Source: Bacteroidales bacterium
GTDB taxonomy: Bacteria; Bacteroidota; Bacteroidia; Bacteroidales; UBA932
Length of the DNA: 64,000 nt
Reading direction: 5' to 3'
NCBI GenBank assembly: GCA_017480345.1
Contig: JAFVAU010000026.1
Location: 41,538 to 105,537 of the forward strand
How positions within the stretch are numbered: position 1 is the stretch's first letter; the number at the start of each line of letters is the position of its first letter. The notes below the pieces were generated by a model that saw nothing but the letters and a program-made list of their open reading frames with translations, did not search any database and was not told the origin of the DNA. The translations under genes were made by a program, and so were the position numbers. Shown piece by piece: positions 1-64,000 of the stretch.

Positions 1-303
1 GTGGCACAGCACGTCCATGATCACGTTCTTGTCATCTGGGCGCATCTTGTCAATCTCGTTGGACTGTGGTTCCACCGACTCAATCTCTTCCGGCAGGAAG
101 TCGTTCAGCAGCATCTTCAAAATCTCCGTGTTTTTCATCACGTGCTTGAAGGCCCAGTCACATCGAAGGTCCATGTACGGATGGTCCAGGATAGATAAAA
201 CCAGTTGTTCCTTCTCTTTCTCGGAGAGATCCCGGTATCGTTCCACCTCATTGACGATGGCTACGAATTTGCGCATCTGCGCAGGAGTCATTTTGATGTT
301 CAT
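1..303 (-). CDS. Rpn/PDDEXK_2 family nuclease, truncated by window edge
   Basis: Reading leftwards from an ATG at 303, 101 codons stay open to the window edge. The protein starts MNIKMTPAQMRKFVAI. It contains the segment DWAFKHVMKNTEILKMLLND (about residues 49-68), then FLPEEIESVEP. This is the usual N-terminal pattern of the PD-(D/E)XK putative transposase family (PDDEXK_2, Rpn), whose members promote RecA-independent recombination in Escherichia coli. The catalytic D and ExQ residues would lie beyond the edge. Its promoter is inside the 87-bp repeat at 345-431, which is identical to the one before the second Rpn gene at 11836. The two proteins themselves are clearly divergent. The family is fairly certain; intactness cannot be judged. 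Confidence 0.75.
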   Translation of the reverse strand, partial: MNIKMTPAQMRKFVAIVNEVERYRDLSEKEKEQLVLSILDHPYMDLRCDWAFKHVMKNTEILKMLLNDFLPEEIESVEPQSNEIDKMRPDDKNVIMDVLCH

Positions 304-344
304 AAAGATAATTGTTAGTGCCGGACGGAGTTGTCTGGCACCAA

Positions 345-431
345 CAAACATAGAACAAGGACTCCGGAAAACCTACAATCGTAAAAAAAGTTGTGTTGTT
401 TTACATGCTTTTTGTGTGTTTCTTACGATTT
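345..431. repeat. 87-bp inverted repeat, left copy (Rpn promoter module)
   Basis: This 87-bp stretch is the exact reverse complement of 11706-11792. Its outer edge is CAAACATA, the minus-strand -7 box TATGTTTG, so it carries the promoter of the leftward Rpn gene. Inside it, ATCGTAA (378-384) and TTACGAT (423-429) form an imperfect palindrome about 52 bp wide. Two related words, TTGTGTTGTTTTAC and TTTGTGTGTTTCTTAC, lie in tandem between them. Identity stops abruptly at both ends. It could be a mobile-element end, a recombination site or a shared regulatory module. Confidence 0.9.
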
Positions 432-478
432 TAAGCCCCTGGAACATCATCGTATCACAACTACAAAAAAGGAAGAAC

Positions 479-1105
479 ATGAATTACGCCTACATCCGCG
501 TGAGTACGGAAATGCAATCTTACGAGGGCCAGCGCTACGAGATAGAGCAATGGAGCCGCCGGCAAGGCCGGGAAATAGGCCGATGGGTACAGGAGAAGGT
601 CTCCGGCACCCAAAAGCTGGAGAAGCGCACGCTGGGAAAGCTGCTGCGCCGGATGAAACCCGGAGACACGCTGGTATGCACGGAACTCTCCCGCCTGGGG
701 AGAAACATGATGATGGTGATGTCCATCCTGAACACCTGCTCCCAGAAAGAGCTCCACCTGTATTCCATCAAGGACAACTTCGAGCTCTCGGACAGCCTCA
801 ACGCCAAGATTATCGCCTTCGCCTTCTCCCTGGCGGCGGAGATTGAGCGCAACCTTATCTCCCAACGCACGCGCGAGGCGCTGGCCGCCAAGAAGCAGGC
901 GGGCGTCAAACTGGGAAGACCAACGGGACCATCGGCCCAACGTCTTTTATTTGAACAGAGAAAGGCCGATATCCTCCGCCTCCGTGCCCAGGGGATGACC
1001 ATCGGCCGGCTGGCCCGCCGCCTTCACATCCACCCCAACACCCTTTCGAGGTATCTGAATGAATTCAAGAATATTGGTTTTGAAGGGCCTGAATCTCCTC
1101 TTTGA
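479..1105 (+). CDS. Mpi-like serine recombinase (DNA invertase)
   Basis: A 208-residue small serine recombinase. The N-terminal resolvase domain starts MNYAYIRVSTEMQSYEGQR with the nucleophile Ser9 in the YIRVS motif. It continues with SGTQKLEKRTLGKLL, ELSRLGRN and the AEIERNLISQRTREAL segment that leads into the E helix. A C-terminal helix-turn-helix follows (about residues 160-200, GMTIGRLARRLHIHPNTLSRYL). The pattern resembles the Bacteroides master promoter invertase Mpi, which inverts several promoters. An upstream in-frame extension exists, but the ATG at 479 begins exactly at the conserved N-terminus. It lies 48 bp inside the left 87-bp repeat, upstream of a SusC/SusD locus. That suggests, but does not show, that it inverts local DNA. 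Confidence 0.88.
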   Translation: MNYAYIRVSTEMQSYEGQRYEIEQWSRRQGREIGRWVQEKVSGTQKLEKRTLGKLLRRMKPGDTLVCTELSRLGRNMMMVMSILNTCSQKELHLYSIKDNFELSDSLNAKIIAFAFSLAAEIERNLISQRTREALAAKKQAGVKLGRPTGPSAQRLLFEQRKADILRLRAQGMTIGRLARRLHIHPNTLSRYLNEFKNIGFEGPESPL

Positions 1106-1160
1106 AAAAGGAAGACGGATCAACCAGGCCCACATCCCGGTGAAGGAGATATCCGGAATT

Positions 1161-1190
1161 TTGTAATAAAAAAAATTAGTTATATCTTTG
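1161..1190 (+). promoter_or_regulatory. Bacteroidales-type promoter for a possible small RNA
   Basis: TTG at 1161-1163, a 19-bp spacer, then TATCTTTG at 1183-1190 fits the Bacteroidetes -33/-7 consensus (TTG and TAnnTTTG) exactly. No coding region starts near it. The predicted start, about 1197, coincides with the first base of the AGTCATC stem described next. Confidence 0.6.
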
Positions 1191-1196
1191 CCAGGT

Positions 1197-1280
1197 AGTC
1201 ATCCGGCGGTGACAGCCCTGCCGCCTTAATTGATATCAGGGGGAGCTGTGGTGGTATCAGATGACTCTTTTTCCTTCTGT
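1197..1280 (+). ncRNA. candidate structured small RNA
   Basis: Starting at the predicted transcription start, AGTCATC (1197-1203) can pair with GATGACT (1260-1266), which is followed by CTTTTTCCTT. Nested inside are ACAGC with GCTGT and CCTG with CAGG, or alternatively the hairpin GGCGG with CCGCC. Enclosing stem, internal pairing and T-rich tail right after a consensus promoter fit a short non-coding RNA of about 75-85 nt. It could instead be the leader of the downstream susC transcript. No known RNA family is recognised. Confidence 0.35.
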
Positions 1281-1312
1281 TCTAAAAATTTTCCAGACCA
1301 CTCGTTTTAAAG

Positions 1313-1367
1313 GTTCGGGGCTGCACATCAAGAAATTAGGCATCAATTTCTCTTTGCAGTCCAGAAC
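1313..1367 (+). other. strong hairpin in the susC upstream region
   Basis: GTTCGGGGCTGCA (1313-1325) pairs with TGCAGTCCAGAAC (1355-1367) over 12 of 13 positions, allowing one G-T pair. An inner stem AGAAATT/AATTTCT closes the loop. This is probably part of a transcribed structured RNA or leader. The rest of 1106-1742 is AT-rich with no supported coding region. Confidence 0.35.
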
Positions 1368-1607
1368 TATCGGAGACGGGGTTTTGGAGGAGGAAGAGTA
1401 GTGCCTCTAACCTATTGGTATTCACCTGTTCGCGAAAAGAATACAGAAATATGCAAAGAAATGAAAAAATTTTTTTGCTTTCGATTTGTTAGAAATTTGT
1501 TCGGAATATTCAAAAATTATAATTAACTTGTGCAGGAAAACCTGTTAAAAACTTTTAAAAACTAAAAATTCGTTGTCAAATTACACTTTTAGGCCACTTT
1601 GACGGGC

Positions 1608-1638
1608 TTGCAAATTAAAAATATGTTTTGCATTTTTG
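1608..1638 (+). promoter_or_regulatory. candidate susC promoter
   Basis: TTG at 1608-1610, a 20-bp spacer, then CATTTTTG at 1631-1638, one mismatch from TAnnTTTG, followed by CA. Transcription would start near 1645 and leave a leader of about 100 nt before the susC ATG. No invertible arms of convincing length were found around it. Confidence 0.4.
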
Positions 1639-1742
1639 CAGCCAAGTTTCGTTTATTTTAAACGGACGTTTTGTAGTGTACGGATACCTATAACGACTAT
1701 TTGTATCAGTATCAATATTTATGTTTAACTAATGTCTTGCTT

Positions 1743-4700
1743 ATGAAAAAGTTCAAGATTTTTCTCTCGGCAGTGGCAGTATTGGCAATGTCCCTCACCG
1801 CAGCAGCACAGAACATCGCTGTGACCGGTACGGTGAAGGATGCCGCCGGTGAACCCATCGTGGGCGCCAATGTGGTGCTCCAGGGGTCTTCCACCACCTA
1901 CACCCTGACCGATTTCAATGGAGCTTACAAAATCAGCGTTCCGCGTAACGGAAACCTGGAAGTAAGCTGCATGGGTTACCAGAGCGTCGTCGTAGCCGTG
2001 AACGGCAAAAACACGCTGAACATCGTCCTTGAGGACGACTCCCAACTGCTGGACGAGACCATCGTGGTGGCCTTCGGTACCGCTACCAAGGAATCCTTTA
2101 CCGGATCGGCCAAGGTGGTGAAGGCCGAAACCCTCGAAAAGTCCCAGGTATCCAACGTCACCCGCGCCATCGAAGGTCATGTGGCCGGCGTGCAGATGAC
2201 CACCTCCTCCGGTACCCTGGGTTCCAACCCGTCCATCATCATCCGTGGTATCAGCTCCATCTCTGCCGGAAGCGCCCCTCTATATGTGATTGACGGCATT
2301 CCGTACAGCGGAGACATGAACAACATCAACCCGGCCGATATCGAGAGCCTCACCGTTCTGAAGGATGCCGCCTCCAACGCCCTGTACGGTTCCCGTGGTG
2401 CCAACGGTGTTATCATGATCACCACCAAGAAGGCAAAGGCAGGCGAGGCCGTTGTGAACGTGGACGCCAAGTGGGGTCTGAATACCAAGGCCCTGCAGGA
2501 CTACGACTACATCCGCAATCCCGCCGTTTACTATGAGACCTACTACTCCTCCCTGTATTGGTATTACATGAATCAGGGCATGAGCAACTCAGAGGCTCAT
2601 CTTCGCGCCGCCACCATCACCCCCGGCACCATCGCCAGCGGCGGTCTGGGTTACAATGTGTACACCCTTCCGGAAGGTGAACTCCTGATTGGTTCCAACG
2701 GCAAGCTGAACCCCAACGCCACCCTGGGCCGCAAGGTCACTTATGGCGGACAGGAATACCTCCTCACGCCCGACAACTGGGTGGATGAGGCTTATCGCCA
2801 ATCTCTCCGTCAGGAATACAACGTGAGCGTATCCGGCACCTCCGGCCGCGCCTCCTTCCTGGCCTCCTTCGGCTACCTGAACAACAAGGGTATCGTCCAG
2901 TCCAACGACATGCGCCGCTACACCGCCCGTTTGAAGGCCGATTATCAGGCAAAGCCCTGGCTCAAAGTGGGTGCCAACATGTCCTACACCAACTTCCTGT
3001 GGAACAACTCCAACAGCGACGAAGGCTCCGCCGGTTCCACCGGTAACATCTTCGGCACCGCTACCATGATGGCCCCTATCTATCCGCTGTATATCCGCGA
3101 CGGAGAAGGCAACATCATGAAGGACCAGTGGGGTCACATCATGTACGACTATGGTGACGGCGCCAACGGCGGCCAGAACCGTCCTACTTCCCCCAACTCC
3201 AACGCCCTCAGCTCCGCCATGCTGGACGTGAACCGTTCCGAAGGCAATGCCTTCACCGGCACCGGCTTTGCCGAGGTCCGCTTCCTGAAAGACTTCACCT
3301 TCACCTTCAACGCCGGTGTAGGTTTGGACGAAACCCGCAGCCAGGACATGAACAACATGTACTATGGCCAGTTCGCCCCCAACGGCGGTACCCTCTCCGT
3401 TGGTCACTCCCGTTACTTCTACTACAACCTGCAGCAGATTCTCAACTACAACAAGACCATTGCCGAGGATCACAACATTTCGGCCATGATTGGTCATGAG
3501 AACTATGTGACCACCTCCAAGAGCCTGTCCGGTTACAAGACCCGCCTGTTCTCTCCGGAGAACCTGGAACTGAACGGCGCCGTCATCGACGGCCAGAATG
3601 CCGCCTCTTCCATGAGCACCTACAACACGGAAGGTTACTTCGGCCGTGTCCAGTACGACTATAAGAACACCGTTTTCGTGAGCGCTTCCTATCGTCGTGA
3701 CGCCTCTTCCCGCTTCCACCCGAACCACCGCTGGGGTAACTTCTGGTCGGCCGGTGCCGCCTGGATCATCTCCAAGGAACCCTGGTTCAACGCTTCCTGG
3801 ATTGACATGCTCAAACTGAAGGCCTCCATCGGCTCCCAGGGTAATGACGGTATCGGCAACTACCGTTACACGGATACCTATTCCCTCTCCAACAACGACG
3901 GACAGCTGGCCATCAGCTTCGCCAACAAGGGTAAGGAAGACATCTCCTGGGAAACCAACACCAACTTCAATACCGGTATCGAGTTCGAACTGCTCAACTC
4001 CCGCATCTCCGGTGGTGTGGAATACTTCTACCGCAAGACCTCCGACATGCTCTTCTGGTTCACCGTTCCCGCCTCCCTGGGTTACAGCGGCTACTACGAC
4101 AATATCGGCGACATGCGCAACCAGGGCGTTGAGTTCAACTTGGACTTCGCCGTTATCCGTAACCGCGACTTCCAGTGGAACATCAACCTGAACGGTACGC
4201 ACTACCGCAACAAGATTATCCGTCTCCCGGACGAGCGCAAGACCCGCACCGTAGAAGGTTATGAGGGTTATGCCAGCGGCAACAAGTTCGTGGGTGAAGG
4301 ACTCCCTCTGAACACCTTCCTCATGGCCAAGTATGCCGGCATCGACCACGAAGACGGTCTCCCCATGTGGTACATGGACCTGAAGGAAGACGCCAACGAT
4401 CCCGACAAGGTGACCGGACAGACCACCACCAAGAAGTACTCCGACGCCACCCAGTATCTGTGCTCCAACACCACGCCTGACATCTATGGCGGTTTTGGAA
4501 CAGACCTGGCCTACAAGGGCCTGGACTTCTCCGTCCAGTTCACCTACAACATCGGCGGCCGCACCTATGATTCCGGTTATGCCAGCTTGATGGCCAACCC
4601 GGAGGGAACGCCCGGCCATTCCATCCACCAGGATATCCTGAATGCATGGTCCCCGACCAACACCACCTCCGACATTCCCCGTTTCGTTTACAAGGACACC

Positions 4701-4964
4701 AACATTACGGCGGCCTCCGACCGCTTCCTGGTGCCTGCCAGCTACCTCAACATCCAGAATGCACAGATTGGTTACACCTTCCCCCAGAAGTGGACCAAGA
4801 AGATTGGTGTAAGCCGTCTACGTCTGTACGCTACCTGCGACAACGTGTGGTACTGGTCTTTCAGAAAGGGTCTTGACCCTCGTCAGAGTTTCACCGGATC
4901 CACCAACAACGCCAGCAACTCGCCTGTGCGCACCATTTCCGGTGGTATTAACATCACATTCTAA
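1743..4964 (+). CDS. SusC/RagA-type TonB-dependent outer-membrane transporter
   Basis: A 1073-residue protein with a signal peptide (MKKFKIFLSAVAVLAMSLTAAAQ). A carboxypeptidase-like beta-sandwich follows (about residues 24-105: VTGTVKDAAGEPIVGANV). The plug domain contains SIIIRGISSISAGSAPLYVIDG and LKDAASNALYGSRGANGVI. A 22-strand barrel ends in GGINITF. This is the classic SusC layout: it imports an oligomeric substrate across the outer membrane using TonB energy. The ATG at 1743 was chosen because it begins the signal peptide; the upstream extension adds only untypical residues. It forms an operon with the SusD gene 17 bp downstream, which has a strong purine-rich GAGGAGG ribosome site. 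The downstream protease suggests peptide rather than glycan import. Confidence 0.96.
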   Translation: MKKFKIFLSAVAVLAMSLTAAAQNIAVTGTVKDAAGEPIVGANVVLQGSSTTYTLTDFNGAYKISVPRNGNLEVSCMGYQSVVVAVNGKNTLNIVLEDDSQLLDETIVVAFGTATKESFTGSAKVVKAETLEKSQVSNVTRAIEGHVAGVQMTTSSGTLGSNPSIIIRGISSISAGSAPLYVIDGIPYSGDMNNINPADIESLTVLKDAASNALYGSRGANGVIMITTKKAKAGEAVVNVDAKWGLNTKALQDYDYIRNPAVYYETYYSSLYWYYMNQGMSNSEAHLRAATITPGTIASGGLGYNVYTLPEGELLIGSNGKLNPNATLGRKVTYGGQEYLLTPDNWVDEAYRQSLRQEYNVSVSGTSGRASFLASFGYLNNKGIVQSNDMRRYTARLKADYQAKPWLKVGANMSYTNFLWNNSNSDEGSAGSTGNIFGTATMMAPIYPLYIRDGEGNIMKDQWGHIMYDYGDGANGGQNRPTSPNSNALSSAMLDVNRSEGNAFTGTGFAEVRFLKDFTFTFNAGVGLDETRSQDMNNMYYGQFAPNGGTLSVGHSRYFYYNLQQILNYNKTIAEDHNISAMIGHENYVTTSKSLSGYKTRLFSPENLELNGAVIDGQNAASSMSTYNTEGYFGRVQYDYKNTVFVSASYRRDASSRFHPNHRWGNFWSAGAAWIISKEPWFNASWIDMLKLKASIGSQGNDGIGNYRYTDTYSLSNNDGQLAISFANKGKEDISWETNTNFNTGIEFELLNSRISGGVEYFYRKTSDMLFWFTVPASLGYSGYYDNIGDMRNQGVEFNLDFAVIRNRDFQWNINLNGTHYRNKIIRLPDERKTRTVEGYEGYASGNKFVGEGLPLNTFLMAKYAGIDHEDGLPMWYMDLKEDANDPDKVTGQTTTKKYSDATQYLCSNTTPDIYGGFGTDLAYKGLDFSVQFTYNIGGRTYDSGYASLMANPEGTPGHSIHQDILNAWSPTNTTSDIPRFVYKDTNITAASDRFLVPASYLNIQNAQIGYTFPQKWTKKIGVSRLRLYATCDNVWYWSFRKGLDPRQSFTGSTNNASNSPVRTISGGINITF

Positions 4965-4981
4965 AGAGGAGGACAGCTATT

Positions 4982-6646
4982 ATGAAAAATATTGCAATCA
5001 AAACCGTCAGCGTCCTTTCCGCTCTTCTGGTTCTTGCAACCGGATGTATCAAGGAAACCTTCCCGCAGGGTTCCACCCAGACTGCCGCACAGGTAGCCAA
5101 GAGTGACGGTGCCCTGGATGCCATGATCAACGCCATTCCCGTGAGCATGATGGGAACCAATGAACTGGGTTATTTCTCCAATTACGGTGTTCACTGGGAT
5201 TACGGCATCGGCGCCATTCACATGGCCACCGAGTTTATGCTGGAAGACATGGCCACGCTGGGCGACAACCCTTACTATAACCGTTACTACGCCTGGGCCT
5301 ATAACCAGAGCCAGGGAGACCGATATATCTATTGCGCCTATTTCTGGGATGCCTACTATACCTGGATCAAGGCCGCCAACGACATTATCAACGTGGTGAA
5401 TCCCGAAGATATGAACGACACGGCCAAGAAGTATCTGGGACAGGCCCTAGCCTACCGTGCCAGCTTCTACCTGGATCTGGCCCGTCTGTTCGAACCCCTC
5501 GAACCTGGAACCAGCTATTCCGGCTATGACATTTCCAAGGTGAAAGGCCTTACCGTTCCCATCGTGGACGAGAACACCACCGAAGAACTGGGCAAGAACA
5601 ACCCCCGCGTTTCCCACGACAAGATGTATGAGTTCATCCTGTCCGACCTGGACCGCGCCGCCGAATACCTCAAAGACGTGAAGACGGACTATTCCCATCC
5701 TTCCATCAACCTGGTGAACGGCCTGTATGCCCGTGCCTATCTTGAGATGGGTGCCGCAGGTACTGCAGGTGCCTATGAAAAGGCGGCACAGTACGCCCAG
5801 AAGGTGATTGACGAAAGTGGAAAGACTCCGCTCACCCAGGCCCAATGGGAAGACCCCAAAACGGGCTTCAACAGCGGTTCCTCCAACAATTCCTGGATTT
5901 GGGGCCTCACCCTTTCCACGGAGAACCAGGGTAACATCATCACTTGGGCTGCCCACATCTGCAGCGAAGGTGCCTGGGGTTATGCTCCGCTTTCCCAGAT
6001 TGGTATCAACAAAGCCACCTATGAGAGAATCCCGGACACCGACTTCCGCAAACACTCCTGGCTGGATCCGGGCCGTACCAACTATTACAGCTACAAGTTC
6101 GCCTGCGGTGACGATTCTTATCTGACCGCAACGGGTGCCTACAAGGGCAACCCCGTCCCCAAGGATCTGGTGAACATCAAGTTCCGCCCGGCCCAGGGAG
6201 AAATCTCCGACTATGCGGTAGGTAACTGCACGGACCAGGTTCTCATGCGTATAGAGGAAATGTACTTCATTGAGGCCGAAGCTCTGGCTCAGACCAACGT
6301 GGCCGCTGCCAAGACCGTTTTGGAAAGCCTGGTGAAGACCCGCAACCCTCAGTACAGCTGCACCGCCAACAGCAAGGAAGACTTTCTGGAAGAGCTCCTT
6401 TTCCAGAAGCGTGTAGAGTTCTGGGGTGAGGGTATCCTCTTCTATGACTACAAGCGTCTGGGCGCCGGTATCACCCGTGGATACAAGGGCACCAACCATG
6501 CAGCCGTTTACTCTTACAACAGCGTTGGCCGTTCCCCTCAGTGGAATATCGTGATTACCCGTGGTGAGCACCAGGCCAATACCGGCATCACCGCAGAGAC
6601 CAACAATCCCGATCCTTCCGACCTCCTTCCTCTGTGGTCTGAATAA
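4982..6646 (+). CDS. SusD/RagB-type surface substrate-binding lipoprotein
   Basis: A 554-residue lipoprotein with the signal LVLATGC and Cys21 as lipidation site, directly after its SusC. The body is rich in paired helices of the SusD TPR-like fold (YFWDAYYTWIKAANDIINVV, KKYLGQALAYRASFYLDLARLFEP). The late segment MRIEEMYFIEAEALAQTN is the usual SusD C-terminal repeat. SusD proteins form a lid over the SusC barrel and bind the substrate at the cell surface. An unusually good GAGGAGG site lies 10-12 bases before the ATG, a feature many Bacteroidales genes lack. Which ligand it binds cannot be read from the sequence. Confidence 0.95.
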   Translation: MKNIAIKTVSVLSALLVLATGCIKETFPQGSTQTAAQVAKSDGALDAMINAIPVSMMGTNELGYFSNYGVHWDYGIGAIHMATEFMLEDMATLGDNPYYNRYYAWAYNQSQGDRYIYCAYFWDAYYTWIKAANDIINVVNPEDMNDTAKKYLGQALAYRASFYLDLARLFEPLEPGTSYSGYDISKVKGLTVPIVDENTTEELGKNNPRVSHDKMYEFILSDLDRAAEYLKDVKTDYSHPSINLVNGLYARAYLEMGAAGTAGAYEKAAQYAQKVIDESGKTPLTQAQWEDPKTGFNSGSSNNSWIWGLTLSTENQGNIITWAAHICSEGAWGYAPLSQIGINKATYERIPDTDFRKHSWLDPGRTNYYSYKFACGDDSYLTATGAYKGNPVPKDLVNIKFRPAQGEISDYAVGNCTDQVLMRIEEMYFIEAEALAQTNVAAAKTVLESLVKTRNPQYSCTANSKEDFLEELLFQKRVEFWGEGILFYDYKRLGAGITRGYKGTNHAAVYSYNSVGRSPQWNIVITRGEHQANTGITAETNNPDPSDLLPLWSE

Positions 6647-6664
6647 GTTAAGAACCAGATTGTT

Positions 6665-9070
6665 ATGAAAAAGATATTATCCTATATTTTTATGTTTGGC
6701 GCCGTGGCTGCTCTTACCCTGAGCAGCTGCGCCAAAAAGGAAGTCTATCAGCCCGGTGAGCCCGATTCGGAAACTTGCTTCGGCGTGTACTTCCCTTCCC
6801 AGGAGGCTTCCGGTAGCCACACTTTTGATCCGGAAATGGAACGGACACTCACAGTCACCGTTGCCCGTAATCAGGAAAAGCCTTATATCGATAAAGCTAT
6901 CACGGTTCCCTATGTGATAAAATCCGATACGGACGGCATCTTCCAGGCCGGTAACATTACCTTTGAAGCTGGTCAGGCAGAAACGGCCTTCGAAATCAGT
7001 TTTGATAATGCTGAGATGGGTACCAATTATGCCGCCACCCTGGAAATTACAGATACGGAATATGTTTCCAAGTATTCCAACAAGGCTACGTTCTTGAATT
7101 TTGACGTGTTGGTTGTTGCCTGGCAGTATATGCTGAATCCCAAGACTGGGGAGCCGGCTGTTTTCACTATCAATTCCCGTTGGGATAATAAGCTTGGTCC
7201 CATTCACGCTACTTTGAAGTACTATGAGATCGGGGGAGTGAAGACCGGCATATTCACCAGCATTGACAAGGATAAAGACGGTAACCTTGAAGGATTCTGG
7301 CACAGCGTTCCTTCCGTTACGTTGAATATCCGTTGGTATAGTGAAAAAAACAACAATGGATATGAGTTCGTAGAACTTCCTAAACAGTATTTCGGTTATG
7401 ACTATAATGGTGGTAACTGGCTTAAAGTTCCTCTAGAAGAGGCTGCGACACCTATTTATGCGTATGACTATGCCTGGTATTGGGTAGAGCGAGGCTATAA
7501 CTTCGGAGACGATGGCATGGGAGCTAACTGGCTGGAAGAAGCCAAGGCTACCGGTCAGATGGATGGTAATTATCCTGTCGGTTACTATGACGGTAATGGC
7601 GGATTCTTCTTCAATATCTACTTCTTCATGCCCGGATTGGGTGGATGGTCTCCGGATAACTATGGGACAGTGGCTATTGCAGATGGTTTCACCCGCGTAG
7701 ACTTCAGCCTCGCTTTGGAGACCGATTATCCCGCCGATGGTGTAACTCCAGTCTATGTGGAAGCCGGCGCTGATGTAGCCAGCATTAAGTATGCCATCTA
7801 CCCCGGCGAACTCAAGGAAGATGAAGTAAAAGATAAGGTGAACGCCATTGCCGCCGGTACGGAGGAAGCAACGGAATTCTCCGAATTTGAGCTTGACGAA
7901 GAAAGCGGAAAGAACTTCGCCACTCTGGGTCTTTCCCCCGAAACGACCGGCACTTACACCATCGCTGTCGTAGGCTTCGACGCCGCCGGAGCTGCACAGG
8001 TTGCCGAGAGCCTCGTTTTCAACTTCATCACCGCCGATGACCAGGATGACCACGCTGTTCAAGTTCAGGTTGGTACGGAGGATGTCCCCGCCCGCTACGG
8101 TGACTATCCCACCAACTCTTCTTTCGCTTTCTATATAGTGGGAAAGAACATTCAGGAAGCCCACATCAACATTTATGCGACGGAAACATTCAATGAAAAT
8201 CAGGAGGCAATTCTGGCCGAAATGAAGGCTGCCGAAACAGGAAGCGGTGTATCTGTTGCATCGGCAAGCGTCTTGGCCGAAATCAACGCTCCCGGTGGAT
8301 TCTATACCTACACAACCGGCCTGAAGGCTCTCACCAGCTACACGGTTGTTGTCTGGGCTACCAATGGTGAAATGGAAACCTGGCAGACGGCAGAATATAC
8401 CACGGACGGTCTTCCCAATGTACTGCTGACAAAGGGTGATTACTATTATACCGGTTGGTTCTTGAAGATTTCGGGCAGTACCGAAGAATCTATTGTTGAT
8501 TCGGGCCTTGAACTTTATCAGAACCCTAACATTGATAATACTTATGTTATCACTCATTGGGGCTATGATGTAGACTTTATCTTCACGGTAGATCCCAAGA
8601 CAAACGTCATTGACTGGGATTACTTCTACTCCGGTTATTCTACTGGCGGTATTGATTTGCTTGTTTTCAATAGTAAAAACATCTGGTCGGCATCATACCT
8701 CGAACAGCATCCGGAACTTGCAAAAGATAGCTACTATGACCCGGAAACCGGCATTTATCATTTCTATGCCGCCTACTATGCTCCTGGTTATGGCGTTCAG
8801 ACCTGCACTTGGGAAACTTTCGTTCCTAATAAAGAGAGCGGAGAAGAACCCACCGGAATTAAGTTCAACAGTTCCTCCGTATCGTTGTCACAGGCTACGA
8901 TGTCCGGCGTGAAGGATATTCAACTTCCAACCCGCGAATTCAAAGCCTTACCTCGCGATCCCCAGCCGGTGAAAGCCAACGTTACCGTAAGCTACACCCG
9001 CAAGGCAAAGGAAAGCGGCAGAAACAACATGGTTGTCACCCGTGATTCCGACCAGCGGTTCTTTGAATAG
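6665..9070 (+). CDS. large surface lipoprotein of the SusCD locus
   Basis: An 801-residue lipoprotein (signal LTLSSC, Cys21) in the slot normally used by SusE/SusF or surface glycan-binding proteins. An N-terminal beta-sandwich (about residues 35-130: FQAGNITFEAGQAETAFEISFD) resembles the Calx-beta-like and BACON-like repeats of Bacteroidetes surface proteins. The middle is rich in aromatic residues and acidic loops. Two fibronectin-like segments follow (about 330-430 and 450-580). No catalytic motif is visible. Its codon use is more AT-rich than susC and susD, hinting at separate ancestry. It probably helps to capture substrate at the cell surface; the function is inferred from position. Confidence 0.7.
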   Translation: MKKILSYIFMFGAVAALTLSSCAKKEVYQPGEPDSETCFGVYFPSQEASGSHTFDPEMERTLTVTVARNQEKPYIDKAITVPYVIKSDTDGIFQAGNITFEAGQAETAFEISFDNAEMGTNYAATLEITDTEYVSKYSNKATFLNFDVLVVAWQYMLNPKTGEPAVFTINSRWDNKLGPIHATLKYYEIGGVKTGIFTSIDKDKDGNLEGFWHSVPSVTLNIRWYSEKNNNGYEFVELPKQYFGYDYNGGNWLKVPLEEAATPIYAYDYAWYWVERGYNFGDDGMGANWLEEAKATGQMDGNYPVGYYDGNGGFFFNIYFFMPGLGGWSPDNYGTVAIADGFTRVDFSLALETDYPADGVTPVYVEAGADVASIKYAIYPGELKEDEVKDKVNAIAAGTEEATEFSEFELDEESGKNFATLGLSPETTGTYTIAVVGFDAAGAAQVAESLVFNFITADDQDDHAVQVQVGTEDVPARYGDYPTNSSFAFYIVGKNIQEAHINIYATETFNENQEAILAEMKAAETGSGVSVASASVLAEINAPGGFYTYTTGLKALTSYTVVVWATNGEMETWQTAEYTTDGLPNVLLTKGDYYYTGWFLKISGSTEESIVDSGLELYQNPNIDNTYVITHWGYDVDFIFTVDPKTNVIDWDYFYSGYSTGGIDLLVFNSKNIWSASYLEQHPELAKDSYYDPETGIYHFYAAYYAPGYGVQTCTWETFVPNKESGEEPTGIKFNSSSVSLSQATMSGVKDIQLPTREFKALPRDPQPVKANVTVSYTRKAKESGRNNMVVTRDSDQRFFE

Positions 9071-9093
9071 AAACGTTTAATTCTGAGACAATT

Positions 9094-9124
9094 GAGACCA
9101 GGCGTAAATGCGCCTGGCCTCTTT
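9094..9124 (+). terminator. intrinsic terminator or attenuator after the SusCD operon
   Basis: GAG, CCAGGCG, a short loop TAAATG, CGCCTGG and CTC form a strong hairpin followed by TTTG. It lies between the large lipoprotein gene and the protease gene, so the protease is either transcribed separately or reached only by read-through. Confidence 0.7.
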
Positions 9125-9142
9125 GTCGTTAAAAACATTGAT

Positions 9143-11179
9143 ATGAACAAGTATCCTTTACTCTTGATTCCGGCATTGCTGCTAAGCGCCCTCTCCTGTC
9201 AGCAGGAGAAGGTGGAAACAGACCGGCCGGCAACAGACGATGTATCGGCCAAAATCCTTACCAAAGGAGATGCGGTGGTGGCGGAGGATGCCTTTTTGGT
9301 GAAATTTGCGAAGGCCCCCACTGCCGATGACATTCAGCAGTTTGAAAAGGAGACGGGCACCAGTCTGCAAAAGACCTTCCGTTCTACTCCGGGCCGGGAG
9401 GAGCTGGAAAAGGCTCACGGACTGGACCGCTGGTATGATGCCACCCTCTGCGAAGGGGACGTGCTGGACCGGATTGTCCTGAAGGCGGCTTCCGTCCCCG
9501 AGGTGCAGGTGGTGGAATATCTTTCCGAGGTTGTTAAAACGTCGGACGGTGAGGTTTATCCTCTATCGGCTCCAACCAAGGGAACGGCAGACACTTTCAA
9601 CGACCCTTATCTCTACCTCCAATGGCATTATAAGAACACGGCCGATCCCATGGTGTCTCCCACAGCCAAGGCCGGGGCCGATGTCAATGTAACCCCGGTG
9701 TGGAACAATCTCACCTGCGGAGACCCCGCCATCATTGTAGCCGTCATTGACGAAGGCGTCAAATACTCGCACCCGGACCTCAAGGACAACATGTGGGTGA
9801 ATGCAAAGGAAATTCCCGGAAACGGAATCGATGATGACAATAACGGGTATATTGACGATATTTACGGCTATAACTTCTTTAACAATAGCCCTAACATTAG
9901 CTGGAACGTTGAGGGAGATTCCGGCCATGGAACCCACTGCGCCGGTACCATTGCCGCCGTTAACAACAACGGAATGGGCGTTGCCGGCATTGCCGGCGGC
10001 TCCGGCAAGGGAGACGGTTGCCGTATCATGGGCCTGCAGATATTCTCCGGCAAAAGCGGTGCATCGGCGAACCGCATTGCCCAGGCTATCAAATATGCGG
10101 CCGACAACGGTGCCTCCATCATTTCCTGCTCTTTCGGCTCAACCCTTTCTTACGGTTCCGACAATGCCTATTACAAAGCCGGTGGAGGCGTGGAAATAGA
10201 CGCCATCCACTACTTTGAGGATTGCAAGAACAATCCTGTTCTGAATGGGAACATTGCCATTTTCGCTGCCAGCAACGACGCAAAGAACTATGCTTTCTAT
10301 CCCGGTGCCTGGCACGATATCATCAGCGTATCGGCCCTGGGCCCCGACGGACTGCCGGCCTACTATACCAATTATGGGCCCGGCTGCAATATCTGCGCCC
10401 CCGGCGGAGAAGCTTATCATATTGTGAACCGTTGGAATTCCATGGTGTTATCCACCATCCCTTCCGAAGTAGGCGGAAACGGAATTAACGGTGAATATGG
10501 ACAGACCGGAATGGACTACGGCTACATGCAGGGAACGTCCATGGCCTGCCCGCACGTGAGCGGCGTGGTGGCCCTGGCCCTGTCTTATGCCAAGCAACTT
10601 GGAAAAACCTTTGACCGCGACGAGTTCAAACGCATGATTCTTTCGTCCGTAAACGACATAGACCAGCTTATTGCCAACACCAGCGAGAAAACCTATGCTT
10701 ATGGCCGTGGAGCCCTGAAAATGGCCCCCTATTACCATCAGATGGGTACCGGCAGCATCGACGCCTGGCGCCTCATGATGAAAATTGAAGGAACGCCCAC
10801 CTCTACGCTCCAGCTGGGCAAGAAACAGTGGGTAGACCTTACTTCCGTCTTTGGAACGGCTTCCGTAAGTCTCACCTACCTAAATGTGGAAGTATCGGAG
10901 CAGACCGTCAAGGATCTGGGGCTCCAGACCATTGCGGGAACCTCGCAAAAGGCCTATCCCTGCGTTCCCGAAGGGGACTGCTATGCATATATTCAGTTCG
11001 GCCGTTTGTACATTCACCCCACAAAAATAGGATCCGGCAAAATTGCCATTACGGCCGTAGGGGGCGGATCCCATGTAGGTGGAGGCGACAACCCTCCGGG
11101 CGGCATGGAACTGGAACAGGATCTTTCTATCATTGTCCGTGATACGGACGGAGGCAACGGAACAGGAGGATGGTTATGA
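9143..11179 (+). CDS. subtilisin-like (S8) lipoprotein protease
   Basis: A 678-residue protein starting MNKYPLLLIPALLLSALSC, a lipoprotein signal. Residues about 30-130 resemble an inhibitory propeptide (AFLVKFAKAPTADDIQQFEK). The S8 domain carries Asp203 in AVIDEGVKYSHPDL, His262 in GDSGHGTHCAGTI and Ser466 in GTSMACPHVSG, so the triad is complete. The C-terminal region (about 540-670) contains a beta domain typical of Bacteroidetes surface proteases. Start 9143 was chosen because it begins the signal peptide; the earlier ATG lies within the terminator hairpin. Its stop overlaps the next gene's start as ATGATG. With SusC/SusD beside it, it probably digests protein outside the cell to feed the transporter. 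Confidence 0.93.
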   Translation: MNKYPLLLIPALLLSALSCQQEKVETDRPATDDVSAKILTKGDAVVAEDAFLVKFAKAPTADDIQQFEKETGTSLQKTFRSTPGREELEKAHGLDRWYDATLCEGDVLDRIVLKAASVPEVQVVEYLSEVVKTSDGEVYPLSAPTKGTADTFNDPYLYLQWHYKNTADPMVSPTAKAGADVNVTPVWNNLTCGDPAIIVAVIDEGVKYSHPDLKDNMWVNAKEIPGNGIDDDNNGYIDDIYGYNFFNNSPNISWNVEGDSGHGTHCAGTIAAVNNNGMGVAGIAGGSGKGDGCRIMGLQIFSGKSGASANRIAQAIKYAADNGASIISCSFGSTLSYGSDNAYYKAGGGVEIDAIHYFEDCKNNPVLNGNIAIFAASNDAKNYAFYPGAWHDIISVSALGPDGLPAYYTNYGPGCNICAPGGEAYHIVNRWNSMVLSTIPSEVGGNGINGEYGQTGMDYGYMQGTSMACPHVSGVVALALSYAKQLGKTFDRDEFKRMILSSVNDIDQLIANTSEKTYAYGRGALKMAPYYHQMGTGSIDAWRLMMKIEGTPTSTLQLGKKQWVDLTSVFGTASVSLTYLNVEVSEQTVKDLGLQTIAGTSQKAYPCVPEGDCYAYIQFGRLYIHPTKIGSGKIAITAVGGGSHVGGGDNPPGGMELEQDLSIIVRDTDGGNGTGGWL

Positions 11180-11634
11180 TGAAAAAAATATTTGCATTGG
11201 CAGCTATGCTGCTGGTTTTGGCCGCCTGTGGCGGAAAAGACAATCCGGACACACCCAACCCCAATCCGGGCGGTGGAAGCGGTTCCACCACCACCAAGGT
11301 GGATGTCACCGGCTCCTGGGAGTTGAGCGGCGTTGAGACAAAAGTCAGCGTGGGTTCTGTGAACGTATCGGTATATATCAGCTTCGCTTCCGACGGAAGC
11401 TTCACCCTCTACCAGAAGATAGGAGAAGGCCGATATACCCAGTTCACCGGAACCTACACCCTTTCGTCCGACAACAAACTCAGCGGTAAATATAGCAACA
11501 ACACTGCCTGGGGCCCTTACACGGCCGCCATGGCCAGCGGAAAGCTCACGCTCACATCGGCCGGCGGAAAGGAAGTGGATACCTATTCAAAGATATCCTC
11601 CATTCCCACCTCTGTTACGCAAAACATCTACTAA
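11176..11634 (+). CDS. small lipoprotein, lipocalin-like beta domain
   Basis: A lipoprotein of about 152 residues (signal AMLLVLAAC) followed by a Pro/Gly/Ser-rich linker and a single all-beta domain (VTGSWELSGVETKV, FASDGSFTLYQK, GTYTLSSDNKLSGKY). The motifs resemble the short lipocalin-like domains common in Bacteroidetes lipoproteins. It starts with ATG at 11176 or 11179, overlapping the protease stop, so the two are translationally coupled. It may assist the protease or shield the cell; no specific role can be read. A good terminator follows. Confidence 0.75.
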   Translation: MMKKIFALAAMLLVLAACGGKDNPDTPNPNPGGGSGSTTTKVDVTGSWELSGVETKVSVGSVNVSVYISFASDGSFTLYQKIGEGRYTQFTGTYTLSSDNKLSGKYSNNTAWGPYTAAMASGKLTLTSAGGKEVDTYSKISSIPTSVTQNIY

Positions 11635-11672
11635 AAAATTAGCGGCCGAGAAATTCGGTCGCTAATTTTTTT
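11633..11672 (+). terminator. intrinsic terminator
   Basis: AAAAATTAGCG, CCGA, loop GAAAT, TCGG and CGCTAATTTTTTT form a long hairpin with a T run just after the small lipoprotein stop codon. The A-rich left arm means it could work in both directions. Confidence 0.88.
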
Positions 11673-11679
11673 ATAGGCA

Positions 11680-11709
11680 CTTCCTACTCGCTTAAGCAGG
11701 CTTTCAAAT
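11680..11709. repeat. decayed duplicate of the frdB 3' end
   Basis: These 30 bases match the true frdB 3' end (12784-12813) at 27 positions in the same orientation. Read on the minus strand they still encode LKACLSE and a stop, against LKARFSE and a stop in frdB. With the real frdB end, this forms a direct repeat enclosing the Rpn gene and its promoter repeat (spacing 1104 bp). Confidence 0.8.
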
Positions 11710-11792
11710 CGTAAGAAACACACAAAAAGCATGTAAAACAACACAACTTTTTTTACGATTGTAGGTTTTCCGGAGTCCTTGTTCTATGTTTG
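11706..11792. repeat. 87-bp inverted repeat, right copy (Rpn promoter module)
   Basis: Exact reverse complement of 345-431. Its outer end is the plus-strand -7 box TATGTTTG (11785-11792), which serves the Rpn gene starting at 11836. It abuts the decayed frdB duplicate by a four-base overlap, so the repeat's inner edge is probably the edge of the inserted unit. Confidence 0.9.
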
Positions 11793-11835
11793 CAAAAACC
11801 GACATCCGGGCCCGGTGTCATTAAAACCTACAAAT

Positions 11836-12699
11836 ATGCAAGAAAACGAATTAAAGATTGGCAGGTATGCCAATGTGTTGATGGACCGCTGGTTCAAGAG
11901 GACGTTTGGTTGGGCCCCGGCCCGGCGGTTGATGCAGCTCTTTCTGCAGGAAATGATTCCTGAACGGAAGATTACAAAGTTGAGTTTTGGCCCACAGGAG
12001 TATGTGAATCCCATTGAGGAGGGAAAGGATATCAGGCTGGACGTGCACTGTACGGATGAGACAGGAGCGCATTTCATAGTAGAAATGCAGTTCACGGAAC
12101 AGAAGACCTTCTATGAACGGGCGTTGTTTAACTCTACTTTTGTGATTCAGGAGCAGATTCCGGTTGGCAACACGGATTGGACCTTGCCGCAAATCTATTT
12201 TATCGGCGTGGTCAATTTCCCGTTGCACGAAGGGTCTGACAGGGTGTTGTACCGATACAGGCTAAAGGAACTTTCCACGGGTGAGGATATGCCCATTCCA
12301 GTGGAGTATATCTTCCTGGAGGTCCCCAATTGCCGGAAGGCAATGACCAGCGAGGCGTCGTTGCTGGATAACTTCTGCTACGCGATGAGGAAGATGCCGG
12401 AGATGGAGGAGCGCCCAAAAGAATTGAAAGGAGAAATCTTTGACTTGTTGTTTAATTCTGCGGAAATTAATAAATTTGCCCCGAAGGAACGTTCCGAATA
12501 CATCAAGCAAATGATTACCATCAGAGACATTGTCAACCAAATGACCACCGCAGAAGAAAAGGGCGAAACCAAAGGAAGAGCTAACGCTATGCGAAAGGTA
12601 GCCCTGAGGATGCTTGCGGCCGGTGAGGAGCCCTCTCGCGTGTCAGAGTTTACCGGATTAAGCCAGGAGGAAGTTTTGGCCCTTCAGACAAATAAATAA
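11836..12699 (+). CDS. Rpn/PDDEXK_2 family recombination-promoting nuclease
   Basis: A 287-residue full-length member of the PDDEXK_2 family. The N-terminus has YANVLMDRWFKRTFGWAPARR. The nuclease core is visible as DIRLDVHCTDETGAHFIVEMQF, giving the D and ExQ catalytic residues at about 73-88, followed by ERALFNST. The C-terminal half ends in a small helical DNA-binding-like motif (AGEEPSRVSEFTGLSQEEVLAL). Such proteins cut DNA and stimulate RecA-independent recombination in the E. coli homologues. The start lies 43 bases after the -7 box in the 87-bp repeat. The gene sits between the frdB terminator and a decayed copy of the frdB 3' end, which indicates insertion there. Confidence 0.88.
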   Translation: MQENELKIGRYANVLMDRWFKRTFGWAPARRLMQLFLQEMIPERKITKLSFGPQEYVNPIEEGKDIRLDVHCTDETGAHFIVEMQFTEQKTFYERALFNSTFVIQEQIPVGNTDWTLPQIYFIGVVNFPLHEGSDRVLYRYRLKELSTGEDMPIPVEYIFLEVPNCRKAMTSEASLLDNFCYAMRKMPEMEERPKELKGEIFDLLFNSAEINKFAPKERSEYIKQMITIRDIVNQMTTAEEKGETKGRANAMRKVALRMLAAGEEPSRVSEFTGLSQEEVLALQTNK

Positions 12700-12735
12700 A
12701 ATTTTACAAAAAAAAATAATTTTCTAAAAATAAAA

Positions 12736-12767
12736 TTATCCCGGTTCCTTTTCAGAAACCGGGATAA
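12736..12767 (-). terminator. intrinsic terminator of the frdAB operon
   Basis: TTATCCCGGTT and AACCGGGATAA form a perfect stem. On the minus strand it is followed by TTTTATTTTT, so it ends transcription coming from frdB. It lies about 20 bp beyond the frdB stop. Confidence 0.85.
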
Positions 12768-12787
12768 CTATTTATGCATTGACCTTC

Positions 12788-13531
12788 CTACTCGCTGAAG
12801 CGGGCTTTCAGATATTCGCGGTTCAGGCGGGCGATATGGTCGATGGTCACATGCTTGGGGCACTCCATCTCGCAGGCGCGGGTGTTGGTGCAGTTACCAA
12901 AGCCCAACTCGTCCATCTTGGCTACCATGGCGCGGGCGCGGCGGGCGGCTTCCGGCTTGCCCTGAGGCAGAAGGGCCAGGGAACTCACACGGGCGGCCAC
13001 AAACAGCATGGCGGAACCGTTCTTGCAGGTGGCCACGCAGGCGCCGCAACCAACGCAAGCGGCGGCATCCATGGACAGTTCTGCATCGTCGTGCGGAATC
13101 AGGATGTTGTTGCCATCCTGGGCGCTGCCGGTACGGACGGTGATGAAACCGCCGGCCTGCATAATCTTGTCAAAGGCGGTACGATCCACCACCAGGTCTT
13201 TGATTACCGGGAAAGCGCCGCTGCGCCAAGGCTCCACGGTAATGGTGGCACCCGGCTTGAAATGACGCATGAACAGCTGGCAGGTGGTCACGGCATCGTC
13301 CGGGCCGTGGGCACGGCCGTCTACATACAGGGAACAGGCACCGCAGATACCCTCACGGCAGTCATGGTCAAAAGCAACGGGTTCAATGCCCTTGCGGATG
13401 AGCTGATCATTGAGGATATCCAGCATTTCGAGGAAAGAGGCATCTTCCTCCACATCCGTAACGTGGTAGGTCTCGAAATGGCCTTTTGCTTTGGCGTTCT
13501 TCTGACGCCATACTTTCACATTATATTCCAT
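12788..13531 (-). CDS. frdB: succinate dehydrogenase/fumarate reductase iron-sulfur subunit
   Basis: A 247-residue protein with an N-terminal 2Fe-2S ferredoxin domain (about 1-110, [22 protein letters not shown]). The C-terminal helical domain carries [14 protein letters not shown] (about residue 150) and [15 protein letters not shown] for the 4Fe-4S and 3Fe-4S centres. It passes electrons between the FAD subunit and the membrane quinone site. Its start is 8 bp from the frdA stop. The 3' end (LKARFSE and stop) is duplicated in decayed form at 11680. The direction in vivo, fumarate reduction or succinate oxidation, cannot be told from sequence; fumarate reduction is usual in anaerobic Bacteroidales. 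Confidence 0.95.
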
Positions 13532-13539
13532 ACTCGGGA

Positions 13540-15489
13540 TTAGTCTTTATAGTTACGGGTTGCAATCTTGATGTTCTCGTACTTGAGCTCTTCCTTATGC
13601 AGTTCAGGCTCCTTGCCTTCGCCCTTGTATTCCCAGGCGGCTACATACATGAAGTTCTCGTCGTCACGCTTGGTCTCGCCTTCCTCGGTCTGCATCTCCT
13701 CGCGGAAATGGCCGCCGCAGGATTCCTTACGGTTCAAGGCGTCGTAGGCCATCAGTTCTCCGATATCGAAGAAATCCACCAGACGGAGAGCCTTCTCCAG
13801 TTCCTGGTTGAATTCCTCGTTGGTACCGGGAACGCATACGTTCTTCCAGAAGTACTCGCGAAGAGCCTTTATTTCCTCAATACCCTTCTTCAGGCCGGCC
13901 TCATTGCGCGCCATACCTACATACTCCCACATAATGTTGCCCAGCTTCTTATGGATGGAATCCACGGTCTCTTTGCCCTTCACGGCAAAAAGCTTGGCAA
14001 TACGCTCCTTTACGGACTTCTCCGCTTCCACAAACTCCGGAGCATTGATATCCGTCTTGGGTTCCAGGAATTTATGGGAAAGATAATCGCCGATGGTGTA
14101 AGGCAGCACAAAGTAACCGTCGGCCAGGCCCTGCATCAGGGCACTTGCTCCCAGGCGGTTTCCGCCATGGTCGGAGAAGTTGGCTTCGCCTATAGCATAC
14201 AGGCCGGGGATGGTGGTCTGGAGGTCATAGTCTACCCAGAGGCCGCCCATGGTATAATGGATGGCCGGATAAATCATCATAGGCTCCTCCCAGGGGGAAG
14301 TGGAGGTAATCTTCTCGTACATGTCAAAGAGGTTGCCGTAACGCTCCTGTACGCGCTGGTGACCCAGGCGCTTGATGGCATCGGCAAAATCAAGATACAC
14401 GGCCAGGCCGGTCTCGTTTACACCGTAGCCGGCGTCGCAACGCTCCTTGGCGGCGCGGGAAGCCACGTCACGGGGAACCAGGTTGCCAAAGGCGGGATAA
14501 CGGCGCTCCAGATAGTAGTCACGGTCTTCCTCAGGAATCTGGGAAGGCTTTATTTCGTGTTTGCGGAGCTTCATCACATCCTCCATCTTCTTGGGAACCC
14601 AGATACGGCCGTCGTTACGCAGGGACTCGGACATCAGCGTGAGTTTGCACTGCTGCTCTCCGTGGACGGGAATACAGGTGGGGTGGATCTGCGCAAAGCA
14701 GGGGTTGGCAAAGAAGGCACCCTTGCGGTAGGCCTGCATGGCGGCCGATCCGTTGGAGTTCATGGCATTGGTGGAAAGGAAATAGGTATTTCCGTAACCG
14801 CCGGTGGCCAGCACCACGGCATGGGCGCCGAAGCGCTCTATTTCACCGGTTACCAGGTTTCTGGCAATGATACCCTTAGCTTCTCCGTTGATAATCACCA
14901 GATCCAGCATCTCGTGACGGGGATAACTCTTCACGCTGCCGGCGGCAATCTCCTTGTTCAGGGAAGCATAGGCACCCAGGAGCAGCTGCTGACCGGTTTG
15001 TCCCCTGGCATAGAAGGTACGGCTCACCTGCACGCCACCGAAGGAACGGTTGGCCAGGTATCCGCCATATTCACGGGCGAAGGGAACACCCTGGGCCACG
15101 CACTGGTCAATGATGGCGGCGCTCACCTCTGCCAGACGGTACACATTGGCCTCTCTGGAACGGTAGTCACCACCTTTGATGGTGTCGTAGAACAGACGGT
15201 AGATGGAGTCGTTGTCGTTCTGGTAGTTCTTGGCAGCGTTGATACCACCCTGGGCCGCAATGGAGTGGGCCCGGCGGGGGGAGTCGCTGATGCAGAAAAT
15301 CTTGACGTTGTAGCCCATCTCACCAAGAGATGCAGCGGCCGATGCACCGCCAAGACCGGTTCCTACCACAATCACTTCCAGTTTCCGCTTGTTGTTGGGA
15401 GAAACAATCCGGATTTCGGCTTTACGCTTGGACCATTTTTCCTTGAGCGGTCCGTCCGGAATCTTGGAAATTAATTTAGGATCTGCCAT
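13540..15489 (-). CDS. frdA: succinate dehydrogenase/fumarate reductase flavoprotein subunit
   Basis: A 649-residue flavoprotein. It shows the FAD-binding motif [19 protein letters not shown] near residue 40, [18 protein letters not shown] with the FAD-linking His, and the catalytic [19 protein letters not shown]. It also has HPTCIP and the late [17 protein letters not shown]. The layout matches B-type enzymes of Bacteroidetes and epsilonproteobacteria. A minus-strand -7 box lies at 15519-15526. The cytochrome b subunit gene normally just upstream is absent: only 78 bp separate frdA from the next gene, which is an amidohydrolase. The membrane anchor must be encoded elsewhere or be lacking. 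Confidence 0.96.
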
Positions 15490-15518
15490 ATAGTTTTAGA
15501 TATTGTGTTTCTATTTCG

Positions 15519-15526
15519 CAAAAATA
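15519..15526 (-). promoter_or_regulatory. frdA: -7 box of the frdA promoter
   Basis: TATTTTTG on the minus strand, 30 bases before the frdA ATG, with GTG about 21 bases further upstream as a weak -33 element. It shows that frdA begins its own transcript. Confidence 0.5.
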
Positions 15527-15567
15527 AGCATTTTTCGTGATTATTTTGTCACTTTTTATGCTTTTCC

Positions 15568-16482
15568 CTACAATTTATACGGTAAACAGGGCACTTTGTC
15601 CGGTTTTCCCAAGGAAGCCCACATGGTATTTCCCTCAAATACAATGGCGCAGGAAGTGATGTCCCTCAGGATGGGTTTCCCGGAGCAGGAGATGTTCTTG
15701 ATGAAGAAAGTGTGGTCCCATTCCTCCATGGGCACATAGGTAGAGGCCAGAATCTTGTGGGCCTTGATATACCGGTCCACCCCCTTGCGGTCTTCCATCC
15801 GGCCTGTGGTGGTGAAATTGGTCACCACCCGGTATCCCAGCGGCTCCCGGTTCACATCGAACTTCACCCAGCTGTGGTTGTTCACCTCATAATAAGCCGC
15901 TCCGCCCTTATTGTCGATGACGCCGAAATTGGCTTCCACCCGCATCGGCCTGGAAAGGGTGTCCAGAAAATGCTCAAAGTCCTCCAGCGTGGCACAAATC
16001 TCCAGGGCCCTGTACATAAGCACCCCTTCACAGTCCATCATGTCCGCAGGGACGTCGTCATCCTTCAAATCATAGGTGGCCGTATTCATGATGGCAAAGC
16101 CCGTCTCATTCTCCCCGCCCCATGCCTCACGCGTCCCAAGCGGCACCTTTGCCATGGGATTCGTCCTCCAATCGGCATTCACCAGGCACATCATCCGGTA
16201 CTTCTCCCCCGTGAAATACTCAACCCTCACATCCTGACAGTCAGAATCCCGGTGCTTGAACATCACCGCCTTCCCGTCCTTGGTATACTTCCCGCTCACT
16301 ATCACCGACGTACACGCATACGACGGCATGCTTATTCCCACAAGGAATAGTAGTACAAAAACCCATGGCCACCCTCGGCCCTGTAAGAGGGAGGGGCCCA
16401 TCGAAGATGGGAGGGGTCGCGAAGCGACGGTTTTTGTACTACTATTCTTTGTGGGTGAGTTAAAACAATGTGCCATTTTCAT
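15568..16482 (-). CDS. secreted Ntn-type linear amide C-N hydrolase
   Basis: Up to 304 residues. After a hydrophobic signal ([17 protein letters not shown]) the protein begins [25 protein letters not shown], an N-terminal nucleophile Cys with the typical SG...HRDSD pattern of penicillin-acylase-like or C45-type enzymes. [21 protein letters not shown] follows near residue 200. It probably cleaves an amide bond outside the cytoplasm; the substrate is unknown. The start is uncertain. The longest frame begins at 16482 and overlaps the ruvB end, while an ATG at 16401 gives a cleaner signal peptide. Either way, the first residues come from a palindromic insertion (16337-16455) that lies across the gene start. 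Confidence 0.82.
16337..16455. repeat. palindromic insertion at the amidohydrolase start
   Basis: Arms of 27 bp (16337-16363 and 16429-16455, 26 of 27 complementary) flank a 65-bp centre. The right arm is the inverted copy of the coding stretch for FVLLFLVG. The centre contains two mini-hairpins with GAA loops, CCCATC-GAA-GATGGG (16397-16411) and GTCGC-GAA-GCGAC (16416-16428). The core GGGTCGCGAAGCGACG (16414-16429) also occurs in a second palindrome at 43769-43784. The whole can fold into one long cruciform. Confidence 0.85.
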
Positions 16483-17500
16483 CCAGGTTGTATTTCCGTT
16501 GATTCATGTATGTTTCCATTCCCAGGTGGGTGTAGGCCAGGTCTGTGGCCACACGGCCGCGCTGGGTGCGGATCAGGAAACCTTCCTTGATAAGGAAAGG
16601 TTCGTATACTTCTTCCAGGGTGCCGGCGTCTTCGCTCACGGAAGTGGCCAGGGTGCCAATTCCCACCGGACCTCCCTTGAAAGTGGTGATGAGCGTGCGC
16701 AGGATCTTGTTGTCTATGGCATCCAGACCCCGCTTGTCTATCTTGAGCTTGTTCAGTGCAAAACGCGTGATTTCCAGGTTGATGCGTCCGTCTCCCAGCA
16801 CCTGCGCAAAGTCCCTCACCCGCTTCAGGAGCGCATTGGCTATTCTCGCCGTGCCGCGGCTTCTGAGGGCAATCTCATACGCCGCATCATCGTCAATCTC
16901 CAGGGAAAGGATATGGGCGCTGCGCAGCACAATCTTCTTCAAATCGTCCGTATCGTAATACTCCAGGGCGCAGTTGATACCAAAACGGTCCCGGAGCGGC
17001 GCCGTCAGAAGACCGCTTCGCGTAGTGGCCCCCACCAGCGTGAACGGATTCAGGGAAATGCGCACGGAACGGGCTCCGGGCCCCTTGTCAATCATGATAT
17101 CAATCACATAATCCTCCATGGCGGAGTACAGATACTCCTCCACCTCCGGAGAAAGCCGGTGAATCTCGTCGATAAAAAGCACATCCCCCGTCTCCAGGGA
17201 AGTGAGCAGTCCGGCCAGATCTCCCGGTTTGTCCAGCACCGGACCGGAGGTCACCTTCATGTTCACCCCCATCTCGTTGGCTATGATATGCGCCAGCGTG
17301 GTCTTTCCCAGACCGGGAGGGCCATGGAAGAGAACATGGTCCAGGGCCTCCCCGCGCAGTTTGGCGGCCTTTATATAAATGGAAAGGTTGGAGACAATTT
17401 CCTTCTGACCGGTAAAATCCTCCAGCTGCTGCGGGCGGATAATTCCGTCAAATTCATTATCTTTGCGCTCTATTGTGTCGTGTGGATCGAATTCGTTCAT
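16460..17500 (-). CDS. ruvB: Holliday junction branch-migration helicase RuvB
   Basis: A 346-residue AAA+ ATPase with Walker [13 protein letters not shown] (about residues 61-72), Walker [19 protein letters not shown] and sensor/arginine-finger region [18 protein letters not shown]. The C-terminal winged helix contains [17 protein letters not shown]. Its length is normal. RuvB forms hexameric rings that drive branch migration with RuvA at Holliday junctions. Its stop overlaps the longest frame of the amidohydrolase by 23 bp. A minus-strand TATATTTG lies at 17525-17532, so transcription starts in the AT-rich gap shared with mfd. Confidence 0.97.
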
Positions 17501-17524
17501 GACGGCTAAGATTCAATTCAGATA

Positions 17525-17532
17525 CAAATATA
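17525..17532 (-). promoter_or_regulatory. ruvB: -7 box of the ruvB promoter
   Basis: TATATTTG on the minus strand, 24 bases before the ruvB ATG. No exact TTG at the usual spacing. Confidence 0.45.
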
Positions 17533-17539
17533 GTTTTTT

Positions 17540-17750
17540 TATTTTTAAATTGTTGATGATGTTGAGGCTGTTGAAATGTTGAAAACTTTCAAAACACCTC
17601 TAAAAATCAAGGATTTAAGGATAATGCAAACAGTTGAAAACCGCTGGAAAACCTGTTGAGGGACTGTGAAAAAGTGAAGCACCTTTTTTCATCAACCTTG
17701 AAAAACCACTTTTCAACAGGGTTATGAACAGCTTTTCAACAGGGAAAATG
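17540..17750. other. AT-rich region with repeated DnaA-box-like words
   Basis: This gap between the divergent ruvB and mfd genes holds TTTTCAACA twice and TTATGAACA once close together near 17710-17745. TGTTGAAAT, TGTTGAAAA and AGTTGAAAA occur between about 17568 and 17640. The words differ by one or two bases from the DnaA box TTATCCACA. It could be an origin, a DnaA-controlled promoter or simply AT-rich spacer. Confidence 0.3.
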
Positions 17751-20700
17751 AAGGGAATGTTGATAAGTAAAAAAACTTCCGCGCTCCTGCAAAAAAGTCT
17801 TCAAAACCGGGAAGAGATTTTTTGCAGCGGGCTCTTTTTGTCTGCCCGTTGGGCCGTTGTCTCCCAAGTGGCCTCTGAAAAACCCCAACTCATCATCCTC
17901 CCCAACCGGGAAGCGGCCGAGTACTGCAGCGCAGACCTTTACAACCTCACCCAGGGAGACTGCGTCTTCTTCCTCCCGGAATCCGGCAAAAGCGTGGAAA
18001 GAAGCAATTACAAATCCTCCATGGGCGTCCAGCGCACCGCCGCCATCGGCAAAATCCTGGAAAAGGCCGATGAAAAGTTCTTCATCGTCACCTATTCCGA
18101 GGCCCTGGAAGAAAAGGTTCCCTCGGAGAACAAACTCCAGGATGCCCTTTTCACCATCCAAAGCGGGGAAACGCTCTCCTACGAAGGCCTTCGCACCCGC
18201 CTGGGAGAAGAAGGCTTCGAGCGGGTGGATTTTGTATCGGCTCCCGGCCAATATGCCGTCAGGGGAGCCGTCATCGACATATTTTCCTATTCCTTAGACA
18301 AGCCCTACCGCATCACCTTCTTCGGGAACGAGGTGGACAAAATCAATACCTTCGACTGCAACACCCAGCTCTCCATCGATACCTTGGAAAAGGCCGATAT
18401 CTACCCCGACATCGCCGCCCGGGAAGACGACGAAGGCGTTTCCATCCTTTCCCTCCTCAAGGCCGATACCACCGTCTGGCTGGATTCCTCGGACATGTAC
18501 AAGGAAAAGGCCTTCTTCAGCGAGCTGAATGCCTTCCAGCGCGTTTTCCTGGATATTCCGCTCCGCCGGGAAGAGATTGAAACTATCAACTTCAACATAG
18601 CCCCGCAGCCCGTCTTCAACAAGAATTTCGAGCTTCTGATTGCCGATATCCGCCTCAAGCGGGAGAACAACTTCAAGGTATACATCTTCGGAGAGAAGGA
18701 GAGCCAGCTGGAACGCCTCCGCTCCATCATGATGCAGGAGGAGAATGCCGTACTGCCGGAATTCGTGAAGGGAAAGAACATCCACGCCGGCTTTATAGAC
18801 AACGAAGACAAGGTTTGCTGGTACACAGACCACGAAATCTTCGACCGCTTCCACCGCGTGCACCTCCGCCGCACCGTGGAAAAATCCGAGCAGCTCACCC
18901 TCAACGACCTCAACTCCTTCAACCAGGGAGACTATGTGGTGCACATAGATCACGGCGTGGGCGTATTCGGCGGACTGGTGAAGATGAAAGACGACTACGG
19001 CCGCGTGAAAGAGGTGGTCAAACTCATCTACAGCGGGGGAGACGTGGTATTTGTCTCCGTCCATTCCCTGCACAAGATTTCCCGCTTCCGCTCCAAGGAA
19101 GGGGAGGCGCCGCGCGTGAACAAGCTGGGCTCCAAGACCTGGGGCAACCTCAAGAGCGCCGCCAAGTCCCGCGTCAAAGACATCGCCAAGGAGCTCATCC
19201 AACTTTATGCCAAGCGCCGGGCCTCGGAGGGCTTCGCCTTTTCGGCCGATACCTACCTCCAGGAAGAGTTGGAATCTTCCTTCATGTATGAGGACACCCC
19301 GGATCAGGAGAAGGCCACCCAGGCGGTGAAGGCCGATATGGAAGACAACTGCCCCATGGACCGCCTGGTGTGCGGAGATGTGGGTTTCGGGAAGACGGAA
19401 ATCGCCATCCGGGCTGCCTTCAAGGCCGTTTGCGACTCCAAGCAGGTGGCCGTGCTGGTGCCCACCACCATCCTGAGCCTCCAGCACTTCGAAACCTTTA
19501 AGGCCCGCCTGCAGAACCTTCCCTGCAATATAGACTATGTGAGCCGCTTAAGGACGGCCAAACAGATAACAGACATCAAAAAACGCCTCAAGGAGGGAAG
19601 TATAGACATCCTTATCGGCACCCATAAAATCCTGGGGAACGGCTTCGAATTCAAGGACCTGGGGCTGCTCATCATTGACGAGGAGCAAAAATTCGGCGTA
19701 TCGGCCAAGGAAAAGCTGCGCCAGTTCAAAAACGCCGTGGACACCCTTACGCTCACGGCTACGCCCATTCCCAGAACCCTGCAGTTCTCGCTTCTGGGTG
19801 CCCGCGACCTTTCCATCATCCAGACCCCGCCGCCCAACCGCATCCCCATCCAGACGGAGATTATCCTTTTCAACGAGACGGAAATCAAGAGTATCATCAA
19901 TTACGAGCTCAACCGCGGCGGACAGGTGTTTTTCCTGCACAACAAGGTGGAGGAACTGCCGGCCATCGAAGATATCCTGCACCGGCTCATCCCGGACATG
20001 AAAATCTGCGTGGCGCATGGGCAGATGGAATCCCGGGACCTGGAAGACCGCATGCTCTCCTTCATGCGCGGAGATTACGACCTCCTGCTGTGCACCACCA
20101 TCATCGAAAACGGCCTGGACATCCCCAACGCCAACACCATCATCGTAAACCAGGCCCAGAACATAGGCCTCAGCGATCTCCACCAGCTTCGCGGACGTGT
20201 GGGCCGATCCAACAAGAAGGCCTTCTGCTACCTCATCGTGCCGCCGCTGGTAACCCTCACGGACGATGCCAGAAGGCGCCTGAGGGCCATCGAAGAGTTC
20301 TCAGACCTGGGCAGCGGCTTCAACATTGCCATGCAGGATTTGGACATCCGCGGCGCCGGCAACCTGCTGGGCGCGGAGCAGAGCGGTTTCATCTCCGACA
20401 TGGGCTATGAGACCTACCAGAAAATCCTCTCCGAAGCCATGGAGGAACTGGGCATGGAAACCCAGATGACCCAGCAGCGGGGCAACGAGAAATACGTGGA
20501 AGACTGCACCATAGAAACAGACCAGCCCGCCCTCATTCCGGACGACTATATTGATATTACGGCAGAGAAAATCCGCCTGTACAAGCAGTTGGACGCTCTT
20601 ACGGACGAGCGTGAGATTGACCGGTTGGGCCAGCAGGTGGCAGACCGTTTCGGCCCGCTTCCGCTGGAAGTGCAGAACCTCCTTTTTGTGGTGAAAATCA

Positions 20701-20945
20701 GGAATTTGGGCGCACAGATGGGCTTTGAGAAGATTATCATCAAGAACGGCATGCAGATCATGTTCTTCGTGTCCAATCCCATGTCCCCCTTCTACAAGTC
20801 CAAGCGCTTTGAGACCATCCTCACCCGGGTGAACGAGAACCCTGCGGAGTACAAGTTCAACCAGGACGGCGGCAAGCTGCGCACCGTGTCCCGCGGAGTG
20901 AATACGATGTCATCGGCCCTCTATATTTTGAAAAAACTCCAATAA
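17724..20945 (+). CDS. mfd: transcription-repair coupling factor
   Basis: About 1070 residues. An N-terminal UvrB-like module is followed by the RNA-polymerase-interacting CarD-like domain (about 400-480, FNQGDYVVHIDHGVGVFGG). The RecG-like translocase has Walker A GDVGFGKTEIAIRAAF, the DEEQ box IIDEEQKFGV and motif LTATPIPRTLQ, then GRVGRSNKKAFCYL. A C-terminal TRCF domain ends the protein. Mfd removes stalled RNA polymerase from lesions and recruits excision repair. The start could be 17724, 17748 or 17757; the first lies inside the DnaA-box-like cluster. The coaX promoter lies in its last codons. Confidence 0.96.
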   Translation: MNSFSTGKMKGMLISKKTSALLQKSLQNREEIFCSGLFLSARWAVVSQVASEKPQLIILPNREAAEYCSADLYNLTQGDCVFFLPESGKSVERSNYKSSMGVQRTAAIGKILEKADEKFFIVTYSEALEEKVPSENKLQDALFTIQSGETLSYEGLRTRLGEEGFERVDFVSAPGQYAVRGAVIDIFSYSLDKPYRITFFGNEVDKINTFDCNTQLSIDTLEKADIYPDIAAREDDEGVSILSLLKADTTVWLDSSDMYKEKAFFSELNAFQRVFLDIPLRREEIETINFNIAPQPVFNKNFELLIADIRLKRENNFKVYIFGEKESQLERLRSIMMQEENAVLPEFVKGKNIHAGFIDNEDKVCWYTDHEIFDRFHRVHLRRTVEKSEQLTLNDLNSFNQGDYVVHIDHGVGVFGGLVKMKDDYGRVKEVVKLIYSGGDVVFVSVHSLHKISRFRSKEGEAPRVNKLGSKTWGNLKSAAKSRVKDIAKELIQLYAKRRASEGFAFSADTYLQEELESSFMYEDTPDQEKATQAVKADMEDNCPMDRLVCGDVGFGKTEIAIRAAFKAVCDSKQVAVLVPTTILSLQHFETFKARLQNLPCNIDYVSRLRTAKQITDIKKRLKEGSIDILIGTHKILGNGFEFKDLGLLIIDEEQKFGVSAKEKLRQFKNAVDTLTLTATPIPRTLQFSLLGARDLSIIQTPPPNRIPIQTEIILFNETEIKSIINYELNRGGQVFFLHNKVEELPAIEDILHRLIPDMKICVAHGQMESRDLEDRMLSFMRGDYDLLLCTTIIENGLDIPNANTIIVNQAQNIGLSDLHQLRGRVGRSNKKAFCYLIVPPLVTLTDDARRRLRAIEEFSDLGSGFNIAMQDLDIRGAGNLLGAEQSGFISDMGYETYQKILSEAMEELGMETQMTQQRGNEKYVEDCTIETDQPALIPDDYIDITAEKIRLYKQLDALTDEREIDRLGQQVADRFGPLPLEVQNLLFVVKIRNLGAQMGFEKIIIKNGMQIMFFVSNPMSPFYKSKRFETILTRVNENPAEYKFNQDGGKLRTVSRGVNTMSSALYILKKLQ

Positions 20946-20957
20946 TTGGTAAATTTG
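20928..20957 (+). promoter_or_regulatory. coaX: coaX promoter inside the mfd 3' end
   Basis: TTG at 20928-20930, exactly 19 bp, then TAAATTTG at 20950-20957. The coaX ATG is only 6 bases after the box, so the transcript would start at or next to the start codon, giving a leaderless message. Confidence 0.65.
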
Positions 20958-20963
20958 CAGGCT

Positions 20964-21692
20964 ATGTCCAACCTGCTCATAGAAATAGGCAACACCGCCC
21001 TCAAGGCCGCCTGGGCCGATGGAATGACGCTGGGGAAAACTTTCCGCTATCAAGGGGAGAAATACCTGGAGTTCATCCTTTCCCTTACCCAGCGGGACAA
21101 GCCGGCGGTGATGGTGGTCGCTTCTGTCTATCCTTTTTCTGAGGCCGATATCCGCCTGCTCCAAAAGGAGTGCGAGCGCCTTATCCTGATGGATCACAAC
21201 CACAAGGAAGCGCTTCTTTCCTACGGCCTTCCCACCTATCTTTCCTATGACCGGGCGGCGGCCATCGTGGCGGCGCGGTACCTGTTTCAGGGCAAAGGCT
21301 GCACCGTGGTGGACTTCGGAACCACGCTTTCCATAGACTTCACCTCCGAGGAAGGGCTGTATCAGGGGGGAAACATCTCCCTGGGTTTCCGCACGCGCTT
21401 CAAGGCCCTGAACCGTTATTCCCGCTCCCTGCCCCTGGTGGACAGCCCGGAATCTCCGGACGTCCTGGGGCTCTCCGAGAAGGCTTCCATCGAGGCCGGA
21501 GTGGTTTCAGGCATTATATTTGAAATGGAAGGCTACCTGAACCTTCATCCCGGCAACGTGGTGGTATTCACCGGCGGGGATGCGAATTATTTTGCAAAAC
21601 GGATGAAAAGTTCCATATTTGTAATTTGTAACCTCGTTTTGATGGGGTTGGCACTAATGGCGCAAGAGTATGTTCGAAGGAATGAGAAATAG
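20964..21692 (+). CDS. coaX: type III pantothenate kinase
   Basis: A 242-residue ASKHA-fold kinase that catalyses the first step of coenzyme A synthesis. Motif 1 reads LLIEIGNTALK (Glu7 where most family members have Asp). Motif 2 is TVVDFGTTLSIDF and motif 3 YQGGNISLGFRTRF. The ATG at 20964 fits the N-terminus of the family and the promoter; an earlier TTG lies in mfd. The following gene starts inside its last codons. The Glu at the phosphate-loop acidic position is conservative but worth noting, since this residue contributes to metal and phosphate binding. Confidence 0.9.
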   Translation: MSNLLIEIGNTALKAAWADGMTLGKTFRYQGEKYLEFILSLTQRDKPAVMVVASVYPFSEADIRLLQKECERLILMDHNHKEALLSYGLPTYLSYDRAAAIVAARYLFQGKGCTVVDFGTTLSIDFTSEEGLYQGGNISLGFRTRFKALNRYSRSLPLVDSPESPDVLGLSEKASIEAGVVSGIIFEMEGYLNLHPGNVVVFTGGDANYFAKRMKSSIFVICNLVLMGLALMAQEYVRRNEK

Positions 21693-22962
21693 ATTGCTGG
21701 CCTTGGCCGTCGTCCTGTTTTCCGCCGGGTCCCTGTGGGCCCAGACGGAGGGAACGTATGTGGGCTTTTCCCCGTACTCCGTCTTTGGCGTGGGAAATTT
21801 GCACCAGGCGGGATCCACCTGGAACCGCGGAATGGGCGGGGTGGGCATCGCCGCCCGCAACAACCGCTTCGTGAATGTGCTGAATCCGGCCTCCGTCACC
21901 GCCCGTGACACCCTTTCCTTCATGGCCGACGTTAGCCTGGGCGGCCGCCTTTCCCTTTTCAAGGAAGGGGACAAGCAGGCCTACAACGCCGTCTTCGTTC
22001 CGGAAAACCTGGCCATCTCCTTCCCCATGTGGAGGAATACGGCCTTAATGGTGGGAATGCGTCCGGTAAGCGACGTGGGCTACAGCATTTCCTACAACGA
22101 AATGGACGTGAGGGCCGGTCAGCGCCAGTTCACTTCCACCGGAAACGGAGGCGTCTACAACGTATTTGCCGCCGCCGCCATCACCCTCTGGGACCGCCTT
22201 TCCATCGGCCTTCAGGGAAATTACGTGTTCGGAAACATCAACAAGAAATCCTCCCTCACCAGTTCGGACGAGTCCTATCTCTCCATGACGCAGGGAGACT
22301 CCTTGCAGATCAATAATTTGTCGGCCAAGATTGGCCTCCAATATCAGCAGCCGCTCTCTCCGGGCTCCTACCTCACGGTGGGCGCCACCTACCAGATTTC
22401 CACCGGCTTCTTCGGGCACAGCATCCATTACCGTACCCTGGGCAGTTATTACCGCAAGCGCACGGCCGATGAACTCAAGGGAAAAGGCCTCCGGATGGGA
22501 GACGAGCTGGGCGTGGGCATCAGCTACCGCAACACGGACAAATTCATGGTGGAGGTAGACTACACCCGCACCAACTGGAAAAACAGCAACCTGGACCAGG
22601 TGAGCGGGTTCTCCAATGTGGGAGACGCCATGTTCGCCCCCGGAGTGGGACAGAGTGTCCGCGTGGGAGGAGAATTCACCCCCAACCGGAACGACATCCG
22701 CTATTTCATGCGTCGCTGCACCTACCGGGCGGGAGCCTATTTTGAGCAGTCCTATTATACGGTAGACGGCGCCCATGTCAATTCCGTGGGCTTGAGCCTG
22801 GGCATGACGCTTCCCGTATTCCGTTGGTACAACGGCCTTTCCATCGGCCTGGAAGCGGGCCGAAGGGGCCTTGCCACCTCCCAGGTAAAAGAGAATTATT
22901 TCGGTTTCAGCGTCGGATTCAATATCTTTGACATCTGGTTCCAGAAGCGCGCATACCAGTAA
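21670..22962 (+). CDS. outer-membrane beta-barrel protein
   Basis: A 430-residue protein with a signal peptide (LLALAVVLFSAGSLWAQ), then GTYVGFSPYSVFGVGNLHQAGSTWNRGMGGVGIA, and alternating strands to the end (YFGFSVGFNIFDIWFQKRAYQ). The GMGG and NPAS pattern resembles FadL/PorP-like barrels of Bacteroidetes. It overlaps coaX by 23 bp. A second ATG at 21682 follows GAAGG and may be the real start. The gene stands with a TPR protein and lptC in a cell-envelope cluster. Its substrate or partner is unknown. Confidence 0.75.
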   Translation: MFEGMRNRLLALAVVLFSAGSLWAQTEGTYVGFSPYSVFGVGNLHQAGSTWNRGMGGVGIAARNNRFVNVLNPASVTARDTLSFMADVSLGGRLSLFKEGDKQAYNAVFVPENLAISFPMWRNTALMVGMRPVSDVGYSISYNEMDVRAGQRQFTSTGNGGVYNVFAAAAITLWDRLSIGLQGNYVFGNINKKSSLTSSDESYLSMTQGDSLQINNLSAKIGLQYQQPLSPGSYLTVGATYQISTGFFGHSIHYRTLGSYYRKRTADELKGKGLRMGDELGVGISYRNTDKFMVEVDYTRTNWKNSNLDQVSGFSNVGDAMFAPGVGQSVRVGGEFTPNRNDIRYFMRRCTYRAGAYFEQSYYTVDGAHVNSVGLSLGMTLPVFRWYNGLSIGLEAGRRGLATSQVKENYFGFSVGFNIFDIWFQKRAYQ

Positions 22963-23008
22963 TATTGGCATAGACCTTGTTTAGCAAATAAATTTAAAAG
23001 CAAAAAAT

Positions 23009-24337
23009 ATGAAAAAGTTAGCTCTCATCTTCTTCTTCGCCGCCGCCCTCATGGGCCAGGGCGCCTTTGCCCAGACCTCTCGTTTCGGTCACGGTAAAGA
23101 CAGCGCAGATTGCGTGCTTTACCTCTCCTACTATCAGGAGTATTACAAGCAGAAGAACTACGATTCCGCCCTGCCCAACTGGCGTAAAGCCTATTCCGTG
23201 TGCCCTGCTACGGCATCGGAGAACATGTTCATCCATGGTACCACCCTCATGACCCGTCTGTACAACCAGACCAAGGATCCGGCCAAAAAGAACGCCATCG
23301 TGGACACCATCCTCACCCTTCAGGACAAGCGTATGGCCGCTTATCCCAGGCGCCGGGTTTCCATCCTGAACAACAAGGGACAGCACATTATCAATTATCG
23401 CAGCGCGGACGCCGCTTACACTTATGAGAACCTGAACGCCATCGTGGATGAACTGGGTGCTCAGGCCAACGGCCCCCTGCAGGTGAACCTGCTTCAGTCC
23501 GCCATCACCCTCTACCGCGAGAACAAACTCAGCGCGGATGATGTGATTGCAACCTATGACAAGGTGGCCGCCAATGTGGAGAACGCCACCCCCAAGAGCG
23601 ACGCCGAGAAAGAGGACAACCTGAAGGTGAAAGCCACCATCGAGTCCATCTTTGCAGACAGCAAGGTGGCTTCCTGCGAGAACCTCCTCGCTATCTTCGG
23701 CCCCCGCTACGAGGCTGAGCCCGAGAACCTGGCTGTGGTTTCCAACATCGTGAAGCTCATGAACTCGGCCGACGACTGCACCTCCAACGACCTCTACCTG
23801 AAGGCCGTCACCTCCATGTACAAGCTGGATCCTTCCTTCCGCAGCGCCTATGGCCTGTACCGTCTGAACGCCTCCCGCGACAACGTGGCCGACGCCTGCC
23901 GTTACCTGGAAGAGGCCATCGCCTCCGATGAGTCCGACGCCGCCACCGACGCCCAGTACTACTATGAACTGGCCGCCTTCTGCTACAAGAACAACATGCG
24001 CGGCAAGGCTTCCGAGTCTGCCAAGAAGGCTGTTGAGATGGATTACGGCTATGCCGGCAAGGCCTACATGATCCTGGGCAACCTCTGGGCTTCCGCCCCT
24101 TGCTCCGGAGACGTGGACAAGTACGCCCGCTACTGGGCCGCCACGGACTTCTATCAGAAGGCCCGCAGCACCGACGCCACCCTGGCCGATGATGCCGCCA
24201 CCGCCATCTCTTCCGTGGCCCGCTACTATCCCGAGGCCTCCGAGATCTTCATGTACGACCTCAGCGCCGGTCAGTCATACACCGTGTCCTGCGCAGGCAT
24301 GTCTGCCTTCACCACGGTTCGCGTCAGTGGCCGCTAG
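23009..24337 (+). CDS. secreted tetratricopeptide-repeat protein
   Basis: A 442-residue protein with a signal peptide (LALIFFFAAALMGQGAFAQ). Helical repeats are typical of TPR solenoids, for example YYQEYYKQKNYDSALPNWRKAYSVCP near residue 42, then ACRYLEEAIASDESDAATDAQYYYELAAFCYKNN and GKASESAKKAVEMDYGYAGKAYMILG. It is probably a periplasmic scaffold. Its stop overlaps the GTG start of lptC by one base, so it is coupled to LPS export genes, but no direct role can be claimed. Confidence 0.8.
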   Translation: MKKLALIFFFAAALMGQGAFAQTSRFGHGKDSADCVLYLSYYQEYYKQKNYDSALPNWRKAYSVCPATASENMFIHGTTLMTRLYNQTKDPAKKNAIVDTILTLQDKRMAAYPRRRVSILNNKGQHIINYRSADAAYTYENLNAIVDELGAQANGPLQVNLLQSAITLYRENKLSADDVIATYDKVAANVENATPKSDAEKEDNLKVKATIESIFADSKVASCENLLAIFGPRYEAEPENLAVVSNIVKLMNSADDCTSNDLYLKAVTSMYKLDPSFRSAYGLYRLNASRDNVADACRYLEEAIASDESDAATDAQYYYELAAFCYKNNMRGKASESAKKAVEMDYGYAGKAYMILGNLWASAPCSGDVDKYARYWAATDFYQKARSTDATLADDAATAISSVARYYPEASEIFMYDLSAGQSYTVSCAGMSAFTTVRVSGR

Positions 24338-24975
24338 TGAATGTACGGTACATATTCAGAACGTTAGCAAGCGCCCTGGCGCTTGCTTTCGTCGTCTATT
24401 CCTGCCGGAGTAACCTGGCGGAGGCGGAGAAGCTGGACCTGGGAAAAACGCCCCTCCAGACGGTGGACGAAATGTTCTTTGTCCGCACGGAGAACGGCCG
24501 GCTCAAAATGCGGGTGGAGTCGCCCAGAATGGAGGTTTTTGAGCACGATACCGTAGCGTATGACCTCTTCCCGCAAGGGCTCCGCGTCTTTGGTTATTCA
24601 GAGGACGGCAAGCTGGAAACCACCATTTTCTCCCGGGCCGCCCGGCACGACAAGCCCGCCCCCGGAAGCCGCCGCGCCGGAGAGGTGTGGAGTGCATACG
24701 GAGACGTGGTGGTGCGCAATATCATCCAGCAGGAGACCATGGAGACCGACACCCTCTACTGGGACAGCGAGGCCAAGGAAATCTGGACAGACTGTTACGT
24801 GAAGATGTCCTCCCCTTCCGGCTACATGCAGGGCTACGGGATGCGCTCCGACGAAATGGCCCGCAACGCCATCCTCATGCGTCCTTTCGACAATGAATTC
24901 CTGATTCAGAACGACAGCACCGCGGTCCGGGTGGACTCCGTGAATTTTATCGGCCCCCGCGTAAAAAAATGGTAG
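24337..24975 (+). CDS. lptC: LPS export protein LptC
   Basis: A 212-residue protein beginning with GTG within TAGTG. A short hydrophobic lipoprotein-like anchor ALALAFVVYSC is followed by an OstA/LptC beta-jellyroll (about residues 45-200: EMFFVRTENGRLKMRVESPRMEVFEHD, GKLETTIFSRAA, IWTDCYVKMSSPSGYMQGYGMRSD). LptC sits at the inner membrane and passes lipopolysaccharide from LptBFG to LptA. Bacteroidetes versions are lipoproteins like this one. It is the last gene before the PpiD promoter. Confidence 0.88.
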   Translation: MNVRYIFRTLASALALAFVVYSCRSNLAEAEKLDLGKTPLQTVDEMFFVRTENGRLKMRVESPRMEVFEHDTVAYDLFPQGLRVFGYSEDGKLETTIFSRAARHDKPAPGSRRAGEVWSAYGDVVVRNIIQQETMETDTLYWDSEAKEIWTDCYVKMSSPSGYMQGYGMRSDEMARNAILMRPFDNEFLIQNDSTAVRVDSVNFIGPRVKKW

Positions 24976-24994
24976 GTATTTAGAAGAAAATTAG

Positions 24995-25002
24995 TAACTT
25001 TG
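24995..25002 (+). promoter_or_regulatory. -7 box before the PpiD-like gene
   Basis: TAACTTTG followed by CA, about 48 bases upstream of the ATG at 25051. It indicates a separate transcript with a short leader. Confidence 0.5.
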
Positions 25003-25050
25003 CAGCCCTTAAGCGAATTTTTTCGAAAATATTAAAAAAGTAACTATAAA

Positions 25051-27132
25051 ATGGCAGCTCTTGAGACCATCAGAACTAAGTTTGGCATTGGTGCATCCCT
25101 CATCATTGCCTTCGGTCTTTTACTCTTCCTTGTAAACCCGTCCGACATCATCCAGACCATCCAGTCCACTTCTTCCAAGAACGATGTCGGCAAAATCAAT
25201 GGGAAATCCGTTTCTTATCTGCAGTTTGACAGCGAAGTGCGTCAGCTGGAAGAGGTGCGCAAAATGATGTCCGGCACCAATTCTTCCTCCGAAGAGGAGC
25301 AGACCCAGATCCGTGAAATGGCCTGGCAGAACCTCGTGGACCGCTACCTGGTAACTCCTACCATGGAAAAAGCCGGCATCCGCGTGGGTCAGCAGGAACA
25401 GATAGACATGTTCGTGGGTTCCAACCCTTCCGCCGTGGCCGCCGGTTTCGGTGGTTTCTACGATGAGCAGGGCAATTACTCCGCCGCCCGCGTGAGCGAG
25501 TTCATGGAGCTGGCCGAATCCAACGAAAGCTATCGCCTCATCCGCGACTACCTGCAGAACGCCGCCCGTTCCAACCGCTTCAGCGAGAAATACATCGGCC
25601 TGTATAACGCCGGTTCCTATGTGAACGCCCTGGAGCGCAAGAAGGCCATCGAGGAAAACAACGCCACCGCTTCTGTGGACTTTGTGCTGGCCCCCGGAAC
25701 CTATTTCCCGGAAGACTCCTCCGTGGTGGTATCTTCTGCCGAGATTAAGAAGTACTACGACGCCCACAAGGACGGCTTCCGTCAGAAAGCCAACCGTGAC
25801 ATCCGTTACGCCGTGTTCGAGCTCAATCCTTCCCAGGAGGACATTGCCGCCGCCGGCGCCAAGTTCACCGAGCTCTACGACACCTTCGCCTCCACGGACA
25901 ACGTGCGTGCCTTCCTCCAGAAGAACTCCGACCGCAAGTGGGACGACGCCTGGTACAAAGAGGGCGAGCTCCGCACCGTAAATGCCGATGTTGACAAATT
26001 CGTCTCCGAGAACAAGAGCGGTGTCTCTCCCATCTACCAGAACGGCATCAACTTCTACGCCGCCCGCATCATGGACAGCGCCAACATCCCGGACTCCGTG
26101 TATGTGCGTCACATCATGCTGGTGGGTGAGAATGCCGCCCATATGGCCGACAGCCTCCTGGGCGTGGTGAACAAGGGCAACTTCTCCGCCTTGGCCAACC
26201 TCTATTCCGCCGACAAGGGCAACGCCCAGGACGGCGAGATGGGTAACCTTGGCTGGATGACCCGCAACATCATGATCAAGGGCTTCGAACCTGTTCTGGA
26301 AGCCCAGGTGGGCAAGCCTTTCCTGCTCCACACCCAGTATGGCACCCATGTGGTGGAAGTGACCAAGGCCACCAAGCCCGTTGTCAAGAAGAAGGTAGCC
26401 ATCTTCGAAAAAGAGACCCTCGTTTCCAAGGAAACGGACCGCACCATCTCCGAGCAGGCCCGCCTGCTGGCCGTGCGCTCCCAGGGTAAGGCCGCCAACT
26501 TCAAGACCGTGTGCGACACCACCGGCATCTATGCCCGCAGCATGAACATCAACGAGGGTACGGATACCTACGGCACCATTTCCCGCGCCAAGGAAGTTAC
26601 CCGTTGGGCCTTCAACAACAAGCCCGGCAAGGCTTCCGACGTTATCCCCGTAGACAACAAGTACTACTTCGTTGTGGCCGTGGAGAAAGAGCACAAGGAA
26701 GGTGTGGCTCCCCTTAACGAGGTTTCCGACGCCATCCGTTCCCAGCTGTATCGTGAGAAGTATGTTGCCAAGCACGCCGAGGATGTGGCCGCCCAGGTAG
26801 CCGGTCTCACCACCCTGGAGGAAGTGGCCCAGAAACTGGGTACCACCGTGTCCAGCCTCACGGACGTCACCTTCTCCACCTCTTCCGCCCCCACCACCGA
26901 ACCCGCCTTCGTGGGTGCCGTGTCCGCCGCCAAGGAAGGTGTCCTCACCGGCCCCGTGGCCGGTATCATGGGTGCCTACCTGTTCCAGGTGAACGGCCGT
27001 GAGATGGGTTCCTACTACACGGAAGACGACGCCAAGGCCGCCCAGGCCCGCCTGAACAGCTATCACAGCCAGATGATCCTGCCCCTGATGATGGACAAGA
27101 CCGTGAAGGATAACCGTGCCCGTTTCTATTAA
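25051..27132 (+). CDS. ppiD: PpiD-type membrane-anchored peptidyl-prolyl isomerase/chaperone
   Basis: A 693-residue protein: a cytoplasmic N-terminus ([12 protein letters not shown]), one membrane helix (residues about 13-30, [14 protein letters not shown]), then a SurA-like helical domain starting [23 protein letters not shown] parvulin PPIase domain follows (about 350-450, [14 protein letters not shown] and [26 protein letters not shown]), then a second weaker one near 500-580. PpiD-type chaperones help outer-membrane proteins fold as they leave the Sec translocon. It sits beside lptC and upstream of ychF (6 bp gap). Confidence 0.92.
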
Positions 27133-27138
27133 TAGAAT

Positions 27139-28242
27139 ATGTCGCTAAAATGTGGAATAGTAGGCTTGCCCAATGTGGGCAAGTCTACTTTATTTAACTG
27201 CGTGAGCTCCGGGAAGGCCCAGAGCGCCAATTTCCCTTTCTGCACCATAGACCCCAACGTGGGCTCCACCAATGTTCCGGACAAGCGCCTGGAAGTGCTT
27301 ACGGAGATTTGCCAGCCCAAGCGCACCATTCCCGCCACGGTGGAAATCGTGGACATCGCCGGCCTGGTGAAGGGCGCTTCCAAAGGGGAGGGGCTGGGCA
27401 ACCAGTTCCTGGCCAACATCCGTGAGACGGATGCCATCCTGCACGTGCTCCGTTGCTTTGACGACGGCAATATCGTCCACGTGGACGGCTCTGTGGACCC
27501 CGTAAGAGACAAGGAAGTGGTGGACACCGAACTCCAGATCAAAGACCTGGAAACGGTGGAAAACCGCATCAAAAAGGTGGAGAAACAGGCCACTACCGGC
27601 GGCGACAAGGAGGCCAAGAAACTCCTGGCCCTGCTGCTCCGTTACCGGGAAGCCCTGCTGCAGGGAAAAAGTTGCCGCACCGTTGTGCCGGAGAACGCGG
27701 AGGAAGAGCAGATGGCCAAGGACCTCTATCTCCTCACCAACAAGCCCGTCATGTACGTTTGCAACGTGGACGAGGCGTCGGCCGCCACGGGTAACGCCTA
27801 TGTGGAGGCTGTGCGCAAAGCCGTGGCTTCCGAGCATGCGGAGATCCTGGTCATATCGGCCAAGGCGGAAAGCGAAATTGCGGAAATCGAGGAATACGAA
27901 GACCGCCAGCTGTTCCTGGAAGAGATGGGCCTCAAGGAGAGCGGCGTGGTGCGCCTGATTCAGAGCGCCTACAAGCTCCTGGGCCTGAGGACCTTCTTCA
28001 CCGCCGGGGCCGATGAATGCCGCGCCTGGACCATCGTGGCCGGGGACAAGGCTCCCCGCGCCGCCGGTGTCATCCACACGGACTTCGAACGCGGCTTCAT
28101 CCGCGCCGAGGTCATCAAGTACGAAGACTTTGTGCAGTTGAGGACCGAAGCCGCCGTCCGCGCCGCCGGCAAGATGGGCGTCGAGGGCAAGGACTACGTG
28201 GTCCAGGACGGCGACATCATGCATTTCCTCTTTAACGTGTAA
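27139..28242 (+). CDS. ychF: redox-regulated ATPase YchF (Obg family)
   Basis: A 367-residue P-loop protein with Walker [13 protein letters not shown] (residues about 8-19), [10 protein letters not shown], the switch [20 protein letters not shown] and NVDE in place of NKxD, which underlies the ATP rather than GTP preference of the family. A C-terminal TGS domain follows ([30 protein letters not shown]). Length and architecture are standard. Its role in translation and stress responses is known only in outline. Confidence 0.96.
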
Positions 28243-28248
28243 AATGCG

Positions 28249-28256
28249 TATCTTTG
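28249..28256 (+). promoter_or_regulatory. -7 box, leaderless start for the phosphatase-family gene
   Basis: TATCTTTG ends 4 bases before the ATG at 28261 and begins 7 bases after the ychF stop, so the message would be leaderless or nearly so. Confidence 0.55.
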
Positions 28257-28260
28257 CCAC

Positions 28261-29238
28261 ATGAAAAGAGGAATGTGGCTCATTTTATTGGCTTTGGCGC
28301 TGCAGGCGGGCCCTGCCGGGGCAACAAGCAGGCAGGCCGATACGCTCCGGGTGCTCTTCTGGAACCTGGAGAACTTTTTTGACAACCGGAACGACTCCAC
28401 CAGCGTCTCGGAGGGGGAGTTCTCCTCCTTCGGGGAGCGTCATTGGAGCCGGCGCAAGTTCGAGACCAAGAGCCGGGCCATTGCCAAAGGCATTCTCTGG
28501 GCGGCATCGCAGGAGGGCGGGCTGCCGGATGTAATAGGCCTGGCGGAGGTGGAAAACTACTACGTCCTCTGGCACCTGCTCCGAAAGACGGCCCTCCGGA
28601 AGCTGGATTACAGCATTGTCCACTTCGATTCTCCGGACCCCCGGGGCATTGACGTGGCCCTTCTTTATCGCACTTCCCGCCTCAAAAAGGCCGATGCCAA
28701 GCCTTGCCATCTCTATAACCCCGATTCCACCGTCATGGCTACGCGGGACATCCTGCTCTTCGTGGGCCGGCAGGAAGAGGAAAGAACGGCCTTCCTGGTG
28801 AACCACCATCCCTCCAAATATGGAGGAGCCGCCATTTCGGAACCCCGGCGGGAGGTGGCCGTCCGCCGCTTGGCCTTCCTGGCCGATTCCCTCCGCCTCT
28901 CCGGAATCACCCGCATCGTGGCCATGGGAGACTTCAACGACACGCCCGCCAATCCGGTATACAAGCTCCTTGAACCGGGCCTCCGGAACCTGGCGGAACC
29001 CTTGCATCGGCAGGGAAGGGGGACCATCAAATACGAGGGGGAGTGGGAGCTGATAGACATGTTTTTCGTGAGCGAGGAATGCCGGACGGAGGGCATGAAA
29101 ATCCTTCAAATCCCCTTCCTGCAGGCTCCGGACAAAGGCCACGCCGGCACCAAGCCCCTCCGCACCTATTCCGGCCCCCGCTACATAGGCGGAGTCTCGG
29201 ACCATTGTCCCATTTGGATAAATTTATTAACTTTGTAG
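28261..29238 (+). CDS. secreted endonuclease/exonuclease/phosphatase-family protein
   Basis: A 325-residue protein with a signal peptide (WLILLALALQAGPAGA) and the EEP fold: VLFWNLENFFDNRND (metal-binding Asn/Glu), GLAEVENYYVLWHLL, GIDVALLYRTS, MGDFNDTPANPVY and the final GGVSDHCPIWINL with the catalytic Asp-His. Such exported proteins in Bacteroidetes may be nucleases or phosphodiesterases; the substrate cannot be told. The galK promoter starts within its last codons. Confidence 0.9.
   Translation: MKRGMWLILLALALQAGPAGATSRQADTLRVLFWNLENFFDNRNDSTSVSEGEFSSFGERHWSRRKFETKSRAIAKGILWAASQEGGLPDVIGLAEVENYYVLWHLLRKTALRKLDYSIVHFDSPDPRGIDVALLYRTSRLKKADAKPCHLYNPDSTVMATRDILLFVGRQEEERTAFLVNHHPSKYGGAAISEPRREVAVRRLAFLADSLRLSGITRIVAMGDFNDTPANPVYKLLEPGLRNLAEPLHRQGRGTIKYEGEWELIDMFFVSEECRTEGMKILQIPFLQAPDKGHAGTKPLRTYSGPRYIGGVSDHCPIWINLLTL
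29205..29235 (+). promoter_or_regulatory. galK: galK promoter
   Basis: TTG at 29205-29207, 20 bp, then TAACTTTG at 29228-29235, within the end of the preceding gene. The leader would be about 20 nt. Confidence 0.55.
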
Positions 29239-29262
29239 GACGCATACAAAATAACACAAGAT

Positions 29263-30408
29263 ATGAAAGCCAAAATCCAAGAAAAATTCGAAGCCCTTTT
29301 TGGGGAAGAAGGTATCCTTTATGCATCGGCCGGCCGCATCAACCTGATCGGCGAACACACGGACTATAACGGTGGTTACGTGTTCCCCGGCGCCATCAAC
29401 TTTGGTATCATGGCCGCCATCAAGCCCAACGGAACCAATACCGTCAAGCTCTTCGCCATAGATATGGACGAATACGTAGAGTTTGACCTGGGTGCCAAAA
29501 CGCTCCCCGACAAGCACTGGCCCAAGTATATCTTCGGCGTCTGCCATGAGATTGTCAAACGCGGCGGCATGGTGGGAGGCTTCAACGCCGTCTTTGCCGG
29601 AGACGTCCCCCATGGTGCCGGCCTCAGCTCGTCGGCCGCCCTTGAGAGCACCTTCGCCTACGCCCTCAACGACCTTTTCAACCAAGGCAGCATAGACAAA
29701 TACGAACTGGCCAAGATTGGCCAGAGCACAGAGCACAACTACTGCGGCGTCAAGTGCGGCATCATGGACCAGTTTGCCTCCCTCTTCGGCAAGGAAGGGT
29801 CCCTTATCCGCCTCAACTGCAAGACGGGAGAGTACAAGTACTTCCCCTTCCATCCCCAGGGCTACAAGCTGGTGCTCATTGACACCTGCGTGAAGCACCT
29901 GCTGGCCGACAGCGCCTACAACAAGCGCCGGGAATCCTGCGAAAGGGCTGCCGCCGCCATCCGCAAGAACCACCCCGAGGTGGAATTCCTCTCGGACGCC
30001 AAGCGCCTCTGGCTGGACGAAGTCCGTGCAGAAATCTCCGAGGAAGACTTCATCCGGGCCGAATACGTGATTGGAGAGGTGCAGCGCGTGCTGGACGTCT
30101 GCGACGCCCTCGAGCGTGACGACTACGAGACGGTGGGCGAGATGATGTACCAGACCCACTTCGGCCTCAGCCGCCTGTACGAGGTTTCCTGCGAAGAGCT
30201 GGATTTCCTGAACAAACTGGCCCGCAAGATGGACGTTACGGGCTCCCGCGTCATGGGCGGCGGCTTCGGCGGCTGCACCATCAACCTGGTGAAGGAAGAA
30301 CTCTACGACCACTTCATCGAAGCCGCCGTGGAGAAGTTCACGGAGAAATTCGGTCACGCGCCCAAGATTTACAACGTAGTCATCAGCGATGGCGCTCGCA
30401 AACTGTAG
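29263..30408 (+). CDS. galK: galactokinase
   Basis: A 381-residue GHMP kinase. The galactokinase signature is GRINLIGEHTDYNGGYVFPGAINF (residues about 22-45), the ATP loop GDVPHGAGLSSSAALESTFA (about 113-132), CGVKCGIMDQFASLFG with the catalytic Asp, and motif 3 VMGGGFGGCTINLV. It phosphorylates alpha-D-galactose in the Leloir pathway. An aldose 1-epimerase gene, which supplies the alpha anomer, lies 5 kb away at 35167. It overlaps the CpXC gene by 20 bp. Confidence 0.96.
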   Translation: MKAKIQEKFEALFGEEGILYASAGRINLIGEHTDYNGGYVFPGAINFGIMAAIKPNGTNTVKLFAIDMDEYVEFDLGAKTLPDKHWPKYIFGVCHEIVKRGGMVGGFNAVFAGDVPHGAGLSSSAALESTFAYALNDLFNQGSIDKYELAKIGQSTEHNYCGVKCGIMDQFASLFGKEGSLIRLNCKTGEYKYFPFHPQGYKLVLIDTCVKHLLADSAYNKRRESCERAAAAIRKNHPEVEFLSDAKRLWLDEVRAEISEEDFIRAEYVIGEVQRVLDVCDALERDDYETVGEMMYQTHFGLSRLYEVSCEELDFLNKLARKMDVTGSRVMGGGFGGCTINLVKEELYDHFIEAAVEKFTEKFGHAPKIYNVVISDGARKL

Positions 30409-31003
30409 TCATTGCGGCAAGCAGACGGAGGTGGAACTCCGTCAAAGCATTAACACCGCCCTTGATCCGGAGCTCAAAGACCGGGTCAAGGACGGCTCTT
30501 TATTCGTCTGGGAGTGTCCCTACTGCGGCCACCGCAACCTGGCCAAATACCAGACGCTATACCACGACCCTGACGCCAAGATGATGGTCTGGCTGCTTCC
30601 CGGGGAAGAGCAGCCCCCGCAGGCCGTGGAGGAGGCCGTAAAGGAACTGGAAGGCTATACCCTCCGCCGCGTGCGAGGGGTGGGAGACCTTATTGAAAAG
30701 GTGAATATCCACGACGCCGGCCTGGAAGACACGGTGCTGGAGATGTGCAAGTGGGTTACCCGTCAGGAACTCTCCGCCAAAAACCCCGAGGCCGCCGCCG
30801 CCCCGCTCCGTTTCCTCAGGATGGAAGGGGCCGACAACGACCTGGTGCTGGCCCTCCCCCTCGGTGGCCGGATGCAGGTGCTGAACGTGGGTTTCAACGT
30901 GTACGAAGACGCCCGCGGCATCCTCCTGCGCAATCCTTCCGTGCGTCCCGCCCAGGGCTTCGCCCAGGTGGACCAGGCCTGGATAGAGCAGTTTTTCCGC
31001 TAA
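30389..31003 (+). CDS. CpXC-domain zinc-ribbon protein
   Basis: A 204-residue protein with two CxxC knuckles, CSHCGKQ (residue 6) and CPYCGHRN (residue 43), in the order typical of the CpXC domain, with the conserved LFVWECPYCG and YQTLYHDPDAKMMVWLLPG. The C-terminal half is helical, then beta. The function of this family is unknown. It starts within galK and its stop overlaps the convergent gene's stop by four bases. Confidence 0.8.
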   Translation: MALANCSHCGKQTEVELRQSINTALDPELKDRVKDGSLFVWECPYCGHRNLAKYQTLYHDPDAKMMVWLLPGEEQPPQAVEEAVKELEGYTLRRVRGVGDLIEKVNIHDAGLEDTVLEMCKWVTRQELSAKNPEAAAAPLRFLRMEGADNDLVLALPLGGRMQVLNVGFNVYEDARGILLRNPSVRPAQGFAQVDQAWIEQFFR

Positions 31004-34000
31004 AGATTGAAAGAAAGTATCAGCGAAACGGAGTAGGGCTTTTTCTGCTCCGTTTCGTTGTAGATATTGCCACCCAGATAAGAGAAAGAGACGCCCAGGG
31101 TGGTGTCTATGGCCAGGAAGAAAATCTGGCCAAAGTCTGCGGTGAAGTCTGCGCCGGCGCTCCACAGGAAATCCTTCCCCAGTCCGGTAAAGTCTCCGTG
31201 CGGGGTAAGGAGGAACTTGCGGATATAGCCCAGTACCGGAATCTCCAGGTCTCCGAAATACAGCGGGATGGCGTAGTCCAGAGTGGCCTTCCACTGCGTA
31301 CGGTATTGGGCCGACAGGAAGGAAGAAACCTCCGAATCAAAGCCTCTGGGAAGCACATTTGCCCGGTAATCTCCGAAGGGGGCGTTGCCCAGCTGATGCT
31401 GCACGGTGGCCGTGAGCATGATGCCCTGTGTACGCAGGATGCCGGGCGTATAGGCATAGGCGTGGGCATAGACGACGGGCTTGAAAGCCCCGCTCATCCC
31501 CGGCCGGAAGGCCGCGCCGCCCTCCAGGCCCAAGCCCCAGCGCGGGTAAATCTGAGACGCCGCCTTGGGGAGCATCACATACCCCCGGGCCGAAGCGCTG
31601 AGCTGCTGCATGAACACGTTGTTGGCCTTATCGGCCCCGTTGAAAACCCGGGGGGACTCCGAAAGGGGACCGCGGGTGAATTTCACGCTGCCCAGGCTGT
31701 AGATGTTGTTGGAGAAGCTGTAGCGGAGCTGGGGAATGAAGCCGGAGAGCAGGCCGTAGCGGTTGAAGCTGAAGGGGATATAGGCCCTCAGGGAGCCGGT
31801 CAGAAGCGGCGTGGAACGCAAAGAAACGGCATTTCCATAGCTAACCCGGTCTCCTTCCCGCGTTTCCGTGAGGGTGTACTGGCGGGCCAGCCGGTCTCCA
31901 TAGTCTATCTGGGCTTCCAGCACCGGATACTGCCCGGTGTAGGTGAGCTTTCCGTGGAGGGCCGTCCGCCAGCCGTCCGCCTTGTCCGGATTGGGGTGGA
32001 AGGCAATGCCGGCCTGGCCGGAGAGGGTTCCCAGCGTATTCTGGAACATGCCGATAGCGCCCGGAGACAAGGTCTCATAGGAGAATTCGAAAGAGCCGGC
32101 CATCACATCGTCCACATCCACATACAGCGGCAGCCAGGTGTGAAGCCGCAGCGGGTGGGCCAGCTTGTAATAGCGTTTGGGCTCCGAGAGCGCCACTTCC
32201 TGCTTCAAGTCCGGAGCTGGCCCCAGGGCCCGTTCCTGTGCGGTGATGGCCTCCTCGATGGTATAGTGGTGAAGGTCCTCAAAACTTACCTCGCGGGGCG
32301 TAATCTCACTGAGGGAAATCCGGAAAATCTTGCCGCCGTTCAGCGTCTGGGAGATGCAGTAATAGTTCTCGTCGTCATAGGTGAAGTCCGTGACGCCGTA
32401 GCGTGTGCTGGTAAGCTGCAGCAGCCTTCCCTCGTCCGGGAAGTAGCGGTATAGCTCGTTCACGCCCGTGCGGTCCGAAACCCATTCCAGATAGTTTTCT
32501 ACGGCGTCCAGGTTCACCATTTTCTGGTGGTTGGGCGCCAGTACGGTGCTCCAGCCTCCCCCGGCCGGTGCCAGGAACACCCCATAGCCCTCGTCCGTGA
32601 TGCCCAGGCAGTAGATGTCTTCTCCCCGCCAGGCCGCCTCCGTGATCTGGACGCCTTCCGGGGCCTTCCTGCGTTGGATAACGCTTCCGTCCCGGGCCGA
32701 TATCACCGTCAGGTAAGTCTCCCCCGTCACGGAATACTCCACCGTGGCCAGCTCGTCTCCGCTGGGCGAAGGGAAGGGGTTGTACATCCGCGTCCCGTGG
32801 GTAAGGGTATGGATTTTCTGCGTTTTCAGGTCCAGGTAACAGACCACGGAACTGCCCGAGAGCGTCCACCGGGGGTGGGGACGCGTCTCGCTCCAGTAGA
32901 TGCGGTTCCAGTCGGGATCGTAGTAGAGCGAAGAAGATTCGTAGGTATAGGCGTGAAGCACCTTTTCCTTTCCTCCCGAGAAGCGCACCAGCTGGGTGTT
33001 GTGCAGGTATCCTTCCCGCACGGCATAGAGGTCTCCCTCCACACAGACCGGGGTGGAATAATCCAGCGGGAAGTCCCGGTCGGGGGTGATTTGCGTCATT
33101 TCCAGGAAGGGGGCGCGGGCGGCGGCATCGGCATTCCATACTTCTTTGAAGGCGTGCGCAATTTCCCGGAAGCTTTCTTCTTCCTTTTTGCCGATAACTT
33201 CCTTGAGGACCGTGTCAAAATTGTAGGGGACGAAGAGCCAGGGTTTGCGCACTTTGACATCCAGGCTCCGGCTGGTGTAATCCGGGATGCCGTACAGATA
33301 CCGCGCGCCCGCCATCATAACATAGCCGGCCTTGTAATAATCCGGCGTGAAATGCTTGTAGGAGCCCTTGCTCCAGAGTGTTGTGCTTCTCCAGTCTTCC
33401 TGGTCAAAAGCCACCTGCATAAAGTTGAGGAAATCCGCTGTGCGGGCCCGGGTTCCGTAGGCCAGTCCCGTTTCCGCAGCCACGGCGTCACCCTCTCCGC
33501 GGGGGCCGGTAAGGTAGATGGCCCAGGCCAACGGCGCCGAACCTTGGCCGATGGCATAGGAAAGCCCCTTGAAGAAGCCGGCGTCTTCCAGCTTTTCCAA
33601 CTGCGCCTGATGGCGTGGTTCGTGGGCCGCCAGCTGGATGGGCCAGCTCACGGGGTCTGAGCCGTAGGCGGAAGGAAGGGTGTAGAGGTCCATCCGGGTG
33701 GGCGCCCAGGCCACGGAGCCGTTGGCATACATGTTGTGCGTGTGCAGCACCACCGGCATCTTCCGGTTCCATTTTCCGCTTTTTGGCGTTTGGCCCACGG
33801 ATCGGCCCACCGGTTCCCGGAACTGCTCCAACAGCTGCGCATAGCGGCGGGCCAGGGAATCGGCCCCTTCCGGGTAAATGACTTTGTAATAGGGGCTTTC
33901 TACACTGTACCAGCGCAAGTGGCCCGGATCTTCTCCCGGGGTGTAGAACTGGGCGCGGGCCGCCAGGCGGGCCGCCAGCAGGAGGGTCAGAACCGTCAGA

Positions 34001-34011
34001 CTCTTGCGCAT
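31000..34011 (-). CDS. exported beta-propeller/outer-membrane barrel protein
   Basis: A protein of about 1003 residues, starting MRKSLTVLTLLLAARLAARAQ, a signal peptide. An N-terminal domain (about 25-290) carries YKVIYPEGADSLARRYAQLLEQ and LAAHEPRHQAQLEKL. It resembles the peptidase-like start of TolB-type Bacteroidetes proteins, but HEPRHQ replaces the usual HExxH. Residues about 350-650 show WD-like repeats of a propeller (LYYDPDWNRIYWSE, NPFPSPSGDELATVEYS). The rest is barrel-like and ends VSLILSFNL, a typical C-terminal strand. The start at 34011 was chosen for the signal peptide. The function is unknown. Confidence 0.75.
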   Translation of the reverse strand: MRKSLTVLTLLLAARLAARAQFYTPGEDPGHLRWYSVESPYYKVIYPEGADSLARRYAQLLEQFREPVGRSVGQTPKSGKWNRKMPVVLHTHNMYANGSVAWAPTRMDLYTLPSAYGSDPVSWPIQLAAHEPRHQAQLEKLEDAGFFKGLSYAIGQGSAPLAWAIYLTGPRGEGDAVAAETGLAYGTRARTADFLNFMQVAFDQEDWRSTTLWSKGSYKHFTPDYYKAGYVMMAGARYLYGIPDYTSRSLDVKVRKPWLFVPYNFDTVLKEVIGKKEEESFREIAHAFKEVWNADAAARAPFLEMTQITPDRDFPLDYSTPVCVEGDLYAVREGYLHNTQLVRFSGGKEKVLHAYTYESSSLYYDPDWNRIYWSETRPHPRWTLSGSSVVCYLDLKTQKIHTLTHGTRMYNPFPSPSGDELATVEYSVTGETYLTVISARDGSVIQRRKAPEGVQITEAAWRGEDIYCLGITDEGYGVFLAPAGGGWSTVLAPNHQKMVNLDAVENYLEWVSDRTGVNELYRYFPDEGRLLQLTSTRYGVTDFTYDDENYYCISQTLNGGKIFRISLSEITPREVSFEDLHHYTIEEAITAQERALGPAPDLKQEVALSEPKRYYKLAHPLRLHTWLPLYVDVDDVMAGSFEFSYETLSPGAIGMFQNTLGTLSGQAGIAFHPNPDKADGWRTALHGKLTYTGQYPVLEAQIDYGDRLARQYTLTETREGDRVSYGNAVSLRSTPLLTGSLRAYIPFSFNRYGLLSGFIPQLRYSFSNNIYSLGSVKFTRGPLSESPRVFNGADKANNVFMQQLSASARGYVMLPKAASQIYPRWGLGLEGGAAFRPGMSGAFKPVVYAHAYAYTPGILRTQGIMLTATVQHQLGNAPFGDYRANVLPRGFDSEVSSFLSAQYRTQWKATLDYAIPLYFGDLEIPVLGYIRKFLLTPHGDFTGLGKDFLWSAGADFTADFGQIFFLAIDTTLGVSFSYLGGNIYNETEQKKPYSVSLILSFNL

Positions 34012-34037
34012 AGTGTACAAAAATAAGGAAAAAAGCG

Positions 34038-34045
34038 TAAATTTG
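34038..34045 (+). promoter_or_regulatory. -7 box, leaderless start for the thioredoxin-like gene
   Basis: TAAATTTG, 6 bases before the ATG at 34052, in the 40-bp gap to the divergent propeller gene. Confidence 0.55.
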
Positions 34046-34051
34046 CTCATT

Positions 34052-35008
34052 ATGAAAGGAAGAATCAGCGTCTTATGCCTGCTTGCCCTGGCCCTTTCCT
34101 GCGGAACCCGCGGGAACAAGGCCCCCCAGGCCCCCGCCGTGCGGGATTTCCCCATGGCCGAAGTCCCCACCATGATGACGGAACCCCTGGAGCGGGCCGT
34201 CTGGCTGGCGCAACATTTCTGGGACCGTTTCACGGAGCCGCAGAAGCTATACGTTTGCGATTCCCTTACGGTGAACGGCGTCCCGCTGGAGCCGCTGGAG
34301 CGTCAGGTAGGGCTGTTTGCGTCCCTCCTTCAACAAATCCCCCTGCCGGAAGGGCAAAAGGCCATGGAGAATGCTTTCCGGCGCCTGTCGGCCTTTCAGG
34401 AGGCGCAGCCGCAGGGGAATGTCTTCACGGAGACATCGGCCCTTATCTCCCGCTATTTCTTTGACCCCAATTCTCCCGTCCGCAGTGAAGACCTGTACCT
34501 TCCCTTTGTGACGCAGCTGGCTTCTTCCCACCTTACGCCGGAGGACATGCGCCCCGGCTACGCGTGGGATGCAAGAACCTGTGCCATGAACCGCACAGGC
34601 ACCCCTGCGGCCGATTTCACCTTCGTGGATACCGCCGGCCGCCGCCGCACCCTTTATGGCATCCGGGCGGAATGGACGCTCCTTGTCTTCGGCAACCCGG
34701 ACTGCGGCGCCTGCCGGGAGCTCATGGAGGCCATGGAGGAAAGTGCGGAGATATCGGCCCTTCTGGATCAGGGCCGGCTCCAGGTGGTGGATGTGTATAT
34801 AGACGAGGACATCGCCCTCTGGAAAGAGCATGTCCAGGATTACCCGGCCCGGTGGATCAACGGCTACGATCCCACGTTCTCCATTCGGGGAGACCGCCTG
34901 TACGCCGTCAGGGCCCTTCCTTCGCTGTATCTGCTGGATAAGGACAAGACCGTGGTGCTCAAGGACGCCCCGGCGCAGACCGTGCTGGAGGTCCTGGCCA
35001 TGCTTTGA
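34052..35008 (+). CDS. lipoprotein with C-terminal thioredoxin-like domain
   Basis: A 318-residue lipoprotein (MKGRISVLCLLALALSC). The helical middle (about 40-180, ERAVWLAQHFWDRFTE, QIPLPEGQKAMENAFRRL) matches the DUF5106-like domain of Bacteroidetes. The C-terminal thioredoxin fold starts APAADFTF, with the active site NPDCGACRELM (CxxC = CGAC) and the cis-Pro ALPSLYLLD. It probably works as a periplasmic or surface-facing thiol-disulfide protein. The ATG at 34052 begins the lipoprotein signal; an earlier in-frame ATG is upstream of the promoter box. Confidence 0.85.
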   Translation: MKGRISVLCLLALALSCGTRGNKAPQAPAVRDFPMAEVPTMMTEPLERAVWLAQHFWDRFTEPQKLYVCDSLTVNGVPLEPLERQVGLFASLLQQIPLPEGQKAMENAFRRLSAFQEAQPQGNVFTETSALISRYFFDPNSPVRSEDLYLPFVTQLASSHLTPEDMRPGYAWDARTCAMNRTGTPAADFTFVDTAGRRRTLYGIRAEWTLLVFGNPDCGACRELMEAMEESAEISALLDQGRLQVVDVYIDEDIALWKEHVQDYPARWINGYDPTFSIRGDRLYAVRALPSLYLLDKDKTVVLKDAPAQTVLEVLAML

Positions 35009-35029
35009 GGCTGCCTTTTGGCAAAACCG

Positions 35030-35140
35030 TGGGCCAGGTGGGATTTCATGCTACCCACCGCGCCCGCAGAAACGGCCAATCAGGCTCTGAGAAGGCAAAA
35101 GTATGGGCCAGGTGGTTCACTTAAAATCCCACCTGGCCCA
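35030..35140 (+). repeat. 111-bp element with 17-bp terminal inverted repeats, copy A
   Basis: TGGGCCAGGTGGGATTT at the left end and its exact complement at the right end enclose an internal copy of TGGGCCAGGTG. Copy B (38945-39055) has the same length, the opposite orientation and only about three differences. The similarity extends slightly outwards (AAAAACTGAC). It lies between the convergent ends of the thioredoxin-like gene and galM and may also act as a transcription end. Confidence 0.88.
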
Positions 35141-35166
35141 AAAACTGACGGCACTATAAGTAGATA

Positions 35167-36210
35167 TTACCTTATGTCAAACGCCCAGATAATGGCCTCC
35201 TGCAGCACCTCTCCGGGACGGAGGACGGTGGTGGGGAAGCCGGGCTGGTTGGGGGAATCCGGACAGTGCTGGCACTCGATGGCCACGGCGTCGTAATCCT
35301 GATACTCATAACCGCCCTTGCCCTTGGGACAGCCCTTGAGCCAGTTGCCGGTATACACCTGCACGGCGGGCTGGGTGGTGAACACCTCCAGATGGCGGCC
35401 GGAAGTGGCGCCCCAGAGCTCTGCGGCCGTGCTCAGCTGGCCGGGGGTGGCGCCGTCAATCAGATAGCAGTTGTCATAGCCCTTTCCGTATTTGAGGGCC
35501 GGGAAATCCGCAAAGATATCCTGGCCGATCCGCTTGGCCTCCACAAAGTCCATGGGGGTGTTGGCCACATCGGCCACTTCTCCGGTGGGGATGAGGGTTT
35601 CGTCCGTAGGAAGCCACTGGGAGGCGTTGAGTTCCAGCCGATGGTCCAGCACGGAACCCTTCCCGTCCAAGTTGAAATATACATGGTTGGTGAGGTTCAC
35701 CACCGTGGGAGCATCGGCCTCCGCCGTAAGGATGAGCTTAAGGGAATTGTCTTCTCCCCAGCTGTAGTGGGCCACCGTCTTGAGGTTGCCGGGATAGCCC
35801 TCCTCCCCATCGGCCGAGAAGTACAGGAACTCTACGGAGTCTCCCTCTATGCGGCTTTCCCAAACCTTGTTCTGGAAGCCCTGGGGGCCGCCGTGAAGGT
35901 GGTTGGGGCCGTTGTTGATGGGCAGGGTGTACTCCACACCGTCCAGGGTGAACTTGCCCTTGGCAATGCGGTTGGCATAGCGGCCGGGAACCTTGCCGGC
36001 GCAGGGACCGTCGGCAAAATACGACAGGGGATTGTCGTATCCCAGCACCACGTCTTCCAGCTTTCCTTCTTTGTCCGGAACCACGATGGAGACGATGGCG
36101 GCGCCCACGGAGCAAAGCTGCACATAGGCACCGGAACTGTTCTTGAGGGTATAGAGGATGATTTCTTTTCCGCCCGGGGTCTTGCCCCAGATTTCACTTG
36201 TTATGGCCAT
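35167..36210 (-). CDS. galM: aldose 1-epimerase
   Basis: A 347-residue galactose mutarotase with NRIAKGKFTLDGVEYTLPINNGPNHLHGG (catalytic His in NHLHGG, residue about 100), VVNLTNHVYFNL with the second His (about 173), and the late EVFTTQPAVQVYTGN and AIECQHCPDSPNQPGF. It interconverts alpha and beta anomers before galactokinase. It follows folA by 2 bp in a thyA-folA-galM run. No signal peptide is visible, so it acts in the cytoplasm. Confidence 0.94.
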   Translation of the reverse strand: MAITSEIWGKTPGGKEIILYTLKNSSGAYVQLCSVGAAIVSIVVPDKEGKLEDVVLGYDNPLSYFADGPCAGKVPGRYANRIAKGKFTLDGVEYTLPINNGPNHLHGGPQGFQNKVWESRIEGDSVEFLYFSADGEEGYPGNLKTVAHYSWGEDNSLKLILTAEADAPTVVNLTNHVYFNLDGKGSVLDHRLELNASQWLPTDETLIPTGEVADVANTPMDFVEAKRIGQDIFADFPALKYGKGYDNCYLIDGATPGQLSTAAELWGATSGRHLEVFTTQPAVQVYTGNWLKGCPKGKGGYEYQDYDAVAIECQHCPDSPNQPGFPTTVLRPGEVLQEAIIWAFDIR

Positions 36211-36212
36211 GG

Positions 36213-36704
36213 TTATTTTTTCTTATAAACGACAAATTCAAACTGGTAACCGGTTTCCGGGTCTGTATGGGTCTCGGAGGTGCTTTCCCGCTCCCACACG
36301 GCCGGGTCTATGACGGGGAAGAAGGTATCGGCCTCCTTCACCTCCGTATGCACATGGGTGATGTACAGCAGGTCCATGTCCGGCAGGGCGGCCTTGTACA
36401 CGGAGGCGCCGCCAATCACGAAGCACTTGTCCGCGCCGATTTTGGCGGCCTGGGCATAGGCCTCCTCGAAGGAATAGACGCAGGTTACCTCCTCTATGGG
36501 GTCTCCTCCCAGGTTCAGGACAATGTTCTTGCGCCCGGGAAGGGGCCGGCCGATGGAAAAGTAGGTGGTGCGTCCCATGATGACGGGATAGCCCCTGGTG
36601 GTGGCCTTGAAGTACTGCAAATCTTCCTTCAGATGCCAGGGAAGGGCGTTTTTAACGCCGATGCCCCAGTTGTCGGCCACGGCTACGATGATGCACTTTT
36701 TCAT
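36213..36704 (-). CDS. folA: dihydrofolate reductase
   Basis: A 163-residue enzyme starting MKKCIIVAVADNWGIGVKNALPWHLKEDLQYFKATT, with the substrate-binding acidic residue in LKEDL, then VIMGRTTYFSIGRPLPGRKNIVL and CFVIGGASVYKAALP. It regenerates tetrahydrofolate from dihydrofolate, the by-product of the thyA reaction next door. The ATG at 36704 was chosen because it starts two bases after the thyA stop; the longer frame runs into thyA. Confidence 0.96.
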   Translation of the reverse strand: MKKCIIVAVADNWGIGVKNALPWHLKEDLQYFKATTRGYPVIMGRTTYFSIGRPLPGRKNIVLNLGGDPIEEVTCVYSFEEAYAQAAKIGADKCFVIGGASVYKAALPDMDLLYITHVHTEVKEADTFFPVIDPAVWERESTSETHTDPETGYQFEFVVYKKK

Positions 36705-36705
36705 T

Positions 36706-37500
36706 TTAGACTGCGACGGGTGCTTTGATCGAAGGCCACGGATCATAGCCTTCCAGGGTGAAATCTTCATATTTGAAATCGAAGAGGGACTTGACCTCGG
36801 GATTCAGTTTCATGACGGGCAGCGGCCGGGGCTCGCGGCTGAGCTGGAGGGCCACCTGCTCAAAATGGTTCCTGTAGATGTGGGTGTCTCCGGTGGTGTG
36901 CACGAACTCTCCGGGCTCCAGGCCGCACACCTGCGCAATCATGAGCGTAAGGAGGGCGTAGGAGGCAATGTTGAAGGGAACGCCCAGGAACACGTCTGCG
37001 CTGCGCTGGTACAGCTGGCAGGAGAGTTTGCCTTCGGCCACGTAGAACTGGAAGAGGCAGTGGCAGGGCGGCAGGGCCATCTTGTCCACCTCCGCGGGGT
37101 TCCAGGCGCTCACCAGCATGCGGCGGGAGTCCGGGTTCCGGCGGATGGTTTCCACCACCTGGCTCAGCTGGTCTATGCTGCGGCCGTCCGGAGCGGGCCA
37201 GGAGCGCCACTGGTGCCCGTACACGGGGCCCAGGTCTCCATTCTCATCGGCCCACTCGTCCCAGATGGTGACGCCGTGGTCCTGCAGGTACTTCACGTTG
37301 GTGTCTCCGGCAATGAACCACAGGAGCTCATAGATGATGGACTTGAGGTGCACCTTCTTGGTGGTGAGCAGCGGGAAGCCGTCGGCCAGGTTGAAGCGCA
37401 TCTGGTAGCCGAATACGTTCTGGGTGCCCGTGCCGGTGCGGTCTTCCTTCATGACACCGTGGGCGCGGATATGTCTCAGGAGGTCTAAATACTGTTGCAT
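36706..37500 (-). CDS. thyA: thymidylate synthase
   Basis: A 264-residue enzyme starting [36 protein letters not shown]. It has the active-site Cys in [14 protein letters not shown] (about residue 146), [19 protein letters not shown], and the C-terminal IKAPVAV that closes the site. It makes dTMP from dUMP with methylene-tetrahydrofolate and is followed at once by folA, the usual recycling pair. The start is well fixed by the family N-terminus. Confidence 0.97.
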
Positions 37501-37526
37501 ACTATGCAAACTTACATATTTTTCGT

Positions 37527-37534
37527 TATCTTTG
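37527..37534 (+). promoter_or_regulatory. -7 box of the SLC6-type transporter gene
   Basis: TATCTTTG followed by CA, 47 bases before the ATG at 37582 and divergent from thyA. Confidence 0.5.
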
Positions 37535-37581
37535 CAACAAGTAGTGTATGATTTCCCCTCCCCGGGGGCGAACTTGACAAA

Positions 37582-38922
37582 ATGAAACCTATCAAAGAAA
37601 AATTCGGCGGCCGCCTGGCCGTCATCTGGGCCATGGCTGGCAGTGCCATCGGCCTGGGCAATATCTGGCGCTTCCCCTATCTGGTGGGCCAGAACGGAGG
37701 CGCGGCCTTCATCCTCATCTACATGGCCGCCGTGGTGGTACTGGCCCTTCCCATCTTCCTGGCGGAGAGCGTGATAGGCCGACGCAGCGGCTGCGACACC
37801 TTCGGCGCCATGAACAAGCTGGCTCCGGGCAGCAAATGGAAGTGGCTGGGGCTTCTGACCGTGATTACGCCCATGATCCTGCTGAGCTATTACAGCGTGG
37901 TGGGCGGCTGGAGCGTGGAATACTTCTTCAAGGCCTGCTGCTTCAGCTTTGACGGCAATACGCAGGGCCTGTTTGCCCGCTTCATCTCCTCCACCTGGGC
38001 CCCCATCATCACCCATACCCTCTTCATTGCCGCCACGGCCGCCATCATCCTGCTGGGCGTCAAAAAAGGCATCGAACTCTTTACCAAGATAACCATGCCC
38101 CTGCTGCTGGTGCTCATCCTCTTCCTGGCCGTCTATTCCGTCCTGCTGCCGGGCGCCGGAAAAGGCGTGGAGTACCTTGTGAAGCCGGATTTCTCCAAAG
38201 TGACGGCCGATGTGGTGGCCACCGCCATGGGGCAGGCTTTCTTCTCCCTGTCGCTGGGCGTGGGCACCATCCTCACCTATGCCTCCTACGTTTCCAAGAA
38301 GGAGAACCTGATGATATCGGCCGGGGGGACGGCCTTCTTCGATTTGCTGTTCGCCCTGCTGGCCGGCATGGTGGTGATGCCCGCCGTCTTTGCCGCCGGC
38401 ATCCGGCCGGGAGAAGGCCCGGGGCTGGTTTTTGACACCCTCCCCTATATCTTCGGCCAGATGCATTCCGTGGCGGGCGGCATCGTGGCGCTGCTCTTTT
38501 TCCTGGCCATCCTGGTGGCAGCCCTTACCTCTTCCATTTCCCTGCTGGAAGTGGGTGTGGCCTTCCTTGTGCAGCGCAGGCACGGTCTCACCCGCCAGAA
38601 AGCCACCATCCTGCTGGCCATCCTCACCTGGCTGGCGGGCATCCTGTGCTCGCTGTCCTTCGGCCCGCTGGCCCATGTCACCATCCTGGGAAAAACCTTC
38701 TTCGATTTGTTTGACAGCCTCTGCTCCAACTGGCTCATGCCCCTGGGCGGCCTGCTGTTCACGCTCTTCGCCGGCTGGAAGATGTCCAAGGCCGATGTCC
38801 GCGACGAACTCACCAACGGCGGCAGCTGCAACCGGACAATCTTTGGCGTGGCGTACTTCCTGATCCGCTACGTGGCCCCCGTGGGCATTGTGGTGGTGTT
38901 TTTGACCAATCTGTTCCTATAG
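37582..38922 (+). CDS. SLC6/NSS-family sodium-dependent transporter
   Basis: A 446-residue membrane protein with about 11-12 helices. The first helix carries the family signature [36 protein letters not shown], in which the unwound GSAIGLGN segment binds sodium and substrate. Later come [16 protein letters not shown] (helix 6) and [16 protein letters not shown] (helix 8). These transporters import amino acids or similar small molecules with Na+. The specific substrate cannot be predicted. It stands alone between thyA and mutS and ends at the 111-bp element copy B. Confidence 0.93.
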
Positions 38923-38944
38923 CGGCTTCCGTGCAGTCAGTTTT

Positions 38945-39055
38945 TGGGCCAGGTGGGATTTTAAGTGTATCACCTGGCCCATACTTTTGCCTTCTCAGAG
39001 CCTGATTGGCCGTTTCTGCGGGCGTGGTGGGTAGCATGAAATCCCACCTGGCCCA
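38945..39055 (-). repeat. 111-bp element with 17-bp terminal inverted repeats, copy B
   Basis: The reverse-complement counterpart of copy A (35030-35140), about 97 percent identical by eye. It occupies the whole gap between the convergent ends of the transporter gene and mutS. The two copies form inverted repeats around galM, folA, thyA and the transporter gene. Confidence 0.88.
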
Positions 39056-39060
39056 GCACG

Positions 39061-41688
39061 CTACAGCCCCAGCTCCTCTTTCATGCCCCGCAGCAGGTCA
39101 AAGGCCTGAAGGGGGGTTAAATTGTTGAGGTCTACAGACTTGAGGCGGTCTCGGAGGGATTCCAGCAGAGGGTCGTCCAGTTGGAACATGCTCAGCTGCA
39201 GGGAGCCGTCCTTCTCAATGCGGCCTTCTTTCACCGTGTGGGGTTTCACGGGCGTGAGGGCGCCTATGGCTTCCAGGCGCTCGCTGTTTTCCAGGGCCTT
39301 CAGGGTGCGTTCCGCACTTTCCAGCACAGGCTGCGGCATGCCGGCCATGCGGGCCACATGGATACCGAAGCTGTGGGCGGTGCCGCCCTCGCGCAGTTTG
39401 CGCAGGAACAGGACCTCCCGGCCCACTTCCTTCACGGCCACATGGAAGTTCTTCACGCGCGGGAAGAGGCCCTCCAGGTCGTTGAGCTCGTGATAATGGG
39501 TGGCGAAGAGCGTCTTGGCGCCCTTGCCGTATTCGTGGATGTACTCCACGATGCCGCGGGCGATGGACATGCCGTCGAAGGTGGACGTGCCTCGGCCAAT
39601 TTCATCCAGAAGCACCAGCGACCGGGCCGACAAATTGTTCAGGATCATGGCCGTCTCCAACATCTCCACCATGAAGGTGGACTCTCCGCGGGAGATATTG
39701 TCCGTGGCGCCCACGCGGGTAAAGAGCTTGTCGAACCAGCCGATATGAGCCTCCGCCGCAGGCACGAAGGAGCCGCACTGGGCCATGAGCACAATGAGGG
39801 CCGTCTGTCGGAGCAGCGCGCTCTTACCGGCCATGTTGGGGCCCGTGAGGATGATGATCTGCTGTTTTTCCGTGTCCAAATACACGTCGTTGGGGACATA
39901 CTCTTCCCCGGCCGCCATGAGGGTTTCAATGACGGGGTGCCGGCCTTCCCGGATGTCCAGGGCCTTGCCGTCGTTCATCTGGGGACGGCAATAGTGGCGC
40001 TCTACGGCCTGCTCTGCAAAGCCCGCAAGCACATCCACCTTGGAGAGGATGCGGCTGTTCACCTGGATGGCGGGAATCTGCTGCTGGATGCGGCCGATGA
40101 GCTCCCCGTACAGGCGGGACTCGATGGCGTAGATGCGGTCTTCGGCCGTGAGGATTTTCTCCTCGTATTGTTTCAGCTCTTCGGTGATATAACGCTCCGC
40201 ATTCACCAGGGTCTGCTTGCGGATCCACTCCGGCGGAACCTGGTCCCGATAGGTGTTGCGGACCTCAATATAGTAGCCGAAAACGTTGTTGTAGGCTATT
40301 TTGAGCGAGCTGATGCCGGTGCGTTCCGCCTCCCGCTGCTGCATCTGCAGGAGGTAATCCTTGCCGCCTGCGCTGAGGGTGCGGAGCTCGTCCAGTTCTG
40401 CATCCACGCCCGGGCCGATGACGGGGCCCTTCCCCACCTGGATGGCGGGCTCGGGCGCCAGTGTTCCCAGGATATCGGCCAAGAGCTTTTCGCAGCCCTT
40501 GAGGCCGCCCAGGAGCTTTCTAAGGGCATCCGGCCCATCGGCCAGACGCTCCTTGATGGGGCCGGTGAGCGAGAGGCCTCGGCCCAGCTGCATCACCTCG
40601 CGGGGGTACGCCCTGCCGTTGGCAATGCGGCCTAGGATGCGCTCCAAGTCTCCCAGTTTGCCCAAGTCCATCTGGGTTTCCTCCAAGATTTGAGGCTTTT
40701 CCGTAAAGTATTGGACGGTGTCGTAACGGGCGTTCAATTCTTTCAGGTCCATGATGGGCATGGCCAGCCACTGGCGCAGCAGGCGGGCGCCCATGGGGCT
40801 GGAGCACTTGTCCAGCGTCTGCACCAGGGATACGCCATCGGCCCCGGAGGCACTTTGGAATACCTCCAGGTTGCGGAGGGTGAACTTGTCCATCCACACG
40901 AATTTGGCCTCGTCAATGCGGCCGATGGTGCAGATGTTCCTGAGCCCGCTGTGCTGGGTCTGCTCCAGATATACAAGGAGGGCTCCGGCGCTGCACACGC
41001 CCAGCGGGTACGGGTCTATGGCAAAGCCTTTGAGGCTGTCCACGCCCATCTGACGCTTGAGGCGCTCCACGGAGGAATCGTACACGAAGGCCCACTCGTC
41101 CAAGGAGGTGGTGTAAACGTCTCCCAGGCGCTCCTTGAGGCCTTTTTCATAGCCCCGCTGGACCACCAGTTCCTTGGGTTTGAGGGAGCCCACCAGGGTG
41201 GCAATGTAGTCCAGGTTGCCCTGGGCCACCTGGAACTGGCCGGTGGACACATCCAGGAAGGCGGCGCCGCAGAGGTCCCGCTCCACGGTGAGGCCGCAGA
41301 GGAAGTTGTTCTCCTTGGTTTCCAGCATGTTTTCCCCGAAGGAAATGCCGGGGGTCACAATTTCCGTGACGCCGCGCTTCACCAGTTTCTTGGCAAACTT
41401 GGGGTCTTCCAGCTGGTCGCACACGGCCACCTTGTACCCGGCCCGCACCAGCTTGGTGAGGTAGTTTTCCAGGGCGTGGTGCGGGAAGCCCGCCATGGCC
41501 ACAGGGCCCTTGTCCCCGTTGGATTTCTTGGTCTGGACCAGCCCCAGCACCCGCACGGCCGTGACGGCGTCGTCCGAGTACATCTCGTAAAAGTCTCCTA
41601 CGCGGTACAGCAGCAGGGCCTCGGGGTGTTGTGCTTTCACCTCGAAGTAATGCCGCAGCATGGGCGTATCTTCCGCAACTTTTGCCAT
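39061..41688 (-). CDS. mutS: DNA mismatch repair ATPase MutS
   Basis: An 875-residue MutS with the mismatch-binding N-terminus (LLYRVGDFYEMYSDDAVTA, the YEM/FYE motif), connector, lever and clamp domains. The ATPase has Walker A GPNMAGKSALLRQ (about 610), ISRGESTFMVEM and Walker B LVLLDEIGRGTSTFDG. It ends with a helical dimer tail, LTPLQAFDLLRGMKEELGL. It recognises mispairs and small loops and recruits MutL. The ATG at 41688 lies 6 bases after a minus-strand TATCTTTG; an upstream TTG is in frame but precedes the expected transcription start. Confidence 0.97.
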   Translation of the reverse strand: MAKVAEDTPMLRHYFEVKAQHPEALLLYRVGDFYEMYSDDAVTAVRVLGLVQTKKSNGDKGPVAMAGFPHHALENYLTKLVRAGYKVAVCDQLEDPKFAKKLVKRGVTEIVTPGISFGENMLETKENNFLCGLTVERDLCGAAFLDVSTGQFQVAQGNLDYIATLVGSLKPKELVVQRGYEKGLKERLGDVYTTSLDEWAFVYDSSVERLKRQMGVDSLKGFAIDPYPLGVCSAGALLVYLEQTQHSGLRNICTIGRIDEAKFVWMDKFTLRNLEVFQSASGADGVSLVQTLDKCSSPMGARLLRQWLAMPIMDLKELNARYDTVQYFTEKPQILEETQMDLGKLGDLERILGRIANGRAYPREVMQLGRGLSLTGPIKERLADGPDALRKLLGGLKGCEKLLADILGTLAPEPAIQVGKGPVIGPGVDAELDELRTLSAGGKDYLLQMQQREAERTGISSLKIAYNNVFGYYIEVRNTYRDQVPPEWIRKQTLVNAERYITEELKQYEEKILTAEDRIYAIESRLYGELIGRIQQQIPAIQVNSRILSKVDVLAGFAEQAVERHYCRPQMNDGKALDIREGRHPVIETLMAAGEEYVPNDVYLDTEKQQIIILTGPNMAGKSALLRQTALIVLMAQCGSFVPAAEAHIGWFDKLFTRVGATDNISRGESTFMVEMLETAMILNNLSARSLVLLDEIGRGTSTFDGMSIARGIVEYIHEYGKGAKTLFATHYHELNDLEGLFPRVKNFHVAVKEVGREVLFLRKLREGGTAHSFGIHVARMAGMPQPVLESAERTLKALENSERLEAIGALTPVKPHTVKEGRIEKDGSLQLSMFQLDDPLLESLRDRLKSVDLNNLTPLQAFDLLRGMKEELGL

Positions 41689-41694
41689 AGAAGA

Positions 41695-41702
41695 CAAAGA
41701 TA
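41695..41702 (-). promoter_or_regulatory. mutS: -7 box, leaderless start for mutS
   Basis: TATCTTTG on the minus strand with 6 bases to the mutS ATG. It shares a 73-bp divergent region with the glycosyltransferase promoter. Confidence 0.6.
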
Positions 41703-41747
41703 CTATTTTTTTTGTCTTCCCGGAACATCACTGCGGACGAAAATTGT

Positions 41748-41755
41748 TATCTTTG
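41748..41755 (+). promoter_or_regulatory. -7 box, leaderless start for the glycosyltransferase gene
   Basis: TATCTTTG, 6 bases before the ATG at 41762, mirrored by the mutS box on the other strand. Confidence 0.6.
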
Positions 41756-41761
41756 TAGACT

Positions 41762-43138
41762 ATGAAGCGCGTTTTGGTCATAGCCTATTACTGGCCGCCG
41801 TCCGGGGGGTCGGGCGTGCAGCGCTGGGTGAAATTTGTCAAATACCTGCCCGCCGAGGGCTGGGAACCCGTCGTCTTTGCCCCCGAAGGGGCCGATTACC
41901 CTTCGCTGGATCCGTCCTTTCAGAAGGAGGTGCCGGCCTCCGTCGAGGTCCTCCGCGGCCGCATCTGGGAGCCCTATGCGGCATACCGGAAGCTCACCGG
42001 AGCCAAGAGCACCCAGGTGACGGAAATCTCTTCCGGCCCCAAGACCTTCAAGCAGCGTCTGAGCCTCTGGATCCGGGCCAACCTCTTTGTGCCGGATCCC
42101 CGTGTGGGCTGGGTGAAGCCGTCCGTCAAGACCCTTCGTAAATACCTGGAAGAGCACCCTGTGGATGTGATTGTGACCACCGGGCCGCCGCACTCCGTGC
42201 ACCTGATCGGCCGGAAACTGCACCGGGCAACGGGCATTCCCTGGATTCCGGATTTCCGGGACCCCTGGAGCCGTATGTATTATCTGCGTTATCTGCCCAT
42301 GACGGCCGCCACCTGGCGCAAACTTCGCCGCCAGGAACAATCCGTGCTGGACAGCTGCTCCACCGTCCTTGCGTGCACCCCGCTGGTGCAGGAGGACTTC
42401 CGGGCCCAGACCCGCACCCCCGTGGCCTGCATCACCAACGGCTTCGACGAGGAAGATTTCACCGGCCCCGCCCCTGAGGGAGACGGCCGCTTCAATATTA
42501 CCCACACCGGCCTTTTTGCGGCCGATGGCAACCCCTTCACCCTGTGGAAGGTCCTGGGAGAAATGGCCGATACAGACCCTGCCTTCCGGGAGGCCCTTCG
42601 CCTCCGCCTGGTGGGAAAAGTGGACCGGGAAGTGCTGGAGGCCATCAAGGCCGCCGGCTTGGAGGCCAACGTGGTGGCCTTGGGGCCTTGCGACCATGCC
42701 ACCGCCGTGCGGGAGCAGCGATCGGCCTCGCTCCTTGTTCTTCCGCTGCGCAACGACCCTCAGTACCGCCCCATCCTGCCCGGCAAACTCTTTGAGTACC
42801 TGGCTGCCCGGCGCCCGGTGCTGGGAATCGGCCAGAGAGACGGAGCCATGGCCCACGTGCTTGCTTCCACCCAGGCCGGCATCACGGCCGATTGGAACGA
42901 CGACGCCACCCTCCGCCAGTTCCTGCAGCAGGCCTGGAGGCAGCACCGGGACGGGGTGGCCGCCGGCCTGCCTGCTTTGGAGGCCGTTCCCGCCACCACC
43001 GGCGATATCGGCCCCTATACCCGCCGTGCCACCACCCATGCCCTGGCGGAGTTGCTGTCGCAGGTGAGTGGTACTTGTGTCGCAGGTCCTCAAAAATCGG
43101 CCGACCTGCGACGGAAAACGCCCCAGAATGATGATTAG
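41762..43138 (+). CDS. GT4-like glycosyltransferase
   Basis: A 458-residue GT-B protein. The N-terminus is MKRVLVIAYYWPPSGGSGVQRWVKFVKYL (glycine-rich loop near the acceptor site), then VDVIVTTGPPHSVHLIG, PWIPDFRDPWSRM and CITNGFDEEDF. The C-terminal half has NITHTGLF, RLVGKV and the E-containing donor loop LPGKLFEYLAARRPVLGIGQ. It probably transfers a sugar in surface polysaccharide or LPS assembly; no signal peptide. The last 20 or so residues (after LAELLSQ) are encoded by a palindromic repeat region and are probably not part of the ancestral protein. Confidence 0.88.
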   Translation: MKRVLVIAYYWPPSGGSGVQRWVKFVKYLPAEGWEPVVFAPEGADYPSLDPSFQKEVPASVEVLRGRIWEPYAAYRKLTGAKSTQVTEISSGPKTFKQRLSLWIRANLFVPDPRVGWVKPSVKTLRKYLEEHPVDVIVTTGPPHSVHLIGRKLHRATGIPWIPDFRDPWSRMYYLRYLPMTAATWRKLRRQEQSVLDSCSTVLACTPLVQEDFRAQTRTPVACITNGFDEEDFTGPAPEGDGRFNITHTGLFAADGNPFTLWKVLGEMADTDPAFREALRLRLVGKVDREVLEAIKAAGLEANVVALGPCDHATAVREQRSASLLVLPLRNDPQYRPILPGKLFEYLAARRPVLGIGQRDGAMAHVLASTQAGITADWNDDATLRQFLQQAWRQHRDGVAAGLPALEAVPATTGDIGPYTRRATTHALAELLSQVSGTCVAGPQKSADLRRKTPQNDD

Positions 43139-43197
43139 CGTCGCCGGTCAGAGGAAAAATGGGGACCTGCAACGGAAACGGCCTGACCTGCGACGGA
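43079..43197. repeat. GACCTGCGACGGA repeat region
   Basis: GTCGCAGGTC (43079-43088) and GACCTGCGAC (43103-43112) form a stem. The word GACCTGCGACGGA occurs at 43103-43115 and 43185-43197, and as GACCTGCAACGGA at 43164-43176. It starts inside the 3' end of the glycosyltransferase gene and fills the gap to the next gene. It is probably a small intergenic repeat element; no second locus was found in this window. Confidence 0.65.
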
Positions 43198-43219
43198 GAC
43201 AGACAGAAAATAGAGTAGT

Positions 43220-45841
43220 ATGACAGAGATTTGGAAGAAAATAGCCCTGGCCCTGGGCATCATGGCCCTGTTCCTGGCCCTGAGTTACGGTTTTGTGCCG
43301 CAGGTGCTGGACGGCAAGATAGTGAACCAGAGCGACATCTCCGGCTATGTGGGCATGTCGCACGAGATGAGCGAGTGGAACAAGGCGCACCCGGACAACC
43401 CCACGTACTGGACGGACTCCATGTTCGGCGGCATGCCCACCACGGCCATCTCCACCCAGAACGGAGGAGACTACACGGAGCCGCTCTACAAGCTGCTGTT
43501 TGCGGGCAAGCGCCCGGCCCCGTGGATTTTCGTGAGCCTGCTGGGCGCCTTCCTGCTGTTCCTGGCCCTGGGTGTAAGCTGGCCCGTGGCCGTGGGCGGA
43601 GCCATCGCCGTGGCCTTCTGCAGCTACAACTTCCAGATTATCCAGGTGGGCCACAACACCAAGATGCAGGCCATCGCCCTCATGCCCTGGGTCCTTGCGG
43701 CGCTGGTGTATACCTATCGCGCTGCTGCCGGCAAGGAGATGGGCTTTTGCGGAGCATTTGCCCGTACAGGGTCGCGAAGCGACGCGGAGCAAAAGCCCAT
43801 CTCCTTGCCGATGATGCTGCTGGGCGCGGCGCTCTTCGGCCTCACCCTCAGTTTCCAGATCAAGGCCAACCACCAGCAGATTTCCTACTACCTGGCCCTT
43901 ATGGTGCTCATCTATGCCCTGGTGGAGCTGGTCCATACCATCAAGACCAAGGCCTGGAAGCCGTTTCTGGTGGCATCGGCCCTGCTGCTGGTGCTGGGCG
44001 GCGCCGGCATCGCCACCAATGTGAACAAACTGCTGCCGCTGGCCAAATACACCCCCAATACCATGCGCGGCGGCTCCGAGCTCTCCAAGGAAGGCGCCAA
44101 CGCCAAGGGCCTGGACCTGGACTATGCCACGTCCTGGAGCTATGGCTGGGAGGAACTGCCCAACCTCATGATTCCCAATTTCAACGGAGGCTCATCGGCC
44201 GGGGCGGTGAATCCGGACAAATCGGCCACCATCCGGCTGCTCAAACGGGCGGGGCAGAAGAACCTCAAGGAAACCGCCAAGAGCCTGCCCATGTACTGGG
44301 GGCCGCAGCCCTTTACCGCCGGGCCCATGTATATGGGTGCCGTCACGGTGTTCCTCTTTGTGCTGGGCCTGTTCCTGTACAAAGGGCGGAACAAATGGTG
44401 GCTCATAGCGGCCACCGTCCTGGCCGTCCTCATGGCGGTGGGCAGCCATTTCATGCCCTTTACCGCATTCTGTTTCAAATACTTGCCTCTGTATAACAAG
44501 TTCCGGACGGTGTCCATGGCGTTGGTGGTGCTGCAAGTGACGCTGCCGGTGTTGGGCTTCCTCACGCTGGACGGCATCCTGAGGGAGGCGTACAGCCGGA
44601 AAGCCTTCAAGAAGGGGTTGGCCTGGGCCTTCGGACTCACCGGCGGCTTCTGCCTGCTTGCCTGGCTGGTTCCCGGCCTGTTCGGGAACTTCGAGGCGGC
44701 CTCCGACGCCCAGATGCAGGACGTTCTGGTGGAGGCGTTGGTGCAGGACCGCATCGCCCTCTTCCGGGCCGATGCCCTCCGCTCCCTCCTCCTGATTTCC
44801 GCCTCCGCCGGCCTGCTTTTGTGGGCCTCTTTGCCCAAGGGCCAGACGGAGCACGCCAAGGCTTTTGCCGGCTTCGGCCGCCGCTGGGTTGCGGTTTTGC
44901 TCATCAGCCTCTTTGTTCTGGCAGACCTGTTCGCTGCCGGCAAACGCTACCTCAACGCAGACCATTTCACCACCCCCAGGGACTTTGACAAAACCTTCGT
45001 GGAGCGCCCGGTGGACAAGATGATAAAGGCCGATACAGACCCCCAGTACCGCGTCCTGGACCTCACGGTGAATGTGTTCAACTCCTCCGTGCCCTCCTAC
45101 CATCACAAGAATGTGGGCGGTTATTCCCCGGCCAAGCTTCAGCGCTATCAGGACTTGATTGAGCACTACCTGTCGGCCGAAATCAACGGTCTGTACAAGC
45201 AGCTGGGCCAGGCCGCCGAGCTGGAAGACGTGGCTTCCTGGATGGCCGCGAACACCCCCGTCCTGAATGCCCTCAACACCCGCTACGTGGTGCTGGACGG
45301 TGATTATCCGCCACTTCAGAACCCCGCCGCCTTCGGCCCTGCCTGGTTTGTGGATTCCGTGGTGGAAGCCGCCTCTCCCGACGAAGAGATTGCCCTTCTG
45401 GGTTCCGTGGACCTTCGCCGCCAGGCGGTGGTGGAAGGCCGGTTGTTGCCGGCCATGACGGAGGGGGGAGCGCCGGCCATGACCGGCGTCATCCCCGGCT
45501 TGACCGGGGATCTCATCACCCTCACCTCCTACGCCCCCAACGAGCTGCATTACAAGTACAACGCCGCCAGCGACCGCCTGGCCGTCTTCTCCGAAGTCTA
45601 CTACCCCAACGGCTGGCATGCCACCGTGGACGGGCAGCCCCTGGACCTCATCAGGGCCGACTGGACCCTCCGCGCCGCCCTTCTTCCCGCCGGCTCCCAC
45701 GAGGTGGTAATGACCTTCCTCCCGGACAGCTACCGCCAGGGCGCCACCGTTTCCCGCATCGCCTCCGTGGGCCTGCTGCTTCTCCTGCTGCTTGCCCTAA
45801 TTTTGGTGACAGCTAAACGCCTGAAACCCAACACGTTATAA
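43220..45841 (+). CDS. YfhO-like polytopic membrane protein
   Basis: An 873-residue protein. It begins with a membrane helix, then the periplasmic motif SDISGYVGMSHEMSEWNKAHPDNPTYWTDSMFGGMPT typical of YfhO proteins in Bacteroidetes. About a dozen helices follow (residues 100-560) and then a soluble C-terminal domain (about 600-840, with a final helix). YfhO-type proteins are thought to act in sugar transfer to envelope polymers. Two repeats shape this gene. A perfect palindrome at 43729-43810 lies in frame within the loop after helix 4, and the stop codon is provided by a 109-bp element. An ORF of 421 codons in another frame is only a shadow. Confidence 0.82.
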   Translation: MTEIWKKIALALGIMALFLALSYGFVPQVLDGKIVNQSDISGYVGMSHEMSEWNKAHPDNPTYWTDSMFGGMPTTAISTQNGGDYTEPLYKLLFAGKRPAPWIFVSLLGAFLLFLALGVSWPVAVGGAIAVAFCSYNFQIIQVGHNTKMQAIALMPWVLAALVYTYRAAAGKEMGFCGAFARTGSRSDAEQKPISLPMMLLGAALFGLTLSFQIKANHQQISYYLALMVLIYALVELVHTIKTKAWKPFLVASALLLVLGGAGIATNVNKLLPLAKYTPNTMRGGSELSKEGANAKGLDLDYATSWSYGWEELPNLMIPNFNGGSSAGAVNPDKSATIRLLKRAGQKNLKETAKSLPMYWGPQPFTAGPMYMGAVTVFLFVLGLFLYKGRNKWWLIAATVLAVLMAVGSHFMPFTAFCFKYLPLYNKFRTVSMALVVLQVTLPVLGFLTLDGILREAYSRKAFKKGLAWAFGLTGGFCLLAWLVPGLFGNFEAASDAQMQDVLVEALVQDRIALFRADALRSLLLISASAGLLLWASLPKGQTEHAKAFAGFGRRWVAVLLISLFVLADLFAAGKRYLNADHFTTPRDFDKTFVERPVDKMIKADTDPQYRVLDLTVNVFNSSVPSYHHKNVGGYSPAKLQRYQDLIEHYLSAEINGLYKQLGQAAELEDVASWMAANTPVLNALNTRYVVLDGDYPPLQNPAAFGPAWFVDSVVEAASPDEEIALLGSVDLRRQAVVEGRLLPAMTEGGAPAMTGVIPGLTGDLITLTSYAPNELHYKYNAASDRLAVFSEVYYPNGWHATVDGQPLDLIRADWTLRAALLPAGSHEVVMTFLPDSYRQGATVSRIASVGLLLLLLLALILVTAKRLKPNTL
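43729..43810. repeat. palindromic insertion inside the YfhO-like gene
   Basis: Two perfect 22-bp arms (43729-43750 and 43789-43810) flank 38 bp whose core GGGTCGCGAAGCGACG (43769-43784) is shared with the palindrome at the amidohydrolase start. The core is itself a GTCGC-GAA-GCGAC hairpin. The insertion keeps the reading frame and encodes the loop MGFCGAFARTGSRSDAEQKP between two membrane helices. Confidence 0.85.
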
Positions 45842-45913
45842 TACATTTCTCGTTCAAAAAACGAACGAGAAATGTACTACAAGTCAATGACAGTCAATTA
45901 CTTAGCTGTCACC
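45805..45913. mobile_element. 109-bp GGTGACAGC element, copy 1
   Basis: Terminal inverted repeats GGTGACAGCTAA and TTAGCTGTCACC enclose an internal palindrome TACATTTCTCGTTC/GAACGAGAAATGTA. It has the same length (109 bp) as the copies at 47037, 59288 and 62521 and the same orientation as the one at 59288. Its left end overlaps the last codons and stop of the YfhO-like gene. It resembles a small non-autonomous element. No clear target duplication is visible. Confidence 0.88.
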
Positions 45914-45934
45914 TCACTTTTGGCAAATTATTCG

Positions 45935-45942
45935 TATTTTTG
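45935..45942 (+). promoter_or_regulatory. -7 box of the mrp promoter
   Basis: TATTTTTG followed by CA, 18 bases before the ATG at 45961 and directly after the 109-bp element, whose right end may occupy the -33 zone. Confidence 0.45.
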
Positions 45943-45960
45943 CAGGGCAAAATCTCAGGA

Positions 45961-47022
45961 ATGAACAAGACCGAAATACTCCAGTGGCTGCAGGAAGTGC
46001 AGCATCCCGCCAAGGAAGACCAGAGCGTCGTGGCCCTGGGCTTGGTGGAAGAGATTGACATTGAAGAAGGCAGGGTGCATGTTACCCTGGCCTTTCCCAA
46101 ACGGCCGGATCCGCTGAAGAACTACTTGGTGGGGGCCGTTGAGGCCTGCCTGTACAGGCATTTGCCCGGTGGCACCGAAATCAAGGTGGACACCGTGGTG
46201 AAAGAGGCGGCCAAGCCGGCGCGCAAGGGAATCGAATTCAATCTGGAGCAGCTGCGGGAGGTGAGTCACATCATCGGCATCGCTTCCGGAAAAGGTGGCG
46301 TGGGCAAAAGCACCGTCACGGTGAACCTGGCCGTGGCCCTGGCCCGTCTGGGCTACAGGGTGGGTGTGGCCGATGCCGACGTCTACGGCCCTTCCATCCC
46401 CACCATGACCGGCACCGATGGGGTCACCATCGAGATGGAAGGTGAGGATGAAAACACCAACCTCTTCCTTCCGGTAGAGAAATACGGCGTCAAATGGCTC
46501 TCCGTGGGACACGTTTCCCAAGCCGGACAAGCCCTTATCTGGCGCGGGCCGATGGCCTCCACCGCCCTCAAGCAGATTATCCTGCAGACGGCCTGGGGCC
46601 CGCTGGATTTCCTGCTCATCGACATGCCTCCGGGAACCGGCGACATCCATATCTCCCTGATTGGCGATGTGCCCATGAGCGGCGCCGTCATCGTGACCAC
46701 CCCGCAGGCAGTGGCCCTCTCCGACGTGCTCCGCGGCGTGAACATGTTCCGGAACCCGCAGGTGGACAAGCCCATCTTCGGCCTGGTGGAAAACATGTCC
46801 TGGTTCACCCCGGCCGCCCATCCGGAGGAAAAATACTATCTCTTTGGCAAGGACGGCGGCTCCAAGATGGCGGCCGATCTGGACATCCCCCTCCTGGGCC
46901 AGATTCCCCTGGTGCAGGATATCCGCGAAGGAGCCGATGACGGCACCCCCGCCGCCCTGCTGGACCGTCCGGACAGCCAGGCCTTCCTGGACCTGGCCCG
47001 GAAACTCCTCTCCGCCCTTTAA
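45961..47022 (+). CDS. Mrp/ApbC-type iron-sulfur carrier ATPase
   Basis: A 353-residue protein with an N-terminal MIP18/DUF59-like domain (about 1-85, ILQWLQEVQHPAKEDQSVVALGLVEEI). A ParA-type ATPase follows with the deviant Walker A GIASGKGGVGKSTVTVNLAVAL and DADVYGPSIPTM, DMPPGTGDIHISL and LVENMSWFTPAAHPEEKYYLFG. The C-terminal cysteines of many Mrp proteins are not visible, as in several Bacteroidetes homologues. It probably loads Fe-S clusters, or their precursors, onto apo-proteins. Both flanks carry the 109-bp element in opposite orientations. Confidence 0.92.
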   Translation: MNKTEILQWLQEVQHPAKEDQSVVALGLVEEIDIEEGRVHVTLAFPKRPDPLKNYLVGAVEACLYRHLPGGTEIKVDTVVKEAAKPARKGIEFNLEQLREVSHIIGIASGKGGVGKSTVTVNLAVALARLGYRVGVADADVYGPSIPTMTGTDGVTIEMEGEDENTNLFLPVEKYGVKWLSVGHVSQAGQALIWRGPMASTALKQIILQTAWGPLDFLLIDMPPGTGDIHISLIGDVPMSGAVIVTTPQAVALSDVLRGVNMFRNPQVDKPIFGLVENMSWFTPAAHPEEKYYLFGKDGGSKMAADLDIPLLGQIPLVQDIREGADDGTPAALLDRPDSQAFLDLARKLLSAL

Positions 47023-47036
47023 TCGGCCGATTTTTA

Positions 47037-47145
47037 GGTGACAGCTAAGTAATTGACTGTGAGCATAAAACAATACATTTCTCGTTCAATTTTTGAACGA
47101 GAAATGTACTATAAGCTACTGACAATCAGCCAATTGGCTGTCACC
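47037..47145. mobile_element. 109-bp GGTGACAGC element, copy 2
   Basis: Same length and ends as copy 1 (GGTGACAGCTAAG at left, GGCTGTCACC at right) in the opposite orientation. The internal palindrome is TACATTTCTCGTTC-AATTTTT-GAACGAGAAATGTA. It lies between the convergent ends of mrp and the S46 peptidase gene. Confidence 0.88.
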
Positions 47146-47150
47146 AAAAT

Positions 47151-49247
47151 TTACTTGGCGTAGGTGATTTCGTTAATGATGTTGGTGGCGCCACCCACTT
47201 TCTCCACCATCCACAGCACGTAGCGGATGTCCACGCAGATGCAGCGCTGGAGGTCCGGCTCAAACATCACGTCGGAGCTCATGCTCTCCCAGTTGCCGTC
47301 AAAGGCCAGGCCGATGAGGTTGCCCTTGGCGTCCAGCACGGGGGAACCGGAGTTGCCGCCGGTGATGTCGTTGTTGGTGAGGAAGCAGGTGTGCAGGGTG
47401 CCGTCGGCGTCGGCCCAGCGGCCATAGTTGCCGGCCTGCAGAAGGGCCTTCACGTCGGCGGGAAGGATGAATTCCGGATTGGTGGGGTCTTCCTTCTCCA
47501 GCAGGCCCTTGGCGGTGGTGAAGTACTTGTACACCAGGCCGTCCTTGGGGCTGTAAGGCAGCACCTTGCCGTAGGTGAGGCGCATGGTGGAGTTGGCGTC
47601 GGGGTACATGGCCTGGCCTTTCTGCCACTCCATGAGGGCGGCGGCAAAGTGCTTGCGGCCCTGTTCATAAGCCTGGGGCGCGCGGCCGTAAACCACACCG
47701 TAGTGTTTCATGAGCACCGAAATGATGCTGGTGAACAGGCCCATGGCCGGGTCTTTCATGAGGGCGTCCAGGCTGGTGGCGCCGGCCTGCAGCTTCTCAT
47801 AAGAGGTGAAGACGCTGCCTTCGAACAGATTCTTGACATATTCCGGAATGTCCAGGGTGGCGAAATCCCCACCCAGGCCTTCCAGGTAGTTCTCCGGCTT
47901 GGCGTTCTTGCGGTAGAATTCCAGCAGGGCCACGGCCTCTTTCTTGTCCAGGTCCACCACATAGTCGCGGTACTCGCCCTTCATGGCTTCCACGGCCTGC
48001 TTGACCACGGTGAGGGTGTCCACACCCTCCGGAACACCGTTCTGGAAGAGAGAAAGCACGCCGGAAGCCAGGCCCACCAGCTCAATGCGGTAGGGAGCCT
48101 CGGTGAGGAGGGTGACGGCGCGAGAAGCCTCGGCGGTGTTCTCAACGTGGCGGGCGATGTCTCCCACGGGGTCTCCGTAGAGGGCCTTGCGCTCCGGGGA
48201 AGCCTCAATCCAGGCCTTCAGGGCAGCCTCTTTCTCTTCTTCCCGGCCGATAATGTTCAAGTTCTCGAAGGCCAGCTCTTCACCCTGCCATTTCTTCCAG
48301 CCGTTGGCGCTGCCGGCGTACTTGTCGGCATATTTGAGCTGCACGGAGGGGTCTGCGCACATGGCCTCCCACATGAGGTCCTGACGCACGGTGCGGGCGT
48401 CAATGCGGATGCGGTTGGTGGCAATCATCTCCTTGAGCTGGGCGGCCGTCTGGTAGCGCTGGGTGCGTCCGGGGTAGCCCATGATCATGGCGTAGTCGTT
48501 CTCCTTCACGCCCTTCACAGACACCTTCAGGCTGCGGGCGGGCTTGTAGGGGACGTTCTCCTCGCTGTACTGGGCAGGCATGTTGTCCTTGCCGGCATAC
48601 ACGCGGAACATGGAGAAGTCGCAGGTGTGGCGGGGCCACATCCAGTTGTCCGTCTCTCCGCCGAACTTCCCCATGGAGGCGGCGGGAGCGGCCACAAAGC
48701 GCACGTCCGTATAGGTGCGGTACACAATCAGGTAGTAGACGTTATTATTGTAGAAGGAAGTCACCTGGGCGCGGCAGCCGGGGTTGGCCTCCTCGGCGGC
48801 CTTGCGCAGCTCTTCCTGCTTGTCCCGCAGGTTATCGGCCTTTTCCACCACGGAGGTAACGTCTTCCATGGAAACCAGGAAGGTCACGGACAGGCCCGGG
48901 CAGGGGATTTCCTCCGCATAGTTCTTGGCCCAGTAGCCTTCCATCAGGTAGTTGTGCTCGTCCGTGGAGAGGCCCTGGATGCTGCTGTAACCGCAGTGGT
49001 GGTTGGTCACCAGCAGGCCCTGGTCGCTGATCATCTCTCCGGTGCAGCCGCCGCCGAAGTGCACGATGGCATCCTTCAGGGAGGTCTTGTTGATGGAGTA
49101 AATCTCTTCCGGGGAAAGCTTGCAGCCGGCGGCCTTGAGGTCTTTTCCGTTCAGTTGTTTCAGGAGCGGCAGCAGCCACATTCCTTCATCGGCCATGGCG
49201 CTTACGGCAATGGTAAGGCCGGCCAGAAAAGCTAAGATTTTTTTCAT
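47151..49247 (-). CDS. S46 family dipeptidyl-peptidase, DPP7-like
   Basis: A 698-residue peptidase with a signal peptide (MKKILAFLAGLTIAVSAMA), then LVTNHHCGYSSIQG with the catalytic His near residue 83. The serine motif is TGGNSGSPVLDAKGNLIGLAFDGNWESMS near the C-terminus. The residue before NWE in FDGNWE is Gly, as in DPP7, which prefers hydrophobic P1 residues; DPP11 enzymes have Arg there and prefer Asp/Glu. It removes dipeptides from oligopeptides in the periplasm. The ATG at 49247 begins the signal peptide; a longer frame lies in the rnhB gap. A minus-strand -7 box TAACTTTG lies at 49265-49272. Confidence 0.92.
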   Translation of the reverse strand: MKKILAFLAGLTIAVSAMADEGMWLLPLLKQLNGKDLKAAGCKLSPEEIYSINKTSLKDAIVHFGGGCTGEMISDQGLLVTNHHCGYSSIQGLSTDEHNYLMEGYWAKNYAEEIPCPGLSVTFLVSMEDVTSVVEKADNLRDKQEELRKAAEEANPGCRAQVTSFYNNNVYYLIVYRTYTDVRFVAAPAASMGKFGGETDNWMWPRHTCDFSMFRVYAGKDNMPAQYSEENVPYKPARSLKVSVKGVKENDYAMIMGYPGRTQRYQTAAQLKEMIATNRIRIDARTVRQDLMWEAMCADPSVQLKYADKYAGSANGWKKWQGEELAFENLNIIGREEEKEAALKAWIEASPERKALYGDPVGDIARHVENTAEASRAVTLLTEAPYRIELVGLASGVLSLFQNGVPEGVDTLTVVKQAVEAMKGEYRDYVVDLDKKEAVALLEFYRKNAKPENYLEGLGGDFATLDIPEYVKNLFEGSVFTSYEKLQAGATSLDALMKDPAMGLFTSIISVLMKHYGVVYGRAPQAYEQGRKHFAAALMEWQKGQAMYPDANSTMRLTYGKVLPYSPKDGLVYKYFTTAKGLLEKEDPTNPEFILPADVKALLQAGNYGRWADADGTLHTCFLTNNDITGGNSGSPVLDAKGNLIGLAFDGNWESMSSDVMFEPDLQRCICVDIRYVLWMVEKVGGATNIINEITYAK

Positions 49248-49264
49248 TATCACAGAGTTTTGTA

Positions 49265-49272
49265 CAAAGTTA
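49265..49272 (-). promoter_or_regulatory. -7 box of the DPP7-like gene
   Basis: TAACTTTG on the minus strand, 17 bases before the start at 49247, in the short gap after rnhB. Confidence 0.45.
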
Positions 49273-49273
49273 A

Positions 49274-49888
49274 TCAAAATAGGCTGGGCTCCAATTCCTT
49301 TACGTGAAAAGATTTGCGGTGCCAAGGAGTGAAGCCGAACTTCCGGATGGCCTCGATGTGCTCCGCCGTGGGGTAGCCCATGTTGCGCTCCCAGCCGTAC
49401 TGGGGGTATTCCCGGGCCAGCTGGCGCATGAAATCGTCCCGGTAGGTTTTGGCCAGCACGGACGCGGCGGCAATGGAGGCGAAGGTGGCATCCCCATGCA
49501 CCACCGTCCGGTAATCCTTGAACCCATACGGGCCGAAGGGCCGGAACTTGTTTCCGTCAATCAGGAGGAACTCCGGAGCAGGGTTCAAGCGCAGCACCGC
49601 CCGCTGCATCCCCGTCACGGAGGCCCAGAGGATATTCAAGGTATCAATTTCATCGGCCGATACCGCCTCCACCGCCCAGGCCACAGCCTCCTTTTCGATG
49701 ATGGGCCGAAGCTCCTCGCGGGCCTTCTGGCTCATCTGCTTGGAGTCGTTGAGGAGGGGATGGTGGAAATCCGGCGGCAGAATCACCGCGGCGGCATACA
49801 CCGGCCCCGCCAGCGGCCCGCGGCCCGCCTCGTCACAGCCGGCCTCCCATCGGCCCGGCTCCAGGAAAGGTTGCAGATTCGGAATCAA
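49274..49888 (-). CDS. rnhB: ribonuclease HII
   Basis: A 204-residue enzyme with the DEAGRG motif (Asp19-Glu20, WEAGCDEAGRGPLAGPVYAAAV), LLIDGNKF, and HGDATFASIAAASVLAKTYRDDFM carrying the further acidic metal ligands. It removes RNA primers and misinserted ribonucleotides from DNA. Its start overlaps the stop of the barrel gene upstream as ATGA, so the two are co-translated. Confidence 0.96.
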   Translation of the reverse strand: MIPNLQPFLEPGRWEAGCDEAGRGPLAGPVYAAAVILPPDFHHPLLNDSKQMSQKAREELRPIIEKEAVAWAVEAVSADEIDTLNILWASVTGMQRAVLRLNPAPEFLLIDGNKFRPFGPYGFKDYRTVVHGDATFASIAAASVLAKTYRDDFMRQLAREYPQYGWERNMGYPTAEHIEAIRKFGFTPWHRKSFHVKELEPSLF

Positions 49889-50520
49889 TAGCGGACGGCC
49901 AGGCCGATGGAGAGGGTCTGCAGGGATTTTCCGGTTTCGACAGGCCGGAAAGCCAAGGGGCGATAACGGACAACAAGGCCGATATCCTGGTACCAGACGG
50001 CGGCCTTTACATCCAGGCGGAAGCCCGTACGGCCCCGGGTGGGATAGAAAGTATCGCGATGACGGGTTTCCCCTTCGATAAAGTCGTTGTTATAGCTGAT
50101 GAAGCCCACGCCCGGAGCCACGAAGAAACTGGCCGACCAGTATCCGCCGAGCTTTTGGGTAATCCCCAGCGGGAAGCTGAAGGAAAAATCCCCGATGTGC
50201 GCCTTGGAGCGGGCGTCGTCGATGGCCCGGGCGGCCACGCCGTCGCTCAGGAACATGCTGCCTCTGCGGAGGTAGTGGAGATCGGCCATGAAATCCAGGA
50301 TGCCCACGGAGAGGACGGTGCCGGGCGCCGTGTAGATTTTGAAGTTGATGAGGCTGAAGTCGAAGCCCAGGCCGCTGGTCACCATCCGGTCCGGCAGGGG
50401 GAAAGAGGCGTTGTAAGAGAGGGCGGCATAGGCGCCGAAGTCCCAGCGGACATCTTTTTTTTCGGCCGATGCACCCAGGCAAATGGCGGCGGCCAAAAGG
50501 CTTATGAGCAGTTTTTTCAT
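49885..50520 (-). CDS. small outer-membrane beta-barrel protein
   Basis: A 211-residue protein with a signal peptide (MKKLLISLLAAAICLGASA). Alternating hydrophobic strands follow (WDFGAYAALSYNASFPL, GLGFDFSLINFKIY, WSASFFVAPGVGFISYNND), ending SIGLAVRY with a C-terminal aromatic, as in 8-10 strand barrels. No family-specific motif is recognised. A minus-strand TACCTTTG at 50543-50550 probably begins this transcript, which continues into rnhB. Confidence 0.7.
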   Translation of the reverse strand: MKKLLISLLAAAICLGASAEKKDVRWDFGAYAALSYNASFPLPDRMVTSGLGFDFSLINFKIYTAPGTVLSVGILDFMADLHYLRRGSMFLSDGVAARAIDDARSKAHIGDFSFSFPLGITQKLGGYWSASFFVAPGVGFISYNNDFIEGETRHRDTFYPTRGRTGFRLDVKAAVWYQDIGLVVRYRPLAFRPVETGKSLQTLSIGLAVRY

Positions 50521-50542
50521 CGCTTTCTGTACTTATTTGAAG

Positions 50543-50550
50543 CAAAGGTA
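50543..50550 (-). promoter_or_regulatory. -7 box of the small barrel gene
   Basis: TACCTTTG on the minus strand, 22 bases before the ATG at 50520. Confidence 0.45.
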
Positions 50551-50562
50551 AGAAAATTTCGT

Positions 50563-50570
50563 TATATTTG
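50563..50570 (+). promoter_or_regulatory. -7 box of the EF-G2-like gene
   Basis: TATATTTG on the plus strand, about 40 bases before the ATG at 50611, with TTG 23 bases upstream. The two divergent boxes are 12 bases apart. Confidence 0.5.
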
Positions 50571-50610
50571 TGGGCTACGACGCTAATTAGCAAAAATAAT
50601 TAATAATACA

Positions 50611-52749
50611 ATGAAAGCTTACACAACAAAAAACATCCGCAACATCGTCCTCATCGGCGCCCCGCGTTCCGGTAAGACCACCCTGTCCGAGGCCATGCTT
50701 TTCGAAGGCAAGGTCATTGACCGCCGCGGCAGCGTGGAAGAGAAGAACACCGTGTCCGACAACACCGAGTTCGAGCAGACCAACCAGAAGTCCATCAACG
50801 CCACTCCGCTGTATGCAGAGTTCGCCGGCTGCAAGATCAACTTCATCGACGCGCCCGGTTCCGACGACTTCTCCGGTGGCGCCCTCTCCGCCTTCAAGGT
50901 GGTGGATGCCGCCATCATGGTCATGAACGGCACGGCCGGCATCGAGGTGGGAACCACCCTCTTCGCCCGCTACGCAGACCAGTACGGCATCCCCATGGTG
51001 ATTGCCGTGAACCAGCTGGACCACGACAAGGCCAACTGGGAAGGCGTGCGCAACGCCATCAACGAGGAGTTCGGCAAGAAGGCCGCCCTGTGCCAGTTCC
51101 CGGTGAACCCCGGCGCCGGCCTGGAAGGCTTTGTGGATGTGATTACCATGAAATATTACAACCGCAAGAACGAAGAGCTGGACATCCCCGCCGCCTATGC
51201 CGACGAGGCCGAAGAGCTCCGTTCCGCCCTCATGGAGAAGGCTGCCGAAGGTTCCGACGAACTCATGGAGAAGTTCTTCGAGACCATGGAACTCACCACC
51301 GACGAAATCCGTGAAGGTCTGCGCCTGGGCCTGCAGAAGGGAGAGACCGTTCCCGTGTTCTGCGTGGCCGCCAAGGAAGACCTGGGCGTAAAACGCCTGA
51401 TGGAATTCACCGTGAACGTGGTTCCTTCTCCGGAAGGGAAACAGGAGCCCACCGTGGACGGCGGCACCCTCAAGTGCGACCCTGCCGGTCCCGTGGCCCT
51501 GTTCATCTTCAAGACCAGCGTGGAGCAGCACCTGGGTGAGGTTTCTTACTTCAAGGTGATGAGCGGTACCCTCAACAAGGGTGCAGACCTGGTGAACCCC
51601 GAAACCGGCAACGGAGAGCGCCTGAGCGCCATTTACGCCGTGGCCGGCTCCAAGAAGGAGGAAGTCACTTCCATCAGCGCCGGTGACATTGGCTGCGTCA
51701 TGAAGCTGAAGGCCGGCAAGACGGACGTCACCCTGGCCCAGAGCGGTGTAGAGGCCATCAAGCACATGGTGTTCCCGGATGCCAAATACCGCTGCGCCGT
51801 AAAGGCCGTGGACAAGAACGACGAAGCCAAGGTGGGCGACGCCCTCAACAAGATTGCAGCCCAGGATCCCACCATCACCGTGGAATACTCCAAGGAACTG
51901 CGTCAGACCATCCTTTCCGGCATGGGAGAGCAGCACATCAACTACGTGAAGTGGCGCCTGAACAATGAGTTCAAGCAGAACGTGGAATTCTACGCTCCCA
52001 AGGTGCCGTACCGTGAGACCATCACCAAGATTGCCACGGCCCAGTACCGCCACAAGAAACAGTCCGGCGGCGCCGGTCAGTTCGGTGAGGTGCACCTGCT
52101 GGTCTGCCCCTACGTGGAAGGCCAGGAAGCTCCCAAGAACTTCAAGATTGACGGCAAGGACGTCATCTTCAACTTCAAGAGCCAGGACATCACGGACCTG
52201 GAGTGGGGCGGCAAGCTGGAGTTCTACAACTGCGTGGTAGGTGGTTCCATCGACCTCTCCTTCATGCCCGCCATCCTCAAGGGTATCAAGAGCAAGATGG
52301 AGGAAGGCCCGCTCACCGGTTCCTACGCCCGTGACATCCGCGTGTATGTATATGACGGTAAGATGCACCCGGTAGACTCCAAGGAAATCGCGTTCATCAT
52401 CGCCGGCCGCAACGCCTTCAAGGAGGCCTTCCGCAATGCCGGTCCCAAGATCCTGGAGCCCATCTACAATGTGGATATCTTCACCCCCAACGAGTATGTA
52501 GGCCCCTGCATGAGCGACCTCAACACCCGTCGCGGCATGATCATGAACCAGGATATGGAGAAGGGCTTCACCGTGCTGCACGCCCGTGTGCCGCTGGCAG
52601 AACTCTACCGCTACTCCACCATCCTGAGCTCCCTCACCGGCGGCTCCGCCACCTTCCAGATGAAGTTTGCGGAGTACGTCCAGGTGCCGGCCGACGTCCA
52701 GACCAAGCTGCTGGCCGAATACGCCGCCCAGGAAGAGGAAGAAGATTAA
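50611..52749 (+). CDS. elongation factor G paralogue (EF-G2-like), degenerate GTPase
   Basis: A 712-residue protein with the five-domain layout of EF-G. The G1 loop is GAPRSGKTT (residues 16-24). Where normal EF-G has DTPGHVDF, this protein has DAPGSDDF (residues 80-87), so the catalytic His is replaced by Ser84. NKxD is replaced by NQLD (134-137), and the RGITI switch-I motif by QKSINA (60-65). Bacteroides thetaiotaomicron EF-G2 is a known paralogue that supports translocation without GTPase activity under nutrient limitation; these changes fit that group. Domains 3-5 look intact (GEQHINYVKWRL, GGAGQFGEVHLLV). A strong terminator follows. A canonical fusA is expected elsewhere. Confidence 0.9.
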   Translation: MKAYTTKNIRNIVLIGAPRSGKTTLSEAMLFEGKVIDRRGSVEEKNTVSDNTEFEQTNQKSINATPLYAEFAGCKINFIDAPGSDDFSGGALSAFKVVDAAIMVMNGTAGIEVGTTLFARYADQYGIPMVIAVNQLDHDKANWEGVRNAINEEFGKKAALCQFPVNPGAGLEGFVDVITMKYYNRKNEELDIPAAYADEAEELRSALMEKAAEGSDELMEKFFETMELTTDEIREGLRLGLQKGETVPVFCVAAKEDLGVKRLMEFTVNVVPSPEGKQEPTVDGGTLKCDPAGPVALFIFKTSVEQHLGEVSYFKVMSGTLNKGADLVNPETGNGERLSAIYAVAGSKKEEVTSISAGDIGCVMKLKAGKTDVTLAQSGVEAIKHMVFPDAKYRCAVKAVDKNDEAKVGDALNKIAAQDPTITVEYSKELRQTILSGMGEQHINYVKWRLNNEFKQNVEFYAPKVPYRETITKIATAQYRHKKQSGGAGQFGEVHLLVCPYVEGQEAPKNFKIDGKDVIFNFKSQDITDLEWGGKLEFYNCVVGGSIDLSFMPAILKGIKSKMEEGPLTGSYARDIRVYVYDGKMHPVDSKEIAFIIAGRNAFKEAFRNAGPKILEPIYNVDIFTPNEYVGPCMSDLNTRRGMIMNQDMEKGFTVLHARVPLAELYRYSTILSSLTGGSATFQMKFAEYVQVPADVQTKLLAEYAAQEEEED

Positions 52750-52755
52750 GTGAGA

Positions 52756-52780
52756 GGCCCCGCATGCGGGGCCTTTTTTA
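52756..52780 (+). terminator. intrinsic terminator after the EF-G2-like gene
   Basis: GGCCCCGCATGCGGGGCC is a perfect palindrome followed by a run of seven T, seven bases after the stop codon. Confidence 0.93.
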
Positions 52781-52792
52781 ATAGTTGTTCCC

Positions 52793-55306
52793 ATGAAAAG
52801 ATTACTACCCCTTTTGATAGCAGGGAGCCTCCTTCTCTCCTGCTCTGAGCCCAAGTATTATGAGGCCGATTTCCAGGCGCGTCAGGAAGCCCATGACGGC
52901 GCCCTGAAGCCGTTCATGACCCTTCCGGAGGGCATATCGGCCCAGGAAAAAGACGCGCTGGAATTCCTCTACGCCTACATGCCCTTGGCCGATGTGACGG
53001 ACTATTCCGCCGATTTCTACCTCCGGAACGTGCGCAGCTCCCTGGAGACGCGCAAGGAAATGAACTGGGGCGTGCCGGAGCGGGAATTCCGCCATTTTGT
53101 GCTGCCGCTGCGCGTGAACAACGAGAGCCTGGACAGCGCCCGTATCGTCTTCAGCCAGGAGCTTAAGCCCCGCATCAAGGGCCTGTCCATGAAGGACGCC
53201 ATCCTGGAGGTGAACCACTGGTGCCACGAGAAAGTGACCTACACGCCTTCCGACGCCCGCACCTCCTCTCCGCTGAACCTGGTCAAGAATGCCCTGGGCC
53301 GCTGCGGAGAGCAGTCCACCTTCTGCGTCACGGCCCTCCGTTCCGTGGGCATCCCGGCCCGCCAGGTGTATACCCCCCGCTGGGCCCACACGGACGACAA
53401 TCACGCCTGGGTGGAAGCCTGGGCCGACGGGCAGTGGTACTTCCTGGGCGCCTGTGAGCCCGAGCCCGTCCTGAACCTGGGCTGGTTCAACGCCCCCGCC
53501 TCCCGCGCCATGCTCATGCACACCAAGGTCTTCGGCAAGTACGACGGCCCCGAAGAGGTGGTGCTGGAAAGCCCCAACTTCACGGAGGTGAACCTCATTG
53601 ACAATTACGCCAAGACGGCCCGCATAGACTTCCGGGTGGTCTGGGCCGACAACGCCCCCGACAACCTGGCCGGCAAGCCCGTGGAGGGAGCCCGCGTGGA
53701 TTTCTGCATCTACAATTATGCAGAGTTCTATCCCGCCGTTTCCAAGTACACGGATGCCGACGGCCGCACCTTCACCAGCGCCGGCCTGGGAGACATGCTG
53801 GTATGGGCATCCAAGGACCGTTGCTTCGGCTATACCCTCGTTTCCTTCGGTAAGGATACGGAAGCCGTCATCTCCCTGAGCTACCTGGTAGGAGACAAGT
53901 ACGCCGGCCCCGAGGGCGTGAAGGAAGCCTTTAACCTGGTTCCTCCGCCGGAGAATGTGACTTTGCCGGAAGTGACGCCGGAGCAGCGTGCCCAGAACGA
54001 CGTGCGCTTTGCCTATGAAGATTCCCTCCGCCATGCCTACGAGGCCACTTTCCCGGCCGGCAACAAGGCCCGCGGCAACTGGGAGACCCTGGAAGCCTTC
54101 CAGGTGGTCTGCGGCAACCACGAGCGCATAGAGGAAGTGCTGAATTCCCTTAGCACCAAAGACTTCCACGACGTTACGCTGGAAAACCTCCAGGACTATT
54201 ATTCCACCCCCGTTTTCCGCGGTTCCCGCATTGAAAATGAGTTCCTCACGCCGTTCTACGGCTATTTTGCAGAAAAGCTGGAAGACATTCACAGCCCCCG
54301 GGAGCTGGTGAAGTGGACGGAGGACAACATCAAGGTCCTGGACAATCCCAAGGCCTGGAACATCCCTATGTCTCCAGCCGGCGTGTATGAGAGCCGCCTG
54401 GCCCTGCCCCGCTCCCGCGACCTCTTCTTTGTGGCGGCCGCCCGCGCCAAGGGCTTCGAGGCCCGGAAAGACCTGGTTACCGGAAAAATCCAGTATAGGG
54501 AGAACGGCCAGTGGTTGGATGTGAACTTCGGCGGCGATGCGCCGGCGAAGGCCGCCCCCCAGGGCACGCTCAAACTTACCTACAAGCCCACCAAGGCCGT
54601 TGAGAACCCTCAGTACTATACGCACTTCACCCTTTCCAAGATGGTGGACGGCCGTCCCAGCCTGCTTTCCTTTGACGAGGGCGAGGTGGACATGGGCGGC
54701 GGCGTAGACTGGGCCCATGTATTCAAGGGCGGTCACAAGCTGGATGCAGGCACTTATCTGCTGGTGTCCGGAAACCGCCTGTCAGACGGCTCCGTGCCGG
54801 TTTCCATGCGTTTCTTCTCCATCGAGGAGGGCAAGGAGACCGTCCAGGAACTCCGCATCGGAGAGGTGGAGGGCGCCCTGCCCGTGATCGGCCAGTTTGA
54901 TGCCGAAACCAAGATTTCCGTAGAAGGCAAGGAGGTTTCCATCCTGTCCCGGACCGGCCGCGGCTACTACGTGCTGGCCCTGCTGGATCCCGGAAAGGAA
55001 CCCACCAACCATGCCCTGAGGGACCTTGCCGCCGCCCGCGAACAGCTGGAGAGTTGGAACCGTCCCATCGTGCTTCTCTGCTCTTCTCAGGATGCGCTCT
55101 CCATGCTTCTGAAGGAAGAAAAAGAGGGCCGATACGGGAAACTTCCCGCTACGGTCCTCTTCGGAGTGGCTCCGGAAGGGATGCTGGAAGGCGCCCGTCC
55201 GGTGGTGCTCATTGCCGACAGCTTCAACCGCGTCTACTTCCGTAGCGAAGGTTACACCATCGGCCTGGGCAATCAGCTTTCCGCTGCCTCTACGGCTTTG
55301 AAATAG
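52793..55306 (+). CDS. lipoprotein with transglutaminase-like cysteine protease domain
   Basis: An 837-residue lipoprotein (signal LLIAGSLLLSC, Cys17). A helical N-terminal part is followed by a transglutaminase-like core, ALGRCGEQSTFCVTALRSVGIPARQVYT with Cys171, then RWAHTDDNHAWVEAWADGQWYFLGACEP with His and Asp. A prealbumin-like beta segment comes next (about 275-350), then a long C-terminal part including a thioredoxin-like end (about 690-830). Such Bacteroidetes surface proteins may cleave peptide or isopeptide bonds; the substrate is unknown. Its 3' end overlaps the convergent nagB end by 34 bp. It starts 43 bp after the EF-G2 stop. Confidence 0.85.
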   Translation: MKRLLPLLIAGSLLLSCSEPKYYEADFQARQEAHDGALKPFMTLPEGISAQEKDALEFLYAYMPLADVTDYSADFYLRNVRSSLETRKEMNWGVPEREFRHFVLPLRVNNESLDSARIVFSQELKPRIKGLSMKDAILEVNHWCHEKVTYTPSDARTSSPLNLVKNALGRCGEQSTFCVTALRSVGIPARQVYTPRWAHTDDNHAWVEAWADGQWYFLGACEPEPVLNLGWFNAPASRAMLMHTKVFGKYDGPEEVVLESPNFTEVNLIDNYAKTARIDFRVVWADNAPDNLAGKPVEGARVDFCIYNYAEFYPAVSKYTDADGRTFTSAGLGDMLVWASKDRCFGYTLVSFGKDTEAVISLSYLVGDKYAGPEGVKEAFNLVPPPENVTLPEVTPEQRAQNDVRFAYEDSLRHAYEATFPAGNKARGNWETLEAFQVVCGNHERIEEVLNSLSTKDFHDVTLENLQDYYSTPVFRGSRIENEFLTPFYGYFAEKLEDIHSPRELVKWTEDNIKVLDNPKAWNIPMSPAGVYESRLALPRSRDLFFVAAARAKGFEARKDLVTGKIQYRENGQWLDVNFGGDAPAKAAPQGTLKLTYKPTKAVENPQYYTHFTLSKMVDGRPSLLSFDEGEVDMGGGVDWAHVFKGGHKLDAGTYLLVSGNRLSDGSVPVSMRFFSIEEGKETVQELRIGEVEGALPVIGQFDAETKISVEGKEVSILSRTGRGYYVLALLDPGKEPTNHALRDLAAAREQLESWNRPIVLLCSSQDALSMLLKEEKEGRYGKLPATVLFGVAPEGMLEGARPVVLIADSFNRVYFRSEGYTIGLGNQLSAASTALK

Positions 55307-56064
55307 CGATAACTGTTAACTTTCACCTCGCCAATGGAGCTCTCGTCGCAGACGATGGTTCCGGCGGGGTGATTTTGTAGTCCGCTCAGGGTGCAATAGT
55401 GGCTCATGGGGCCTTCTATGGCAGCCTGGAGGGCGCGCGCTTTCTTGGAGCCGAAGGCCAGGATCACCACTTCCTTGGCGCTCAGGACGGTGGCTACACC
55501 CACGGTGAGGGCCTGGGCCGGCACCTTGGAGGGGTCTCCGTCAAAGAAGCGGGCGTTCACCTCGCGGGTGTCCTGGGTAAGGGTGACCACGCGGGTGCGG
55601 CTCTGCAGGGAGGAGAAGGGCTCGTTGAAGGCAATGTGGCCGTCTTCGCCCACGCCGCCCAGGAAGAGGTCAAACCCGCCGGCGTCCACGATGGCTTTCT
55701 CGTAGGCGGCACATTCGGCCTCCACGTCCTTGGCGTTGCCGTTCAGGATGTGGATGTTCTCCTTGGGCTCGTCAATGTGGTCGAAGAGGTTGTGGTGCAT
55801 GAAGCTGTGATAGCTCTCCGGATGGCTTTCCGGCAGGCCCACGTACTCGTCCATGTTGAAGGAAATCACGTTCTTGAAGGACACTTCCCCGGCCTTCACC
55901 ATGCGGATGAGCTCGGCGTAGGTTTCAAGGGGCGTGGAACCGGTGCAAAGGCCAATCACGAAGGGCTTGTCCGTGACGGCGGCCTTCTCGTTGATGCGCC
56001 TTGCAATGTAGTGGGCGGCCCACAGGGAGCCTTCCTTTGAGTTGTTTCGGATGATAATTTTCAT
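55273..56064 (-). CDS. nagB: glucosamine-6-phosphate deaminase
   Basis: A 263-residue enzyme starting MKIIIRNNSKEGSLWAAHYIARRIN, with GLCTGSTPLETYAELIRM (phosphate loop), the catalytic Asp in FNMDEYVGLP (about residue 72), FLGGVGEDGHIAFNEPFSS with the catalytic His (about 143), and the late GSKKARALQAAIEGPMSHYCTLS. It converts glucosamine 6-phosphate to fructose 6-phosphate and ammonia. It follows a NagB/PIG-L fusion by 3 bp. Its stop overlaps the convergent transglutaminase-like gene. Confidence 0.96.
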   Translation of the reverse strand: MKIIIRNNSKEGSLWAAHYIARRINEKAAVTDKPFVIGLCTGSTPLETYAELIRMVKAGEVSFKNVISFNMDEYVGLPESHPESYHSFMHHNLFDHIDEPKENIHILNGNAKDVEAECAAYEKAIVDAGGFDLFLGGVGEDGHIAFNEPFSSLQSRTRVVTLTQDTREVNARFFDGDPSKVPAQALTVGVATVLSAKEVVILAFGSKKARALQAAIEGPMSHYCTLSGLQNHPAGTIVCDESSIGEVKVNSYRYFKAVEAAES

Positions 56065-56067
56065 AGC

Positions 56068-57993
56068 CTAATACAGTTTCAAAAATACTTCAATGGCCTG
56101 GTATTCCGCCATGCCCAGCTGGTCGTAGAGCTTGGCGGTATTGGAGGTGCGTTCCTCGGCCCTCTGCCAGAACTCGCGCGGGTCTTCACCGGGGAAGGGC
56201 ACGATGTCTTTCTGGGACAGGTGGCGGAAGATGGCGTGGCGTTTCTTGATTACCTCATCGGGGCTCAGCGGCACGGCCATGTCCACGCGGCCCAGCTCCC
56301 ACTCCATCCAGGCGCCGCGGTACAGCCACACATGGGTGTCCTTGATCCAGTCGGCCCCTTCTTCCTTCAGCTGGTCCATGGCTTCCATGGCGGCCTCCGT
56401 GCACACGCGGTGCGTTCCGTGAGGGTCGGCCAGGTCTCCGGCCATGAATACCATGTGGGGCTTCAGCTTGGTGAGGAGGTCCTTGATGATGTCCACATCG
56501 GCCTGGGTGCGGGGATTCTTCTTGATGCCGCCGCTCTCATAGAAGGGGAGGTTGAGGAAGTGGGCGTTGGTGTTGTCGTTGAGGCCGAAGGAGCGCACGG
56601 CGCCGCGGGCTTCGCTGCGGCGGATGGCGCCTTTCATTTCCAAGAGGGCGCGCGGTTCGGGTTCTCCGGGGACCTTGCTCTCCACCAGCCTTTTCACCTC
56701 GTCAAACTTGTCGGCGAAGCCCAGCTGGTAGGCGGCGTCCATGTGCTGGAGCACCACGTCATCGTGCACGGCCACGTTGCCGGAGGTCTGGTAGGCCACG
56801 TGCACGTTGTGGCCCTGGGTGGCCAGGCGGATGAAGGTGCCGCCCATGGAGATGACGTCGTCGTCCGGGTGCGGGGAGAAGATGAGCACCGTCTTGGGGA
56901 AGGGCTTGGCCTCCACCGGGCGGGTGCTGTCATCGGCATTGGGTTTCCCTCCGGGCCAGCCGGTGATGGTGTGCTGGAGGTCGTTGAAGACGTCGATATT
57001 GATTTTGTCAAAGGCGCCTTTTTGTTCCAGAAGCTCGCTGAGTCCGTTGTTCAGGTAGTCCTTTTCCGTGAGTTTGAGGATGGGCTTCCGGGTTACTTCG
57101 CACAGCCAGACCACGGCCTTGCGCACAAACTTGGGCTGCCAGTCGCAGGGACCCACCAGCCAGGGGGCTACGCTGCGGGTGAGAAGGCTGGCGGCCGTCT
57201 CGTCCACGTAGAAGGAGATGTGGTCGTGCTTCTGCAGCAGGGAGGCGGGGCAGTCCGTGGTTACGGGGCCTTCGGCAATGTCCTTTACCGCCTGGGCCTT
57301 GTCTTCGCCCCAGGCCATGAGGATGATGCGCTTGGCGCTGAGCATGGTGCCCACGCCCACGGTGATGGCCTTGTCCGGGGTGGCGGCAATGTCGTGGTTG
57401 AAGTTTTCGCTCTGGCGCTTGCGGGAGTTGTAGGAGAGGCGGACGGTGCGGGTGCGCGTCTTTTCATCGGCCCCGGCTTCGTTGAAGCCCACCTGGCCCT
57501 TTTCGCCCACGCCAATCACCAGCAGGTCCAGTCCGCGGGCCAGGGCGTCAAATTTGATGCAGTAATCTCCCAACTCTTCCGGAGTTACGGTTCCGTCGGG
57601 GATGTGGATGTTTTCCTTGAGGATGTCCACTTTGTCCAGCAGGGCCTCGTGGATGAGGTGGTTGCGGCTCTGGGCCTCGTCCTTGGAGGAGGGGTAGTAT
57701 TCGTCGATGGTTACCACCTCCACGTTCTTGAAGGAAACTTTTCCGGCCTGGTAGCGGCGGGCCAGTTCGTTATACAGGGACGTGGGGGTGGAGCCGGTGG
57801 TAAGACCCAGGCGGAACAGGCCGTCCTTGTGGTTGTTGATGGCATCTACGATGAAATCGGCAATAGCGTAGGAGGCCGGACGGGATTCCGGGTACACGTG
57901 GGTCCAGATTTTCTCGTAGGAATGGAGAATGCCTGCAGGCAGGTTCTTTTCAATGAGCCCGCCCTCGTAAGGTAAAGTGAAATGCTTACTCAT
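56068..57993 (-). CDS. fused NagB-like and PIG-L/LmbE deacetylase protein
   Basis: A 641-residue protein with two parts. Residues about 1-270 are NagB-like (RLGLTTGSTPTSLYNELARRY, VTIDEYYPS, LLVIGVGEKGQVGFNEAG), but the catalytic GEDGHIAFNE becomes GEKGQVGFNE, so the His is replaced by Gln. Residues about 365-600 are a PIG-L deacetylase (ILIFSPHPDDDVISMGGTFI with the zinc-binding HPDDD, then AGDLADPHGTHRVCTEAA). This fusion is common in Bacteroidetes. It probably deacetylates an N-acetylglucosamine derivative, while its NagB part may have lost deaminase activity or bind a ligand. The true nagB lies directly downstream. Confidence 0.9.
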   Translation of the reverse strand: MSKHFTLPYEGGLIEKNLPAGILHSYEKIWTHVYPESRPASYAIADFIVDAINNHKDGLFRLGLTTGSTPTSLYNELARRYQAGKVSFKNVEVVTIDEYYPSSKDEAQSRNHLIHEALLDKVDILKENIHIPDGTVTPEELGDYCIKFDALARGLDLLVIGVGEKGQVGFNEAGADEKTRTRTVRLSYNSRKRQSENFNHDIAATPDKAITVGVGTMLSAKRIILMAWGEDKAQAVKDIAEGPVTTDCPASLLQKHDHISFYVDETAASLLTRSVAPWLVGPCDWQPKFVRKAVVWLCEVTRKPILKLTEKDYLNNGLSELLEQKGAFDKINIDVFNDLQHTITGWPGGKPNADDSTRPVEAKPFPKTVLIFSPHPDDDVISMGGTFIRLATQGHNVHVAYQTSGNVAVHDDVVLQHMDAAYQLGFADKFDEVKRLVESKVPGEPEPRALLEMKGAIRRSEARGAVRSFGLNDNTNAHFLNLPFYESGGIKKNPRTQADVDIIKDLLTKLKPHMVFMAGDLADPHGTHRVCTEAAMEAMDQLKEEGADWIKDTHVWLYRGAWMEWELGRVDMAVPLSPDEVIKKRHAIFRHLSQKDIVPFPGEDPREFWQRAEERTSNTAKLYDQLGMAEYQAIEVFLKLY

Positions 57994-57994
57994 A

Positions 57995-59215
57995 TTATTT
58001 GAGAATCTTTTGAATCCGTTCCAGTTTGCCGTCCACCGGGGCGGGCTTCACCCCCAGCAGCTTGCACAGCATGGGGTAAAGGTCCGTATTGTGGAAGGCC
58101 GATTTCTCCCCTTCCGTGAGGGGAGCCTCATATCCCTCCTTGAAGTCCGGTCCCACGGCGCGGAAGGCCACCATCATGTCGGTCTCGGTGGGATCGAAGC
58201 CATGGGTTCCGTGGTTGCGGGACGGGGCGAAGTTGAACTGCCAGCCCAGGTCCGGGCTCACGATGAGGTCTCCCAGGCGGTTGGAAGTGCCGTAGTTCAA
58301 GTAGGCGGGCACCTCTCCGTGCTTCCACACGCTGAGGTGTTCCACTTCCTTCAGGCGGTTGTACAGGCTGTCCACATAGCCTTCCTTAACCCAGATGCTG
58401 GTGGGCAGGTTGCCGGAAATGCGCTCCACCCACTCTTCGGGGATTACTTCGTACCAGCCGATGAAACGCTCCGGGGAAATTTCCGTCATGCCGTGGTCTC
58501 CGGCCAGGATGAAGTTGAGTTTCTTGCCGGCGGGGAGGGCCTTCAGGCGAAGGTACAGGTTGTGCATGAGGCTGTCCATGTGTTCAGCCATTTCCTTGCA
58601 TTCGGGGGAGAAGGGGCCGTGAACGTGCCCCTGGTGGTCCGGCTCGTCAAAATAGCCCATCACCAGTTGCGGGCGTTCGGCCTCCGGGAGGCTCATCAGG
58701 CGCACAATCTCGTCGCAGCGCTCTTCAAAGGTCCAGTGCGGGCCTGCGTCCCAGTGACGGTAATAGGTGGGAGTTGCGTTTCCCTCCGGCCCCACGGGAA
58801 TGTCGGAGCCCACCCAGTAAACCACGCCGCATTTCACACCCTGCTTCTGGGCGGTGATCCAGACGGGCTCTCCGCCGTAATAACGGGGATCGTAACGGGA
58901 TTCCTTGTCGTTGATGGCATAGCCGTGCTGCGTGTCCGGATTCCAGAAACTGTTGTTCACCAGTCCGTGGTGGTCCGGCACCAGGCCCGTTGCCATGGTG
59001 TAGTGGTTGGGGAAAGTGGAGGAGGGGAAGGACGGCTCCATGCGGGCCTTCACACCCACGGTGGCCAGGGAATCGAAGAAGGGCATGTCGTAGTAATCGG
59101 CATAATCCCAACGGCTTCCGTCCAGGGAAATGATAACTGTATAATGGTCGTTTTTGCTTTGGCACGCGGCCGCCAGAAGGCCGGCCAGAAGGATGAAGCA
59201 GAGAACTTTGCGCAT
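57995..59215 (-). CDS. nucleotide pyrophosphatase/phosphodiesterase-like lipoprotein
   Basis: A 406-residue lipoprotein (MRKVLCFILLAGLLAAAC) of the alkaline phosphatase superfamily. It has ISLDGSRWDYADYYDMPF with the first metal-binding Asp, EPSFPSSTFPNHYTMATGLVPDHHGLVNN with the nucleophile Thr, GVVYWVGSD, and GYFDEPDHQGHVHGP and LAGDHGMTEISPERF for the second metal site. This is the NPP family, which cleaves phosphodiester or pyrophosphate bonds outside the cell. It ends two bases before the fusion gene starts, so it leads the nagB-containing transcript. The substrate is unknown. Confidence 0.92.
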   Translation of the reverse strand: MRKVLCFILLAGLLAAACQSKNDHYTVIISLDGSRWDYADYYDMPFFDSLATVGVKARMEPSFPSSTFPNHYTMATGLVPDHHGLVNNSFWNPDTQHGYAINDKESRYDPRYYGGEPVWITAQKQGVKCGVVYWVGSDIPVGPEGNATPTYYRHWDAGPHWTFEERCDEIVRLMSLPEAERPQLVMGYFDEPDHQGHVHGPFSPECKEMAEHMDSLMHNLYLRLKALPAGKKLNFILAGDHGMTEISPERFIGWYEVIPEEWVERISGNLPTSIWVKEGYVDSLYNRLKEVEHLSVWKHGEVPAYLNYGTSNRLGDLIVSPDLGWQFNFAPSRNHGTHGFDPTETDMMVAFRAVGPDFKEGYEAPLTEGEKSAFHNTDLYPMLCKLLGVKPAPVDGKLERIQKILK

Positions 59216-59287
59216 ACGGGTTTCTTTAATCCTACAAATTTCGTCAATTTCCGCCTATTTTCAAAATCCCTTCGCGCAGCCTTTTTT

Positions 59288-59396
59288 GGTGACAGCTAAC
59301 TTGCTGATACATATGTCGTTATAATACAATTCTCGTTCAAAAAACGAACGAGAAATGTGCAGCAACCCGCTCACGGTGAGCTACTTAGCTGTCACC
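59288..59396. mobile_element. 109-bp GGTGACAGC element, copy 3
   Basis: Same length and orientation as copy 1 (GGTGACAGCTAA at left, TTAGCTGTCACC at right), with central ATTCTCGTTC and GAACGAGAAATG arms. It lies in the divergent gap between the phosphodiesterase gene and the barrel gene at 59461, upstream of the -7 box of the latter. Confidence 0.87.
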
Positions 59397-59446
59397 TCTC
59401 CGAGGACATCAACGGGCCCTTTGCTCCATTATCCGGAAGAAAATTG

Positions 59447-59454
59447 TATCTTTG
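59447..59454 (+). promoter_or_regulatory. -7 box, leaderless start for the barrel gene
   Basis: TATCTTTG followed by CA, 6 bases before the ATG at 59461. A TTG start 3 codons upstream would lie inside the box. Confidence 0.55.
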
Positions 59455-59460
59455 CATGGA

Positions 59461-61278
59461 ATGACCTCAAAACGGCATATCGTAACGCTTTTCCTGCTCC
59501 TTCTGACAGCAGGGACGGCCCGTGCGCAGCAGTGGTACGGGAACGTGGATGCCGCCGGAGGTTTCGGCTGGATGAAAAGCCTGCGGGGAGACTTGTTCGA
59601 AGGGATGGACCCCTACATTTCCCATTCCCTAGGGGAGGGAAACGTAGGCTTCGGCTACAGGAGTCCCAAGTTCCAGTGGAGCGCCAAGGTGAATGCCAAA
59701 TACGAGCCCAAGACGGCGGAACGCTATCGCTTTGAGGCGGTTGTGGGCGAAGAGGAAAAGGACTCGAAGCTGCACGCCCTCATCAAAGTGAACAATTCCC
59801 GTCCGCTGGACGCGGGTTTCCGGACGGATTTCACCTGGACGCCTGCGGCGAAGCAGCGCTATTCGGCCTGGCTCAACTTCCGCTATCAGAGCGATTCCGA
59901 CGATGCCGAAATTGCCAACGCCGCCATCCGTTCGCTGGATTACACGGAGGAATGGGCCCAGCGCCTGCGCCTAACCTATACGGGCGGGTTCAATTCCTCC
60001 AATGCCATAGGCCGAAGGACCCTGCAGAGCAGCCTCACCCTGGAATTCAAGGCGGACGGCCGCCACAACCAGTGGAATACGCTGGGGATTGCAGACAGCG
60101 ATGACTTGTGGACCAAGCAGCAGATAGAGGAAAAGAACCTCTGGGCCAAGATATACAGGCTCACCCCCTTTTCCGGCAACCTGTCGGCCGATGGCGTCAT
60201 CCATCTGAAGGACACCGTGCTCCGCTCCCGCCACAAGCTCATCCTGGATCCCGGAATCCGCGGCAACGTCAAATACACCTACGACGAGAACAGCGGTGCA
60301 ACCATGCTGAACCCCCTGTCCGGAAAAGGGGAATGGAAAGACTCCACCAGCATCCATGAGCAATTCTTTTTCTTCACCCTCCAGGCAGAACCCTATGTTG
60401 CGGCCGATTACACCTACGGCCCGCTGAGGGTGAAGGCCGATTATGGCCTTCAGGTCTATGTCCGCCGCCTGCAGAACGAAAAACACATGGACACCCCCAC
60501 CACGGTGGTGCCGCACTTCACGGGTAATTCCTCCTTTACCTGGAAGATCCATCCCTCCCACGAGCTGGGCCTGTCCCATTCCCGTTCGGTGAAGCATCCC
60601 AGCTACCTGCAGACCTGTTCCTTCGAGCGGCCGGGCGCTTTTATCAACCAGATCTGGAGGGGAAACACGGAACTGAACTCCACCATCACCTCCACCCTCA
60701 GCCTGGATTACAAATACCGCCGGAAAAGGTTTTCCGCCGGCCTGTCCACCTTCTATACCCGCAAGCTGGACGAGGTGGACCAGACGTACAGCATGGAGAA
60801 AATCGATGGCCGTGAGTATAAGGTGTTTACCTGGATGAATTCCTCCAACAGCCACCTCTGGGGCATAACCCCGTCGCTTTCCTGGGCGGGGAAATGGGTG
60901 GACGCCGGCCTCAACGTCAAGTACAATCACACCTACCGCATTGCCGAGCTGGAGCAAAAGACGCAGAAAACCGACGAATGGCGCATCCAGGCCAATCTTC
61001 TGCTCAAGTTGGGAAAGGGCTGGAGCATCGGGGCCGATATGAACTACAAGAGCCCCACGATGACCCTGCATACCCTTATCACGTCCTACTGGACGCTGAA
61101 TGCCCGCGTGGAGAAGAAATTCAAGGATGTCACCCTGTATCTTCAGGGCAAGGACCTGCTGGAACACATGCAGAAGAATGAATACACCTCCGTGTACGGC
61201 AACGAGGTCTGGGTGGAGCAGATCTATCAGAACCGCCGCATCATCATCCTGGGCGTCAAGTGGAATTTCAAGCTTTAG
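59461..61278 (+). CDS. outer-membrane beta-barrel family protein
   Basis: A 605-residue protein with a signal peptide (VTLFLLLLTAGTARAQ). There is no plug and no carboxypeptidase-like domain. From residue about 20 onwards the sequence is strand-like with aromatic girdles (WSAKVNAKYEPKTAERYRFEAVV, LTYTGGFNSSNAIGRRTLQSSLTLEFKADG, GLSTFYTRKLDEVDQTYS) and ends IIILGVKWNFKL. It resembles the barrel half of the TonB-receptor-like proteins of Bacteroidetes. It is followed four bases later by a DctA-like symporter, a possible functional link. Confidence 0.75.
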   Translation: MTSKRHIVTLFLLLLTAGTARAQQWYGNVDAAGGFGWMKSLRGDLFEGMDPYISHSLGEGNVGFGYRSPKFQWSAKVNAKYEPKTAERYRFEAVVGEEEKDSKLHALIKVNNSRPLDAGFRTDFTWTPAAKQRYSAWLNFRYQSDSDDAEIANAAIRSLDYTEEWAQRLRLTYTGGFNSSNAIGRRTLQSSLTLEFKADGRHNQWNTLGIADSDDLWTKQQIEEKNLWAKIYRLTPFSGNLSADGVIHLKDTVLRSRHKLILDPGIRGNVKYTYDENSGATMLNPLSGKGEWKDSTSIHEQFFFFTLQAEPYVAADYTYGPLRVKADYGLQVYVRRLQNEKHMDTPTTVVPHFTGNSSFTWKIHPSHELGLSHSRSVKHPSYLQTCSFERPGAFINQIWRGNTELNSTITSTLSLDYKYRRKRFSAGLSTFYTRKLDEVDQTYSMEKIDGREYKVFTWMNSSNSHLWGITPSLSWAGKWVDAGLNVKYNHTYRIAELEQKTQKTDEWRIQANLLLKLGKGWSIGADMNYKSPTMTLHTLITSYWTLNARVEKKFKDVTLYLQGKDLLEHMQKNEYTSVYGNEVWVEQIYQNRRIIILGVKWNFKL

Positions 61279-61282
61279 TTGT

Positions 61283-62512
61283 ATGGCCAAAACTGCCGTG
61301 CTGAAAAATTACGCCTCCACCCTGTGGCTCCTGCTGGGACTGCTGGCCGGTGGCGTGCTGGGCGTGGTGCTGGGAGAAAAAGCGGCCGTTTTCCGGCCCG
61401 TCGGAACCCTTTTTCTGAACTTGATCTTCGTGCTGGTGGTGCCGCTGGTGTTCTTCTCCGTGGCCCAGTCCATGGTGGTGATGCGCCGGAGCGGAACCAT
61501 CGGCAAGGTTCTGGGGACGGCCGTAGGCGTGTTTCTCTTCATGTCTCTGGTGGCCGGCGTATTCGCCTACGGCCTCATGAGCGTGTGGAATCCCTTCGCC
61601 GGGTTGGAAGGAAGCGGCGCTGCCGCCGGAGGTGCAGCCCTTCAGCCGGGCATGGATATCGGCGAGGCCCTGGTATCGGCCTTTACCGTCAATGATTTCC
61701 CGCTGCTGCTCTCCCGGGAGCACCTGCTGCCCCTGATTGTCTTTGCGGCCCTCTTCGGCCTGTCCGTCGCCGCCCTGGGCAGCACGGTTCCCACCATGGA
61801 AAAAGTGGTGACGGAGGGGGGCGCCGTCATCATGAAGATGATGGAAGTGGTGATGAAGGTGGCTCCCATCGGTATCGGATGCTATTTTTCCGACACCATC
61901 GGCTCCCTTGGCGGACAGATTGTGGGCCGATATCTGGAGATTTTCCTGGTGGTGCTGGTGGCCTGTGCCGTCTGCTATTTGGGCGTCTATACCCTCTGCG
62001 CCCTCTTCTGCCGCATCCCGTTGGGACGGTTCTGGAAAGAGATGATTCCGCCTTCCGCCACGGCGGTGGGTACGTCTTCATCGGCCGCCTGCCTGCCGGT
62101 GAACCTTTCCGCCGCCCGCAGGCTGGGGGTGAGCGAGAAGGTGGCCGATGGCGTGATTCCCCTGGGAACCAACCTCCACAAGGACGGCTCCGTCATCACC
62201 TCGGTGGCCAAGGTGCTCTTTGCCCTGTACTTCTTTGACATGATGCCGGAAAGCGGCTGGGTGGCGGCCGCCCTGGTGCTGCTTCTGGCTTTTCTGGGCA
62301 GTGTTGTGGTGGGGGCCATCCCCATCGGCGGAATGACGGGCGAAATCCTTATCTGCGTCATCCTGGGCGTAGACCCCGCCTTCGCCGCCACGCTCATGAT
62401 CATCGGCACCATCTGCGACATTCCCGCCACCCTCCTCAACGCCACCGGCAACCTGGTTGCCTCCGCCCTGGTGGAACGCCTGGCAGGTGCTTCTGGCAAG
62501 CATCGCGCGTGA
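61283..62512 (+). CDS. DctA/GltP-type dicarboxylate or amino-acid:cation symporter
   Basis: A 409-residue SDF-family transporter starting MAKTAVLKNYASTLWLLLGLLAGGVLGVVLG. It has the family segment LIFVLVVPLVFFSVAQSM, the serine-rich re-entrant loop TAVGTSSSAACLPVNL (about 265-280), GTNLHKDGSVI, and the second hairpin GGMTGEILICVILGVDP. It imports C4-dicarboxylates or acidic and neutral amino acids with Na+ or H+. The ATG at 61283 begins just after the barrel stop; the 61-codon upstream extension runs through the barrel gene and is rejected. Dicarboxylate uptake would suit fumarate respiration, but the link is only suggestive. Confidence 0.9.
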   Translation: MAKTAVLKNYASTLWLLLGLLAGGVLGVVLGEKAAVFRPVGTLFLNLIFVLVVPLVFFSVAQSMVVMRRSGTIGKVLGTAVGVFLFMSLVAGVFAYGLMSVWNPFAGLEGSGAAAGGAALQPGMDIGEALVSAFTVNDFPLLLSREHLLPLIVFAALFGLSVAALGSTVPTMEKVVTEGGAVIMKMMEVVMKVAPIGIGCYFSDTIGSLGGQIVGRYLEIFLVVLVACAVCYLGVYTLCALFCRIPLGRFWKEMIPPSATAVGTSSSAACLPVNLSAARRLGVSEKVADGVIPLGTNLHKDGSVITSVAKVLFALYFFDMMPESGWVAAALVLLLAFLGSVVVGAIPIGGMTGEILICVILGVDPAFAATLMIIGTICDIPATLLNATGNLVASALVERLAGASGKHRA

Positions 62513-62520
62513 GTCCGGCG

Positions 62521-62629
62521 GGTGACAAATAAGTAACTGATTGTCATTGACTTGTAGTACATTTCTCGTTCGTTTTTTGAACGAGAAAAGTGTTACAACG
62601 TTCTGTGCGTCAATAATTTAGCTGTCACC
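62521..62629. mobile_element. 109-bp GGTGACAGC element, copy 4
   Basis: Same length and the orientation of copy 2, nearly identical to the reverse complement of copy 1 in its left half (GGTGACAAATAAGTAACTGA). The right end is TTTAGCTGTCACC. It lies eight bases after the symporter stop. Confidence 0.85.
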
Positions 62630-62741
62630 TAAAATTCGGCCTTTGGCCGACGGGAGGGGTTTGGGGAGTCCTCTCCCCAATGAGTCGGAGACAATGGGCA
62701 CACAAAAAAGGACCGAAATCTCGGTCCTTTTTTGTGTGCCC
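62630..62741 (+). terminator. compound hairpins with an intrinsic terminator
   Basis: TCGGCC-TTT-GGCCGA near 62636-62650, then TTGGGGAG/CTCCCCAA near 62660-62680, then a strong palindrome at 62696-62741 whose arms GGGCACACAAAAAAGGACCGA-type sequence are exact complements around the loop AATC and end in a T-rich right arm. The last hairpin is a good bidirectional terminator; the upstream ones may be a separate repeat. Confidence 0.75.
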
Positions 62742-62909
62742 AGAGCGGGAATCGGTATTTTAAAACGAGGTAAACCAAAATCAATCAAATTGAGTTATAA
62801 ATCAATTGTTTATAAATATATTAATTAACTCTGTTTTGTAAATGTTGTGCAAAATTGCAATTCTGTTGTGCAAAAATCGTATATTTGCACAACGTAAATT
62901 TGGTCGCTT
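62742..62909. promoter_or_regulatory. AT-rich promoter and operator-like repeats before the integrase gene
   Basis: The word GTTGTGCAA occurs twice in direct orientation (about 62844 and 62865) and once inverted as TTGCACAAC (62885-62893). The inverted copy overlaps the -7 box TATATTTG at 62880-62887. Such spacing fits an operator or integrase arm-binding sites. The rest of the segment is AT-rich without a gene. Confidence 0.55.
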
Positions 62910-64000
62910 ATGGAACGGATTGTAATATTTGCCAGGACAACGAAAACGGAAGGGGAAATCAGGCTGCGGTTCCGCTTGACAGATGGCCGCAGGGCTGACC
63001 TTTATCACAAGAGCAACATCAAGGCCTCGCTCGCGGATCTTTCCAAGTTCAACGTGGACGGTACACTTCGGCCAAAGGTTTCTGTGTACAATAAGCAGTT
63101 GGAGGACGATATCACTCGCGAGATTGATGCTATGCGGCGGGCATATCGCAAGCTGGTGGAAGCCGGAGAGATAATAACGGCTGCCCAATATGAAGAATCA
63201 GTGGCAAAGGAATTGAACCCTGACGTTATTATACGCAACGAGAAGAAAACGTTGCTGTATTCTTTGAACAAGTACATTCAAGACAGTTATCGTGATGGAC
63301 TTTTTGGTTTAAGTCGATACAAGCATTTCAATGGGGTACACAACCGCTTGTCCCGATATCTTCAAATCAACGGGCTGGAGGAAATCATGCCTGCCGAGTT
63401 TGATGTTGACGAGATAATGAAACTCCGCCAGTTTCTCTTTGACGAGTATCTTTACGTGCCTAAATACAAGCGAATTTATCAAGAACTAAAAAAGGTGGAG
63501 ATTCCCACCAAACGTCGTGGAGCAAACACTGTTGCACACGAAATGAAGATGTTAATTACGTTCTTCAATTATTTGGAAATACGTGATGACATAGTCAAAT
63601 CACCATTCCGGCGGCTTAGTCCGGACCGAAAAAAGAAACTTACCCAGACCAAGGAGGACGATCCCATCTTCCTGACCATTGACGAACTTGAAAAAGTGAA
63701 AGCAACGGAGGTGCCGGAAACATTACAGGAAACCAAGGATGCCTTTCTGGTCCACTGCGCCCTGGGCTGCCGTATCAGCGACTACAAACGCTTCAAGATG
63801 GAGCATATCTTCGTGACGGACGAGGGCATCCCCTATATCCACTACCTTCCCAAGAAGACAAAGGGCTCTCAGACCAACTACAAGGAAATTAAGACGCCGC
63901 TTGTGCGGTATGCCTTTGATATCATCAAGGCCAGGGACTTTTCCTTCCGTGTCATCTTTTATGAGGGAGGCAAGAGTGGTTACAACAAGAAGATTAAGCA
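62910..64000 (+). CDS. tyrosine recombinase/phage-type integrase, cut by window edge
   Basis: From the ATG at 62910 the frame stays open for 363 codons to the edge. The N-terminus MERIVIFARTTKTEGEIRLRFRLTDGRRADLYHKS is the arm-binding-like domain of Bacteroidetes integrases. A SAM-like core-binding domain follows (about 110-230, LLYSLNKYIQDSYRDGLFGL, TVAHEMKMLITFFNYLE), and the start of the catalytic domain has FLTIDELEKVK and CALGCRISDYKRFKMEHI with the first catalytic Arg. The His-x-x-Arg and Tyr residues lie beyond the window. It probably belongs to an integrative or conjugative element that continues to the right. Confidence 0.88.
   Translation, partial: MERIVIFARTTKTEGEIRLRFRLTDGRRADLYHKSNIKASLADLSKFNVDGTLRPKVSVYNKQLEDDITREIDAMRRAYRKLVEAGEIITAAQYEESVAKELNPDVIIRNEKKTLLYSLNKYIQDSYRDGLFGLSRYKHFNGVHNRLSRYLQINGLEEIMPAEFDVDEIMKLRQFLFDEYLYVPKYKRIYQELKKVEIPTKRRGANTVAHEMKMLITFFNYLEIRDDIVKSPFRRLSPDRKKKLTQTKEDDPIFLTIDELEKVKATEVPETLQETKDAFLVHCALGCRISDYKRFKMEHIFVTDEGIPYIHYLPKKTKGSQTNYKEIKTPLVRYAFDIIKARDFSFRVIFYEGGKSGYNKKIK

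What the first reader, a model, noticed from the sequence alone, without database searches (positions are those of the whole stretch)
345..11792. 87-bp perfect inverted repeat encloses an invertase and a SusC/SusD-protease locus
The repeats at 345-431 and 11706-11792 are identical over 87 bp and inverted, and identity ends sharply. They bound an 11.4-kb block holding an Mpi-like serine invertase, a candidate RNA, susC, susD, two lipoproteins and a secreted protease. Each repeat carries an outward promoter for a different Rpn-type nuclease gene. The two Rpn proteins are divergent, so the identical DNA upstream is not explained by recent duplication of the whole gene. The block may be invertible, or the repeats may be ends of two Rpn-carrying elements.
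Basis: partly seen in the sequence, partly recalled or inferred. Interest (0 to 1): 0.75.

Follow-up and report, generated by a model that had tools for sequence, protein, structure and literature searches.

The report
Shared promoter beside a DNA-flip switch
The two identical 87-base stretches are copies of one promoter that this gut bacterium also places in front of DNA-processing and toxin genes, while a nearby enzyme probably flips a smaller piece of DNA to choose which of two sets of surface nutrient transporters is made.

Summary
In detail: 345-431 and 11706-11792 are identical over 87 bases and inverted. The reading changes. The repeat is a promoter module, found at 11 places in this genome, 3-79 nt before gene starts: dprA, radC, hicA, higB, three RAYT-like genes, two Rpn genes, two others. 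At least one match was found in 73 of 400 same-genus genomes, before the same families. It looks like a DNA-processing, perhaps competence-type, regulon that also drives toxins; its regulator is unknown.

The locus probably does hold a DNA switch, with other borders. An Mpi-like invertase lies between two divergent SusC/SusD operons whose leaders carry inverted AAACG-NN-CGTTT sites, here 1660-1671 and -802 to -791, left of the window. A site pair was recognised in 19 of 22 loci; the 2-bp cores match in all 19, though six core types occur. A promoter-like pair lies on the invertase side in 11 of 12 loci, on the other side in none. The invertase points to sdhB in 3 genomes and to mnmG in 5. Rpn_L and its module ride inside the segment. 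No flipping was observed.

The parts
345..431 (-). Left copy of the promoter module, outward for Rpn_L; -7-like box at 345-352
   Evidence: 87/87 identical to the right copy; alignment with the other copies
11706..11792 (+). Right copy of the promoter module, outward for Rpn_R; -7-like box at 11785-11792
1..303 (-). Rpn_L, PDDEXK_2 nuclease gene; continues left of the window (326 aa in all)
   Evidence: PF12784, 137.9 bits, for the whole gene; translation
479..1105 (+). Mpi-like serine DNA invertase, 208 aa
   Evidence: PF00239 E=1.3e-33; NCBIfam Mpi model NF009949 251.4 bits, below its cut-off of 272; PDB DNA invertases 4m6f and 3uj3
1608..1638 (+). Promoter-like pair TTGC...TTTG just inside the right crossover site, reading toward SusC2
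   Evidence: pattern in 11 of 12 invertase-side arms, 0 of 12 other arms, 8.5% of shuffles; pattern written after seeing the sequences
1660..1671 (+). Right crossover site AAACG-GA-CGTTT; its inverted partner is at -802..-791, left of the window
   Evidence: only two AAACG..CGTTT strings in 83,538 contiguous bases of this contig; paired sites in 19 of 22 loci
1743..4964 (+). SusC2, TonB-dependent SusC-like receptor, first gene of the operon that the promoter reads into in this assembly
   Evidence: PF07715, PF13715
4982..6646 (+). SusD2
   Evidence: PF14322, PF07980
6665..9070 (+). Large protein, lipoprotein-like by eye, no Pfam match
9143..11179 (+). Subtilase-type protease (start codon uncertain)
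   Evidence: PF00082 E=4.3e-42, PF16361
11170..11634 (+). Lipocalin-like protein
   Evidence: PF13648
11836..12699 (+). Rpn_R, PDDEXK_2 nuclease gene
   Evidence: PF12784 E=1.5e-40; TIGR01784 above cut-off
12579..12700 (+). Rpn_R 3' end shared with Rpn_L (inverted, 87% over 122 bp), with an internal ATG

Best explanation
Two things meet here. (1) The 87-bp repeat is one promoter module: an operator-like core of about 54 bp fused to a Bacteroidetes-type promoter, used at 11 or more places in the genome by DNA-processing genes (dprA, radC, a helix-hairpin-helix-like protein, RAYT-like genes), a lipoprotein and toxin genes (Rpn, HicA, HigB). An unknown factor probably binds the core and controls them together. 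The window's copies are inverted only because they serve two Rpn genes that point in opposite directions; their perfect identity reflects recent exchange or duplication between the two promoters. (2) An Mpi-like serine invertase flips the segment from -802 to 1671, between AAACG-NN-CGTTT sites in the leaders of two divergent SusC/SusD operons, so that the promoter inside the segment reads into one operon or the other. Rpn_L and its module ride inside. Shown: sequence, copy number, recurring gene families, site pairs with matching cores, promoter asymmetry, both orientations among species. Inferred: co-regulation, active flipping, one operon expressed at a time.
For: Module: 11 genomic matches, 11 of 11 with a gene start 3-79 nt downstream, unrelated gene families, 73 of 400 same-genus genomes with a match, 49 of 53 modules before one of 15 reference proteins. 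Switch: invertase between divergent SusC genes, inverted repeats across the invertase in 12 of 12 long loci (weakest E 0.04 at the G171 leader), site pairs in 19 of 22 loci with 19 of 19 equal cores of six types against a mean of 4.3 and maximum of 13 in 200,000 re-pairings, promoter on one side only, orientation 3 against 5.
Against: No reads, transcripts or same-species genomes in both states were available. Site pairs were found by my own score; G072 was taken from its second-ranked pair, and G020 (contig edge), G083 and G090 gave none. Arms of one genome are more alike than arms of different genomes outside the core too, so relatedness adds to the core match. Operon contents have changed sides in G053 and G003, so larger rearrangements also occurred and may account for part of the orientation differences. 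G181 has the locus on the other side of sdhAB and was set aside. The invertase is below the NCBIfam cut-off for Mpi. The regulon rests on shared sequence alone.
Confidence: 0.78

Rival explanations
1. One reading: the 87-bp repeats are the arms of an 11.4-kb invertible block holding the invertase and the SusC/SusD operon, flipped by the invertase or by homologous recombination.
For: The repeats are perfect and inverted; in G053 and G217 the invertase abuts a module in front of Rpn_R instead of Rpn_L, as exchange between modules would give.
Against: The module is a promoter of many genes. The nearest relative with this junction, RUG13987, has the window's orientation there. No genome seen shows the simple product of a module-to-module inversion: in G053 an operon and a second module lie between Rpn_R and sdhB. 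Loci without a module have the switch sites.
Confidence: 0.08
2. The module is a small mobile element (REPIN- or MITE-like) spread by the RAYT-like proteins, which happened to land before genes.
For: RAYT-like genes carry the module themselves; the core has terminal inverted repeats.
Against: All 11 own copies lie at the same distance and orientation before gene starts, and orthologues of dprA, radC and other genes keep the module across species; a mobile repeat would also lie elsewhere.
Confidence: 0.08
3. The regulon is real but answers DNA damage or phage attack, not competence; the toxins are defence genes and RadC, DprA and RAYT-like proteins are repair or defence helpers.
For: Rpn, HicA and HigB are toxin-type genes; Rpn acts against phages in E. 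coli (PMC10327210, abstract); no module word was found near comEC in 6 fetched loci.
Against: [quoted passage not shown]
Confidence: 0.4
4. The two SusC operons have been rearranged only by ordinary homologous recombination over evolutionary time; the invertase acts elsewhere and the site pairs are inherited leader similarity.
For: Long inverted similarity around the invertase in some genomes (1.3 kb at 70% in G162, 795 bp at 77% in G155); operons swapped sides in G053 and G003.
Against: The two core bases are the positions with the greatest excess of within-genome over between-genome matching (0.73 and 0.60, at most 0.40 elsewhere), flanked by near-constant half-sites, and the conserved promoter stays on the invertase side.
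Confidence: 0.14

Closest known systems
Mpi-controlled invertible promoters of Bacteroides fragilis (repeat ARACGTTCGTN as quoted in PMC8375218, passage read; Coyne 2003 seen only as a reference)
   Same: Serine invertase of the same family by best NCBIfam match; half-sites AAACG/CGTTT fit ARACGTTCGT; promoter inside the flipping segment.
   Different: The invertase gene lies inside the segment, two divergent SusC/SusD operons are served, and the core dinucleotide differs among species (GA, AC, TC, GT, CC, CT; none TT in the 19 pairs).
Phase-variable SusC/SusD proteins of Bacteroides (PMC10939037, passages; Nakayama-Imaohji 2009 seen only as a reference in PMC8375218)
   Same: SusC/SusD-type outer-membrane proteins controlled by DNA inversion.
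   Different: Layout with a local serine invertase between two divergent operons at one conserved chromosomal interval.
Hin-type flagellar switch of Salmonella (invertase inside the segment mentioned in PMC5903667, passage)
   Same: Invertase gene and outward promoter inside one flipping segment.
   Different: Both sides carry a full nutrient-transport operon; other recombinase family branch and sites.
[quoted passage not shown]
   Same: A toxin gene placed under a competence-type promoter.
   Different: Other phylum, other operator, several unrelated toxin families; competence itself not shown here.
Rpn toxin with intragenic antitoxin RpnS (PMC10327210, abstract and introduction)
   Same: PDDEXK_2 proteins; C-terminal tail with an internal ATG.
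   Different: Here the two paralogues differ in the body but share promoter and tail, whereas variable tails are described in E. coli; separate translation is not shown.

Membership tests
Mpi-type serine DNA invertase | Serine recombinase catalytic domain and C-terminal helix-turn-helix | tested here: met
   PF00239 and PF13384 above cut-off
Mpi-type serine DNA invertase | Passes the curated Mpi model | tested here: inconclusive
   NF009949 is the best match, 251.4 bits against a cut-off of 272
Mpi-type serine DNA invertase | Inverted sites of the type ARACGTTCGT | tested here: met
   Half-sites met, 2-bp core differs (consensus)
Mpi-type serine DNA invertase | Inversion observed in cells | not testable with these tools
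   No reads; only different species in both orientations
Invertible block bounded by the 87-bp repeats | Repeat specific to the block ends | tested here: not met
   11 genomic matches before different genes
Competence regulon | Shared operator before transformation genes | tested here: inconclusive
   dprA and radC yes; second ssb weakly in G000, and this ssb is missing in module-bearing G005 and G216 at comparable similarity; comEC present in 6 of 6 but no module word seen
Competence regulon | Regulator and inducible DNA uptake | not testable with these tools
   No regulator identified; no experiment
Rpn toxin with intragenic antitoxin | PDDEXK_2 nuclease domain | tested here: met
   PF12784 for both genes
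Rpn toxin with intragenic antitoxin | Separately translated C-terminal antitoxin | tested here: inconclusive
   Internal ATG in the shared tail of both genes; translation not testable
RAYT / REPIN system | REP-associated tyrosine transposase with many dispersed hairpin repeats | tested here: not met
   One RAYT-like gene matches NF047646 below cut-off; the own-genome matches are few and at promoters

The most novel reading that the evidence does not exclude
Rumen and gut Bacteroidales of this genus have a so far undescribed competence-type regulon, marked by a 54-bp operator, that turns on DprA and RadC together with a changing set of toxins (Rpn, HicA, HigB). One of these toxins has been carried into the flipping segment of an outer-membrane switch, so that DNA processing, toxin expression and surface variation are physically linked. 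The 2-bp site cores act as lineage-specific bar codes that keep the several Mpi-like invertases of one cell from cross-reacting.
Probability: 0.33. Interest if true: 0.8.

Novelty: new variant of a known kind. Interest (0 to 1): 0.67.

Why it matters
The library searches turned up no competence regulon for Bacteroidales (open-access papers only). The module offers an operator, a gene list and a species list with which a regulator and transformation could be sought in abundant, mostly uncultured gut bacteria. The natural variants of one invertase site display the rule that both cores must match and give a ready series for testing it. The locus also warns that a long perfect inverted repeat around an invertase need not be its target.

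Tried and rejected
Rejected: the 87-bp repeats as inversion ends and as Rpn element ends (the module occurs before many genes, and loci without it have the same switch sites); a REPIN or MITE (fixed place and orientation at orthologous promoters).

Led nowhere: Rfam scan of the window (no match at the gathering threshold); PDB match for Rpn_R (none at 0.001); Pfam for the lipoprotein and two RAYT-like genes (none or weak); motif words near comEC (two unrelated-looking matches only). No regulator search was made; a LytTR-type regulator was considered because GAAACA-like half-sites recur about 21 bp apart, but not tested. The inverted-repeat search in 1050-1800 could not show the switch, because one site lies left of the window.

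Rows dropped or set aside: six of 46 pattern loci judged chance (L113, L114, L123, L132, L133, L137); alignment A2 has 45 rows, 10 own and 35 of the 40 accepted loci. For radC, 57 of 61 genomes matched, 30 loci were fetched, 29 upstream regions were printed, and the module was read by eye in 4, plus G003 from L053. For the census, 49 of 60 stretches gave 53 modules by my matrix and 11 gave none. For sites, 22 invertase loci were examined and 3 gave no pair. For orientation, G155, G171 and G180 show no flank and G181 has the locus on the other side of sdhAB; I first counted G181 (note 6) and have taken it out. An early note (note 4) named the wrong Rpn gene beside the G053 invertase; searches show Rpn_R there.

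Full report
OBSERVATION. The repeats are real: 87 of 87 bases, inverted, with sharp ends. The block and its neighbours are as described. The window lies in a 2.22-Mb genome of 46 contigs, 91% complete. Records holding related modules are mostly rumen and gut Bacteroidales MAGs such as RUG13987, RUG13332, UBA3764 and UBA2716.

THE REPEAT IS A PROMOTER MODULE. A search of the own genome with the 87-mer gave 11 places: the two window copies in full and nine others over 47-87 bases. Aligned, they share a core of 54 bp, in the window AATCGTAAGAAACACACAAAAAGCATGTAAAACAACACAACTTTTTTTACGATT, whose ends form an 8-bp inverted repeat. About 24 bp further comes a -7-like box, TATGTTTG or TATCTTGC in most copies. 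All 11 copies point at a possible gene start 3-79 nt away. The genes are dprA (PF02481), radC (PF04002), hicA (PF07927), higB (PF09907), a Y1_Tnp/RAYT-like gene (PF01797; NF047646 below cut-off), two more genes called RAYT-like by eye (one with a weak Y1_Tnp match, E 0.054, one with none), a lipoprotein without Pfam match, a protein with a weak helix-hairpin-helix match (E 0.06-0.08) and the two Rpn genes (PF12784). For dprA, radC, the HHH-like gene and the three RAYT-like genes the start codon follows the -7-like box by only 3-7 nt, so their transcripts may be leaderless or nearly so (inference).

DISTRIBUTION. A profile from ten own copies found 14 own places at E below 0.001. A pattern scan of the genome collection gave 46 loci; I accept 40, of which 39 are in records titled Bacteroidales or Bacteroidia and one is in a Fibrobacter-labelled bin. 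A second profile (45 modules) found 3-15 places at E up to 0.01 in each of 13 genomes chosen because they carry the module, and at least one at E up to 0.001 in 73 of 400 same-genus genomes, own included. In 60 further stretches, chosen because the profile hit there, my matrix located 53 modules in 49 stretches; 49 of the 53 stand before an ORF similar to one of 15 reference proteins: RAYT A/B/C 13, Rpn_L 7, lipoprotein 7, Rpn_R 6, radC 6, dprA 4, HHH-like 3, HicA 2, HigB 1. Of the other four, one module is cut by a contig end, and the genes after the rest look by eye like an ORF6N-type protein, an unknown protein and a YefM-type antitoxin. The module was read before radC in 5 of 30 fetched radC loci, so within the genus it is lineage-restricted. 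In G005 the terminal repeat is changed on both sides (AATCGGTT or AATCGGTA against AACCGATT), although mixed pairs also exist.

WHAT THE REGULON MAY BE. dprA and radC are late competence genes in other phyla (recalled). A second ssb (PF00436) has weak module matches in its divergent promoter in G000 (E 1.1e-5 and 0.0098), and CATCGTAA-like boxes recur upstream of several orthologues; but G005 and G216, which carry the module, show only the distant main-type ssb match. comEC is present in 6 of 6 genomes (it also matches 10 of 14 control genomes), and the motif words were not found near it beyond two unrelated-looking matches. [quoted passage not shown] I put a competence-type programme at slightly over one half, with a damage or phage response as main rival.

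WHY THE TWO WINDOW COPIES ARE IDENTICAL. Copies that front toxin genes are often alike within a genome: in UBA3764 (G217) three copies, before hicA, Rpn_L and Rpn_R, agree at 81-83 of 84 positions and two others at 81 of 85, while the two groups differ (71-74 of 84-85); other pairs are 80 of 85 (G053), 78 of 84 (G216) and 63 of 84 (G391). The window's two Rpn proteins are 30% identical, yet the genes also share an 87% identical 3' end of 122 bp with an internal ATG. I read this as recent exchange or duplication between the two Rpn loci at promoter and tail. Rpn tails act as intragenic antitoxins in E. coli (PMC10327210, abstract and introduction).

THE PROBABLE SWITCH. Left of Rpn_L, outside the window, lies a second SusC/SusD-type operon pointing away from it. 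The invertase thus stands between two divergent SusC operons. Relatives of it were found in 55 of 200 same-genus genomes at E up to 1e-30, and several lie in the same interval between sdhAB and hflX/mnmG (names by eye). In 12 of 12 long loci an inverted repeat spans the invertase, strong in some and weak in others. Inside it lies AAACG-NN-CGTTT. In the window's contig these are the only two AAACG..CGTTT strings in 83,538 contiguous bases: -802..-791 and 1660..1671. Among 22 invertase loci I recognised a pair in 19 (18 top-ranked, G072 second-ranked); G020, G083 and G090 gave none. The core was not used in scoring. The two cores agree in 19 of 19, yet six dinucleotides occur (GA, AC, TC, GT, CC, CT). 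Re-pairing the arms at random 200,000 times gave a mean of 4.3 and a maximum of 13. The two core positions have the greatest excess of within-genome over between-genome matching, 0.73 and 0.60, against at most 0.40 at the other positions examined. That is what strand exchange by a serine recombinase demands (established mechanism, recalled). The half-sites fit those quoted for Mpi in Bacteroides fragilis, ARACGTTCGTN (PMC8375218, passage).

PROMOTER AND ORIENTATION. A promoter-like TTGC...TTTG pair lies just inside the site on the invertase side in 11 of 12 loci (not G164) and on the other side in 0 of 12; shuffled sequence gives it in 8.5% (pattern written). Of eight genomes with a comparable flank, the invertase points to sdhB in G000, G072 and G216 and to mnmG in G053, G162, G164, G003 and G217; G216 and G217 show one flank only. 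A two-state switch caught in either state explains this simply. Operon contents have also changed sides (G053, G003), and in G216 fragments of the right border lie near the left border, so larger rearrangements took place too.

CONSEQUENCE. In this assembly the promoter reads into SusC2-SusD2-6665..9070-protease-lipocalin. After a flip it would read into the SusC1 operon. Rpn_L with its regulon promoter sits inside the segment in G000 and G216, Rpn_R in G053 and G217. My module scan found none in the other nine loci (G162 has only a 125-residue Rpn_L-like match there).

NOVELTY. Mpi-type switches and inversion near SusC genes are known (PMC10939037, PMC5903667, passages). The two-operon layout with natural core variants, and the toxin-bearing DNA-processing regulon, were not met in the search listings, which cover open-access papers only.

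Noticed in passing
L048, L053, L056 (G003); L061, L111: In G003 the module spacer holds TTATCCACA (TTATCCACC in L048), a DnaA-box-like word (consensus recalled), flanked by arms that differ between copies but largely stay complementary; TTATCAACA stands at the same place before the HHH-like gene in L061 and L111.
   Followed up: no
G053:C9:30988-31446: Behind an intact module only a 152-aa Rpn_R ORF is left, so this copy looks decayed.
   Followed up: partly
G000:C24:27817, C15:120729, C28:122629: Three further invertase relatives in the own genome (43-49% identity), one with an in-frame TAG.
   Followed up: no
G000:C13:213-932 and C32:26548-27267: Two further Rpn genes with the same score (89.5 bits) near contig ends; neither is listed with a module.
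   Followed up: no
L128 (CAMHDS010000134.1): A bin labelled Fibrobacter carries module contigs of 3.5-3.9 kb; contamination is likely.
   Followed up: no
window 11628-11676: Strong hairpin after the lipocalin gene, terminator-like, just upstream of the right module.
   Followed up: no
L104, L122, L128: Module before an HRDC-domain gene (PF00570, E 7.5e-19 for the L104 protein), a possible extra regulon member.
   Followed up: partly
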